A stretch of DNA of 64,000 nucleotides from Owenia fusiformis (taxonomy: Eukaryota; Annelida; Polychaeta; Sabellida; Oweniidae). Below the pieces are notes generated by a model that had not been told where the DNA came from, searched no databases, and saw only the letters and a list, made by a program, of their open reading frames with translations. Where the stretch lies: assembly GCA_903813345.2 (NCBI GenBank), contig CAIIXF020000002.1, forward strand, positions 906,001 through 970,000, written 5' to 3'. This document shows positions 1 to 64,000 of the stretch, in pieces. A program made the translations under genes and the position numbers. Within the stretch, counting starts at the first letter, position 1, and every line of letters begins with the position of its first letter.

Positions 1-394
1 ATTATACAAAATATCAATCACGAAGTCTAATAATAGAAGTAGATTTTACACTAATCATACTCTAAGCATAATAATTCGAACAATTTCTCACTAAATGGAT
101 AGAAAGTAATTCCGTGGATTGTTATGACACAATGCATTACCCAGTTTGTAAGTAGTTAGTTACAAGTTTCACCACCAGGTGGCTAACTAGGAAAGACATA
201 CATACACTGTATTTTTGTATGCCCATGTTGCATAATGTTTTAATGAGGTTTATCCCCAGGTATCACTAAAAAGAACATAAAGCCCTGCCATGCTCATTGC
301 ATGCTTATGTGATTTCAACAACAAAAAGCTCATTCAAGCGCACTTACTCAAATAATTCTTTTGAAAGACATCACGGTTTATTGCAATTGAACTC

Positions 395-840
395 CGGAGG
401 GGTCATTCATCAAGCTATCGCAAGCACGTTGCAAGCCTGCGATGTCGCAAGGGCCCTTTTTAGCGATTAGGTCCTATTCATCAATCTCGTGCGACTGTGA
501 TCAGTAGAAAATCCTGCGACGTCGCAGTGAAATACCCCTAAAATGGCCCAAATTTAAGCGACCAGTGGTACCCAGTCGCAGTGATTTGAGTTCAAGAAAA
601 ATGTCTTAAATTAATTGAATTTTTTTATGAAATAATATAGATATTCTAGGACGTACAGTTCGATATTCGATCCATGATATATTAAAATTGCACAACATAT
701 GCATTGTGTTTAACATGTTTGTCATGCTATCAAAAACAGCTAGTTTTCGGCTTGTATTTTTACATACTTCACCGTGCGACCAGTCGCAGTGATTGTGCAT
801 TACACGTGGTTTGAACCCATGTGGCTGGACCCACTCAGTA
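395..840. repeat. Hairpin-rich repeat with GTCGCA/TGCGAC words
   Basis: This segment holds short palindromes built on TGCGACGTCGCA and CAGTCGCAGTGATT, several in opposite orientation. A diverged direct duplication of roughly 70 bp shares the word ATTCATCAA near 404 and 478. The pattern suits a decayed inverted-repeat transposon. No coding signal was seen, and the family is not recognised. Confidence 0.35.
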
Positions 841-1274
841 TCCATATTGTCGAATTATAGAGCGCTTGGTATCAGCCATGTTCTATAGGCTACATGTACA
901 AGGTCTTTTGGAAGCGTTTTCGTTTCCCCAAAAGAAAACATATATCTATATTTATTTTATGCACTACCTTAGCAACAATAGATAGATACTGTAGCTACAA
1001 TGTACCAGAATAGTGTCATCTTCTTTAAGTGAAACTTACAGGTTTCGTTCTATCAAAATGTGTTCCATTAATACGGTCTCGACCAGGAAATATGTCACCT
1101 AGTGGCCTGTTCCATTAGTGTGCAAAGATCTATTATGAAAGCATACGGATAATAAATAATGGATCATAGCTTTAAGCAGAAAGCTTCCAAAACCCATTGG
1201 ACATTATTCAATTATTCAATTTAACATAATAATCTCATGGAGAATTCCTATGCAATCTCTCTATTGTATACAGT

Positions 1275-1480
1275 AAGTGATCTCCACAGGATTTTTTCTT
1301 AAGTGGGTGCAAATTTCTCATTTCCAAAATTCAGACCAAAATTGGTCAAAATATTCCCTTTTTTCATGATTTTTCTCATTTTCAAACGGGTGCAAATGGA
1401 TTCTCAGGTGGGTGCAAGTAGTATTTTCAAAATCTCAGGTGGGTGCTGCGCCCACTTGCTTTAATGCTGGGGAGATGACT
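1275..1480 (-). mobile_element. MITE, CAGTGATCTCC family, copy 1
   Basis: About 205 bp, carrying the words GTGGGTGCAAAT, CAAAATTGGTCAAAAT and GCGCCCACTTGCTTTAATGC. The ends are inverted: GTGATCTCCACAGG on the left and CTGGGGAGATGAC on the right. The same element recurs at 10752, 11855, 12806, 16239 and, diverged, at several other places in the window. It is short, has no ORF and has terminal inverted repeats, so a non-autonomous DNA transposon is the simplest reading. Confidence 0.75.
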
Positions 1481-1484
1481 AATA

Positions 1485-2155
1485 CTATATAACCTAAATA
1501 TTGAAATATTGTTACAATATATATTGTTAGTACCTCAGTGTAAATACTCGCATCTGATTGGTCAATTAGCGGTCAACATTTTTGCCTGTACCTCACTTGT
1601 GCATCATGGGATATCATATTATTGACCGCGTATGTTACTGTACTACACTTGTGAATTATGGGAAATATGACGTCACAATGTTTACATTACAAAAAACATG
1701 GTAGTCCGACATTTTGTACACGTTGATGAAAGTGATATTTTGACTTTTCTACACGACGAGTATAGCAACAATACAAATAGAAACGCAAAATTAACATTAA
1801 TTTACTAGTGAGTACGCAGTTATGTGCCGAAAACAGAGAGTTTAGCTTCCACTGTCTTCAGATTTTCTTAAAAATTATTGCTGGCGTGGTTCGTAGAAAA
1901 GATTGTGAAATGAAGCCATGATTGATGACTGTCGTATATATGAGTATTATTAGTTTCTTCTGACTAACAAAACAATTGTAGACCTCTCCATTCGGTCAAC
2001 CGTCAAAATCATATACCTCGACTGTAAACCTTGAAACACTGTTGACCTCGACCTTCGGTCTCTGTCAACAGTAGCTTCTCGGTTTACAGTCTCGGTATAC
2101 AATTTTGCCGGTTGACCTCTGGAGAGGTCAACAATTGTATATTGTATAACCTAAA
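1485..2155. mobile_element. Inserted segment flanked by a direct repeat
   Basis: The word TATAACCTAAAT occurs at both edges (about 1487 and 2143), followed on each side by a similar TTGA-type stretch. That is what a target-site duplication looks like. The right interior is rich in inverted words (GTTGACCTC, GAGGTCAAC, CTGTCAACAG) that would fold into hairpins. No ORF of note is present. It is probably a non-autonomous transposon of unknown family. Confidence 0.4.
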
Positions 2156-2394
2156 TCTTGATTTATTATAACATTCATGTCCTAAATATCTGATACTTGG
2201 GTCACTGTGACATGTAACATTTCCATTAATTGGCTCGTGTGCCGGATGTTTTTCACAATTATATCAAAATATGATGAAAAATATCTATGGTATCAAAAAC
2301 AAGTTGTCAAACCCTGGGAATCAGATCAGTTGAAGCATGAAATTATTTGTCACCCTTTCCAGTGATTTCATCACAACCACGCTTATGATGTTGA

Positions 2395-2700
2395 TAAAAC
2401 ATCCTGGATAACAAATAAAATGCCCTTGATTACAAGTAAGAATGCCCTAGATTACTAGTAAGAATACTCTAGATTACAAGTAAGATTGCCCTAGATTACA
2501 AGTAAGAATGCCCTAGATAACAAGTAAAATGCCCTGGATTACAAGTAACAATGCCCTAGATTACAAGTAACAATGCAAATGATTACAAGTAAAAATCCCC
2601 TAGATTACAAGTAAGAATGCTAGATTACAAGTAAAATGCCCTAGATTACAAGTAAAATGCCCTAGAATGCCTAGATTACAAATAAAATGTGCTGGATTAC
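2395..2700. repeat. Minisatellite, about 21-bp unit (AGATTACAAGTAA...TGCCCT)
   Basis: About fourteen imperfect copies of a 19-22 bp unit containing TAGATTACAAGTAA and ATGCCC follow each other. Unit length varies by small indels. No reading frame is maintained. Confidence 0.85.
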
Positions 2701-2919
2701 CAATGATAGCCCTCTAAGCTTGAGCAATTGGGCTCTAAAAGGGGCCAACCATCCCAGAAATTGCAATAGTTTTTAAAATTAGGCTTACATTATTTATTGG
2801 TATCAGTAAAATATATACATTGGACAAATATGAAATTTCACCTCTATCTTATATCACGGCTATGCTGATTTGATCAGATTTATATAAAACCATTATAGAA
2901 TTTTTAAGTTAATTTTTAC

Positions 2920-3099
2920 CTTTTGCTCTCTCTGTGTTGGTTATAATGCTGTGGTATTCTTCAGGCTCACTAGGGGGAGCTTCTGTATCTGTGGTGCCAT
3001 CTGTTGTAGACTCAGCAGCCAATAGGTGTCTCCACTGAGTAAAATGGCGCATTTGGGACCAGGATAGGTGGCCATTTTGTGTGGAATGGACAGGCACAA
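2920..3099 (-). CDS. Internal exon of an unidentified minus-strand gene
   Basis: Read on the minus strand, the acceptor TTATTTTGCAG precedes the exon and the donor AAAAG|GTAAAA follows it. The exon is 180 nt, open in one frame, and phase 1 at both ends, so it can be skipped or duplicated without a frameshift. It encodes about 60 residues: a Trp/His/Gln-rich front (WSQMRHFTQWRHLLAAE) and a Thr/Glu/Pro-rich acidic tail (TTDTEAPPSEPEEYHSI) before a basic TERAKG. The tail looks like a disordered cytoplasmic or linker stretch. I do not recognise the family, and no partner exon was found nearby, so the rest may lie outside the window or be too short to see. Confidence 0.55.
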
Positions 3100-3329
3100 C
3101 TGCAAAATAAGAAATTGTCCATTTATTAGCAAACTTTGAAATGCTCTGTGGTTTAGGCACTCATCATCTTTTTGAATGACTCTGCAACTATAGAAAGAAT
3201 AAATTATTTACAAATACATGTACATGTATGTCATGTCCAGAAATATTATCGGGAAAATTAAAATTTTTAAAAAACAAACATGGCAGACAGTGTGAATTGA
3301 AAGAATAAGTCAATGCCAAAATAGCCCCC

Positions 3330-3686
3330 ATGACGAAGTTCGATGCATTACTCTTATCCACATATAAAACAAAGCAACAAACTATTTCTGCTTTCCGTAG
3401 GAGTTTAGTAACAAGAGTGACGGATTCCCTGATGATTTATAATTCTTATTATAGAATCTTAACAGACGAGGACAAGCACCACAAAAACAAAGAGCAACTT
3501 AACCATGTAATCCCAGCTTATTCTCAAGTTTCTAAGCAAGACATAATGGCCGATAATGTCATATTTAGTCTGAAATTATGGCAATGTAGACCTTTAACGA
3601 TAGCCTACTCTCTGAGAGTTCCTAGAATAACATCAATGTTAAAGTTTGGGCGTCTAAAATTCAACCGTTCTGTGTTTATTTTATAA
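3330..3686 (+). CDS. Orphan ORF, 118 codons, doubtful
   Basis: This is an uninterrupted ATG-to-stop frame of 118 codons in unique-looking, non-repetitive AT-rich DNA. The product would be basic and mixed, with no signal peptide, membrane segment or motif I recognise. Its length is mildly unusual for this composition, but chance cannot be excluded and no splice sites were found that extend it. Treat it as hypothetical. Confidence 0.15.
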   Translation: MTKFDALLLSTYKTKQQTISAFRRSLVTRVTDSLMIYNSYYRILTDEDKHHKNKEQLNHVIPAYSQVSKQDIMADNVIFSLKLWQCRPLTIAYSLRVPRITSMLKFGRLKFNRSVFIL

Positions 3687-3769
3687 TTTGTTCTTTTGAT
3701 TTTTAATGAGATCTGGCAATAGTTTTGAAAAAAGGATGTCTCCTCTTGTCTAATGTGAACACCAATTGG

Positions 3770-3915
3770 ACCTGCAAAAAATATTCAGTTTATCAGGTAT
3801 TCTCATTTCAAGGCTTTTAATATGTGAGTCAATGGCAGGTAACAAATTTGGGACTGAGAAAAAGTGTTCACATTGAGAGGTGTTCAGATTAGATGGGTGT
3901 TCATATATACAAGTT
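3770..3915. mobile_element. Pogo-like MITE fragment
   Basis: Contains AAAAAGTGTTCACATTGAGAGGTGTTCAGATTAGA-type words (quoted here only in part: GTGTTCACATTGAGAGGTG). The same words recur at 4905-4960, 19435-19470 and elsewhere. It lacks an intact terminal repeat and is an internal fragment of the ACAGTAAAACCTGT family described at 4495. Confidence 0.55.
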
Positions 3916-4445
3916 TGACTTCGTTCACTGATATCCTTTAGTGCGAGGGATTACAGGAAAACAAGAGAATATATTCTGCTTACAACACTTAGTATAGAAC
4001 AGCTGTAGTGTAATTGTAACACTAGAGAAAATTAATAATACGTAGACTGAGAGCTATACCAGTTGATGTCTATTTAACAAATTGATATTCATACGTGTAT
4101 CTCAGGATCCTTTACCAGAGCTGCACTTTCATATCTCACTCTTTAATTAAAGATGAATCTGATCTAAGCCTGCCAAAGCAACCAGAATATCAACATCAGA
4201 TATCACTTTGAACACTAGATTTTCTGCCTTTAATTTCCTAAAATTTATTTCAGTCCAAAACTCCATATATTTGGGATTATTTGGATCTTAATACCATCAA
4301 AACTGCAAAATCGCATGTTGTAGTAAGAGGGGAATATTACTATATGATGATTCAGAGTGTTTCTATCAGATAGGGCCCTAACAATACTGAAAATCAAGGC
4401 CATCACATAACATTGCTTCATCACGGGTATTAACAAAACCTCATG

Positions 4446-4490
4446 ATACTGTGAGCTAGCTCAGTGGTATCATGGCAAAGGCAAGGCGCT
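4446..4490 (+). repeat. tRNA-like 5' fragment (A-box), probably SINE debris
   Basis: The stretch GAGCTAGCTCAGTGGTAT matches the D-arm/A-box layout of a tRNA (TAGCTCAGTGG core). No anticodon arm or B-box follows within tRNA distance. About 6 bases further on a pogo-like repeat begins (TACAGTAAAACCC), which may have interrupted it. It is a remnant, not a functional tRNA. Confidence 0.4.
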
Positions 4491-4494
4491 ATAT

Positions 4495-4985
4495 GTACAG
4501 TAAAACCCTATCTTAATGAACACCTCTATCTAATGAACACCTGTCTCTATTGGACACCCTTCATCCGCACATACTCTACTGACTTCTGTATAAATTACAC
4601 TCTCTGTAGTGGATACCTACCAACACTGAATGTTTTTCTTGGCAAAAAAATGTTCAACACCGAGAAACTGATACAGTAAAACCTGTCAAGTGGAACGCCT
4701 CTGTAAGAAGAACACCTCAATAAGTTGAACACTTCCAAGTCCTATAACCAATTATGAAAATTTTAAATGAGCCTCTGAAAGTGGAATACCTCTATTGGGA
4801 AAACCTTTGTTTGGATTAGCAGGTATTAAAATTCCAAGTTTTTCTAAGTTTTTTAGTGAGAGACTAAAGACTACTATGGGAGATAATAAAACCGGGACAG
4901 AGAAAAAATGTTCACATTGAGAGGTGTTCAGATTAGAGGTGTTCAGGTGTTTGGATAAACAGGTTTCAGTGTATTTAAGGAATAA
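4495..4985. mobile_element. Clustered pogo-like MITE copies (TACAGTAAAACCTGT family)
   Basis: Two heads-in-series begin at 4496 (TACAGTAAAACCC) and 4672 (TACAGTAAAACCTGTC). They are followed by repeated GAACACCTCT phrases and a tail with AGAGGTGTTCAGGTGTTTGG and CAGGTTTCAGTGTA. Ends beginning CAGTAAAACC next to TA are typical of pogo/Tigger-type DNA transposons in animals; assignment to that group is inferred from the ends alone. There is no transposase. Confidence 0.6.
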
Positions 4986-5439
4986 AGAAAAATAATAAAA
5001 CCCTGATTTGGTCGTAAGTCACTGTTTATCAAAAATAGATGGTTTTCTCTGAATTGTCAGTTATGACTGTGCCAAAAGATAACCCTAGGGTTATCAATTC
5101 TTTCTTACATATAAGGCCGGCTTTATATAAAAAAGACAAATATGGTAGCACTGTTCGGAAATTCACATATTCAATCTTTCAAAATTGGATAATGGGATGA
5201 TATCATTACTTATATTCAAAAGCACATTGTCATAAACCATCCTAATGAACATCTTACTATTTCTGTCTTTTCCTTCCACAAATCATTGCCGCTTCAGTAA
5301 TTCTGCAATTTTTCGTTCATTTCTATGACACTATTGAGTAAGTAATAAAATTCACATCCCATTCATTTTTTCTGCTATTTCAAATTACAAGTTCACAAGG
5401 CTGGCGCAGAATAATCGGGAATAGCAACAATAAATTTGA

Positions 5440-5672
5440 AACAGTGAAACCTGTACATATGAAAAACTCTCTCAGCTGAACACCTCTCTTTTCTCAGTCC
5501 AAGTTTATTTATTCCTTATAGACTCTTGAATATCTCTCAAAATGAACTCTTACGGTCTCACTTTTCTAGTTTGCCTGCCATTGATTTCCATGTTAAAAAA
5601 CCTAGATATGTGATCAACTGGACACTTTGTGCCAGTTTGAAAGACATTCAGGCGAGGCAGGTTTTACTGTAC
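5440..5672. mobile_element. Pogo-like MITE copy with both ends
   Basis: The left end reads ACAGTGAAACCTGTAC and the right end GCAGGTTTTACTGTAC, inverted relative to each other, with GAACACCTCTCT inside. Length is about 230 bp. The small open frame inside it is incidental. Confidence 0.6.
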
Positions 5673-8600
5673 ATTAACAGCTTCCCTGAGATATTCAACC
5701 TACAGTAAAATTTTAAATGTTTGGAACTAATTTGAATTTAAAAAATAAGCAATCAAATTAGTATAATGTAACAGTATGAAAAAATAGAAACTTGACTACT
5801 TGTCCTAACTTTTGTTATTTCAGATAGTTTTGTATAATGTGCAGCAATGGAAGCTGGCCAATCTGAGAGGAAAAAAACATGGAAAATTTGTCGAAGAGAG
5901 AGCCTTTTTTAAATCAAAAATCAGTTTTTCTACAAATAATGGTAATTAATTGGTTAAATCAGTTGCTGAGGTCTCAGGGATAAATCACCTAAAAAGCGAA
6001 TTTTATAGTTATACACCAATATTTCAGGAAATTTACTCACTTTTATAAGTCCGAGAGGAAGTATACATGGAAACTTTCAATCTTGAGAGGAAATTGACAT
6101 GGAAAAAAGCTCAAAGTGGGATCTTTGGCGCGGCACATAGGTATTAAGAGGTATATTGGAGTGAACCCCCCCGGGTTCAGTGATTATCTTTTCTTGAACT
6201 TTTCTTGAAAAACCACTCACCAGTCCTTCATATTACTAAAACCAAGCCTGTTTCAACATTTTCTGCCAAAACTATTAAGTGATTTTACGGGGAATCTCTG
6301 TCATTCTAAGTATGAGAAAATCGGCAAGTTGAAAAGGTCATCAGAATGGGCTGCTCTCTTATTGGCTTTTAATTACCAGGGAAATTTGTCATTTTAAAGA
6401 TTGCTTCTCTATTGATTATCGTAAATGTGATTACAATTTGGTTCTTCAAGCCTAAGATCTATCACATGATATTCAAAATGGCAGAAAACGGTCAATTGGA
6501 CTCCTATATGCTCCTATAAGTCTTATATGGATCTAGAACATGGATATCACATGACCAAATAGGAAAGCTGAATTTTTGAGGGAACTTTGGGAGATCTCCC
6601 CACCCCTCTGACATATTGGTAAGTACATGTAGATACACAATTAATATCATATCACTTCCATGTGTAACAACCATGGTTGTTACTTTTTGTGATTTATGCC
6701 TCATTGTGATTTATGCTTTATTTTAATTTGAAGAGACAACAGGTATTTTAAACTTTTCATTACTTTTGAACTTGGTGCTAAAAACTTATGCCTAGTTTAG
6801 ATTAGCCAATCAGAGCACTTCTCATAAAAGCGTTTAGGCACATGTGGAGAATTTACAATAGACATTTATTTTATATCGTGCTGATTAAAACGTCTACAAA
6901 TGTAGGACTTAAGGTCCTAAGTTAGGATAGGATATGATTATGATAACAGTAAATAGGCTAGGACAAGATAAATCAAGTTAAATAGGGAAATGAAGTTAGT
7001 TTTAAACAGAAATAGATGTCTAGATATTCCAGCTAGTTTTACAAACTTTGAGAATTTTCAAGAACGTCATTTTTAGTTGGGATTGATTCTAATCAGATCT
7101 GTTCAATATTATGTCTCATTTAATGCGCTGAATATTGTCACTTCAAGGTAGCATTCTAATATTGCAAGATATCAGTTGAGGGTAGATATGCACAGCCATG
7201 TACCTTTATTAGTTTGAACATTTGCCAAAATGTGGTATGTTAGTGTTTATGATGTAGTAGTTTATCTTCTATGGTCAGATAGGTAGTAAGATTGACAACT
7301 GTTTTATAAGGTATTAACAGTATCTTATTTGATAAACCATCTGAAAGACCTTAGCTTCATTGTAAAAACTGATTGTACATATTTCATACCTATAGTTGGT
7401 TACATAATATATATATTTTAATACAAATCATATTTTTTATATTATTATTGAGAGCTGTATGACAGTTAGCTGTCAGTAAAGAAAATATAAAAATATAATA
7501 TCAACCAGCATAGTCCCTCGTCCAGGCAATACACTACCAAATAAGTTATTAATTTAACATCTCGTAATTTTATGTAACATCAAGGGTAGGCGATTGGGAC
7601 CCCTGGTTGTTACACATATTTTTCTAATTCAAAGTGCTTGTAGGCGTTGACTAGTGGCTATATCTTATGCAAGGCCAGAATACACTTGAAAGAAGGTAAG
7701 CCTGAACCACCCTTGATATATGGGTTCCTAGAGTCGTGATTGATAAATCATAAAAAATGATCCAATTTATGATTTTTTGTGATACACCAATGACCTTGAT
7801 ACAGATCTCCTGGTGTTGAGGTCACAACTCACATTGTTATTTATGTTTTCACTTTTTAGGGACCTGAAGACCTCTTCTTCCTACTGTTGAACTTGCAATC
7901 AAATACCCTCAAGATGCATAGAGTAAGAGTTGCATAAGATATAAGAAAACAGATAAAAATATTTATTTTATAACACTACAGGAATGTTTTACAGTAAGGA
8001 GAAAGGGGAGTACATTAATGTTTACCTCTGGGTGAATATTGTGTTTCTCTCACATCATACAACAGTCGACAGGAGGAAAACGGCCTATGATTTGGCCGTA
8101 AGATACTTTTTCTGATAAATATTCGAGAAGCCGCATTTCTCATGGAGGCTGCCATCTTGAAAATGCCTCGTTTTCGCATTTTCAATCACAAGGTGCGCCC
8201 TCTTACGGTAGCTTACTGTTAAAGTCTGCGAGGGGTGCATGGATGACGCTGGCATTGTTCCAGAGACGAAAAGTAATGTTGTATGACCCAGTTAGTGGTT
8301 CAATTATCTATAGCTCCTGAAAAATATGATGCATCTCAGTTTTCTATCACAACCCACCTCGATATCATGATTTTACAACTTTGTATCGCTAAATCCCCAG
8401 GAATAGTCTAGACAAGGAAAACGGGTCAAAGACTCAAAGTACGAGAATAAAAGAATCGTGCATCGGTATGTACTTCTGAATTCAATAAACAAACAAATCA
8501 TGTTTCACACGGAAATAATTGTACTTGGTAAGTTGCAATTTCGATGATACATGTAATAGCTACATATACGTTACTCATGCACTAGTCATTTCTACATCCG

Positions 8601-9093
8601 GAAATAGTAGGACATATGGACTCGTCCAATTAAACTCTATAAAAGTCAGTAGAACCTCCAAATTAAACGATAAATATAGCATATTTGTAGCACAAACAAA
8701 TCAATTTAATACAATTGTGCAAATTAAGTTATACAAATGCAAAATATTCATTTTAAGGAAATTGCAATTACTGGAATCAATGTAATATCTCTTTCTCTTT
8801 TGAGCCAACACCCCTCTCGGGGAAATGAATTAATCCAATTTACAATCTGAGAGCTCGGGACGAGAGTTTCAAGATCATCGCTATTTCTAAACATTGATGG
8901 AAATTTGAGGTAAATAGACAATAGAGACATCTGAATTGATAGCAGTGACTTGAATTTATAGTGTAATACAAGAACAATTATCCTTGAACTTTCTTACGGA
9001 CCAAGAAATCCAAAATCTTCAAAAAAGTTCACTCGGTGCAAAAATTGGCCATTGTTTTGAAAAAGCAAAAGTTTAAACTTTTCGACGATGAAA
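5673..9093. other. Gene-free AT-rich DNA upstream of mastermind
   Basis: No exon with convincing splice sites or recognisable protein was found. It includes unique AT-rich sequence, a run of TA-rich DNA near 7400-7500, and the presumed promoter and 5' UTR of the mastermind-like gene towards its right end. No TATA box or CpG-rich promoter could be pinned down. Confidence 0.4.
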
Positions 9094-9153
9094 TAGCACG
9101 TATTTTGGAACTACTGGACTACTCCGACCGCCAAAGTGCATCTGCAGGGTGAA

Positions 9154-9399
9154 ATGGGGGATATCACCTCCCCCAATCGTGAGATAGAACGACTGAAGAG
9201 ACGATTCGATTTATACAGAGGTTCTCACTTGGACAGGGCAAATCAGTATGAACCTGCAGCTGATAGACTAAATGAACACAATCGTCAAGAAACAAAGATC
9301 CTTCAACAAAAATATTTAGAGAGCAGAGCAAAGAAAGCCTCAAAGAGACAACCAAAGGACTCGAGCAATGGCTCAGATAGCAAAAGCTCCGTAGTGACA
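9154..9399 (+). CDS. MAML: Mastermind-like protein, exon 1 (Notch/CSL-binding helix)
   Basis: This exon encodes the N-terminal 82 residues of a mastermind-like transcriptional co-activator, which in animals lies along the groove between the Notch intracellular ankyrin domain and the DNA-binding protein CSL. Residues 7-63 match the family's basic amphipathic helix: REIERLKRRFDLYRGSH, then NEHNRQET and YLESRAKKASKRQ. The start ATG at 9154 is the only in-frame ATG after the in-frame stop at 9094. An in-frame GTG at 9136 is not needed. The donor ACA|GTAAGTAG leaves phase 0, matching the acceptor at 35512. Family assignment rests on the helix plus the exon 2 content; homology to vertebrate MAML1-3 and fly Mam is from known family features, not a search. 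Confidence 0.85.
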
Positions 9400-10751
9400 G
9401 TAAGTAGTCTTTCTCAATATGACAACAACAGTCGAAATTGAATATAGGTCAAGTGTAATTTGAATGATTAAATATTTTGTTAACACCTGTTAATGGGGAT
9501 ATTACCATGTTAACAGTAGTCTACCTAAAGTTTCAGGTTCAATACTATTTATTAAGTCTTGTGAAGTGTGATATACATAATGAAATGACAGACATAAGTA
9601 CAAATGTTACTTCAAAGTTTACATGAATGTGTTTTATATAAAAATTGATTTATTAAAATGTCATCATTTGAAAAATTGTGACATCGGCAAAAAAGAACCA
9701 GCATCGTTGAATCAAGTTTGGATAATTCAAGTTCTTCCATCGATGTTTCGTTTTCTGTTGGAACAAATACCAGTTCTAAATTAATATGTCCAGTCCTTCT
9801 TATAAGTGATTTAAACTTATCTTTTGTGTCTAAATTTATATTTTTTCATATTTGATTGATACGAAAATTGAAAAATCATTACATCATCAAAAAGAACTGG
9901 ACATCATTAAAGCAAGTCTAGATTATTCCGGTTGTCACAGGTTATCTGTTTTCCATATTAACTAGATATATCCAGTTCTTATAACTCATTTAACCTTTCT
10001 TTTATTTTATATTCTTACAGTAACAGTCATAACTTAGCCATAGTATTTCCCCATATTTTACTTTCAAATAATTTAGTTATTATCTGGTTAGTTATATAAT
10101 TTCTTGTTTCGTAAATATAAGTATACAGTCCTATGTCAATGTACTCCTACATGTCCTAACTCTACATATATACAAATATAGATAGGTATTTCTTGACCAG
10201 TATGACTCAAATGGATGTTTTGGAGCTATTGATATGTACTGATGATTAAGCTATATTAATATAGATCTCAAAATTAACATCTAATAGAATGTAATCTGTA
10301 CATGTATGTCTTTTCTATTTTGAAGTACTTTCAATTACTTTTAAATGAAGCCATTAATCAGCATTTACGTTAGGTGTATTTCCTGTGACGTTTACGATGT
10401 GTGTATACTTTGAGAGATAATTGTTCAAAATTGCCAAATGAGGAATATAATTTTTACTGACTGTATTATGTATAATATATACAAGTAATAAGTAGCCATA
10501 ATTATATCTACCTTACAGCGAGATTGTGTAAGAGGTATTATTGATATCTGATGATAATTTAAAAATGAACAAAACATTGGTATTCTTGAAAAGTTAAATT
10601 CTTCAAAATTTTACCAGTTGTAAGTTAAGCGTTAAAGTGAAAAGAGACTATTTCCAAGAGATGCTTATTCCCTAGATCTTACCTATATATTCCATTCTGA
10701 TTTATTCATCTTGCTATATGTTTGTGAGACTTCTCTCTTGTATACTAATAT

Positions 10752-10957
10752 CAGTGATCTCCCCAGCATTAAAGCAAGTGGGCGCAGCATCTACCTGAGA
10801 TTTAGAAAATAGGCTTGCACCAACCTGAAAATCCATTTACACCCACTTGAAAATGAGAAAAATCATTAAAAATTGGCATATTTTGACCAATTTTGGTCTG
10901 AATTGTGAAATAAGAATTTTGCACCCTCCTGAGAAAAAAATCCTGGGGAGATCACTG
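10752..10957 (+). mobile_element. MITE, CAGTGATCTCC family, best-preserved copy
   Basis: The left end CAGTGATCTCCCCAG and the right end CTGGGGAGATCACTG are perfect 15-bp inverted repeats. The 206-bp interior has AAAGCAAGTGGGCGCAGC, CACTTGAAAATGAGAAAAAT and TTTTGACCAATTTTGGTC. This copy defines the family's ends. No ORF is present, so it depended on a transposase made elsewhere. Confidence 0.8.
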
Positions 10958-11854
10958 AATGTACATTAGTCAAACGTTATTTAGTTAGATTATAGTATAT
11001 TATATGGTATACTGCGGATGTAGAGATGTCATTGTTTTGACATCAGAACAAGAGATTTGGAAGATGATGGTATCACAAGCAGCATATTTTTGCATTCTTA
11101 GAAAATATAAATGATAAGGAATGGTATGACACAAAATATTTTTAGTAAACACATTTTTGGGATTCTTCATTCCGATTCTGCCTTTCGCTCAATTATGAAA
11201 TACAAATCTGAACCTGTAGATAAAATCAGATTGTATCTTTTATATTAAAATTAATATTTTAAAGAATTGTAGGAGAATATCAAAGAAATAATGTTTTACT
11301 ACATGTAAATTGATTTCATTTCTTACTGTCCTGTAGCATGTATTTCTAAAAGTATATATCCACATAAAGAAAGATATCTTAGCAACTGCGTGGGAATTTC
11401 ATCAATTTTGAAACTATTTTGTCTACAAAGATCGTCAAGTGGTGTTGACAATTGGCACAATATCAAGGCATGTAACGTTCACTATATATAGATGTATTTG
11501 TATACATATCTCGTACTTGAAACAAGATAAACTTACATGTATATCATACATTATGTGCTGTTTGAGAAGTGCTTATGTCACAAGAATCTACATATCGTTA
11601 GTAGTATTTTAAACAGAGTTAAAAGATGACTGCTCATATAGATCAAACTCAGATAATTGGTTCCCAATTCTTTAATTATAGATATATGCTCTTTCTTTAT
11701 AAATTAATAATTAATAGAATCAACATGTTAGCCTTAAGACAATATATCCTGAATCCCAGTTACATTCCCATACACATTTTCTCTGACTGTTATTTCACAG
11801 TTTTGATGCTTATACGATCTCATTAGTCTCAATTATAGCTTTTACTGCAATTTT

Positions 11855-12010
11855 TGGTGATCTCCCTTGATTAAAAGAAAGTGGGCGTACCAACCACTTG
11901 GGCTTTTAAAAACAGACTTGCACCCACCTGAAAATCTATTTGCACCCACTAAATGAGAAAAACCATGAAAAATTGGAATATTTTTCCCAATTTCAGTCTG
12001 AATTCTCAGA
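11855..12010 (+). mobile_element. MITE, CAGTGATCTCC family, 3'-truncated copy
   Basis: Begins GGTGATCTCCCTTGATTAAAA and keeps GTGGGCG, GAAAATCTATTTGCACCCAC and the GGAATATTTTTCCCAATTTC region, then stops near 12010 without the right terminal repeat. Confidence 0.65.
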
Positions 12011-12344
12011 TAGCATACGGGGATCCAGGGTACACTCGTAAGATTGGTGTTAATGATCGTAGATTTAATAGATATAACATATGTTATAAATAAAATAGCT
12101 AGAAAAACAAAAATAGTACATGTAACTTAAAAAAAATGTGAGTTTATTACGTAAATGAATATAATATGATTTTTTATGATTCTTAATTTCTCTGCATTTA
12201 CTTGTCTAAGGAACATCTTTCATGAATATTAATACCTATTTCACGAACATCTATTCTTTTCCATGCAGTATAACAAAGAGGCTGTCTATGAGAGGGATAC
12301 AAAAACCAAGTATTAAATTAAACCAATGAATCCAGGAAGCCTCT

Positions 12345-12620
12345 GGTGACAGTTTCTATAATATGAGTCCCTAGTTACAGTTTCTATCTGAGTCTCTAGT
12401 TACAGTTTCTATATGAGTCCCTAGTTACAGTTTCTATAATATGAGTCTCTTTACAGTTTCTATATGAGTCCCTAGTTACAGTTTCTATAATATGAGTCTC
12501 TTCACAGTTTTTATATGAGTCCCTAGTTACAGTTTCTACGTGAGTCTCTAGTTACAGTTTCTATATGAGTCCCTAGTTACAGTTTCTACCTGAGTCTCTA
12601 GTTACAGTTATAGTTTGTAT
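12345..12620. repeat. Minisatellite, about 25-bp unit (AGTTTCTATATGAGTCCCT)
   Basis: Roughly eleven copies of a 20-27 bp unit built of TAGTTACAGTTTCTATATGA and GTCCC or GTCTC. Alternate copies show a TAATA insertion, suggesting a two-unit higher-order pattern. Confidence 0.85.
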
Positions 12621-12805
12621 AATTACAGATGTACATATTATCTTGATATGAAATTTTAGCCATTGGGCATATATGTAAACATTTTTAAACAAAACAGTTA
12701 TATCAGATGTTGTTATTATATTGCAGATAGCTTAAAGTAAATTTAATTAGATAATTTTTGTTTCACGACTACATAACCTGTTTGCACAAACTACTTTCAA
12801 ACCTT

Positions 12806-13007
12806 AGCTCCACATGAGTTTTTTTTCTCAAGTGGGTGCAAAATTCTCATTTTCACAATTCAGACCAAAATTGGTCAATGCAAGCCCATTTTTCATGATT
12901 TTTCTCATTTTTAAGTGGGTGCAAATGGATTTTCAGGTGGGTGCAAGCATATTTCCAAATGTCAGGTGGGTGCTGCGCCCACTTGCTTTAATGCTTGGAG
13001 ATCACTG
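12806..13007 (-). mobile_element. MITE, CAGTGATCTCC family, reverse copy
   Basis: Reverse-oriented copy with AAGTGGGTGCAAAATTCTCA near the left, GCGCCCACTTGCTTTAATGC and TTGGAGATCACTGG at the right. The left terminal repeat is degraded (CTCCACATGAG). Confidence 0.75.
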
Positions 13008-13724
13008 GACTCTGTAAAACAAAATGCTCAATCCCCATGTATATCACTTATAATGATATGTCAACATACATAAAAACAGTCAGTCTGCTTTACTGTGCAT
13101 TACCCTTTGGTGTACACCACTTACGTAAATAAATACACCTCTTCGGATTAAACTTGCTCAGTCATCAATGAGATTTTTCTTTTGCTTAGCCATGGCTATT
13201 TCAATACAAGTTAAACTTTGAATATTAGCATGTTTTTTGGTGTTCCCTGATTGGTTAAATATCAAATTTGACTAAACTAGAATGGTCAGTCGTAATAAGA
13301 GGTTAATACACTAGAAGTTGAGCCCAGGGTGCTGTGGTATATTGCTAGATCCTAACATGAAATACCTAACAATTTATCAAACTTATGTAACAATCGTTAC
13401 TTGGATTAGTGTTAAATGGCATATGGTTACATCTAGTGTTAATTGATCTAAAACTGTGCACTGTACTGAACATCTTTAAATCGTGTTTTATTTGTTCGTC
13501 ATTGGAGACAGTTTCCAAGTGAGTTTATTTGTTGGTAGGTAGCAAGTTGTAGTTTTGCCTGGGGATATACAATGATTTATTGTGAACCAAGTAAAACTGG
13601 GATAAATTGAAGATCAGATTTCAAACCTTTGTTTATGCAAATTCTCAGTTCATGAGTCCTACAGTTGATACATTTCCGACCTCACCATTTTTGCAACCAG
13701 AAAAACAAGTCACTTATCATTTTG

Positions 13725-13880
13725 AGTCATATTAGTCTAATCTTGCATCAATAGAGTCTAATTTTATATCATTATAATCTGTTTTTGCATTAATATAGTC
13801 TGATTTTGCATCAATATAGTTTCAGGAGTACAGTCTGATTCTTCAATAATATAGTCTGATTTTGTACAAATATTCATATA
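13725..13880. repeat. Degenerate tandem repeat (ATATAGTCTGATTTTGCATCA)
   Basis: Six to seven imperfect copies of a 22-28 bp unit with TAGTCTGATTTTGCATCAA. They are strongly diverged compared with the other arrays in this intron. Confidence 0.6.
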
Positions 13881-15124
13881 ACCTGATTCTGGTTTAATAA
13901 GACGTCTCATTTTGTGTTATGTTGTTGTAGTTTAAATTGTAGTAAACATCTAATGATAGATATCTGAGCTTAGGGAAAAACAAGGTGAAGAGAATGGGAA
14001 GTGTTTTGAAAAGTAATTTAATTATAAGTTGTTGTTTTGAGTTCAAGCCATTGGCAATATAGTCCATTGATATGTCTACTGTGTCATTGTTGGTTTCCTT
14101 CATGATAGTGCAATTTCAACATGATTTCTACTTTAATGAGTTATACATGTAGACACCTGTACAAAAGTTGAAATCTTTGACGGTTGGTTGGTTGCTTGAA
14201 TGCTTGTTTAGTTGCTTGGCCATGTACTAAGAAGCTACATCATATCCTGAAGGAGAGACTTCGCAACTGGAAGCAACCCCCTTGTCATTTACATAACCTC
14301 CCTTCCTGACCTCGTAAGAACATTATGCTTAACTAAGACTGTATATTAGCCCCCCCCCCTACCCCGCCTGCTTCTTATCTTTTCATTCTCTTTCATCCAT
14401 TAATCATTTGGATTTAACACCTGACTATGAAAGTCTTCCTCTTGCAAATCAAACATTTTGAAAGTTTCATCATCATGATGTGGCATCTCGTTTCTCCTGA
14501 GCCATGAGAGTGAAACAGAAAGATGTGATGAGTATCAAATGAAGTTTCAAATTAATCAATTAAACATTTTCAAAGTTCTTAAATCAAACATCTGAAAGTT
14601 AAATACTTTTTAGTATCTTTTCACACTAACTTAAATATAGAACCTGTATCTGATATATTAGACATTGGAAAATCTGGTAATAGGTTTTTCAACAGAAGTA
14701 ATCTCAAAACATATAAATTACATACATCATAATAAATAGCTAACTGTTTATGTTAACAATTATCCGTTTTTTTGTAAAGTGAACTCATTAATAATAGGAA
14801 ACAATAGATGATATGTATAAACAAAATTTCTACTATCTTTTACGATATCAGCAATGCCTAGATTTTTTAAATGGTTCGTGAGTTCATGATTTCAAAACGG
14901 AAGTTTAGTTGATATTTTCCAGTGTCTCAAAATGAAACTATGAATGTGTTGAAAGTACATGTAAGTACTTTTTACTTTTATCAATCATTAATGATTTAAC
15001 ATGAACACTTGAACAACACACTTTTACAAGGTCGTTGTACTAGTTAAAGACTTCCTTATTGAGGGACAGACTGCTGACATGTGAATGTACATGATCTGAT
15101 GAACGAGAAGGGGAATTTATATCT

Positions 15125-15400
15125 ATAGAAGGAATCAAGTATATTTGTAACCCCCCTCCCCCTCTATTGTAACCCCCTTGTCTTATCCCTCTCCCTAACA
15201 TGCTCATTTTGGCATGGTAGTGAAATAAGCCAAACCCTTGATACAAGACTATTTTAGCACATCTTGTTGTTCTCATCTGGTATCAAGTCAATTTGTAACC
15301 CCATGTGTAACCCCCCCCCCCAAATACATCTAGGCATGGTCGAGAAATAAGTCAAAGACCTGACACATTATACTACTTTAGCTCATCTTCCTTTACATAT
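15125..15400. repeat. Diverged tandem duplication with poly-C tracts
   Basis: Two units of about 140-150 bp share ATCAAGT..ATTTGTAACCCC, GGCATGGT.G.GAAATAAG, CAAA.ACCTGA-like text and ACTATTTTAGC.CATCTT. Each carries a C-tract next to GTAA; a third C-tract lies nearby at 14352. Flanking TTCAATTCAATTCAATTCAG at 15541 resembles the simple-repeat tail of a retroposon. Confidence 0.55.
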
Positions 15401-15639
15401 GTTAGTGCACACTTCTTACAGGCCCCTCTCACTTTTCTGCAGTATAACAAACCAACAACCAACCTCCTGCAACTTGTACATTGTAAACACTTGCTATACC
15501 AGTCAAATGATCTCATAGCAATGGAAGAAATGAGCTTTGTTCAATTCAATTCAATTCAGCTTTATTTTCTTATATATAGTATTATTTACAAGGTTTTTTC
15601 ATGACACCCGCGTGGGTGTATACAGTATAAAGAATATGT

Positions 15640-15800
15640 TCTGTCCTCATTTGAAATAGTTGTGCACTCTTGAAAAATAAATTTGCACTCAAGTGAGATT
15701 CTGAAAATAGACATGCACTTACCTGAATGTTAATTTGCACCCATTTGACTCTTTTTTAAATGACAAAAATTAACACGCTTGGTCAGAATATGAAAATGAT
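15640..15800 (+). mobile_element. MITE, CAGTGATCTCC family, diverged copy
   Basis: Contains the family's periodic phrase 'TTGCAC-CA-TTGA' several times (AAATTTGCACTCAAGTGAG, TTAATTTGCACCCATTTGA), but the ends have decayed. Assigned by its internal similarity to the copies at 10752 and 12806. Confidence 0.45.
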
Positions 15801-15811
15801 TATTTTGCACA

Positions 15812-16002
15812 TACAGTAAATCTGTAACCTGGATCACATACATCTGAACACCTTATCTGAACACATCTCAAAGTGAACACTTTTTGATTATTTACTCTCA
15901 TTGACTTACATGTTCATAAAACCTTGAAATGTGAACACCTGCTAATGCAAACACTTTAGGCCGGTCCCATAGGTGTTCAGATTCGACAGGTTTTACTGTA
16001 TT
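15812..16002. mobile_element. Pogo-like MITE, both ends present
   Basis: The left end TACAGTAAATCTGTAACC and the right end GACAGGTTTTACTGTA are inverted and each abuts a TA. Inside are TGAACACCTTATCTGAACAC and AGGTGTTCAGATTCGACAGG. About 190 bp, no ORF. Confidence 0.65.
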
Positions 16003-16238
16003 TTTCATTTAATGGTGACCAACACATCAGGCAGGTGAACTGAATTGTGTACAGAAGTGAGCCAATTTTCTTACTCATTTGTTTAAATTGTAGTATCAGT
16101 TAAAATTGATGAGTGTGGTAGAAAACATTGGGGAGAAATATGTTTTGCTATGTGCTTATCTGGAATACATTAGGTAGGATCCAGTTCAAGTTAAATGTTT
16201 AAGGTTGGTCTACTAGCAGAGAGTTTTTAATAATGTTC

Positions 16239-16350
16239 TGTGATCTCCCCTGTATTAAGGCAAGCGGGCACTGCACCAACTTGAATTTTTGATAATAGGC
16301 TGCCTTGCACCCGCCTGAGAATCCAATTGCACCCAAATTGAAGATGTGAA
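16239..16350 (+). mobile_element. MITE, CAGTGATCTCC family, truncated copy
   Basis: Starts TGTGATCTCCCCTGTATTAA and keeps GGCAAGCGGGCACTGCACC and CAATTGCACCCA, then diverges. The right half is missing. Confidence 0.6.
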
Positions 16351-16934
16351 AAATCCAGCGGAAAATACTGTTTTTGAGTTTATGATTACGTTTGATTAAA
16401 AAATAGGTACTAGTTTTCATGTTTCAATTGAAAAGATGAAATTATTTCAATTAAATGTTAAATGACATTTCTCCAAATTTGTTTTTCAAAATTCTTTTGT
16501 GAAAGTACAGAACTACCTTAAGTATAAGATCATTTCCTCATGAGAGTCCTTACAATCAAATACAAAAGAATTCAAACCGTACAAATAGAGTTTAATTACT
16601 TCAGTCTACAAGTCTATTTAGGAGTATTATATGGAGATTTATATGAGTGAATCGGATTTTATTGTCTATTTTGAAATGTTGAAAGCGTATATGACTCCCC
16701 CACCTGTCTCAATTTGTGTGGTATATGTGAGACAGTCTCCCCTCACAAGGTTTACCCTTTGTTTATATTGGCTCCCTCTTACTATTTCCTATAATTTAGA
16801 GTTTGCCAGCATCTCATAGTATGATATCATGCTCTTCTGACTTTGTCTATAGATAAAAGAAAGTTGTCACATTCAGACATTTTAAAGAGTAAACACAACA
16901 TTGACATCTTATAAAGGGTTGTCCAAGGTTGTAT

Positions 16935-17145
16935 CTATGTAACTTTTAACATGTTGACACAATCCCTATATTACTTTTAACATGTTGACACAATCCCTTC
17001 ATTACTTTTAACATGTTGACACAGTCCCTTTAAACTAAGTGAAATTATGACTTCATATGATTCTATAGTCTCTATATAAAAAAAGAATAGATAGATATAA
17101 AGTGTATCCAAGTTTATACTTTACATGTTGACACAGTCCCTATAA
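16935..17145. repeat. Tandem repeat, 32-33 bp unit (CTTTTAACATGTTGACACA)
   Basis: Three adjacent copies at 16940-17030 and a further related copy near 17117 share TTTTAACATGTTGACACA and ATCCCT or GTCCCT. Between them, TAAACTAAGTGAAAT occurs twice. Confidence 0.7.
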
Positions 17146-17226
17146 ACTAAGTGAAATGATATGCTTAGACACTTTACACCCAGCCAGATAGAGATAGGCA
17201 TTTAGCACTAGTTAGTTGTGAGTAGA

Positions 17227-17430
17227 TACACTCCCCTCCATAAGTTTGGCAACTGGGAGTCCATTTTGTGATCTCTCCACGAAGCCAGATTAAAAGAATC
17301 CATGAAATTCGCTCATGAAATATCCAAACTATTGTAATTAAAGAACATAATTAAGATTCTAACACCAACAGGCTTTTGATATGCTATTTAATGAAATCTT
17401 TGAGTTGCCAAACTTATGAAGGGGAGTGTA
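17227..17430. mobile_element. Mariner-like MITE with 27-bp inverted repeats
   Basis: The left end CACTCCCCTCCATAAGTTTG (continuing GCAACT) and the right end AGTTGCCAAACTTATGAAGG (continuing GGAGTG) are near-perfect inverted repeats, with a TA on each outer side. TA target duplication and ends starting CAC suit the Tc1/mariner group, which is an inference. The total is about 204 bp without an ORF. A solo right end of the same family lies at 29226-29253. Confidence 0.75.
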
Positions 17431-19311
17431 TGCATCTGTAGTAATAGGCTATAGTGTAGCGTAGTACACAAAACAGGTCCACCACACTGATTTGTTGTTC
17501 TCTGATATCCTGATTTGATGTATACCTATACCAGGAATGCAAATAACTATAACAAGCTGGTTATATTAGCACTGTGAAGTACAGAATTGTGTAAGCTTTA
17601 TTGTATAAGCTCACTATTACTTACAATAACTCTGATTGGAGTTTTAGAAAGGGAAATTTGCAACAGGGGGAATAGGCCATTGTTCCTTTGTTCCGATCTC
17701 TGTGTAGAACTGATATCATTTTTGCATGTGTCTTGTATCTGGGTTTCTATATTGTTTAATTCAGTCTGTGTTTAGCTACCCTTTTGAATAAACCAAATTC
17801 ATTTGAGCTTATTGAGATGGTCAAAATCATCTGATTTAGTGGTTGAACTGATTTGGATTTAAAGGGGTTGTGTGTATAAGGGAACTGTGAATTTGGCATA
17901 ATGTAGTCTTATCACAGAGAACTTTGATGACCTTTCTTCAGTTACTATGCATTCCACAGGAGGTCAACACCCATATAGCAGAAGCCTAATTTATGTGATC
18001 ATGAGCACCAATTAAATGGTATATTTGTATAGATAATAACAAAGCATGCTGGGAATGATACTCCTTCATTGAATACAGAATAAGGATTCAGACAGAGAGG
18101 TTTCTAAAGTACATGTTGTGATTGTATCACCCTTTACAAATAGGTCAACTTTAGTTACACTCTTAAATAAGATATGATTCTTTGATCTCATCCATATTGA
18201 ATAGATATCATTTAGTAGCTTTTATATGATCCTAGAAGGCCATTCTTTTGAGAGTATTAAGATGTTAACAAAACTTAACGAAACAACCATCTGAAATAAA
18301 CGTGTGTGACCAACCAATAGGAAATCAGGGTAGAGTTCTATAAATACATCCTTTTCCACTTATCGCAGATTATTAATCTAAACTTAGCTATTTCACACTC
18401 TTTGGTTTAGTATTAAACAATTCAACAACATCTCTCTGACCATTTTTCTATTTTCAGTTGGAATTTGATGTCAGTGTTGTAATTTGATGTCAGTGTTTAT
18501 CATTTTGAAGTACTATGAATTTTATTGTTTACCAATGTAAACTTGTTACTTGTCATGTAGACACCAATTATAAACATGTAAACAATCAACAAATGTGCAA
18601 AAACAAGCAATATACACATACAAGCAATTTATAAACATACAAACATGGATTGAACATAGAAACAATCAACTGGTATGGAGAAACACACATAAATAATTTA
18701 TATACTGTAGAATTAACTTTTAAAATAGAAACATGTAAAAGACAATCAACATACAAACAAGCAAGTATCAAACATACAAACAACACCCCCACACATAGAC
18801 AACCAATACATACAGACAAACAATAGAAAAAACTACACATCAGGGATTTCACTAGAGTTTCTCAAAACAGGTTAATAAATGAAAACAACAGGTAAAATTA
18901 ATGGAAATCATGAATTTAACATGGAAAAGTTGAAAAGTCCCTAAAAACAATAGGCGATTTCGTGAAGACAACCAGTGAAAATCACCTATGGCCTGCTGCT
19001 AATTAAACCCCTGCACGTACACTTACACACTCGCATTAAAGTCTGATAAGCAAAAATATAAGTACATATAATAAACTAATGAAATACATGATGACATCCA
19101 TGCCTGCTTGAATATATGCTAAATCATTAAACCTTATAACATCCACATAAATAACTATAATGTTCATTTCTATGTTACTACCCTTGTCAAGATTTTTTCT
19201 CAAATGAAAGTTACCCTCTTTGGATAAGAGATGATTCTTTGACCATTTGATATAGACTTACCCAATCAGAAGAGGTATCAAAATCCAAATGGCATTTACT
19301 TGAACTTCAAA

Positions 19312-19475
19312 CTATAGTAAAACCTGTCTAATCCAAACACCTATGGGAATGGCCAAAAGTGTTTGGATTAGCAGGTGTTCACATTTCAAGGTTTATAAAC
19401 ATGTAAGTCAATGGGAGATCAAAAATTTGGGATCGAGAAAAAGTGTTCACATTGAGAGGTGTTCTTATCAGAGAA
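19312..19475. mobile_element. Pogo-like MITE copy
   Basis: Left end AGTAAAACCTGTCTAATCC, then AAACACCT, GTGTTTGGATTAGCAGGTG and GTGTTCACATTGAGAGGTG. The right terminal repeat is not recognisable. Confidence 0.6.
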
Positions 19476-20159
19476 GATCATTGTTCAGATGACAATGAAA
19501 GGCAATCGAGACATTTTTAGTCATTAAGGTCTCGTCAGCGTCAAATCGAAATACCTTGATTTGTTTTAATCAGCTGCTAGTAATTACTACCATGCACCAG
19601 GGTACTAGATAATATGTCTAATATGACAATCACTTAACAACATGATTTGCCGCTTCGCTTCGATCCTTTTGTATATGAGTAGATTCACATAAGTGATATT
19701 TTTGTTTGTGTATTAATTTAATGATTATTTCTTCACTTTCTATTGTTGTCTGATGACTATCTACTTCACCGTGGCAACAGGTTGGTTGCCTTAGTGCGCC
19801 ACATCAAAGCTATGTAGGTGTTTAATTGAACTGATCAAGTTATTTTATACCCTGTCCAATAATAAGAGTTCATATTTACTCTCTGGATTTGAGATAATTC
19901 TTGATTTCAACTTATGTTTTAATAAGCCAATTCCAAAAGGCTCTTACTTCTGTATTATATCTATTAGTAATAGACTGCCTTGACTATAGCGGACAATCAC
20001 ACCACACTGAACAGGTTGACTTGCTTTGGCCTTGCGGTAACCTCATAATCACCCTGAATCTAAGTGCCTGTTAATCACCATGCTCTGAGAACAACTAAAT
20101 TTTGAAATTTTATACTGATGAGGTCTAAATGGCCCTTATTAGATAAGGCTAGATGACAT

Positions 20160-20710
20160 TCATCTCAGACTACTTTTTAATGAAGTAAAGCAAGCTATTT
20201 TTAAAGAAGCAAAACAAACAGTTCTTTAAAGAAACAAAGCAAGCTATTTTTTAAAGAATCAAACAAGCTATTTTTAAATAAATCAAAACAAGCTGTTTTA
20301 AAATAAATCAAAACAAGCTATTTTAACGAAGCTAGACAAGTTATTTTTTAAAGAATCAAACAAGCTATTTTTAAAGCATCAAAGCAAGCAATTTTTTAAA
20401 GACGCAAAGCAAGCAATTTTTTAAAGATGCAGAGCAAGCTATTTGAAAGAATCAAAACAAGCAATTTTAAAGAATCAAACAAGCTATTTTTTAAAGAATC
20501 AAAACAAGCAATTTTTTAAAGACGCAAAGCAAGCAATTTTTTAAAGACGCAAAGCAAGCAATTTTTTAAAGATGCAGAGCAAGCTATTTGAAAGAATCAA
20601 AACAAGCTATTTTTAAACAATCAAACAAGCTATTTTAAAAAATAAATCAAAACAAGCTATTTTAAAGAATCAAACAAGCTATTTTTTAAAGAATCAAAGC
20701 AAACAATATT
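20160..20710. repeat. Minisatellite, about 24-bp unit (AAAGAATCAAACAAGCTATTTTTT)
   Basis: More than twenty copies of a 22-27 bp unit alternate between two main types, AATCAAACAAGCTATTTT and GACGCAAAGCAAGCAATTTTTT. Blocks of the same type order recur at 20380-20440 and 20500-20590, indicating higher-order duplication. Confidence 0.85.
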
Positions 20711-22135
20711 CATATTGGATTGTTTGGAAAGGGTGCCTCATTAAGGACTATGATCATCAAATAATACATGGACAGATTATGTGTATCATGTATCATGACA
20801 TATGAGGGCAATGACATTTGCATTACTTCTCATCTCAATTTTCAATTTATTAGGATGGAGATAGAGTGGGCACATGGATGATTATGTTGTTGACTTAATT
20901 ATTTTCTAGATGTGCTATGAATTCATTTTTATAAGTACCATTTGCATTGCTTCTTAAAAGAGAGCTTTGTATTCAATCTTTCAGTTTAAAATCAATCTCT
21001 GAACTCCCAAGCAAATTAGAGTTCACCGTCGAGATATGGATGACTTTCTGTATATGGTCATTTCCTCTGATGTCATCGTATTGTTAACGAGCGTGCATTT
21101 AGCATGTGTTCTTCCAGCTCGCTCTTCATGAGGGGACGGTACTTCACAAAATGTCTTGACTATATACAAACCCTTTGATTTGTGTAATCAAGTTGATTCA
21201 AAACTTTTTATATGAACAATAAAATTATTTACTCAACGAGCCAATCAGAATCCTTGACAGGTGCCATTGCTATTAATTACGTGAACATATTATTGTGGCA
21301 TTGCAGTAATCTGATTGGAGGAAAGCTTAATAAATCTGAATTGTCGGACCAAGTCAGATGCTAGTATCCTGGCCTAGCAGATAAATCCAGGGTATTAAAA
21401 TGCCTATTTGAAATTACATGTATGTTATCAGGCCAGTTGGTTATAACATTTATTTAAATTTTATCACTCTTTTGATACGCTCGTATATCTTCTTTTATTG
21501 ACTCTGGGATGTCATGACATAACAAAATTCAGACATCAAAATTCATTTTATACACAACGCACACATTTTTCTCATAACGCGTCTCTTTTTGTATATAACG
21601 CTTCATTTTTCACAATATGTTGAGTGTGTTATTATTAAATATATAGGTGATTATATGATAGAATATTTGCATCACCCCTCATTCCATAACAGAGGTGTTA
21701 TCAGGATAAACCCTATATCCAGGACCTCCCAGTGCATAACACTGATCTTACATTTTTGTTAAAAATTTGGAATTAAATCTATTTTTATGAAAATGATTCT
21801 GTAATACGAAGAAAATAGAACTTGTAAATAAAAGATCGAATTATGGAGTTCATTGAGCCGAAACCATAATTCGAAAATTCATTTAGACGTAGCGATGAAC
21901 CTATTTAAGCTTCATAGGCTGATCATACGTGATTCCAATACTTTTGATGATGATCCAATGTATAGCGCTGCATCTTCAATACACTTGTAACATTCTACCA
22001 ATAGCTCTCTCATTAACCCTTTACTCAATATACAACCAGATCCTCAACACTAAACAGGCGTATCCTCGCTACATATACACATTGTCAAAACTGGGGCCTG
22101 TTGAGAATAGGAATTTGGCTTAATGTGATGTTTAT

Positions 22136-22360
22136 TTAAGACTTGATTTTATTTTTGATAAACAGCTTAGGAATATTTGTGATAATGTATGTGTCTCCGT
22201 CTGCAAGGGATAGCGTATAGTTTCTGTCGCAAAAATTGATTTTTGAGTCCGCTAATAATACTAAGCCTTGTGTATTAAATCTTTTCCATTGAGGTTGCTC
22301 AAGCAGCCTTATGGAAACAATAGAGTCTGTTATTTGAAATACGCAATAATATGGTAGCAA
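22136..22360 (-). CDS. Orphan coding-like segment, minus strand
   Basis: An open stretch ends at a TAA at 22136-22138 and encodes residues that look protein-like (QWKRFNTQGLVLLADSK, then DRNYTLSLADGDTYIITNIP, then a basic tail). There is no ATG: the first codon of the open stretch is TTG and an in-frame TAG lies two codons upstream. It could be a terminal exon (an AG at CAAATAACAG near 22317 could serve as acceptor) or a gene relic. The family is not recognised, and it lies inside the mastermind intron on the opposite strand. Confidence 0.3.
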   Translation of the reverse strand: MLPYYCVFQITDSIVSIRLLEQPQWKRFNTQGLVLLADSKINFCDRNYTLSLADGDTYIITNIPKLFIKNKIKS

Positions 22361-23011
22361 TCTCTAAGCTAAGCAGCAAACATTAACTCAATACATTTAG
22401 ACAAATTCTGAATTGTTAAAGCGTTTTATCGAGTATAAAACAAGTATACAGTGCCGGAATAAAACAAATATAATATGGTTGTATTGTCATTGTGTTGCGA
22501 ATATGGTTCAATTTAGTTTAGATTTTAGTTTGATATTAAATGACATATCAGAGACATTTGTAGGATGCGTGTAGGCCTTATTAGGAATTGTTGCAAAATA
22601 TAAGTGGTTTATTTTACCCTCTGCTAGAAGTTGATGTCAGCTATACTCTTAAATTCAGAGATGCATTTTTTGATCTTGTCTGTCAATTTAATCGGGAATT
22701 GTATATTGGGGACTAATAGTGAGGGTACCAGATTCTACATACATTATCTAATGTAGATCTGAACTTGGTCTAGAACTTCTACAAAAGTAGAATAGATTAA
22801 AAGTCTAGTTTTGAAGATATCAATTTTCAATTGACCATAATTATAAGAAGCTATGGTTTATTTAACATTTAAACTCCTAAAGCAGTTAAAGATGCATTTG
22901 AGATTAAGATCTTATCACTATCAAAACTATAAACCTATCTGCTATGAATACACAGTCAGAGGGTAATAATTTTAGAGAATGGGGATTTAGGGTAGGAGTT
23001 AACAATCACAA

Positions 23012-23212
23012 ATGCAACATTTGAAATTCATAATCGAACAAAAATTAGGTGGTGACACAGCTAACATTATAGAATTATTACCACTCAATTTACCACCTAC
23101 AAATATACATTTTTTTCATAAGTCATTTTACAAATATGTAGCGGGAATCCATTCAGAATATGATTGTCTATTACAAGAGAAATCAAAATATGTTATCCAT
23201 CCCGCAAGCTAA
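23012..23212 (+). CDS. Orphan ORF, 66 codons
   Basis: An ATG-initiated frame with protein-like content (LGGDTANIIELLPLNLPP, then HFFHKSFYKYVAGIHSEYD), preceded by an in-frame stop. It lies about 650 bp from the opposite-strand segment at 22136-22360 in a stretch free of obvious repeats. No function or family is recognised. It may be a relic of an inserted gene or a chance ORF. Confidence 0.22.
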   Translation: MQHLKFIIEQKLGGDTANIIELLPLNLPPTNIHFFHKSFYKYVAGIHSEYDCLLQEKSKYVIHPAS

Positions 23213-23749
23213 AAGTATTCACATGTCTATAGCATGTAAATTAATTATTGGTACTCGAGGCATTTGTATTTGAAAAGGTACAATAAACCGTAGACATTGA
23301 TTTCAGAACACTTTGACATAATGAAGGTTGTCTTATAAGTTTCTGTACTTTAGTACTCTTTATCTACATTGGTTAACCACACCGCCCTCTGACTTTTCAA
23401 GGGGATTTCAATAAGATCTTAATAATCAGGAATGGAACTTTAGTTGCATTTTATGCACTTCATGGGAATGTATATTAGCTACTCTTTACAGTGTTTTGAT
23501 TTTCTGTCTACATATTCAAGTAAGATTACTTCAAAGAATCATCCATTAATTTGAGAGTGAATATGAAATTGAGCTATGAAAAGGGTTATAATTTGTGAAC
23601 TTCTGATTACTCATTATGTCAGGTGAATATGAGAAGGCTCTGTATGAACATAAAGGAGCAAGAATTTCAGACAAGTGTAACTAGTGAATGTACATCATTT
23701 GTGGTCCACATTATTTACATGTATATAACAACATACCTTATATACCCCA

Positions 23750-24460
23750 TATATCATATACCCAGTAGCTGCCTGTATGCCTCATAACCCATATATTTCA
23801 TACCTCATATATCTCATACCCCATATTACCCATACCTATTTACCTCACGCATGTCTGGTCTTTTCACTGGTACCAGTCAGTTGCAAGTATTATATGAACA
23901 TATTGCGAATATTATGGCTGTCTCTTACAAGTATTGCATATATCTCTTATATCCCATATTACCCATATCCCATGCCTCACCCACCTCTTGTAGTGTATAG
24001 CCTTCTGACTGCCACTTAGACTGTTGCATATATTTGCATATATCTTATATTCCATCTTCCCATATTCCATGCCCCACACACCTCATGTAATCCTTCTGAT
24101 TGGCCCAAGCTAGTTGCAAGTATTATATAACATATTGCTGATATTATAGCTGTCTTTCATGAGTATTGTATATATCTCATATCCCATATTTCCATTTCCC
24201 ATCTTCCCATATCCCATGCCCCACACACCTCTTGTAATCCTTCTGATTGGCCCTAGTCAGTTGCTAGTATTATATAACATATTGCTGATATTATAGCTGT
24301 CTTTCATGAGTATTGTATATATCTCATATCCCATTTTCCCATATCCCATATCCCATGCCCCACACACCTCATGTAATCCTTCTGATTGGCCCTAGTCAGT
24401 TGCAAGTATTATATAACATATTGCTGATATTATAGCTGTCTCTTACAAGTGTGATGTATT
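23750..24460. repeat. Tandem repeat, about 145-bp unit with CATATCCCAT core
   Basis: Four units share TTGCAAGTATTATATAACAT, ATTGCTGATATTATAGCTGT, TATATCTCATATCCCAT, ACACACCTCATGTAATCC and TTCTGATTGGCCCTAGTCAG. The leftmost unit is most diverged. Within each unit the CATATCCCATATTTCCCAT block is itself a short repeat. Confidence 0.8.
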
Positions 24461-24669
24461 GGATTTCTCTATGTACCAACTTGATTTCCAATAACATGTA
24501 CAATAATGTCCTTTTACTCTGAGTTCATTGAACGTCAAACGTCAAATAACATTGAATAGACTTTTGTGATTTCCAATAGGGGAAGTATTTGAACATATAA
24601 CTGAGTGGGGCTATGTTGGATGATTCAATCTATTTTGGGAGATGTTGGAAATCTATTTAAAATAGTGCA

Positions 24670-24875
24670 GAGATTCTCAACTGGAGGGCATGTAATTTTC
24701 AGATTTTCAACTTGGGGGCATGTAATTTTAAGATTTTCAACTGGGGGCATGTAATTTTCAAATTTTCAACTGGAGGGCATTTAATTTTAAGATTTTCAAC
24801 TAGGGGGCATGCAGTTTCCAAATTTTCAACTGGATGCTGCGTCTAGTTGCTATAATGCTAGGGACATCAATTGCA
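24670..24875 (-). repeat. About 29-bp tandem repeat inside a CAGTGATCTCC-family remnant
   Basis: Five to six copies of TTTTCAACTGGGGGCATGTA-type units are followed by GATGCTGCGTCTAGTTGCTA and TAATGCTAGGGACATCA. The right flank matches the family's GCTGCGCCCACTTGCTTTAATGC end in diverged form, so the internal periodic part of the MITE seems to have expanded. Confidence 0.55.
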
Positions 24876-25811
24876 CATATTAATATAGCCATTGAAAATT
24901 GATTTCTCTTGAACTCAATATCAATGAAAGACCTAAAAACAGTGATTGAGGAATACTAATGTCAAATCACAGGTTTATTAATCATTGCTTTAAACTTTCA
25001 ATTGAAAGGGTAATGTTCTGCAGGTGTAGTGTATATTCATTGTCTGATCATTAAATAATACAGTAATACCTGTACAGGTGCAACACTCTTGCAGTTGTAC
25101 CCATTGTACCCCCCCCCCACTCTGACTATGCCTATGCAGCCATATATCTGGTACCCTGCATTCCACAACCCTGTACCCCACATAGCAGCCTGTATGGTTT
25201 ATACCCCATATACCAGGTGCTCCACTTAAAAGAGGTATTCAACTCATCAAGTTTAATTGTACTGTACAACAGCTAGTATATAGTACATTATACTGGTATT
25301 ATAGCATCACTTTATGACCCTTTAATTATTAATCATAGGGCTTCACTATCAACTATTGATATACATAAATGATCTACCACAGCTCACCTTGCAGATTGAT
25401 TACCTGCAATTGTATATTTGATTCGTAATTAAACATGATATTGTGTATCATTTAGTAAGCTATGTAGCCATTTTAGTAAGATTCTACAATATACCCTTTT
25501 AAAATAACCTTAAATACTCTTTTTGAATAACTGTAAAAATTCCTTGTTTAAGAGTTTTTTTGCATTTTCATCATATTATTACTAGCCTCTGTGTTTGATG
25601 GTACTAATTCTCCAGGATATGTTTTACTGTATAATAGTGCTAATTACTGGGCTTTAAGTGCTTAATTATTTATGATAATTAGTGTAAACACTGCCTTTGT
25701 AGATTTACGAGCAATTATAATCTTCAGAATATCACTGTACTAGTGCCTTGTGAAATATGGTCACTCATCAATTGCTTACCCTTTTTTGTATGTAATTTTT
25801 TGAGTCTGTAA

Positions 25812-25951
25812 TGCCTTTGTCACATTTGCTTCGATTTTCACTACGGTGCCTGGCCGATTGAGTATTTTGTTCAAAATTGAATACAATATTGAGCAAAACA
25901 CTCAATCAGCCGGGCGCCGGCCGATGAATCGGGGCAAATGTGACCCAGGCA
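25812..25951. mobile_element. Palindromic MITE, TGCCTNNGTCACATTTGC family
   Basis: The left end TGCCTTTGTCACATTTGC and the right end GCAAATGTGACCCAGGCA are inverted. The interior is one long imperfect hairpin centred near 25880 (GGCCGATTGAGTATTTTGTT against AGCAAAACACTCAATCAGCC) plus a GCCGGGCGCCGGC palindrome. 140 bp, no ORF. Related copies lie at 56787-57892 and 59583-60174. Confidence 0.8.
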
Positions 25952-26184
25952 CTACTACTGCACTCCAAGTACTGTTAATTTATATACTGTCACATACTGA
26001 TCCTGATATAACAAAGATATTACTGTTATCAAGAAAAATGCATATTACACCTGTATATAGCCACCACTTGTAGTGACCATTGTTCCATGTCAGTGGACTT
26101 TGTCTGTAACAATCGTTACTCTTTTGTAACTATCTAGAAGTGGTGACACTTTGTCATGTGAATACCTTATCCCTCTTACTTAAA

Positions 26185-26285
26185 TGAATAAACACAAGGA
26201 GCACACACGTCTCGAACTCGCAACCTCATGGTTACAGCGCCCAATCGCCTTAACTTGCTGGCGCTCAAGCCCTCTCGGCCAAATG
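26185..26285 (-). mobile_element. tRNA-derived SINE head
   Basis: On the minus strand the sequence has a tRNA-type A-box (TGGCCGAGAGGGCTTGAGCG) and, about 45 bases on, a B-box-like GGTTGCGAGTTCGAGAC. The spacing is that of a tRNA with a class II-like layout, but the arms do not pair well and the piece runs into AT-rich DNA. It suits an invertebrate SINE derived from a Ser/Leu-type tRNA. A functional tRNA is unlikely. Confidence 0.55.
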
Positions 26286-26287
26286 GT

Positions 26288-26430
26288 ATAAATGGAACAC
26301 CTTTTGTACCTCTAAAAAGTGTTCAACTGACAGGTTCATTTAACATTAGGTCATTGGGTCATGGGACTCCGAAGTGTTCTTCTTAAGGAGGTGTTCAACA
26401 TACTAAGGTGTTCCTCTTGATACTGTCACT
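26288..26430. mobile_element. Pogo-like repeat fragment
   Basis: GGAACACCTTTTGTACC, GTGTTCAACTGACAGG and GTGTTCTTCTTAAGGAGGTG are variants of the GAACACC/GGTGTTC words of the pogo-like family. Further fragments of the same kind lie at 26750-26990. Terminal repeats are not preserved. Confidence 0.4.
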
Positions 26431-27474
26431 TGAATTGAATTGAATCTATTTGAATGAGCTATATAAGCTAGCAACCTCATTAAGGAACTCAATCTCCATG
26501 CAAAGATATTTGTCAGCCGACAGTAGACTGTTTATTGTGACCATTTCTCACCTCAATTTCCTCATCATAAACAGTGTCTAGCAAAACATCACATTACAGA
26601 ATAACAGTCTGTCTTAATCATCAAATACATGCATTTCCTCATGGTGTGTATGAATTTAAAAAAAACAGGTTGATTAAAAAAAGATTAGTGCATGCTATGG
26701 TCAATGGACACAGTAGGGTAATTGGAGTAAGAAAAATGTGAACTTAGGAAAATATGAAAATGTGGAATGTGAACACATTTAAATAGGAACACATGTCAAT
26801 GTGAACCTGTTACCATTTACACTCATTTGACTTGGCTTCTTAATAGATAGCTTCGTCAACTTTACAACTAACCTCTGTACTGGGGGTAAACATCTGTTAA
26901 CATGAACACACTTAAATTAAATAGGAACACCTCTCAATGCGAACACCTTAAATCAAACATCTCTCACTGTGAATAAGTTTTGTCAATCCAGCTTCATTCA
27001 GATATATAGGTGTTAGTGTATTATATGCTGTAATTTGAGCATCTAGTATGAAATATACTACCCTGGCTCATCACCTGGTATTCTATCCTCTTACTTAAAC
27101 TAACCATTTTAGCTTTAAGTTCTACTTATGAAAGAGAATACCAAATGACTTGAAATATATGTATTTTAGTTTTTATGGGAAACCAGGCTCTGATTTAGCC
27201 AACTAATTAAGAGTTTCTCAGTATTGTTAGAGTGTCAGAATATAATGAGTTTTGCAAAGGGTATCAGGAGTAGTACTCTAAGAGATGAGCATAAACCAAT
27301 CGGCACTATCTGTGCCTGGGATAATGACCTATCAGTGATCCTATTTCTTGCTTTATAACCTCTCAAGTATGAGCCGTGTGAGAGATGTAAGCTGGGATTA
27401 GGCATAAAAGGATTAAAGGCACATATTGTTACTCTAATGGAATCTAATAGAGAAAACAGACATTGTTTGTATGT

Positions 27475-27835
27475 TCAGTAACCATAGTAAAGTGACTTTC
27501 GATGCTATGATGTAAATGTCCCCTTCTTTAGAAAACAAATGTTTTTATCCCCCTAATTTGGACATGGGCGACATAAAAGGATTAGAGTGGTTTTGTTACT
27601 TTAAAAACCATAGTGGGTTAAGTGACTTTTGATGCTATGATGTAAATGTCCCCTCCTTTGGAAAAAAAACATTTTTATCCCCCTAATTTGGACATGGGCG
27701 ACATAGAAGAATTAGAGTTGTTCTGTTACTCTGATAGAGAAAACAGACATTTTTTGTTTGTAAAGAGTAACCATAGTGGGTAAAGTGATTTTCGATTGAA
27801 TGTTATCATGTAAATGCACCTTCTCTAGCTCTGGA
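27475..27835. repeat. Three tandem copies of a 130-140 bp unit
   Basis: Shared text includes AACCATAGTGGGTTAAGTGA, TTTTGATGCTATGATGTAAATG, TCCCCTTCTTTGGAAA and CCCCTAATTTGGACATGGGC. Copies begin near 27478, 27606 and 27769; the third is diverged and truncated. Confidence 0.75.
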
Positions 27836-27914
27836 AACATTTTGTTTCTTTGCCCCTAAGGTATTCCCTATACCAAAGGGAACTTTTACAATGCATCATA
27901 AAGTGAAGACATCA

Positions 27915-28525
27915 CATCACCCACCAAATGCAATTAACCCACCAAATGCACTTTACCCACCAAATGCACTTAACCCACCAAATGCACTTTACCCACCAAA
28001 TGCACTTAACCCACCAAATGCACTTAATCCACCAAATGCACTTTACCCACCAAATGCACGTTACCCACCAAATGCACTTTACCCACCAAATGCACTTAAC
28101 CCACCAAATGCACTTAACCCACCAAATGCACTTAACCCACCAAATGCACTTAACCCACCAAATGTACTTAACCCACCAAATGCACTTAACCCACCAAATG
28201 CACTTAACCCACCAAATGCACTCAACCCACCAAATGCACTTAACCCACCAAATGCACTTAACCCACCAAATGCGCTTAACCCACCAAATGCACTCAACCC
28301 ACCAAATGCACTCAACCCACCAAATGCACTTTACCCACCAAATGCACTCAACCCACCAAATGCACTTAACCTACGAAATGCACTCAACCCACCAAATGCA
28401 CTTAACCCACAAAATGTACTTAACCCACCAAATGCACTTAACCTACCAAATGCACTCAACCCACCAAATGCACTTAACCCACCAAATGCACTTAACCCTC
28501 CAAATGCACTTAACCCACCAATCCC
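27915..28525. repeat. 18-bp minisatellite (CCACCAAATGCACTTAAC)
   Basis: About 33 almost perfect copies of an 18-bp unit, changed mainly at the ACTTAAC/ACTTTAC/ACTCAAC position. Because 18 is a multiple of 3 and the unit lacks stops, open frames run through on both strands (repeating NPPNAL on plus, GGLSAF on minus). These are array artefacts in an intron and no gene is called. Confidence 0.9.
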
Positions 28526-29524
28526 ACCTGTAGGTGTAAAGCACCAGATATACACTGAGGAATCCACGGATAAGGCCAGTTGTAATAGTAATAGGGCTTA
28601 GAAATCTCTAGTTTCCTAATACAATCTAGAGATTGCTGTTACACGTAGTTGGCTATTTATCCCACTGTCTAATACTCAATCTATTTATCAGTAAAGCTCA
28701 AGGGAAGGCGTTCCCCTAGAATGAAATATCTCGCAATTCTATCATTAAGATTCCCTCATAATTGGAATTTCCAGTATTGGTTTTAGAAAAGATTGCTTGC
28801 TAGTGATCTTACAAGAAGATAGCAACTCTGCAACTGTCTAAATTTTCATGAAAGTTACAATACTTAGTGAGGTACGAGTGCTCTGTAGTACAATATAAGT
28901 GAAGAGAACACACGTGGGAAACTTATAAGGAAATGGGTAAAATTATTATATCCTGTTGGGATCCCAAAAGACACAAATCATATTATTAAGTAAATTATGT
29001 ACATCTTTGTAATTAGTTGATGGGCAATAGGTATAGCAAGGGCAAGGCCTAACATTTTTAATAAATTCTAAACAACACTAGTGAGTATATCACTGGAGAA
29101 GGTGAAACAATCCCACAATCCCTTGCATCAAACAATCCCACAATGCATTGGACCTTGATAAGTAGAACACTTTCCCAAGTCCTGTTACCATTAATGGGCA
29201 TATGCTGCATTGCGAATTTTTTCCAGTTACCAAACTTATGACAGGGAGTGTATCATAAAGTATCTGTTTGCAGTATCCTTGGGATTGTTTATTACTAAAT
29301 GGACTTTGTAGAAATTGATAACAAAAACATTATTTTATTGGTTAATGGTCACTGAACATGCAAAATGTGAAAATGAAAATAGAAAGACAATCATGTTATT
29401 GATTTCTAGTAATTCTGTTATCTTAGAGATAGCAGTTCTAGATCAAGTGATCTTTGTTTGAAAAAGTGTTGAATGATATACTTTAAACTGATCAATTGAA
29501 ATGGCATCAATTATTAATGATAAC

Positions 29525-29680
29525 TTAGTACAAAAGTTACCATTTTACACTTGAAGTGACCATTTTGCAAATGTAACCATATCAAAGAGTGACCATATTA
29601 TCAAAGTGACCATAACATAATAAACATAAAAGTGACCATTTTACAAAAGTAACCATAGTACAAAAGTGACCATTTACATT
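29525..29680. repeat. Short degenerate repeat (AAAAGTGACCATTTTACA)
   Basis: Six or so imperfect copies of a 25-30 bp unit containing AGTGACCAT or AGTAACCAT with variable A/T spacers. Confidence 0.6.
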
Positions 29681-30332
29681 ATGCAGGGGCCAATTGCTTA
29701 AATGTTTGTGAGAACAGATCAAATTTGGAATTAAACAAACTTGTTAAATTAATTCTTTCTGTTCTGAAATACGTTCCTAAAAAAAAGCGAGATAAATACT
29801 GTTTTACTAAACCAGGATGTTATTTGGCAATATGCATATTTCCTAATTAACTGTTTCAATTCGGGGGGCCTTATCTATTAATAAGATTTTCTGAAGAGCA
29901 TGTAGACCTTCCCAATCTCACTATGATTTCAACGACAAGATTGCTTAAAGCCGTGTTCTTCATACAAGGAATTCTAGCTCAGTTGTTTTCTTTAATTATG
30001 TCAAGGTTTGCGATGTTTGATGGTTGGTTTTTTACCAATCGCAAATATCTTTTTGATTAATAAGGAAGAAAAACAAAAGATCTAATATGTTTTGTTTAAG
30101 GTGATATAGTATGATTTCTGAGCCAGACTAGAGAGCTAGCTACAGGCTCAACAAAGTGCTTTAATAGTATTGTGTTAACGCACTCTGCTGCGTTTCTTTG
30201 AATAAGAGAGGTCAATAAATCTTTCTTCGTATCATAAGCTTTTTAATAATGAAACGTGAAAGATAAATGTGTTGTAATCTCCTCTTACCTTCAGAACACT
30301 TACCGCTTTGACAAACAATGGTTATTAGATCC

Positions 30333-31475
30333 AGTGATCTCCCATTGGATCAACCAGATCTCCCATTGGATCAACCAGATCTCCCATTGGATCAATCAGA
30401 TCTCCCATTGGATCAATCATATCTCCCATTGGATCAACCAGATCTCCCATTGGATCAATTAGATCTCCTATTGGATCAACCAGATCTCCCATTGGATCAA
30501 CCAGATCTCCCATTAGATCAACTAGATCTCCCATTGGATCAACCAGATCTCCTATTGGATCAACCAGATCTCCCTTTGGATCAATCAGATCTCCTATTGG
30601 ATCAACCAGATCTCCCATTGGATCAACCAGATCTCCCATTGGATCAACCAGATCTCCCATTAGATCAACTAGATCTCCCATTGGATCAACCAGATCTCCC
30701 ATTGGATCAACCAGATCTCCCATTGGATCAACTAGATCTCCCATTGGATCAACTAGATCTCCCATTGGATCAATCAGATCTCCCATTGGATCAACCAGAT
30801 CTCCCATTGGATCAACCAGATCTCCCATTGGATCAACCAGATCTCCCATTAGATCAACTAGATCTCCCATTGGATCAACCAGATCTCCCATTGGATCAAC
30901 CAGATCTCCCATTGGATCAACTAGATCTCCCATTGGATCAACTAGATCTCCCATTGGATCAATCAGATCTCCCATTGGATCAACCAGATCTCCCATTGGA
31001 TCAACTAGATCTCCCATTGGATCAACTAGATCTCCCATTGGATCAACTAGATCTCCCATTGGATCAACCAGATCTCCTATTGGATCAACTAGATCTCCTA
31101 TTGGATCAACTAGATCTCCCATTGGATCAACCGGGTGCCACACCCTGTTGAACATTCAAAATTAATTGTCACCCTGTTGAAATTTGTTTGCACCTATTTA
31201 TCAAAAGTATGTAATATTGAGATATTTTGACTAAACAGGCCTGTTATATTTAGCACTGTTGAAAAAACAAGCAAAATTTGAATTTAATACCCCGTTGAAA
31301 AACAAACAAAATGAGGATGTAACAACATGTTGAGAAAACATAAAAAGGATTCAGCACCTTGTTGAAAAAACGAGCAAAATTTAGATTTAGCACCATGTTG
31401 ACAAAGAAAAGGTACAATTAATGATAGTCCTTCAATCTATTCAGCACTTGCTTGCTTCAATGATGGGTTGATCAC
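30333..31475. repeat. 21-bp minisatellite grown inside a CAGTGATCTCC-family MITE
   Basis: About 38 copies of AGATCTCCCATTGGATCAACC run from 30340 to about 31130. The first unit reads CAGTGATCTCCCATTGG, which is the terminal repeat of the MITE family. After the array come GTGCCACACC, TTGCACCTATTTATC, TTTTGACTAAA and CAGCACTTGCTTGCTTCAATGATGGGTTGATCAC-type text (last part: CAATGATGGGTTGATCAC), i.e. the family's interior and other end in diverged form. The 277-codon frames on both strands are artefacts of a stop-free 21-bp unit. Confidence 0.8.
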
Positions 31476-31754
31476 TTTCACCATATTTTGTGTCCTTTAT
31501 AGACACCCCTGATATGTTGGTTGAATAGACTATTAAGACTGGTAAAGAGGAATCAATATGTACAATTGAAGATTGTGTCTAACAGGAGCCTCTGATCAAT
31601 AACACTGAATAACATTAACAGTATTTATAATAGAGTTCACTGCACTCTTTCAATTCACAGGCAGATTTATGCAAACAATCACCAAAGTGTGTAGCCAAAA
31701 GCAGCAATTCATTTTTGTTCACTGAACAATACCAACAAATCAGATTCTCTGGTA

Positions 31755-32065
31755 GGAGTTTGATTGTCAGTTGGTTTTCTCCTGCAGGGGTATGACTATC
31801 AGCTAAGATTCTCCTGCAGGGGTATGACTCTCAGCCAAAGTTCTCCTGCAGGAATATGACTCTCAGCTAAGGTTCTCCTGCAGGGGTATGTATATCAGCT
31901 AAGGTTCTCCTGCAGGGGTATGACTATCCACTAGCATTCCCCTGCAGGGGTATGACTATCAGCCAAAGTTCTCCTGCAGAAGTTTTACTATCAGCTAAGG
32001 TTTTATCACAGGAGTATGACTCTTAACTAAGGTTCTCTTGCAGTAGTATGATAATCAGCTAGTAG
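31755..32065. repeat. 33-bp minisatellite (GTTCTCCTGCAGGGGTATGA)
   Basis: Nine copies of a 32-33 bp unit with TTCTCCTGCAGGGGTATGAC and TATCAGCTAAG. Most copies hold a CTGCAG palindrome. Confidence 0.85.
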
Positions 32066-33889
32066 TGCATTTTCATATAATAAAGAGTTAACCATCTTTC
32101 ATTAGAATCAGAGTTGTAGTGTGTTAAATACTACCATGTTGAAGTACAGTTAGGTTAAAGAAGATATTATTCACAGGCATATGAAGTCGTTGTGACATTG
32201 TTGGAGTCAAATAATACATTTCAATATATCAACACATCTATTAAATGTTTGAAAATGTCATTAGATGTGTAATGTATCTGATTTGCTCGTCTATTGTTGT
32301 TTGACGGTTATTAGTGTTTAACTTTAATGTACTGTCAATTTGGTTATACCCTTTTGTTAAAAAGTTAAAGTAATAAACTTTATTTTATTCTATTTAAATT
32401 GGTGGGAAACTTCTTGACTGATCAATCAAAGCCTGACGATGCAAGTCAGGCTGATTTCTGTATCAATGTAGTTTTCTGTATATGTGTGGAAAGGTTGACG
32501 TCTATCTACTTTTGCTTGATTGTGTGGTTGGTAGGTTGGGGTAGGGGGGCCTTCGGTAAAAGTGACATGAGGAGATCACTGTTCAAGATTTCTTATATTT
32601 AGATTAGTGATAGCAAAATTGAGATTGTGAGTGTTCAGATTCTGTAAGAAGTTTGGATTATAAAGCTGTTTGGAAATACATGTTTTACTATATTATTAAA
32701 CAATAATATGGCACGATGACATGACGTTTGACATTTCTATACTGTAGACTGGTACTCGGCTTAAAACACAAATTAAGAAGACAAGTTTTGAAATGTTTAA
32801 TATAAAAACCAAACTTTGAAGTGATCAAATTTAGTCATTTAGTATATTGTCCTTACCAATGGGAGCAGGGTATATGAGAAAATTTCATAGAAAAGAATAT
32901 TACTGAAAAGGATACATAATGTTCTTATAACATTGAATATGGTTACCTTAGGGAATAAAACCCCTTGTAATTTATAAGCTGATACCTTTTGTTATTTTAG
33001 TGTAGTTTTGTCACATTTGTTTTGCATTAGATCAGTTATGAAATAATAGCACTTTCGGTCAGTATGCTAAATTAATTCTACTTTTCGCGATAAACGGAAG
33101 TCGTGTTTTATGCGTTTGTAATCCACGGGGAGTTAGATATATGTAATCCTTGCAATATCATTTATGCGAGGCGCAAATGTGATGGATTAATAGTATAATG
33201 ATAACTGAATGGTAATTGATTGTTTGTCAGAGGAAATCTGTTCTCAAAATTGCACTAATATAGAATTTTCCAGCGTATAAAATGGTCATGCATGCATGCA
33301 AAATTTATGTTTGCCTCAACTTTAGGAAAACATTTCTTTTACAGTATATTTGTCTTCATTTTCGGTTGAAATTTAAGTCTCGCAGTCGCACCAAGCATCT
33401 TGGAGAATGAATGTATCATATAGTCTCACTTCTGGATTTTTCCTTATTATATAAATGCATCTAATATAATTACTGAGATCCATACTTGCACACATTGTTG
33501 CAAAATCTATATCTTATAGGTGTTTTCCCCAAAAAATTGTTTGTTTATTTTATGTTCTCTCACTTATTTTGCCTACATAATGTTTATCATTTTTATGATT
33601 ACAAAAAGTTGTTTTCAGTAGTTTTATCGTAAATATGTTGTTTTGTTCAAACATAGACTATTTTATTGTTTCATTGGCCAATTAGTAAATGTCCTAATTG
33701 CCATAGTAACAGTAATACAGCTGTCTAATACGCTTATGATTTATATATATAGTTATTATAACAGCTATATAATATAATTGATATATAGTTGACAGCTATT
33801 CAGAAATATATCTTAATAAATATAATACATAGATTCTTTGGTATTAATTTAATTATTTTATTTTATTTAATCTATTAAAGTGTAAGTGA

Positions 33890-34455
33890 CATCTGGGAGT
33901 CTCATTTATTGCATCATGGTCTATGTTGAGCTCCTTTGTTTTTGAACAATTACTAGCAAGTACTATGAAACTGTTGCATCATGGTCTATGTTAAGCTCCC
34001 TTGTTGTACAAATACTAGCAAGTACTTATGAACTGTTGCATCATGGTCTATGTTGAGCTCCCTTGTTTTCATAAATACTAGCAAGTACTTATGAACTGTT
34101 GCATCATGGTCTATGTTGAGCTCCCTTGTTTTCATAAATACTAGCAAGTACTTATGAACTGTTGCATCATGGTCTATGTTGAGCTCCCTTGTTATCATAA
34201 ATACCCGCATGTACTTATGAAACTGTTGCATCATGGTCTATGTTGAGCTCCCTTGTTATCATAAATACTAGCAAGTACTTATGAACTGTTGCATCATGGT
34301 CTATGTTGAGCTCCCTTGTTTTCATAAATACTAGCAAGTACTTATGAACTGTTGCATCATGGTCTATGTTGAGCTCCCTTGTTATCATAAATACCCGCAT
34401 GTACTTATGAAACTGTTGCATCATGGTCTATGTTGAGCTCCCTTGTTATCATAAA
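33890..34455. repeat. 62-bp minisatellite (GTTGCATCATGGTCTATGTT)
   Basis: Nine copies share GTTGCATCATGGTCTATGTT, GAGCTCCCTTGTT and ATAAATACTAGCAAGTACTT. Two variants (TACTAGCAAGTACTTATGAA and TACCCGCATGTACTTATGAA) alternate in a pattern that repeats at 34025-34215 and 34265-34405, so blocks of three units were duplicated together. Confidence 0.85.
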
Positions 34456-35512
34456 GGTGGTCTATCCTTACCTCCTTAGCCATAGATCAGTTTAATGCCT
34501 GTAGTTGTCTAAGATTACCTCCTTATCTCTGACAAAAATGTGAGAAAATATAGTAGGTGACAAAAGATATCTCATATTCCAGTCTTGAATAATAAGGGAG
34601 TTGCAGTATAGCTGAATACAGCTTAATAAATAGATGTCAGCACTTGTTTTTATTTGCCTTGATTGGGTCAGACTGTCATAGGCTTCAATTGTAAAAATAT
34701 AGAAACTTCTCAATTGTATAGTTTGTATTTAGGTTATAAACCTAAATTGCATCTTTTAAGCTGTCTCTGATTGAAGGCAGGTTATTCTACTAAGATTAGA
34801 TGAGAGATTAGATTGAATTGTTATCTGACATAGGGAGGACTCATTGCTATATTGCAAAAACTGTAGATGCATCATTGATTTAATATAATTGTTAAATGTG
34901 AGCCTAAGAGGCTGAGATATGAGCTTAGGAGTGAGGTAGGACATAAATGGGTGAGTTGAGAGAAGATTGTGAACTTAGATGGTTAGGTATGAAGGGGTGA
35001 GGGGCTGAATAATGAACTGAGATGTGAGGGGTGATGATTAGATGAATTACCAAACAATTGTTTGTTTGGCAAATTAGTGTTTAAGCAAACAAATAAAAAA
35101 CAAGCAAACTAATGATAGAATAGTAAATAGAAGAGTTTGAGGACTATAAAATGCTTCCTCAATTCTGTGAGTTACTTAATAAACAATATAAATCACCAAT
35201 TTATGACAATATTATATGCCTAATAAGGTATATTGAAATCCTATGAAGTCTTGCATATAAGTCAAGAACCTTATACAAATCTGTAAATAATCTATTTGTG
35301 CACTATACTGAACCAAATACAATGGTTTTTCTGGCTCATATGTAGGACTAATTAATTAACCATGTGAAGACAGATCCACATAATGAGAATCTTGGTTCGG
35401 ATTAGATTAGGTTTTATACTGTATATATTTGCTAATTTCCATGACTTTTAATATTTCCTTGTTTTTGTAAATAAAAATTGATGAAATTAAATCTATACCC
35501 TCTCTGTTGCAG

Positions 35513-38278
35513 CAGAAGCTGAAGAGGAAGTTGGATTCAAACAGTGGTATCGACCCAAACGGTCACGTCAACGATAATACAAATCCATATAACTTCGATG
35601 ACCAAGCATCGCCGTCTCAGCCCAAGAAACCATACACGAGTAAAAATGGTGAAGCTCCACCTAGTGGGGGCATGGAGAATCAGATTTCGGTAAGGATCGT
35701 CCAGGAAATCAACCCGAGCACAGATCAAAAACAGACAATACAAACCGACGTCACGGTTAGTTCAACATTTAAGCAAGGAGAAAATACAAACTTTACGTCA
35801 AGTGGCACGACGAGTACCCAAGTTACGACAAACACTACGAGTGAATTTAAACAAGAAAATCTTGATGTTCCACAGGGACATGGTTCAACTTCATCCGATC
35901 TAGAAAAATTAGAGGATTTGGATGACATTGAAGACATTTTGAAATCATTGGAAAAAGGAGATGAAAGTTTAATTGACAATTTCATTGAAAATGATGATGA
36001 TAAACACGCACTAGACGCTGTCTTTGCGGAAACTAATTCACCGATGTCATCACTTCCCAATGACATGAATGACTTGTTCGATAAACAACCCCCACCCCCT
36101 ATGACAACCCAGCCTCAGAATGTTCCACCCCCTCCCTGTCCTCCTAATGGTGCAGGACCAGCTCCAGCCCCTGCCCCCGCGAGTTTCCCACGTCCCCAAA
36201 GTAATCCACCTATTGCCAATCAAACATATGCCTTGCAGGCAGGAGAGACACTTAAACGTATGGCCGCCCAGCATCAGACTGGCGGAGTCCCAGGGCAGCC
36301 TGACACATTCAGACCGCAACAAGGTGGGCCCCCTAGTGCTTCCATGGGGCAAGACCCATCTACACCATTCCAGCCCCCGCCCAGAGGTTACCCTCCTGGT
36401 CCTGGGTTCCAGCAACAAAACCTTACCCAGAATCCAACCAGTAATATGTACCCATACACCCACCAGACCAGGGCACAGGGGGTACCTACACCTTCCCAGC
36501 ATCCTCATCAAGGGATTCCTGCGCCGGGGCAGTCTCCTCCACCTACTATGGGACCTCGTGGTAGTCACCCACACCCTAATTATCCTGGTGGTATGATACC
36601 GTCATATGGGGCTACAAAACCTCTCTCACATTTCCCAGATCCTATGGGGAACAATAACCCATCAGCTAACTCCCTGCAGCAGTTACAGAACCAGGTCAGA
36701 GCCCAGTTCACCCCTGGAGCCCAGGGGCCAGGTCACATGGGTCAGCAGATGCAAATCAACCAATCACAACAGATACAGATGAGTCAGCATGGCAACCAAC
36801 ACATGCAGGTTAACCAATCACAACAGATGCAGCTGAATAACCATAGCAACCAACAGATCTCAATGAATCAGCAACAGAGCTTTACTATGACTGGTGCAGC
36901 TAACCCAATGGGTGCCCCTGGCCCTAGACAACAGGGACCAACCAACACAAACTATGCTAGTGAACAAAATGCAAAACGCATGATGGCTGAAAAGTTGCGA
37001 TTAGAAAGAGAGGCCAAAATGCGTGAGCATCAGCGAATGGAACAACAGCGTCACCATGCTGCTATGGAGCAGCACCGTCAGCAAGAAGCAGCGATGGAAC
37101 AGCATCGTCAGCAGCAGCAGGCAGCGATGGAGCAGCAGCAACGTCAAATGCAGCAGCAGCAATATATGAATCGGCCACCCCCAGAGTATAAGGGGCCAAT
37201 GGGCAGTCAGCAAGTACAAGGTCAGAGTAACCCGTTACAGACCATGCAGAAGATGGTAAGTGGGACCAGCCAGCCACCCCAGCCTCACCCAGGCATGATG
37301 CAGCCAAAGACAGAGCCACCGCATCCAACCATGATGCAGATCAAAACAGAGCCTCTTATCCCTGGGCCTGGGCAGCCACCAAATATGACTATTAAATCCG
37401 AGCCTCAGATGCAGATTCCTGGTGCCCCAGGGACAGTCAGAGGAGGTGCCCCAAGGACATACTCACCTATAACATGCCAGGGGTACCCCACCCCCAATCC
37501 ATCATCATCCCTACCCAGTTATACAGTCAAGGCTGAACCGCGGTCCCAGCAGATGTATTCAACCAATCAAAATCCAATGATGTCCTCATTCCAAACACGG
37601 CCGCAGGGTCAAAACAATCCCATGTACACTAGTGCAATAATGCGCAACCAGAAACCCCCAAATGTAAACGTTGGCCCAGAGGGCTTGAATATATCGCAGC
37701 AGCGCCCTGGTGCTGATTGGTCGAGACAAATGTCCAATCCAGGTGCAGGATCTCAAATGAACATGCCAAATAATCTAGTTGCTAGAAGAGACAGTGCCAG
37801 TATGGCACAATACATGGCACAGCAACAGCAATCTCATAGGCAAGTCTCCGTGGCAACCAATGGACCCCTTGGACAAAATCAAATACAAATGCAGCAGCAT
37901 TACTCTCAGCAACAGCAACAAATTAGTAGTGGCCATCCCATGCAAAACAGTGCCATGCTACAACAACAACAACAACAACAACAGCAACAACAACAAAGTA
38001 TGCAAATGCATTTGCAACAACAACAACAGCAACACATGTCATCTATAAGCATTACCGAGTCACAATCAGTCTCCATGGCAACCACTCAGCAACAACAAGT
38101 GCAACAGCATTTACAGCAACGGTCTCAACAGCAACAGCAAGCACCCCCACCACAACAACATAATTCAACAAGTGGCAATGACTTTTCTCTAGATCAACTC
38201 TTGGACACTGCAAGTAGTAACAATGGTCTATTTGAAAACATACAACCGGATTTATTAGATGAAATATTTGGCAAATAG
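35513..38278 (+). CDS. MAML: Mastermind-like protein, exon 2 (activation domains)
   Basis: This large exon encodes residues 83-1003 of a mastermind-like Notch co-activator. It opens with a basic QKLKRKLD patch. An acidic stretch at about 211-250 (LEKLEDLDDIEDILKSLE) is followed by MSSLPNDMNDLFD at about 260-272, in the place of the family's p300/CBP-contacting region. Then comes a long Pro/Gln/Gly/Met-rich disordered body, a charged Gln-rich helix at about 565-633, and four KxEP motifs at about 680-755 of the kind sumoylated in MAML1. Poly-Gln runs (up to 12) precede the conserved C-terminus, FSLDQLLDTA to LLDEIFGK. Total length (1003) is close to human MAML1. The whole activation region is one exon, whereas vertebrate genes divide it. 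Confidence 0.9.
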   Translation, partial: QKLKRKLDSNSGIDPNGHVNDNTNPYNFDDQASPSQPKKPYTSKNGEAPPSGGMENQISVRIVQEINPSTDQKQTIQTDVTVSSTFKQGENTNFTSSGTTSTQVTTNTTSEFKQENLDVPQGHGSTSSDLEKLEDLDDIEDILKSLEKGDESLIDNFIENDDDKHALDAVFAETNSPMSSLPNDMNDLFDKQPPPPMTTQPQNVPPPPCPPNGAGPAPAPAPASFPRPQSNPPIANQTYALQAGETLKRMAAQHQTGGVPGQPDTFRPQQGGPPSASMGQDPSTPFQPPPRGYPPGPGFQQQNLTQNPTSNMYPYTHQTRAQGVPTPSQHPHQGIPAPGQSPPPTMGPRGSHPHPNYPGGMIPSYGATKPLSHFPDPMGNNNPSANSLQQLQNQVRAQFTPGAQGPGHMGQQMQINQSQQIQMSQHGNQHMQVNQSQQMQLNNHSNQQISMNQQQSFTMTGAANPMGAPGPRQQGPTNTNYASEQNAKRMMAEKLRLEREAKMREHQRMEQQRHHAAMEQHRQQEAAMEQHRQQQQAAMEQQQRQMQQQQYMNRPPPEYKGPMGSQQVQGQSNPLQTMQKMVSGTSQPPQPHPGMMQPKTEPPHPTMMQIKTEPLIPGPGQPPNMTIKSEPQMQIPGAPGTVRGGAPRTYSPITCQGYPTPNPSSSLPSYTVKAEPRSQQMYSTNQNPMMSSFQTRPQGQNNPMYTSAIMRNQKPPNVNVGPEGLNISQQRPGADWSRQMSNPGAGSQMNMPNNLVARRDSASMAQYMAQQQQSHRQVSVATNGPLGQNQIQMQQHYSQQQQQISSGHPMQNSAMLQQQQQQQQQQQQSMQMHLQQQQQQHMSSISITESQSVSMATTQQQQVQQHLQQRSQQQQQAPPPQQHNSTSGNDFSLDQLLDTASSNNGLFENIQPDLLDEIFGK

Positions 38279-38730
38279 ACAGTAAGAGTGAGGTTTTAAA
38301 TATGGGGCTTTTAATCTAGAATATTCAAATGAATTCAAAGTAGCTGACATTTCTTTCACATTTAAATACTCATTAAAGGTTATAAATGTTGACTGGGTAC
38401 ATAATTCTTAGTTTCAAAATCTAAACCAAATTTGGTCAAAATCTGCCTATTTTCCATGATATTCTTATTTTTGAGTGGGTGCAAATAGATTCTCAATTTC
38501 TAGAATAAAATCCCCATATTTCTATTTATCATATAAACCTCGCCACAATATCTTAATGAGTTATTTATTATGTAAATTATAGTTGTTGAATTTATTTATT
38601 TCAAAAATGAGTGAAAATACGTATGTTTTGTAAGAGAATGAAAATTGATATTTAACTTAAACCTGCATATATACATTTGTATATTGCCTATATTTATTGT
38701 CGAAGTGTCATAATAAAATATGATTGAAGA
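38279..38730 (+). other. MAML: Mastermind-like 3' UTR with two polyadenylation signals
   Basis: After the TAG at 38276-38278 the DNA turns AT-rich. AATAAA hexamers lie at 38504-38509 and 38712-38717, 226 and 434 nt beyond the stop. Between 38385 and 38500 sits a diverged CAGTGATCTCC-family MITE (CCAAATTTGGTCAAAAT, GAGTGGGTGCAAATAGATTC), so the transposon probably contributes transcribed sequence. Confidence 0.55.
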
Positions 38731-39460
38731 ATGTACACATATCCCATGAGTCAGTGTTCTGACAACTCTCATTTTTGAATCTGATTGGTTGATTCAGTCA
38801 CATGATCAATAGGGTATGTGGGAAAGTGTTTCAAACATTGTCTTAACAGTCATAAACGCATACACCAATCTGATATTAGACTCTGAAAACATGAACTTCT
38901 ATGTATATATAATACATGTAGCTAATTTTGTAAATGGAGTCTATAAGTGTCTGTAGTTAATTATTATTGTATTTTAGCATCTTTCATTTTAGATATGAAA
39001 AAACACAAACAGATACAAACAAATGTAAAAACTAGGGATTAGTAGTCATGTATAAACTATAGTCATATATTTTAGTAGTTTTAGAACCATTTAGAATTTT
39101 ATACTATAATTGTATTTAAATATAATTTATCTAAGAATAGAGAAAATTAAATACTTGTCTCAAAGTGTTTTTTTTAAAGTTTAGTTTAGTTTAAGAAATG
39201 GCTCACACTTTAATTAAATCATTGATGATTTCTTGAAATGGTATGTTAAGACAGAAATCAACATGAAGAAGACACGCATTTCGTCATTACACAAATAGCC
39301 ATCAGTTTCATTAGAATTTTTGGCAAAAAACATGTGCAAATTTCCTTAAAATAACAGTCAATTTCGGTGAGAACAGGGAGAGAAAATCGTTATGAAAACA
39401 CCTGCTACAGAATTGGAAGTGTCCGCATTTCATTGTTTTCACTTCAGAGAGGTGTTCACT
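38731..39460. other. AT-rich intergenic DNA
   Basis: No coding signal, tRNA or clear repeat was recognised here. The sequence is AT-rich with T-runs. Confidence 0.4.
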
Positions 39461-39464
39461 TTGT

Positions 39465-40045
39465 TGTTTGGTTTATATGCCATGCAATATGTATACTTCA
39501 TTGTTTGGTTTATATGTCATGCAATATGTGTACTTTATTGTTTGGTTTATATGCCATGCAATACATGTACTTCATTGTTTGGTTTATATGCCATGCAATA
39601 CATGTACTTCATTGTTTGGTTTATATGCCATGCAATACATGTACTTCATTGTTTGGTTTATATGCCATGCAATATGTATACTTCATTTTTTGGTTTATAT
39701 GCCATGCAATATGTGTACTTCATTGTTTGGTTTATATGCCATGCAAGATGTGTACTTCATTGTTTGGTTAATATGCCATGCAAGATGTGTACATCATTGT
39801 TTGGTTTATGTGCCATGCAATACATGTACTTCATTGTTTGGTTTATATGCCATGCAATATGTGTACTTCATTGTTTGGTTTATATGCCATGCAATACATG
39901 TACTTTATTGTTTGGTTTATATGCCATGCAATATGTGTACTTCATTGTTTGGTTTTTATGCCATGCAATATGTGTACTTCATTGTTTGGTTAATATGTCA
40001 TACAATACCCCATTACCGAGTTAATATGCCATGCAATACTGTAAT
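39465..40045. repeat. 37-bp minisatellite (TTGTTTGGTTTATATGCCAT)
   Basis: About fifteen copies of a 37-bp unit carrying TTGTTTGGTTTATATGCCAT, GCAATA and GTGTACTTCA. Two flavours differ by ATACATGTAC against ATATGTGTAC and are interspersed. As 37 is not a multiple of 3, the unit is read in three frames in turn, giving stop-free frames of up to 210 codons that have no protein character. Confidence 0.9.
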
Positions 40046-41879
40046 GTCGGAGTTAAATGTAAAGCAAAACTATAATTAGGCTCCTATGTTTCTACATACT
40101 ACTGTCTCACATAGGATAACATACACTACTTAAAACAATGTCTGATAAAATCAATTGACTTGACTGAATTTTGGAAAAATTTCATATCTTTATCAGGCTT
40201 GATGAAATAGTATTATGAATATCAAAAGAATTATTATCCATATTAGATCTGATAAAACACTATCACGAATATCAAAATGAAACCAGAAGCCAACATTGAA
40301 TTAATGATTTGTGAAATCTCTTTATTTTATTTACAAGAATGGGACATTATTATTATGAACTTGTGTCCTATACTGCAATCAATATGCCTTCGATGAATAC
40401 TCTTCATAAAATGTCACTGTGTTCTCGTTGCTTGCTTTGTAAAACACAAGAAAACAAAGGATTTTAAAGCTAACTAGTAATACTTCTTCAATGTACACAG
40501 TGTATTCTATATTTGACTTCTGGTGCTCAGATTTATGGCGCATGAAGTCGGCTTTTAAGGGTGAAATTGAGATGTATTTAATGATTTTTTGTAAGGGTCA
40601 TTTCAATAGATACAATACTTACTGGAATCATTTCAAGAAAAAGTCTCCTCGGTTTATGACCCTTAGATGAAGTTTCATAAAATCATGATCTTTCTCCCAA
40701 ACTGAAAACCAATGATATCTAAAAAAATGTACATTATTAATAGTAATGGAACAATAGATGGACCTGTCAAATGAGCGTGATCCATTGGGTAAATTCATAA
40801 AGAATGATCAAATTTGGATATCTATGATAAGATCATGGACCTCAGTTTGGGAGAATATACCGCTCATATCATAAGCTCAGTGATTGATTAAATGGATTTC
40901 CTTTTTATTAAGGAGAATATAAAATTTCTACTTATTCATTTGATAATAACAGTAGCTGAACTTGTAGATGAGTCTTTATGAACAAACTGATTAAATTTGG
41001 GAACATTTTGATTTGATTTAGACATAATTTGAGAGATATCCCATAATCCTTTGCAACTGAGCAGCAGACGTCTTCAATTCATTATAAATAAAAAACTGTA
41101 TGTTTTATCTGACAGTGAAATCAAGAATGACCCAGGATTGCATTTTTAATTTAATTCATCAACTCTCTAAGACTCATTTACAAATGCAGGTTATAAATGT
41201 GAAACTGAGTCTCCCGATTATTATCTGTTTTCATAGCGAATATTATTCGCCTGTTAATAGTCTCTGTTTAAGACTATAGCATTAGAGGCCTGTAGATATT
41301 ACAATTACGCCAAGCAATCAGTATTATTGTCCAATCAATATTGCTAGCTATCTTAAAGCGACATAATTACAAATTATGGTACATATCATTCGAGCTATAG
41401 ATGTCACCGCTGTATGTGTTGTTCTATCTGGAATATAATTTATATGGATGTGTGAAAATGGCTGGATTCATTTAGTGCTGGATTGACTGCATTTTTTGTG
41501 AAAAAAACAAAGGAAATATTTGGTCAAACTAATGTCTAAAGTCAAATTTTTTAGCTCCTACGATGACATCAGTAGTCTGGACAGCTACGTGAGAATCATA
41601 TTCCATCTTTGGCTATTCTTCATCAAAATCAACTGTGGCTCATTTTGAAGCTTAGAGAGGTACTAGATTTTGATAACGTTTTTTAAAATATTGGATATGG
41701 TTTGCTTTTATAAATTGAGTATTTGGTATTTATGTGTTTAAGTGTTAACATACAAAGGTCTAAATGTCAGGTCTTGTCAAATGTCAGGTCTGGTCAAATG
41801 TCAGGTCTGGTCAATGAGCAGGCTTTATGCCATTAAGTTATAGGTCAGAAGTGTCCAGATTTAAATATATGTATTCAGT

Positions 41880-42015
41880 CCAGGCCTATAGCCAGCTTTT
41901 GCCAAAGGGTTTAAGTTTACTAAAAAAAACTCCAGGGGAAGGGGATAACGTTTGACAATTTTTGCCCCAAATCTGAAAAACTGTATGACCCCCCCCCTGG
42001 CTACAGACCTGCAGT
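41880..42015. mobile_element. Short element with CAGGYCTRTAGCCAG ends and a poly-C tract
   Basis: The left end CAGGCCTATAGCCAG and the right end CTGGCTACAGACCTGCAG are inverted, and the right end abuts CCCCCCCC. About 135 bp, non-coding. The poly-C next to the terminal repeat resembles the hAT-like ends at 44380 and 48200. Confidence 0.5.
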
Positions 42016-42237
42016 CTTATGTGTGATGTCAAAGTGACATCAATACATGGTTTTCACTAATCATAAGCAAGCATGTGAAACTAGGTCAATTGTATGCATT
42101 TATTTAAAAAAGACATTATGAACCTATATTATTTTTGTGAGTGCATAATTATTTCTAAAGCGTACACACTCAATTTGAGGAAATCGAATATGTTCAGTAA
42201 AAAATTCTTGGAGTAAGGGAAAGTTATTCTGATATGT

Positions 42238-42360
42238 GAATACTCTAGTTACACCTGTATATCCGAACACCTGTATATCCGAACACCTGGTTAATCCTAA
42301 CACCTCTCAATCTGAACACTCAAGGGTGTTGGATTAGACAGGTTCTACTGTACTAGATAG
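42238..42360. mobile_element. Pogo-like MITE copy
   Basis: ACACCTGTATATCCGAACAC is repeated twice, then CCTCTCAATCTGAACAC and a right end GACAGGTTCTACTGTA. The left end is partly lost. Confidence 0.55.
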
Positions 42361-43156
42361 TATCTACATTTTTTGAACATTTGAAATAGTGACCTGGTCA
42401 AAGTTCATTGAAATATTTTTGTTTGACTATGAGTATACATTTTGATACGATCCCTCTTTAAATAGTTTTAATTAATTAGGCAAGGTGAAAGATCTCAGGT
42501 TGATGAAAGAACAGGTGTTTCATTATTATGCTTGTAATGATTGTTATAATAATTTTTTAGATAGTGATCAATTTTGAATATGATATTTAGATTATACATG
42601 AAGTTAAAATACTGATCAATTTGAGAAATTAAATCAACATTTCTTCACCGTCAAACTTTTTTTTGAATTGAAATGTCATTTTTGAAAATATTTTTATTTC
42701 ACTTAGAATCTATGCATATTGAATGTTCCACACGATGTTAACAATAGAACTGAACAACTCTTGTGTTAATATATGGCTCGACAAAGTATTTATCCACTAG
42801 AGGGTGGATATGTATCCAGTGCAGGGTGGATATCTCAAATTAACTAGTTTTAAACCAGCTACAGTATTTGACTCGTCATGTTGTCTCTCCTGATTTATTT
42901 TGCAAAATTAGTTTTAAACTTGTATGGTAATTGAATAGTAATTGTTTGCAAAATGGTATATGTTTACATTTTTACAACAGTATAATATGTTATTGTGAAT
43001 TTCATCATATGTTATTGTGTATTTCATCATAATGGCCATTGTCATAGAGATGGCAGTAAGTTATTGAGACAGAACATTGTATATTTCCTATAATTATTAT
43101 AATATATATTATAGTTTTGTAAATTTAAACTGTTTTATGTTAAGTTTCCATAGACT

Positions 43157-43330
43157 CGGGCGGGGGCGCGAGGGGGGAGAGATAGAGAAAGAGGGTGGGA
43201 GAGGGAGGTAGAGTTAGGATGGAAGCGGGAGAAAGAGAGAGGGTGGCAGAGAGAGAGTGGGAGTCTGGAAGGGAGAGAGGGAGCAAGCGAGAGATAGGGG
43301 GAGGGAGAGGGAGGAGTGAGGGAGGGACAA
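43157..43330. repeat. GA-rich low-complexity tract
   Basis: Purine-only runs of GAGAGAGG and GGGAGG type, opening with GGGCGGGGGCGCGAGG. Open frames rich in Arg, Glu and Gly cross it but reflect composition only. The 600 bp that follow (to about 44370) show no gene. Confidence 0.8.
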
Positions 43331-44379
43331 ACTATACGTGTGGGGATCTTCCTGGGATCCTATTTCTAAACCTTCTTACACCCGGGATCGTACACCTTAT
43401 TATTGTGATGGTATATCTTATACAAGTATATTACAAACGGTCTTGCTATCTCATAATCTAGATTCAGCTTTTAAAATGTTACAATTTTTTAACAATTGCA
43501 TTTCTTCTAATTTCCCACATTTTACAATTGCACATCTAACACTTTTTTCCTTGAGCATATTTCTCAATTCTTGCCCTTGGTTATTATCTGTTAAAATAAT
43601 TGAAAATAAAGGAGAAATTTGACCATAATTTCTGATGCCATTGACATTTATCTTGGCACTTTGACCCCGATTCATTCAGTTTATGTCAGGGAAAGGTGCT
43701 GAAATGTAAAATTAGTTACGAGGGTCGCGGGTTAATGTAGCTGTCCTGATAAATTCATCCGACTTCATATAAATACGTCACCAAAGATCCCCAAGCTTTT
43801 AAATGTAGCTCTCACAAAATAATTCAACAACCTAATGTATTATTCTATGTTTCGTTGTCTTTGTTTTATTGTACGGGTCATTATTTAAATGTTCGAATTT
43901 TTGTTACTTGGGGTTCATAGCCTACGCTGTATGATTTGAATATTTAACACAGTCAGTGGTTCAATTTGTATTTTATTTATTTCCATTGGCTTTCTTGATT
44001 TTATGAGAAACGTATTTTACTTGCCATTTTAGTCTAAATTGTGTATATGCGATCAATGTGTTTGGTATATGCTGGAGGTTATTGTATTCGAAATACCGAA
44101 ATACCAATCAAGGTTCATATAGAAATGGCGCATCATTATAAATCATGGGCCTCTATTAGTTTCAGAAATATGTTATAGTATCAGCGTTTGCAAAGTGTTG
44201 CGGGAAGTGCAAGTAACATATACGTTCAATGCAGTTTACACGATATGTGTTTGTGCTATCCACGAGTTTCAGTCAATTTGATCACTCACATTCTTCTCGT
44301 TTAGTGCAGTGAGCTCTGCACGAAACAAACAAACAAATCCCCGGGTTTTGTAGCACCCTTTGTGTACTAGATATAAGAT

Positions 44380-46013
44380 GACAGGGCCGTCAGATGGGGG
44401 GTGCGATGGGTGCGACCGCACCCCCCTTTGTCACCCCCCAAAATAAATTTGAAAAAAAAAATTTGAAAATTTTTTTTTTTGAAAAATATTTTTTTTTGTA
44501 ATTTTTTTTTCATTGACTCATACACTTTGAAAGTACCCAGAAAGCACCAAATAGCATCTTAAAATTGTAAAACTTTCTAGGGGTATTAGCCACCCCTAAC
44601 ACCCCCCACAAAACAATGGAAAAGTTCTAAATTTATTTTAGTGTTTTGTCTCAGACACTTTTAAAGTGCCCAGACATCATCAAATAGCTCCTTGATATAA
44701 TAAGTGTTTCTGGGGGACTTGCTCCCCCTCTTGCATCTTGCACTTGCATAGACCCCCCCCCCCTCTGGTGCCCCCCCCCCCTTGCCCCCCCCCAAAAAAA
44801 AAAATTGTGATTTTCTCAAATTCTTTAATTGACTCATACACTTTGAAAGTGCCCAGAAAGCACCAAATAGCGTTGTAAAATTGTAAAATTTTCTAGGGGG
44901 AGTGGGCCACCCCTCACACCCCAAACAAAACAATGGAAAAGTTCTGAATTTGTTTTATGTACTGTGTCAGACACTTTTAAATTGCCCAGACACTTTTAAA
45001 TTGCCCCCCCCCCCCCTTAAGACCCCCCCCCCCCAAAATTGACTTTATTGACTAAAGTGCCCAGAAAGCACCAAATAGCATCTTAAAATTGTAAAATTTT
45101 CTTGGGAAATTGGCACTTTTAGGCACAGACACTTTTAAAGTGCCCAAACTTCATCGAATAGCACCTTGATATTGTAAATTTTGATATGGGGGACAAACAC
45201 TTGCTCCCCCTCTGGCACCCCCCCCCCTTTGACACCCCCAAAATTTGAAAAAAATTGTGATTGTTTTTCACTGTTTTTATTGACTAATACACTTTAAAAG
45301 TGCCCAGAAGCACCAAATATCATATTTGAATTGTAAAATTTTCTAGGGGAGTTAGCCACCCCTCACATCTCCCACAAAACAAAAGAAAATATTCTGAATT
45401 TCATGTATTGTCTCAGACATTTTTTAAGTGCCCAGACATCATCAAATAGCCCCTTGATATGGTCAATGTTTCTGAGAGACAACCCCTTGCTCCCCTACTG
45501 GCACCACACCCCACTTCACCCTCTCATCCACTTTGACACCCCCAAAAGAATTTGAAAAAAATACACATTTTTCTTATTGACTCATAACGCACAGGCGTAC
45601 CAGATGGTTGCAAATTCGCTCCAAATACAACCAAATTTCAAAATTTTCCTGGGAGAGAACCCCCAGACCCCCCTGAATGCTCGGTTTTTTATTCACTCAA
45701 CTCTTATTCCCATGGTGGTGGCGTACTACTTGGAAACTTACACTTTGAAAGTGCCCAAAAAGCACAAAATAGCATCTCAAAACTGTAAAATTTTCTAGGG
45801 GGAGTGGACCACTCCTCACACCCCCCACAAAACAATTGGAACTGTTGGAAGTTGCATTTGTTATTTCCAAACCAATATAGGGAGTAACTGAGCCCCCCCC
45901 CCCCCTCTGACTTACGCGATTTGATTTACGCGGCAAAAAAATTGACAATTTTATATTCTCTTTAGTAAGCAAAAAACCGCACCCCCCTTGGAGAAAAGTG
46001 TCTTACTGGCCTG
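44380..46013. mobile_element. hAT-like non-autonomous element with internal tandem repeats
   Basis: The outer ends CAGGGCCGTCA (left) and TTACTGGCCTG (right) are imperfect inverted repeats, followed inward by GGGGGGTGCG and CGCACCCCCC. The flanks TATAAGAT (44372) and GATAAGAT (46014) match at 7 of 8 positions, the duplication length typical of hAT transposons. Inside are eight or nine diverged 140-160 bp units around AAAGTGCCCAGA..CA.CAAATAGC with long C-tracts. Minus-strand frames rich in Gly, Trp and Phe are repeats, not a transposase. Confidence 0.6.
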
Positions 46014-46254
46014 GATAAGATAAACTAGTACTTTATTGTTCCGTATCTCCTGGAGTATTGGTCAAATACAACAGTACTAAAGAAACGTGCATACATAAAA
46101 CATAATGTACAATATGGGATAATAATTAGTATCTTGCCAAATTGCTGGCATCAATGTGATATAGAATTACGCTGCCTTCGGAGTGGAGATTGTACCGTTT
46201 GTAGTTTCCGTTATATTTTGGCCATGCCACGTGTAAGAAAAGCGAATTTTAGAG

Positions 46255-47205
46255 ACAATAGATTGATATCTTGTTTTTCCTCACATCTTTCTGGCTTTCA
46301 TTGCAGCAGTGGGATGTCACTGTTTATCAATGACGGGATATTCTGATCTTGTTTTTCCTCACATCTTTCTGGCTTTCATTGCAGCAGTGGGATGTCACTG
46401 TTTATCAATGACGGGATATTCTGATCTTGTTTTTCCTCACATCTTTCTGGCTTTCATTGCAGCAGTGGGATGTCACTGTTTATCAATGACATCTTTCTGG
46501 CTTTCATTGCAGCAGTGGGATGTCACTGTTTATCAATGACGGGATATTCTGATCTTGTTTTTCCTCACATCTCTCTGGCTTTCATTGCAGCAGTGGGATG
46601 TCACTGTTTATCAATGACATCTTTCTGGCTTTCATTGCAGCAGTGGGATGTCACTGTTTATCAATGACATCTTTCTGGCTTTCATTGCAGCAGTGGGATG
46701 TCACTGTTTATCAATGACATCTTTCTGGCTTTCATTGCAGCAGTGGGATGTCACTGTTTATCAATGACATCTTTCTGGCTTTCATTGCAGCAGTGGGATG
46801 TCACTGTTTATCAATGACGGGATATTCTGATCTTGTTTTTCCTCACATCTCTCTGGCTTTCATTGCAGCAGTGGGATGTCACTGTTTATCAATGACATCT
46901 TTCTGGCTTTCATTGCAGCAGTGGGATGTCACTGTTTATCAATGACATCTTTCTGGCTTTCATTGCAGCAGTGGGATGTCACTGTTTATCAATGACATCT
47001 TTCTGGCTTTCATTGCAGCAGTGGGATGTCACTGTTTATCAATGACATCTTTCTGGCTTTCATTGCAGCAGTGGGATGTCACTGTTTATCAATGACATCT
47101 TTCTGGCTTTCATTGCAGCAGTGGGATGTCACTGTTTATCAATGACATCTTTCTGGCTTTCATTGCAGCAGTGGGATGTCACTGTTTATCAATGACGGGA
47201 TATTC
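46255..47205. repeat. Composite minisatellite, 50-bp and 78-bp units
   Basis: The 50-bp unit runs CATCTTTCTGGCTTTCATTG, CAGCAGTGGGATGTCACTGT, TTATCAATGA. The 78-bp form adds a 28-bp insert (CGGGATATTCTGATCTTGTT plus TTTCCTCA). Long units lead at the left, then short ones, and a block of long-short-short order recurs near 46520 and 46800. Each unit has TTTCATTGCAG|CAG, a good-looking splice acceptor repeated about 17 times. Confidence 0.9.
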
Positions 47206-47319
47206 TGATTTAGGGTTACGATTTTTGAACCGCTAAAGAAGATTGCCGAAGATCTTTCCCTAGCCCTATAAGGACTTTGATTGGTTACTTGAAGCAACTT
47301 CGGCCATCTCAGTGATATT

Positions 47320-47625
47320 TATTTATTTATTTTATTTGACAGACGCCTTAGAAACGGCGGCACACTTATCACATTTTAAAACATTTTAAAACAATAATAC
47401 ATACTAAAAACATTTATACAAGAACTCCTTAGATTTGAGGATAAAAACATGGAGCTTAATTCTCTTGGACATAGTTTGGACTCAATATCGAAAAAAAATC
47501 CTGATCTCTCTTTAATAAAGGCGGGGCTTTCTAGGAGTCTATGTGTGATATCATCTTTACATGGATGTGGATATACATGGATCCATATCCATATACATGG
47601 ATATAAACATCTTCGGTTCTGATGC
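47320..47625 (-). mobile_element. Possible retroposon 3' end with (AAATA) tail
   Basis: On the minus strand a coding-like stretch (HRLLESPAFIKERSGFFFD, then SSNLRSSCINVFSMYY) ends at a stop. It is followed by GCCGCCGTTTCTAAGGCGTC and an AAATAAATAAAT simple-repeat tail. A 3' simple-repeat tail after a short coding remnant is usual for truncated non-LTR retrotransposons. No reverse transcriptase motif is present in what remains, so this is tentative. Confidence 0.3.
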
Positions 47626-48198
47626 ACCTTTGCTCTCCCATTCTGATTTAGCTGAGATTTTAGTCAACATTAATCAACAATCAATAGACGTGTATTTCAT
47701 ATATTTATTTGGATTCTACGCTTTTGTATCAGCGGCACAACAGATATGTGCGACCATTTGAACATTTATATATATAATATCCAATTATGAAAGTGTCATG
47801 ACAATGTTGCAATTTTTAACTGAACAGTAAAATTTGGTAGAAATAGGCCATTGTTCGCAAAATCAAGGTGTTTTGACCCCCAATTCACATAATTGGTTAT
47901 ATCTCTAGATAGGGTTGTTGAATATTGTTAAATTATATATCATTTTATTGCAAATTAAATTATCTTTAAAATGATATTTCATTGTTGGCGTTTTTGTTAA
48001 AAAATAAATATTTATTAGGAATATTAGCTAGGGGGGGGGGGTGGGCCACCCTGTATTTGATGACATATTTGAATTCTGTGTGTAATTTTCTATCAAAACA
48101 ACTTTGATCTGATATTCGATGATTAGGGGAAGTTTTGCTAAAATATGTCCACATATCAAATATATCTTCAAGTGATATTCGATATATGTGCATGCAAC
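47626..48198. other. AT-rich DNA, nothing recognised
   Basis: No exon signals. A G-tract next to GTGGGCCACC at 48031-48050 resembles the ends of the hAT-like elements but no partner end was found. Confidence 0.35.
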
Positions 48199-48199
48199 C

Positions 48200-48381
48200 A
48201 TGCAGGGGGGGATCTGGGAATCAACAAGGGGGGGGGGGCAAATTTCAGGTATGAGAAAAAAACTTTTGGGCCCCTAAATTTTGAGACCAATTTCCTTCAA
48301 AACAAGGCCCTTTTTTCGGACCCAATTTTTTTATGGGCCCACCCAAAGGGGGGGCTGCCCCCCCCCCAGATCCGCCAGTGA
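48200..48381. mobile_element. Short hAT-like element, CACTGGCGGATCTGGG ends
   Basis: The left end CAGGGGGGGATCTGGG and the right end CAGATCCGCCAGTG are inverted relatives. ACCATG lies on each side (48192 and 48382), consistent with a partly preserved target duplication. The interior is GGGCCC and poly-G rich and non-coding. Similar ends occur at 61217 and 63216. Confidence 0.6.
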
Positions 48382-49290
48382 CCATGCGATAAAAGATATA
48401 CACCCCACATTCGCCCATTATAGTATAATATATTATATTATAAATATATCGTGTTTTTCAGATAACTTAATAAGTGAGCCAAAATATAACGAAGATTGTT
48501 TGTACCGATTTTAATAAGATTAGGCTGTAGGATAACACTGCATGTACAGTATCTAGGTTAAGTGCCAAGATAAAACGCCAAATCAAATTGTCGACATAGT
48601 CCAGCTACTACAGTATGCCAAGTGAGCATGGCAAGTACCGAAAGTTCAACAGTTTAACATTTTCATTAAGGCAAGAACATAATAGCCCTTAACTCCTGAA
48701 AAGAACACTTTTAATCTTGTATATCTTAGTATCTCCACGAATTTAAACTGAACATCATTTGCGTCCTTTTTACTGATATTGATCTCTCATCGCGATAGCC
48801 GCGCCCCCTTTGTCTTTCTCCTTCCTCGCAAACGGCAGGTAAGAGGGGCTCTGGCATACCAGAATGTTGATCTCTAGTTAGTTGTAATACATTCCACATA
48901 TTCATTGGCAGTGCTCGTCTTCAACATTACCACTGCGTAAGGCAGAACTTAGTCTCAGCTTCCATCGTAAGGTGGCGATTTCACCAAAAAATAATTAACG
49001 TGATTGGTTCTTGTTAATAAAAACGGCAACTTTTTTCTTCAAGAAGCCAAACAGTACACTTGCTTCAAGACTGGAATGTCTACTCTGACAACCAATTTTT
49101 GCTTTCTAGAAATCACTAAACTGAAAAGTTGACTTGCTTGACGTGCTTGGTCATTTTACTTCAAGACGAGATTAAGATGCCGGAATAATTCGAACGCTCA
49201 TCATTTTGCATACTTTCTGGAGATGATCCAGAACTAAGCTGAAAAGTTGAATATATAGTGATTTATATCGCCATTCACTTACTACAACAA
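48382..49290. other. Unique DNA without a gene
   Basis: No splice-bounded exon or repeat was recognised. GC content rises slightly around 48780-49000. Confidence 0.35.
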
Positions 49291-49297
49291 CAATTGG

Positions 49298-50718
49298 TCA
49301 CAGGGAGTGTACCAAATTAACCCTATCCACCAAAATAGTTCTCACGGTAACCGGACAACTCATCCCGTAGACAACTTATCCCTGGACAGCTTCGTGTGAT
49401 AAAGAATGAGTTGTCTAGGGGATGAGTTGTCTAGGGGATGAGATGTCCAGGGGATGAGTTGTCCAGGGAATGATATGTCCAGGGGATGAGTTGTCTAGGG
49501 GATTAGTTGTCCAGGGATGAGTTGTCTAGGGGATCAGTAATCCGTTCTCACTACGTTCTCGAAAACGGGCTTCAACTGTGTTCAAACGGACTGGACATAC
49601 TTAGAACCGTTTGGAGTCTATTTACAAACTTCACCGAACGTAGTCGAACGGGTAGGTCCTCTAGAACTTAGAACATGCTCAAAATGTTCTCGTGGTCTTC
49701 ACGTTCTACAATTAGAACGAGTGACAACGTACTTACGACGAGCTGGACGTACTACGAACGGAACCATCGTACTTCAATCCTACTATAATAGGGACGTTTT
49801 ACGAGTTGAACTGTCTGAGGACGTATTAAGAACGAGGTAGAACCAATTGCAAACGGGTTTAAACTGATTAAGAACGTATTTAAGACTGCTTATGAACGAG
49901 TTAGCAAAAATATAGCTATCACACCAAACAAGTTGCCACTGTGTTCTTAAAAACTGGTTTTAAACTGTGTGCGAACGGAATGAACGTAGCTGCAACTTTT
50001 TTAGGTCTATTTACGAACTTCATGAACGTACTCAGACGGGAAGGTGATTTTAGAACTTTGAATCGATTCAAAATTCGATGGCGACCATACCGTTCTGTAA
50101 TAAGGTCATGATGAGCTTCTAGACTAAGGGACGCGTGATACGACGTTGCACACCGACCTGGTGCGACCTGAACGAACTGTGAATGAGATGGACGTTTTGA
50201 GGACTGTTTATGAACGAATTGGCTAATTATTTTATATTTCCCGACTACAGCCAGATTTAGCCCCTTTTACGACTTTTTCGTAGGACTGGAAAGAACGGTT
50301 GAGAACTAGTTTGGTGTGATAGGGGGTAAGCGCGACAGTTGAACGCACGGGGTAAGGTTCAACACGCGGGTGTTGCGATTTGAGCAAACTGATGTTTTCA
50401 TCGTTCAGAAAGATCTGGTCTAGTTTTACGCTCGGGCAAATTTACCTGAGATACGGTTCAACACAAATTCACATTCTTTGTGTTGTACCTCACCGTATAC
50501 CGTATACTACATTGGGAGTTTGTGTAGGTTGAACTATGAAATTCACTGTCAAGTTCACTGTCTAGGATGTTGTTACAGACATTTACATTAAAAATCTCTA
50601 GAAATTAGACCAGCTCTTTCTGAAAAGATGAATACATCAGTTTGCTTTTTCATCACCCTCATGTTGTACCTTACCACGCGCGTTTAACTGTCACGCTTAA
50701 TTTGGTACACACCCTGTG
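49298..50718. mobile_element. Inverted-repeat element interrupted by a nested element
   Basis: The outer left arm starts CACAGGGAGTGTACCAAATT and the right arm, reversed, starts CACAGGGTGTGTACCAAATT. The right arm then continues AAGCGTGACAGTTAAACGC. The same continuation in the left arm is found only after a gap of about 1 kb (AAGCGCGACAGTTGAACGC at 50331). Together the arms pair for over 100 bp, including GCAAACTGATG and TTCAGAAAGA. The gap is the nested element listed next. There is no ORF. Confidence 0.7.
49320..50330. mobile_element. PiggyBac-like MITE nested in the left arm
   Basis: The left end CCCTATCCACCAAAATAGTT and the right end (reversed) CCCTATCACACCAAACTAGT are inverted repeats. 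A third copy of the end, GCTATCACACCAAACAAGTT, lies inside at 49914, so the right part (49914-50326) may itself be a unit or an internal duplication. The left junction is TTAA and the right one a mutated GTAA. CCCTA ends at TTAA are typical of piggyBac-type transposons (inference). A 17-bp array of GATGAGTTGTCTAGGG lies at 49405-49545. Confidence 0.6.
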
Positions 50719-50849
50719 TCAATCGCGCTCAATTGCAGGGAGTAGCCACCATGCTGGACTAAAATCACTGAACAGCGTGAAAAGAGATTAAATCGCATAT
50801 GAACAGGTAGACAATAAAAACCAAAATCCAAATATCATGTCAGATTATC

Positions 50850-52295
50850 GTAAGACAATAACGAAGAAACTGTATTCATTTTACATGTAATTAGAGGAAG
50901 GAGATAAAAACAACCATATTTGGTTATAGGAAAACATTAACGAAGAAATAGTATTCATTTTATACGAAATCGGAGGAAGGAGATGTCGAAATAACCATAT
51001 TTGGTTATTGAAAAACATTAACGAAGAAATAGTATTCATTTTATACAAAATCGGAGGAAGGAGAAAGACATTAACGAAGAAATAATTATTTATTTTATAC
51101 GAAATCGGAGGAAGGAGATGTCGAAATAACCATATTTGGTTATTGAAAAACATTAACGAAGATATAGTATTCATTTTATACGAAATCGGAGGAAGGAGAT
51201 GTCGAAATAACCATATTTGGTTATTGAAAAACATTAACAAAAAAAAGTATTCATTTTATACGAAATCGGAGGAAGGAGATGTCGAAATAACCACGTTTGG
51301 TTATGGAAAGACATTAACGAAGAAATAGTATTCATTTTAGACGAAATCGGAGGAAGGGGATGTCGAAATAACCACTTTTGGTTATGGAAAGACATTAACG
51401 AAGAAATAGTATTCATTTTATACGAAATCGGAAGAAGGAGATGTCGAAATAACCACGTTTGGTTATGGAAAAACATTAACGAAGAAATAGTATTCATTTT
51501 ATACGAAATCGGAGGAAGGAGATGTCTAAATAACCACATTTGGTTATAGAAAAACATTAACGAAGAAAAAGTATTCATTTTATACGAAATCGGAAGAAGG
51601 AGATGTCGAAATAACCACATCTGGTTATGGAAAGACATTAACGAAGAAATAGTATTCATTTTATACGAAATCGGAAGAAGGAGATGTCGAAATAACCATA
51701 TTTGGTTATTGAAAAACATTAACGAAGAAATAGTATTCATTTTATACGAAATCGGAGGAAGGAGATGTCGAAATAACAACATTTGGTTAAGGAAAGACAT
51801 TAACGAAGAAATAGTATTCATTTTATACGAAATCGGAGGAAGGAGATGTCGAAATAACAACATTTGGTTAAGGAAAGACATTAACGAAGAAATAGTATTA
51901 ATTTTATACGAAATCGGAAGAAGGAGATGTCGAAATAACCATATTTGGTTATTGAAAAACATTAACGAAGAAAAAGTATTCATTTTATACGAAATCGGAG
52001 GAAGGAGATGTCGAAATAACAACATTTGGTTAAGGAAAGACATTAACGAAGAAATAGTATTCATTTTATACGAAATCGGAGGAAGGAGATGTCGAAATAA
52101 CAACATTTGGTTAAGGAAAGACATTAACGAAGAAATAGTATTCATTTTATACGAAATCGGAGGAAAGAGATGAAAACGTTCATCATTAACGAAAAAACTG
52201 TATTCAATGTATGTAGGATCGGAGAAGGAAAATAAAAAATTAAAAGTCGAAATAACCATATATCAGATTATTAAAAGACATTAACGAAGAATCAG
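50850..52295. repeat. 81-bp minisatellite immediately upstream of the MFS gene
   Basis: About 18 copies of an 81-bp unit containing AACATTAACGAAGAAATAGT, ATTCATTTTATACGAAATCG, GAGGAAGGAGATGTCGAAAT and AACCATATTTGGTTA. The unit equals 27 codons and lacks stops in some frames, giving a 341-codon frame on minus and a 154-codon frame on plus; neither looks like a protein. Edge copies (50850-50900, 52180-52290) are most diverged. The array ends about 80 bp before the transporter's ATG. Confidence 0.9.
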
Positions 52296-52376
52296 AATTT
52301 AATATAGGATCATCAACAAAATATATTTCATTACATTCTTATCAGACTCTCGTGTCATGAAAGAACAAACGTGAAC

Positions 52377-53789
52377 ATGCAGAAATACATTTCCCTTTTT
52401 GTGGGAATACTTTGTACATTTTTGGGAGGAGTTTTGTATTGCTTCAACACGTATGCAGTCGCATTGAAAGCTACATTCAACTACACACAAATAGATTTAG
52501 AGCATATTTTTATAAGTGCCGATGTAGGCCAAAGTTTTATGCTCCCCGCCGGATTTGTATTTGATAAATTTGGACCTAGAGTTGTAAGTTTATTTGGTCT
52601 GATTTTCACTGGAGCTGGATTCGCACTACTTTGGATGGCAACAAAGTTTCAAACATTTTTCGCTACTAATGCCTGGCTGGGCTGTATAATATATTTTCTT
52701 ACACTATTTGGAACAACATTTTCGTATATAGCAGCTATAAGTGTTAACTACAGAAATTTTGGAAAAAATTATAGAGGTGTAATACTAGGGATTCTCTCCG
52801 CTGTATTTGGGGTTGCTGCAGCAATATACAGCGCCATCTATCAAGGCTTTTTTGTTCAAGGTCACATAGAAGATGCCGAGAACCAAAAATATGGAGATTT
52901 TATGCTGTCCCTTGCTGTGCTTAATGTAATCATTAATTCCTTTGCGATAGGCCTACTTAAGGAAATTCCAAATGAGAAAATATGTGATGCAAATGAAAGT
53001 AGTGAATTGAACGATCTCTTCAAAACATGCAAAGAAAACAAAGTTGCTGATAACCAAAGTACTGTAGATGAAAGCGGAAATGAGAAAAAATCATTGATTT
53101 CAAATGACAACATTCCATTCCCGCCAAATCTGAATGCTTGGCAAACCTTAAAAACGGTGCAATTTTATTACCTTTTTACAATAACTTGTATTTTAGTGGG
53201 AACTGGTGCTACATATATCAACAATATCTCGACTGTCTTGAAATCCATTAATAGAGAAAATAATATTGCAGTTTTTACAATAACCCTCCCAATTTTTAAT
53301 GCATTAGGTAGAATGAGCAGTCCTTTGGGATTCAATTATATTTGTATGAAATGGCCTAACATACCAATTTCGGCAAGTCTCTTACATTGTGTTATTTCAA
53401 TGTTTATAGGTCTACTTGTTATGCCTTTTTCCTATCATGAATTTGTTGGCTTATTCATTAGCGCGCTTTTGATCAGCTTTGCGTTTGGGTCATTTTATGC
53501 ACAAATTCAATGGGTCTTTATGGAATTATATGGTGTAAAATACATTGGACAAATCCTAGGTCTCGTATTTGCGGCACATGGCCTGGGTTTGTTTGGACTT
53601 CAACAATTGTTTGGCTTTAGTTACAAATTGAATAGCCTGGAAGGATCCAATGAGTGTTACGGTGAATCTTGTTCAAAGAGATTGGTTGTTTTACTTGCAA
53701 TTTTATGCTTTTGTGCATTGTTTTTAAATATTTGTTTGATCAAAATAGAAAGAGATGGCCTGCTAAAGCGAAAAGAAAACGTTAAATAA
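52377..53789 (+). CDS. MFS transporter, nodulin-like type, intronless
   Basis: This encodes a 470-residue, twelve-segment membrane transporter of the major facilitator superfamily. The N-terminal half has nodulin-like layout: GGVLYCFNTYAVALKATFNY in TM1, then ADVGQSFMLPAG, a motif-A-like FDKFGPR after TM2, and NYRGVILGILSAVFGVAAAI in TM4-5. A hydrophilic loop of about 70 residues (ANESSELNDL to EKKSLISNDN) separates the halves. TM7-12 follow and a basic tail (ERDGLLKRKE) ends it. The ATG at 52377 is the first in frame; an upstream GTG is not needed. There is no intron, unusual beside the heavily split genes here. The substrate cannot be told: known nodulin-like MFS members carry varied small solutes or have no known substrate. 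Confidence 0.75.
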   Translation: MQKYISLFVGILCTFLGGVLYCFNTYAVALKATFNYTQIDLEHIFISADVGQSFMLPAGFVFDKFGPRVVSLFGLIFTGAGFALLWMATKFQTFFATNAWLGCIIYFLTLFGTTFSYIAAISVNYRNFGKNYRGVILGILSAVFGVAAAIYSAIYQGFFVQGHIEDAENQKYGDFMLSLAVLNVIINSFAIGLLKEIPNEKICDANESSELNDLFKTCKENKVADNQSTVDESGNEKKSLISNDNIPFPPNLNAWQTLKTVQFYYLFTITCILVGTGATYINNISTVLKSINRENNIAVFTITLPIFNALGRMSSPLGFNYICMKWPNIPISASLLHCVISMFIGLLVMPFSYHEFVGLFISALLISFAFGSFYAQIQWVFMELYGVKYIGQILGLVFAAHGLGLFGLQQLFGFSYKLNSLEGSNECYGESCSKRLVVLLAILCFCALFLNICLIKIERDGLLKRKENVK

Positions 53790-56785
53790 AAATAGATTAT
53801 TTACTAAGAGGGATTCGATATGGCTTTTATTCCGAGGGACAATATGATGTTTCTCAAGGGCCTCAAGGGCCCGGAGGACCAGAGGGAAATATCATATTGT
53901 CACGGATCTAAGCCAAAGAACAGATGTCTTGTTTCCAGACTTTGAATAAGTTCGGTAGCACGAATTTTAAAGTCTAGGAAATAAGTCACGAGTGGATAAA
54001 TCACGTACATTTCATCGAGTCATGTGCTTAAATTATTTTCACATATTGAAAAGGATTTTGTAAGTATAACATTTTGCAAGAAAAACATTTGTGTCAATGG
54101 TCAAAACTAGGTCAACACTAACCATTTGACCTGCATAAGCACATGTCTTGCTATTCCTAATGATACCATTTGTAGGTTTTCACTGCCAACTTGAATTGAG
54201 AAATTTATGAAGGTACTTAATTTCACTGGATCTAAAAATAACCATGCTTGTTTGTAATTTCAAGAATGCAGATTATTTTAAACACTGTGTTTAGGTTTGC
54301 TGGACCTTGCATAACTAAGCATGAATTTGTCATAATTCGGATTATAATAAAAACTTTAGTACTTAAAAATAATATAGTTATTGTAAAATTATACAGGAGT
54401 TCTTTATGGAACTTAACACCGCAACGATTTATTTGACCGAAATGAACTTTAAAAAGTAGTTCAAACAAACACCCGTTACTTGACCAAGAATCGAGCCAAA
54501 ATATATAAAGCAATTAGATGTAACCAGAGCAAATTGTTTTTAACTTGGGTAAAGCTAATGATATACTTGTTGTTGTTACAAGTTGCGAAAGTCAAAACTC
54601 GATCATCGTTGCCGCCAAACGCCAAAAATATCCTTTTGATTCTCACATTGCAAATACTCCGAACATTTGCCTCTGTTATTATAAGCTATGATTATAAGCT
54701 TTTTGGGCGGGCATTTTTAAATCAACGTGGCTTTCAGCCAATGTTGAAATTCTAAGGCATGTCTGGGACTCCATAATAACATATATACTTTATCGAACTC
54801 AGAATTCACATTGACATTAGTGTTGTACAATAAGGACCGACAAAAATGCTGTTACTTTTTAATATTTTTATAGATTTCTGATTTGTTTTTTACGGTACTT
54901 TGTCGAGCATTGTAACGATGTATTGTGAGAGTTATATAATGTACTCTAACATGAAGATGGTACTGGGCTGAACCTAATGTGCGTGTTTGTTAAATTCTGC
55001 AATTGTAATTTGCAATCTGCAATCTTGTATTTGTAATTCTGCAATCTTGTATTTGTATTTGTCAAGAATTAAATATCATATGAGTTTGACATCAGGAATT
55101 CAAATTCATGATTTTTTTTTATTGTTTATTGACATGAGTGGATTAAATAATCAAGGAAATCAATGATTTTTAAGTTAATAGTGTCAATATGTATGGTACA
55201 AAGTGTGATACATCATTGGAAAAATCGTCCAATGTTACGTTGATTGGAGTATATCTGATTTTTGTGAATCAATATCATAAATTACTACATTATATCCAAC
55301 TAGATACTAAAATTTAGAGTGAACTAGATGCATGGGAATTTGGTATATTTCACGGATGTATTGTAAAGCAGACCCGATGATACCATGGGCTTGGCGGTAG
55401 GTTCGGCTCAACTCGGATCCTCGGAAACTCACTGTATCCGTGCATTTGGCAGATCAGAAAAGCCAAAGGGATCAACATATGTCTTTGAGAGTGAATTTAA
55501 CCAATCTCTGAATGGGATCAGATGTGTAGAAATAGAGGGGCAAGGATAGTGGTCGAGACTTCTGTAACGAGTGGAATGCGAAACTTCTTGACGTATTGCT
55601 GAGGTCATATCCTTCTAGTGGTGGGTCAATGCAACTTTGCATGGTCTTTCCAATGGTATATCACTATAGGTACTATATATGAAGGTTTTCTCTTTAGCAA
55701 GGGGACGGGACTTATTTGGCACCCTCTGTCACATATATTACATACATTGTTATACAAACCTGTATTTGCCTGTACCTAAGTTCTGTATATAACATACAAT
55801 AAACTATGCTCTTAGCTTTTAGCCAGATCCAGTTGTACTGTTAACACCCTCTATACGAACTCATTTATCTCCTCTTCCAACATTTTAGTCTAATTCATAT
55901 ACGGGAAAACGATGATCTTTTACAATCACCAAACGCGTTGTCCAACGGGAAACTATTTTCCAGAAACTCTTGAAGGGGGAATGTAAGAGAAAAGTTGCAT
56001 AGGTATTGTCATGTGGTTGCTAGATAATAACATGTCATTATCCAGTCCATAACATTCCGTTTTGTTTTTTGTTTATTGTTATACTAGTTTAAAGCAAATA
56101 GGCCCTTAATACCTGGGGTAATCTTGTTACGTATCAAAGTAGGGAATATTTCATTGATTGGGTTACTATAGCAACGTATATCTCTGGTCTTCCACCCCTG
56201 TGGGACCCTCAACCACCAGCATTTGAAGTCATTCTAACATAGATTAAAATGGTATATGTGCCTATACTCTACACCTTTTTGCCATAAGCATGACAACTTT
56301 TCCCAAACCTGCTTGAAACAGTCTAAATAGAACTTGAGTAAATTCCATTCCCATCGTTTTTGGTGTTCGTATGCGGAAGTATACTTATGACGGCTTCGCA
56401 CTGGGGACAGCATCTTTTCAAATCAACCGAGGTTGGGCCATGCAGCCGAAGGTAAGCCATACAACCGAAGGTAAGCCATACAACCGAATTTTGCCGATTC
56501 AATCTGACGGAGAATGCCGAGCCCCTATTTTTGACCAATTAGAGACGTCCTCTTCACATTCGTGGTTCCCTCGGCCAACTTCGTTTGCAAAGAAAAGCTT
56601 CGACAATCTTCGGCAATCTTCGGCAATCTCCGGCTTTTCTTGAGGTATTTTCGGTTAATTGGCAAAAGTCGACACCCCTTCGCACTGCGCTTCGGTTCGC
56701 ATGTTAACCTTCCAAATCGCTGGATTTACAATTTACCCTATTCAAAAGGCCGCGTTTGTTTATATGTAACGAGGCCAATCCAGTT
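53790..56785. other. Gene-free region after the transporter
   Basis: AT-rich unique DNA. A short repeat of TGCAATCTTGTATTTGTAAT lies at 55000-55065. Around 56370-56640, direct repeats of AAGCCATACAACCGAA and CTTCGGCAATC occur. No exon-like signal was found. Confidence 0.4.
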
Positions 56786-56786
56786 A

Positions 56787-57892
56787 TGCCTTGGTCACAT
56801 TTGCTCCGATTTTCACTACGGCGCCCGGCCGATTGAGTATTTTGTTCAAAATTGAATACATTATTGAGCAAAGCACTCAATCGGCCGGGCGCCGGCCGAT
56901 GGATCCAGAAGCACTCGTTGCCATAAGTCGCGCCCTCAAAACCCGGGTTTGCCGTCATCCAAACCCGCCTTTGCAAAAAAACGAACGGTGCATTATTTGA
57001 CTCGTTCGTGTTATTTACGATACTTTTCAAACCAGAATTTTCATTGTTTTTATTAGAAGGGTTCCTCGTAATTAACTCTTAACTATGGATATGTTGACTT
57101 AACTACAACGGACTTTTAACGAGATGTTTTGCGCATAGGGTTATAAAGTGTCTTGTATGATGCGCCCTCAACATCCGGGTTTGCCGTCATCCAAATCCGC
57201 CTTTGCAAAAATGTGAACGGTTCATAATTAGAGTCATTCGCGTTATTTTCGGGAGTTTAATTGCTTTTATTTGAAGATCCTTGTTATCAATTGTAATATT
57301 GTAAGATTTTGGCCCAGACTGACACAACAGAAATTGTCAACACTGGATGATGGTAATAGCTCGTAATTGTATTTAAATCAAATATTATCCATATTTATGA
57401 ATAAAAATAGTATGTCAAGTTCCTCATCTCTACTGGTCAATTTTCCTTGCTTTAGTAGCCGTTGACCTGATACATTATCTTAGTCAAAATAGAGAACGAA
57501 CGAATATAAGGGGTCTTCTAGCTTTGCACATTTTAGACCAATCATAATACATAACTTTTTCTAATATGTTTAACGTCTTGGTAGATAAAAAATAACACGT
57601 ATAAAATTATAATAAAACGAACTTTTATATTTCGTGGCCTCATTAAACGCTTATTTCGTTTGGAATGGCCTTAAACCCTGGTCCGCGAAACACACATTTA
57701 AATAAGGGATTGGCGCACCCGGGTCTGACTGTAAACCTCCTGTTCACTGTCTCATGAATTATGAATGTAGTTTCGCACAGTTGTCAACGGAAACAAACAG
57801 TGAACCCTGGTTTCCCGAACCCGGGTTTCCAGGATTCGCCTTGCATGCCTTCGAATCTTTCTCGATGGATCGGAGCAAATGTGACCCAGGCA
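56787..57892. mobile_element. Palindromic MITE split by a Mutator-like insertion
   Basis: The left part (56787-56905) and the right end (57863-57892) together equal the 140-bp palindromic MITE at 25812: ends TGCCTTGGTCACATTTGCTC and GAGCAAATGTGACCCAGGCA, hairpin GGCCGATTGAGTATTTTGTT. They are separated by 957 bp bounded by CGATGGATC at 56897-56905 and 57863-57871, listed next. Confidence 0.75.
56906..57862. mobile_element. 957-bp insertion with 9-bp target duplication (Mutator-like)
   Basis: Flanked by direct copies of CGATGGATC. Its ends form a degenerate inverted repeat of about 45 bp: left AGAAGCACTCG..CCCTCAAAACCCGGGTT, right (reversed) AGAAAGATTCG..CCTGGAAACCCGGGTT. A 9-bp duplication with long imperfect ends is typical of Mutator-type transposons. 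Inside, an 85-bp block (GGGTTTGCCGTCATCCAAAC, CCGCCTTTGCAAAAA) is directly repeated at about 56930 and 57170. There is no transposase ORF, so it is non-autonomous. Confidence 0.65.
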
Positions 57893-58011
57893 TTACGCAG
57901 GGAACAACATTTTCAAGGATTTTTTACGAATATTCCTCTTTTGTTTGAACATCGTTCAAAATCAAAAGTTCGATATAGTCACACGCAAACTATTATATTG
58001 AAATTAAAACG

Positions 58012-58150
58012 TTAATAAAGAATTGGAATAGGTTTCTTCTTTCTCAAGCTTCCTTCGCCACATTCAGAGTTCCATGTTCCATCAGCGTTACAGCAAAGCG
58101 TCTCCAGGGCGTTTCCTGCCCCAGTGGGCACCCAATCATCGAACGTGCAC
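58012..58150 (-). CDS. Cysteine-rich gene, terminal exon D
   Basis: On the minus strand the acceptor TTCCTTTTGCATTTTAG precedes the exon. It takes two bases from the upstream exon (phase 2), giving 45 codons and a TAA at 58014-58012. Content: CTFDDWVPTG, ETLCCNADGTWNSECGEG and a basic tail. Phase and Cys start match exons A and C. Exon E ends GA|, so E to D reads ..MPE-CTFDDW. It appears to be the last exon of an unrecognised, probably secreted, cysteine-rich protein. The donor and acceptor quality and matching phases support it; the family is unknown. Confidence 0.55.
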
Positions 58151-58281
58151 CTAAAATGCAAAAGGAACATAGGCTATAAAGAGCGATTGGAAGAATCTTT
58201 ATATAAAGATGGCAGCGTTGCAGCAAAGCGTCCCCAGGGCCTTTTCCTGCACCAGTGGACACCCAATCATCGAACGTACAC
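58046..58281 (-). CDS. Duplicated terminal exon D' (alternative or decayed)
   Basis: A 131-bp tandem duplication places a second copy of exon D's start at 58281, again after a good acceptor (TTCCTTTTGCATTTAAG) and in the same phase. The reading begins CTFDDWVSTGAGK. One extra base compared with D then shifts the frame, after which the sequence stays open through the D copy to a stop near 58046. It could be an alternative 3' exon with a different tail or a decaying duplicate; nothing decides between these. Confidence 0.35.
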
Positions 58282-58508
58282 CTTAAATGCAAAAGGAACA
58301 CAGGCTTATAGGACACGCATGCACCCGATAAACTATGAAAATATGAATAGGGCTTAAAAGTATTATCAATTAAATATGTTAATCGCCAAAAATGGTTTAG
58401 ACAAGAATGATATTGCCGACTATGGTGCACTCCCAATATATACACCCCCTTAATAAGTTTCGAAACATATGTTACCACATATGTTACACTCCCCACATAT
58501 ATACGTAC

Positions 58509-58630
58509 TCTGGCATTCTGTTGAAAGCACCTACAAACTCCCCTGGGGGTAAGATAGGCAGATTGACACCATCCACCCCTGGATTGTCTCTGATCTGCTC
58601 ACAAAACCTTTGACCCTTAGGAACGTTATC
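58509..58630 (-). CDS. Cysteine-rich gene, exon E
   Basis: Minus strand, acceptor CTTAATTTCAG at 58631 and donor CCAGA|GTACGT. The 122-nt exon enters in phase 0 and leaves in phase 2, encoding DNVPKGQRFCEQIRDNPG, then VNLPILPPGEFVGAFNRMP. Entry phase 0 matches the end of exons A and C, and exit phase 2 matches the start of D and D'. One Cys is present. The Pro-rich PILPPGEF stretch looks like a linker. Family not recognised. Confidence 0.6.
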
Positions 58631-59342
58631 CTGAAATTAAGACGACCGGATGTACGATGAAATGAGGGTTATAAGAAGATGGTCATAATTGCAATATATA
58701 TTTGCTGTTTTTTCCATGTCATGTTCATTTTCCAAGTCTAACATTCCTTTTTTATTTCAGGATAAAATTTTGCTTTTAAGCTAAATTGGAATTGTTGCAT
58801 CTTATAATATTCAAATTACTAAAAACATCAACTAACATTGGGAAACATTTGCAAAGATTGGCAAAGATTGGCAAACATTGGTTTTTGAAGCTAATATAAT
58901 TATGGTTAACGCTCTCCTTCCTTTTTACTTTCTGTTAGTGATGCTCATGTGAATTCTTTCGTGAGCAGCCACTTTTTGGCATGAAAACATTAAGCCTCTA
59001 TCAAATTAGATTTTCAAATGTTTAGTTTGAAAATTCATCAATGGGTTCTGTAACCATCCTTAATAATCCTTATACTCAATCTCAACATAACGTGACTTGA
59101 GCTAGCGATAAAGAAAAAAAACATGGTAGATGGCTGAAACCTCTCACGGTGTTCTATGAGAATTCCAATCTCCAATTTTATTTATTTATAAGAACGATAA
59201 AAATCACTGTGACCATTCTCCGAACGCAGGGATCCAGACGTCATCTCTGTTCCGAATGAAGGAACCGAATGGATGATGTCTGTAGCCGTGCGTTCGGATG
59301 ATGCCTAAAGAAGAGATTGCGAACTACGCAGACATAGCTTAC

Positions 59343-59526
59343 ATTCGGCAGAGGGTCAGCAAATGTACTATCCAATAGAATAGTTTCTGCTTCAAAACGG
59401 CAAGTTTCCTCGCACAAGACATCAACACTACAATCTTGATATGTATCAACAAATACTGTGTAAAGATTGGGTCCCTTATATTCAAAGAACCAATCATCCG
59501 TTGTGAGAAAAAGCGAACAGTCGCAC
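59343..59526 (-). CDS. Cysteine-rich gene, exon A (184 nt)
   Basis: Minus strand, acceptor GCTGTATTACAG and donor CCGAAT|GTAAGC. The 184-nt exon enters in phase 2 and exits in phase 0, encoding 61 full codons: CDCSLFLTTDDWFFEYKGP, then DCSVDVLCEETCRFEAE and ADPLPN. Five cysteines (two near the start, then a C-x5-C-x3-C group). Exon C, 1 kb upstream in the gene, has the same length, phases and cysteine plan and about half identical residues. A MITE (59583-60174) sits just 5' of its acceptor. Confidence 0.6.
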
Positions 59527-59582
59527 CTGTAATACAGCATGGTTGCCATGGTTACAAACTGTTACTTTTGTTAAGTAATTCA

Positions 59583-60174
59583 TGCCTCAGTCACAATGCT
59601 ACAGCCGTACGACAGCCGTACGGCGCAGTTTGAATTTGTGGAAACAGAAAGTCTACCCCGGACAAATAAGGCCATTCTGTTACTCAGACCATCTCTGCAA
59701 TGCACAGGAAATCGTTATAGAAAGGAAATCGTTCTAGAAAGGAAACTGAGAGAAGGCTGTGATATCTCACGATGATATAAGGCCTTTAATGGGATACAGC
59801 ACACGTTTACCTTAAAGCGTCCTAAATACCTAGGGAGAGGCAACCATAAGGGGACCGTACGTTGACCATACGGGGACCGTACGTTGACCGTACGGGGAAC
59901 CGTACAGAGTCTAATTTCAACAGCGACCGCAGTTATGAAAAAAGTCTCTGTTCAACAGCGACCGCAGTTATGAAAAAAGTCTCTGTGCTACAATAGAGGA
60001 TTTGCAAAAAAGCTTTAGAAATCTCATTGAAATCTCATTTTAGCGAGATGACAGGAGAGCCATGGCGACCCCTGGCTACAGGCTGTAAAAAACTGGGATA
60101 AGCCTTATGTCGACAAGACGTTGTTGAATTTTCTGCGGCCGTAGGCTCGCAACAGAGCAAATGTGACTGAGGCA
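59583..60174. mobile_element. 592-bp MITE in the intron before exon A
   Basis: The left end TGCCTCAGTCACAATGC and the right end GCAAATGTGACTGAGGCA are inverted. Both arms continue to a CGGCGCAG or CTGCGGCCG word. It is related by its ends to the MITEs at 25812 and 56787. Inside are several CCGTACGG palindromes (59606-59632, 59855-59907) and a 37-bp direct repeat of ACAGCGACCGCAGTTATGAA. No ORF. Confidence 0.7.
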
Positions 60175-60252
60175 TAAGAGTTGCTCTAACTAGAACGAGA
60201 GGAAACTTTCAAACATACAAATTAGTCCGTAGAACTCGTTCCCGGAAGATTA

Positions 60253-60432
60253 TCAAGCACTTTTTAAAAATGGTGCTGAAAATAACCATTTCAGTATTTT
60301 TACATTTACTGGTTTTCCTACATTTATCTGTGTACCTAACCATGCTGTATGTACAGAATAAATAGACAATACGTCTTCGGAATCAGGGTTTTTATAAAAG
60401 ATGGCAGCACAGATGGGCATTTGGCAACGTAA
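60253..60432 (-). CDS. Possible exon-E-like relic B
   Basis: After an AG at 60433 (weak acceptor, no pyrimidine tract) the minus strand reads LRCQMPICAAIFYKNPDSED and stays open to a stop at 60253. The C-x2-I-x3-NP spacing recalls exon E's CEQIRDNP, and it lies 74 bp downstream of exon C's donor, where an E-type exon would be expected in a tandem module. No donor in the right phase is visible, so it may be a decayed copy or chance. Confidence 0.2.
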   Translation of the reverse strand, partial: LRCQMPICAAIFYKNPDSEDVLSIYSVHTAWLGTQINVGKPVNVKILKWLFSAPFLKSA

Positions 60433-60506
60433 CTGATTTTTCGAAATGCTCAGTGTGCCAGACAGGTCCAATCAAGAAGTGATAAGCAACGATGTATTTT
60501 CCTTAC

Positions 60507-60690
60507 GTTTGGTAAAGGTGTACTCAGAGGTTCGTCGAGGATATCTTCCGAATCGAATCGGCAATTTTCGTCACAAATTTCCGCGTCAAAGGCACAATCT
60601 TCGTGAGTTGCATTCGAAACAAGATGGAGGATCGGGCCTTTATCTTCATCAAAGTAATCATCGGTGGCCAGTTTGATAGCACACGTGCAA
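60507..60690 (-). CDS. Cysteine-rich gene, exon C (184 nt), homologue of exon A
   Basis: Minus strand, acceptor TTCTATATAG and donor CCAAAC|GTAAGG. It encodes CTCAIKLATDDYFDEDKGP, then DCAFDAEICDENCRFDSE and TPLPN. Length, phases (2 in, 0 out), five-cysteine plan and the LxTDDxFxExKGPxL, CRFxxExIL and PLPN words are shared with exon A. An NAT glycosylation sequon lies at residue 26 of the exon. Shared exit phase 0 means it can splice to exon E but not to exon A in frame. Confidence 0.6.
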
Positions 60691-60900
60691 CTATATAGAA
60701 TTTAAAAAAGTGGGTTAGCGTTTACGGTTTTGGGTCGAGGCACGGAAATTCAGTCATATATTTCTAGAAAAGTTTAATTTAATGTTGGTGCTAGTCTTTC
60801 AAATGTGTTATGATGGTTAGATAACCCCGGGATACTTCGAAACAACTATTACGTAGCCCTCTTGGATATTTTTGAGTTCCAATGCATGATCGGAACATAC

Positions 60901-60950
60901 CTTGTGTGCTTGGATATACCATGGACGAGGGGTATCCCGGGGCGAACTAT
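60901..60950 (-). CDS. Cysteine-rich gene, small upstream exon F
   Basis: Minus strand, donor CACAAG|GTATGT at 60900. In the frame that exits in phase 2 it reads IVRPGIPLVHGISKHT, and the last two bases AG plus the T of exon C make a Ser codon before CTC. The acceptor is ambiguous: TATATGAAG| (50 nt) or GAAGATAG| (46 nt). It resembles the Pro-rich end of exon E in type. The first exon and signal peptide were not found. Confidence 0.4.
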
Positions 60951-61216
60951 CTTCATATAAAGAGGTCAGTTTTACATGGCGAAAGTTTCATTCATGAATT
61001 CTGGGACATAATAATTTCGTCAAAAACAGTACTTATCAAAATATTCTCGGGCTCGGGGCTTAACGGACTTGTTTGGCAATTAAAAAAGGTTTGGCAATAA
61101 ATTGCACAACTGCATGGTTTAGGTACACAGATCACAATAACTATTATTCAATCAATGGGCTAACGATTTTTGTTACGCAACCTGAGATAGCCGAAGATGT
61201 TTCAAACCTAACCCAA

Positions 61217-61392
61217 ACCCACTGGGGGATCCGGGGGGGGGGGGGGCTGGATGCCAGTGGATGGACCCAGAAAAATATTTTTTGGGCTCAAAAATTGTAG
61301 GGCCTCAATTAGTGGTCCTATTACTTGACCTTTTTGGCCTTATTCTTTAGTATTCGGCCAAATTATCAAAAATGGGCCTTAAATCTCCAAAA
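61217..61392 (+). mobile_element. hAT-like G-rich element fragment
   Basis: Starts CACTGGGGGATCCGGGGGG, then TGGACCCAGAAAAATATTTT, GGGCTCAAAAATTG and GGGCCT words shared with 48200-48381 and 63205-63370. The right terminal repeat is absent, and a foldback element begins where it would be. Confidence 0.5.
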
Positions 61393-61910
61393 TCACTGTT
61401 CCACAACTAGTTACTTTGACGGAACGTCAATGTAACAAAATGGATGAACTTCCTGGATCCGCGTTTTTTGTTTCCTCGATTAAAACCTACTAATAAGTCA
61501 AGTTGCGAATTATCATTTGGCACAAAGTTAGACAATATAGTCTAGCCTTTAGAAATGCTCTCGGTTTTGAATTTGATTTATAAAGCTGTTATTGTCTTAT
61601 TGATGTATTTAGACCATCGCTTTTGTTACATTGACGTAAGTCGTCAAAGTAACATACATTGGTAATATAATGGACTTTCGTCAATGTAACAAAAGCAAAG
61701 GACTAAATATATGAATTGCAACTTCATTAACAAAATAAATTACAAATCGAAGAAAAGCAAGACTATATTTTCTAGCTTTGCGCCAAATTATAATCTGCAA
61801 CTTGACTTATAAGAAGCTTTAAATCGACAAAACAAAAAACTCGTAACCAGGAAGTTCCTCCATTTTGTTACACTGACGTTTCGTCAAAGTAACTAGTTGT
61901 GGAACAGTGA
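61393..61910. mobile_element. 518-bp foldback element with nested palindromes
   Basis: The outer ends TCACTGTTCCACAACTAGTT and AACTAGTTGTGGAACAGTGA are perfect inverted repeats. The arms continue to pair through CAAAATGGA and GAACTTCCTGG. Three short palindromes of the form GTTACNNTGACG..CGTCAANGTAAC sit at both tips and near the centre (61627-61655). Inner arms also pair (GCTTTTGTTACATTGACG against CGTCAATGTAACAAAAGC). The whole could fold into one long stem. No coding capacity. Confidence 0.8.
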
Positions 61911-62189
61911 AAATATGGACCCAGTTTTTGTTTTTATGACTCGAAATGTGCTCCCCTTTTTAGCTTCTGTATCCACCAGTGAAACCCTAATCCTAACCAT
62001 AACCCCTAAATCGAAAGAATTGGAAATTCGCTCGACTCGACCATCTCCAATATTGCGTAGCAACGATGCTCTCCCCATTCAATAGAAGCTTACGAAACAC
62101 TTTGACCATCCACGGACACTGCGGCCAAAACGAGGGCGGCTATCAACAGCATTTCCCTATCTACTCTCCTATGACGGTCTATAATAAAA

Positions 62190-62360
62190 GCACTTGGTTA
62201 AGCCATATTTTCAATTGATGGATATCTGTTTAGAGGGATGGGGGGGGGGTGTCCAATTTACAGAAAATTCACAGAAAAATGGTTAAGCCATATTTTCAAT
62301 TGATGGATATCTGTTTAGAGGGAAGGGGAGGGGTGTCCAAGAATTCACAGAGAAATTTGT
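62190..62360. repeat. Two tandem copies of an 80-90 bp unit
   Basis: GGTTAAGCCATATTTTCAAT, TGATGGATATCTGTTTAGAG and GGGGTGTCCAA occur twice, the first with a longer G-tract. The copies are nearly identical, so the duplication is recent. Confidence 0.8.
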
Positions 62361-62583
62361 ATATCTGTCAAAATGAGCTCCTAGAAGCTCATCTTAACAT
62401 AGAGATAGGATAGTCTATGAATACTGGATATTTTCTTTTCTTAGTATGAAAGTTCAACGTTTGCCAACCGGAAGTTGCACTTTGGACCACGTGAACTTTT
62501 TATGCTTTAAGCTATTTGAAGAAACAAATCTAGAAAAATAGTTGGCAAACAAAATTAAATTCAATAAAAACAACATGTAATAA

Positions 62584-63003
62584 GAACTTCAGGTGGCCCA
62601 GCTGGCGAGGGGGGGGGGGGGGGTTCAAGCTTCAGTTGAAGAAGTACTTTTACATTTAAAGTCATTAATTGCACATAATTTAATGATGTTAAATTGGGAT
62701 AACAATGTACACATCTTTCATAATTATTTTGCAAATTTTAAGAATAGAAGCTACTATTAAGGTCAATGCTACTCGCAAACTATTCAATTCAATGGTCCTA
62801 TTCAATCTGATAGTATTACAATATGGTCAATAAATGAAATAAAAACATTAAAAACTTACATTGAAGATGAATATGGTTGTCAGACAGCTTGTGAGCGAAA
62901 ATACACTTCAAATAAGAGTGATATGGGAGAAAACATATGTTTCGAAGGTGAACCATTTCAAGGTGTTCTCAATGGTAAAACATACATCTTTATAAATAAA
63001 TAG
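62584..63003 (+). pseudogene. Coding-like frame broken by one stop codon
   Basis: One frame is open for 58 codons from 62584, meets a TAA at 62758-62760, then continues for 80 codons in the same frame to a TAG at 63001. The second block is clearly protein-like (SDSITIWSINEIKTLKTYIE, then YGCQTACERKY, ENICFEGEPFQGV and a final GKTYIFINK) with four cysteines. The first has NWDNNVHIFHNYFANFKNRS. It may be a pseudogene with a nonsense change, or a last exon whose acceptor lies near 62760 (weak ATTAAG). The poly-G at 62609-62623, next to AGCTGGCGA, resembles a hAT-like end and may not belong to the gene. Family not recognised. Confidence 0.4.
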
Positions 63004-63204
63004 TTAATTATTAAATTGATAACTAATCAAATTTTATTTCATTCATTAATTCAATAGAGTGGTTATAAAGCCTTAGCGACCCAACCTCCTTTGTTTACAT
63101 TCGCAAAACCGTTAAAAAACTAGAAACGTTTTCAAAACATTTTAAAAACTCAATAAATGGAACCGATTTCACTTGTCAGGTACGGGTATTTTAGTTCTAC
63201 ACGA

Positions 63205-63370
63205 ACTGAGCACACTGACGGATCTGAGGGGCGGGCCTTGGGGCTGGGTCCAGAAAAAGTTGGGGCCAAAAAAAATTTGGGCGAAAAAGGCTTAAAGGCT
63301 CCAAAAAGTGGGCCTTTTTGGTCATTACTGCGCCTTTTAAGGCCTTATTTTTTAATTTCAGGCTAAATTT
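63205..63370 (+). mobile_element. hAT-like G-rich element fragment
   Basis: CACTGACGGATCTGAGGGGC, TGGGTCCAGAAAAAGTTGGG, GGCCAAAAAAAATTTGGG and GGGCCTTTTTGG match the family at 48200 and 61217. The right end is not recognised. Confidence 0.5.
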
Positions 63371-63394
63371 TGAAAAAATGGGCCCACTTTTGGG

Positions 63395-63620
63395 TTTTAA
63401 TTTAACTAGCTGTGGAACACAATCTCCATTTCCGAGGAATAAGGTCATCATTTTTACCGAAATGATCATATATTCCGTGGTAATCAGTGCAACGGCTGTG
63501 ATGTGGAACACTATCTCCATTTCCGAGGGGTAATTAAGGTCGCCATTTTTACTGAAATAATCGGTTATATTCCGTAGTAATGTAAACACCGAGAGTGTCA
63601 CGGCTGTGATCATATGGAAG
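63395..63620. repeat. Two diverged tandem copies of a 100-110 bp unit
   Basis: TGTGGAACAC, ATCTCCATTTCCGAGG, AAGGTC.CATTTTTAC, GAAAT.ATC and TATTCCGT.GTAAT occur twice in the same order. The frames crossing it are not gene-like. Confidence 0.65.
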
Positions 63621-64000
63621 GAGTGTCCTACTCCATGCTTTCACTGCCAGACTTTTAAGATGACAAGTTGATACTTTTATTTGAAGAATTTCTGATATTA
63701 GGCCAGTGTTCCGTTGCTTTCAATTTCATCCTGACAACTACATGTACTACATTGAGAACAGGTTGATACTAGTATCTCCCAGCCTGTCTTATTTTGTTTC
63801 ATTTCAATCATTCAATCAGTAACAGCTGCATGCAGCATTGATCCCTTTATAATCCTAAATATTTGTAAAAATCCACGTATTAGAATAGTTATACCGATTA
63901 AAAATTTATAAACCCCTTTTCGCCTCGGAAGTATTTTTTAATGAACATTGTCGTATGGATAATATACCACAGGGTCCTTTTAAACAGTACCTGTGATGCA

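What the first reader, a model, noticed from the sequence alone, without database searches (positions are those of the whole stretch)
58012..60950. Candidate mutually exclusive exon pair in an unrecognised cysteine-rich gene
Exons A (59343-59526) and C (60507-60690) on the minus strand are both exactly 184 nt, start in phase 2, end in phase 0 and share a five-cysteine plan with about half identical residues. Since 184 is not a multiple of 3, using both in one transcript breaks the frame. Either one fits between exon F (phase 2 out) and exon E (phase 0 in). Such constraints mark mutually exclusive alternative splicing in animals. The alternative is two decayed tandem gene modules.
Basis: partly seen in the sequence, partly recalled or inferred. 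Interest (0 to 1): 0.8.

Follow-up and report, generated by a model that had tools for sequence, protein, structure and literature searches.

The report
Candidate either-or exons in secreted protein
An unannotated animal gene for a small secreted cysteine-rich protein carries two diverged versions of the same exon, and the reading frame allows only one of them at a time, so the gene probably makes two alternative proteins; this is a known kind of arrangement and needs RNA evidence.

Summary
The exon pair is real. A (59343-59526) and C (60507-60690), minus strand, are each 184 nt, phase 2 to 0, with AG/GT borders. They are homologous (tblastn E about 1e-14; 30 of 60 aligned codons and 5 of 5 cysteines kept). 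Synonymous sites are saturated (pS 0.93) while pN is 0.33, so both stayed protein-coding long after the duplication. They are the only two copies found in the 64 kb.

A better first exon, H (62094-62152, MLLIAALVLAAVSVDGQSV, phase 2 out), lies upstream; it was found only after I relaxed a threshold. H-C-E-G and H-A-E-G each give a complete 167-residue protein with 10 cysteines. Using both exons, or neither, gives an early stop.

No second E or G and no convincing signal exon lies between C and A, which argues against two gene copies. Best reading: a mutually exclusive exon-2 pair enforced by reading frame (about 50%). Rivals: one exon recently dead, tandem-gene or alternative-promoter remnants, or joint use through weak sites. 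No transcript or homologue was available. It would be a new member of a known kind.

The parts
62094..62152 (-). Exon H, proposed first coding exon: MLLIAALVLAAVSVDGQSV plus split codon TC, phase 2 out, donor GTAAGC
   Evidence: The split codon reads TCT with C and TCG with A, serine in both. Missed (donor threshold -1; its donor scores -1.4) and found after relaxing the threshold.
60507..60690 (-). Exon C, 184 nt, phase 2 to 0, 61 codons, 5 Cys (alternative exon 2)
59343..59526 (-). Exon A, 184 nt, phase 2 to 0, 61 codons, 5 Cys (alternative exon 2)
58509..58630 (-). Exon E, 122 nt, phase 0 to 2, one Cys, shared exon 3
   Evidence: Acceptor in the top 0.8% and donor in the top 10.2% of sites; gives open H-C-E-G and H-A-E-G
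58012..58150 (-). Exon G, last coding exon, 4 Cys, stop TAA
   Evidence: Acceptor in the top 1.3%
58213..58310 (-). G', frameshifted partial copy of the start of G and its acceptor, about 90% identical
59582..60175 (.). 594-bp element with 14-bp perfect terminal inverted repeats inside the C-A intron
60338..60356 (-). Stem arm in the C-A intron, complementary to the acceptor of exon A
59527..59544 (-). Other stem arm: last 18 intron bases before exon A, acceptor AG included
   Evidence: 18 of 18 bases paired in the predicted fold, with or without the element
60901..60956 (-).
   Evidence: Overlaps an arm of an inverted repeat; not signal-like; good donor

Best explanation
A four-exon gene on the minus strand (58012-62152) encodes a small secreted cysteine-rich protein. 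Exon 1 (H) gives the signal peptide; exon 2 is a choice between two ancient tandem copies, C or A; exons 3 (E) and 4 (G) are shared. Because exon 2 enters in phase 2 and leaves in phase 0, exactly one copy must be used: C plus A, or neither, meets an early stop, and such messages would be expected to be degraded or useless. The two products, 167 residues each with 10 cysteines, differ only in the first 61-residue cysteine module. Shown here: homology, frames, borders, constraint on both exons, open complete frames. Inferred: transcription, use of H, actual exclusive splicing, loss of wrong joins by nonsense-mediated decay, and a possible helper role for an 18-bp RNA stem that would cover the acceptor of A and so favour C-to-E joining.
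For: Homology. pS 0.93 and pN 0.33 with codon-position identities 36, 44 and 19 of 60. Placing all 81 differences without selection gives at most 25 identical residues in 4,000 runs against 30 seen, and all Cys kept in 0.1%. A copy neutral for 0.25 substitutions per site keeps an open frame and all 5 Cys in under 1% of 2,000 runs. Only one signal-like exon with highly hydrophobic core, a phase-2 donor and the right strand lies between 22 and 64 kb. Both spliced frames run to the stop in G, 167 residues and 10 Cys each; H-C-A-E-G stops after 91 residues and H-E-G after 52. No second E or G near. Score 44% of self against the 15% default of the published prediction method (PMC3228551, passages). 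In that paper 90 of 16,180 exons that are not mutually exclusive share these features. In humans 377 of 629 such clusters hold exons not divisible by three (PMC5740500, passages).
Against: No transcript data and no homologue: no relative in viral contigs or genome contigs, which are not animal collections. H was found only after relaxing a threshold (0 candidates, 7 rows), its donor is only in the top 17.6%, and 15 of 2,827 ATGs in the window pass a similar test, 8 of them copies of one tandem repeat. The acceptors of C and A are middling (top 9.5% and 6.5%; weights recalled, not trained on this species). A candidate 44-nt exon (59690-59733) inside the repeat element would join C to A in frame. 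The last exon has a broken partial copy, so decay does occur at this locus. [quoted passage not shown]
Confidence: 0.5

Rival explanations
1. Only one of C and A is used today; the other is a recently dead relic that still looks intact.
For: A copy neutral for 0.1 substitutions per site still keeps an open frame and all Cys in 12-16% of runs. A partial copy of G nearby is frameshifted.
Against: Both copies carry the full frame, the splice borders and 5 of 5 Cys after synonymous saturation, so death would have to be recent.
Confidence: 0.2
2. C and A are remnants of tandem gene copies, or second exons driven by separate promoters with their own first exons, sharing E and G.
For: Small secreted genes often lie in tandem arrays (general knowledge). 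A carries an in-frame ATG in the context ACCATGG 24 bases before its stated start, so A could begin a coding region. A second signal-like candidate lies at 62491-62576.
Against: No second E or G between C and A; no copy of H elsewhere in the window; the best signal-like candidate between C and A is weak (hydropathy 1.69, donor -2.8); A, C and their flanks share no intron similarity (18 and 24 of 80).
Confidence: 0.17
3. Both exons are used in one protein: C is joined to A in frame through an upstream acceptor of A (before 59558) or a small linker exon.
For: The in-frame acceptor exists, and a 44-nt phase 0-to-2 candidate exon at 59690-59733 has a strong acceptor.
Against: The alternative acceptor is in the bottom half of AG sites (53.5%). 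The linker lies inside a repeat element and 17.7% of 300 random 980-nt pieces offer one as good.
Confidence: 0.08
4. The wider gene model is wrong (E, G or H not exons of this gene), with C and A belonging to something else whose other exons lie outside the window.
For: E and G have no homologue and no family match; E alone is a short open frame.
Against: Frames, phases and a total of 10 Cys fit together in both versions; E and G acceptors are strong.
Confidence: 0.05

Closest known systems
Homologous mutually exclusive exons predicted by length, frame and similarity (WebScipio; Pillmann et al. 2011, PMC3228551, passages seen)
   Same: Neighbouring exons of equal length, same phases, GT-AG, score 44% of self against a 15% cut-off
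   Different: No annotated gene or transcript here; exclusive use not shown
Human mutually exclusive exons with lengths not divisible by three (Hatje et al. 2017, PMC5740500, passages and section 5 seen)
   Same: Joint inclusion shifts the frame; that paper counts 377 of 629 clusters with such lengths
   Different: Unknown animal, unknown protein family, no read support
Competing or masking RNA structures in exclusive splicing (Dscam, srp; PMC6071210, abstract and outline seen)
   Same: An 18-bp stem covers the acceptor of A
   Different: No docking and selector set was found: intron flanks of A and C are not alike, and pairing is only nominally significant
Tandemly arrayed gene duplicates (type C false positives of PMC3228551)
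   Same: Homologous exons side by side
   Different: Other exons are not duplicated in step

Membership tests
Mutually exclusive exon pair | Similar length | tested here: met
   184 and 184 nt, with two cancelling one-codon gaps
Mutually exclusive exon pair | Same splice-site type and same reading phase | tested here: met
   AG/GT borders, phase 2 in and 0 out for both
Mutually exclusive exon pair | Sequence homology | tested here: met
   E about 1e-14; 44% of self score
Mutually exclusive exon pair | Neighbouring internal exons with shared exons on both sides | tested here: inconclusive
   E and G downstream fit; H upstream fits but is a prediction
Mutually exclusive exon pair | Exactly one exon in each transcript | not testable with these tools
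   No RNA data held; only the frame argument
Mutually exclusive exon pair | A mechanism for exclusion | tested here: inconclusive
   Frame shift with early stop: met. The 980-nt intron is too long for the under-50-bp crowding cited in PMC5740500. No U12-like donor seen (consensus recalled). RNA stem at A: 13 of 1,000 shuffles as good, 0.005 in one of 16 tests
Tandem gene duplicates | Other exons of the gene duplicated in step with A and C | tested here: not met
   No second H or E in the window; the only second G is a recent broken copy beside G, not between C and A

The most novel reading that the evidence does not exclude
An ancient, still functional either-or exon pair in an undescribed secreted cysteine-rich protein family, in which the whole first cysteine module is swapped, both wrong splice outcomes are discarded by frame, and an RNA stem hiding the acceptor of A sets the choice.
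Probability: 0.15. Interest if true: 0.5.

Novelty: new member of a known kind. Interest (0 to 1): 0.35.

Why it matters
If confirmed it would give an orphan secreted protein two forms differing only in one cysteine module, and a compact test of how frame and RNA structure keep two exons apart. The gene model, corrected at its 5' end, makes the test direct: four junctions decide it. It does not change the understanding of splicing in general.

Tried and rejected
Rejected: exon F as the first exon (inverted repeat, not signal-like). A hidden phase 0-to-2 linker between C and A, as in a two-exon repeat module: 34 candidates, best a 44-nt stretch inside the repeat element, with no resemblance to E. 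Second copies of E or G between C and A. Similar intron flanks or selectors beside A and C.

Led nowhere: own genome not held; Rfam at gathering scores and tRNA scan empty; Pfam on the proposed proteins, and on three minus-strand frames of 49-64 kb only, gave nothing above cut-off; sequence search against solved structures gave one chance-level row, E 1.9, and none with the two-row profile; relatives in viral and genome contigs none; AlphaFold of exon A with C as its only alignment partner was unusable, mean pLDDT 47.7, so no fold search was run. Paper searches for such exons in cnidarians listed nothing recognisable as this gene; only listings were seen. PMC5224494 (U2AF1) was seen only as a listing; the look-up in it failed. 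PMC9013439 and PMC9741552 were seen as passages.

Splice-site weights and signal hydropathy rules are recalled general ones, not trained on this genome. The first signal-exon search (hydropathy at least 1.6, donor at least -1) found none in either interval; thresholds were then relaxed (0.8 and -3), giving 7 rows upstream and 5 between C and A.

Full report
What was claimed.

The pair is real. Both stretches are exactly 184 nt and the phase-2 frame is the only one open in both. They find each other with E about 1e-14 in a search of the whole window, and no third copy appears. A scan modelled on the published prediction method found 682 open candidates of suitable length and phase in the window; only C, and nested versions of A itself, pass the 15% score limit, C at 44%. 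The identical length is partly luck: the alignment needs two one-codon gaps that cancel.

Both exons have been under selection. Of 60 aligned codons 30 encode the same residue and all five cysteines match. Identity by codon position is 36, 44 and 19 of 60; pS is 0.93 (saturated) and pN 0.33. Placing the same number of differences at random gave at most 25 identical residues in 4,000 runs and kept all cysteines in 0.1%. A copy left neutral for 0.25 substitutions per site would keep its frame and cysteines in under 1% of 2,000 runs; at 0.1 in 12-16%. So long-dead modules are unlikely, but recent loss of one copy is possible.

The gene model. E is 122 nt, phase 0 to 2, and G runs to a TAA stop. 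A first search for a signal-peptide exon found none. After relaxing the donor limit, the most hydrophobic candidate upstream of C was MLLIAALVLAAVSVDGQSV at 62094-62152, ending in phase 2 at TTTC|GTAAGC. The split codon is TC plus T or G, serine with either exon. Over both strands of the window, 15 of 2,827 ATGs pass a similar test; 8 of those are copies of one tandem repeat, and this one has the highest hydropathy. By that loose test a chance candidate in 3.3 kb is not rare, so H is probable rather than proven; a second, weaker one lies at 62491-62576. H-C-E-G and H-A-E-G are both open over 167 residues with 10 cysteines, while H-C-A-E-G stops after 91 residues and H-E-G after 52.

Alternatives tested. 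If the locus were two gene copies, a second E, G or signal exon should lie between C and A. None was found there, and 594 of the 980 intron bases are a repeat element with 14-bp inverted ends. A hidden linker exon or an upstream acceptor could rescue joint use: a 44-nt candidate exists inside that element (17.7% of 300 random pieces do as well), and an in-frame acceptor before 59558 exists but is poor. A also has an in-frame ATG in the context ACCATGG just before it, so an alternative start cannot be excluded.

How exclusion might work. Frame shift is sufficient to make joint or absent use unproductive. Crowding is out at 980 nt and no U12-like donor is seen (consensus recalled). The last 18 intron bases before A pair with 60338-60356 in the predicted fold, 18 of 18, with the element present or left out. 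Duplex energy is -30.9 kcal/mol; 13 of 1,000 shuffles and 3.1% of other AG sites in the window do as well. In 16 such tests two reached 0.01 or less (A acceptor with the C-A intron, 0.005; C acceptor with the A-E intron, 0.01), so after allowing for 16 tests this is only suggestive.

What it is. Pfam, solved structures and contig collections give no relative, and the fold prediction of A was unusable. The window is from an animal, judging by a MamL-1 (Mastermind) domain at 9097-9441. The family of the protein, and whether a relative is already described, could not be settled with the collections at hand.

Verdict. Published surveys make such pairs a known kind: 377 of 629 human clusters have lengths not divisible by three (PMC5740500, passages), but only 1,399 of 6,541 candidates were verified by reads.

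Noticed in passing
window 59582-60175: 594-bp element with 14-bp perfect inverted ends (ATGCCTCAGTCACA); three more end-like matches at 25811, 56786 and 57880 with up to two mismatches (five in all, 0.49 expected by chance).
   Followed up: partly
window 58213-58310: Partial copy of the start of exon G with its acceptor, about 90% identical, with a one-base insertion that shifts the frame; splicing into it would give a different C-terminus.
   Followed up: partly
window 61393-61910: Inverted repeat with 158-nt arms, 87% complementary, inside the proposed H-C intron.
   Followed up: no
window 9097-9441 and 35471-38278: MamL-1 domain exon (E 1.3e-12) and a 935-codon Q/P-rich open frame with a weak, below cut-off Mastermind-like match: probably a Mastermind gene spanning about 29 kb on the plus strand.
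   Followed up: partly
window 52308-53789: 493-codon open frame with Nodulin-like (2e-18) and MFS_1 (4.4e-16) matches, a transporter without introns in this stretch.
   Followed up: no
window 46268-47196: Nearly perfect 50-nt tandem repeat with 78- and 128-nt higher-order units; each unit holds CTTTCATTGCAG, which looks like a splice acceptor.
   Followed up: no
window 27919-28521 and 30336-31132: Minisatellites of 18 nt (33.5 copies) and 21 nt (38 copies), open in several frames.
   Followed up: no
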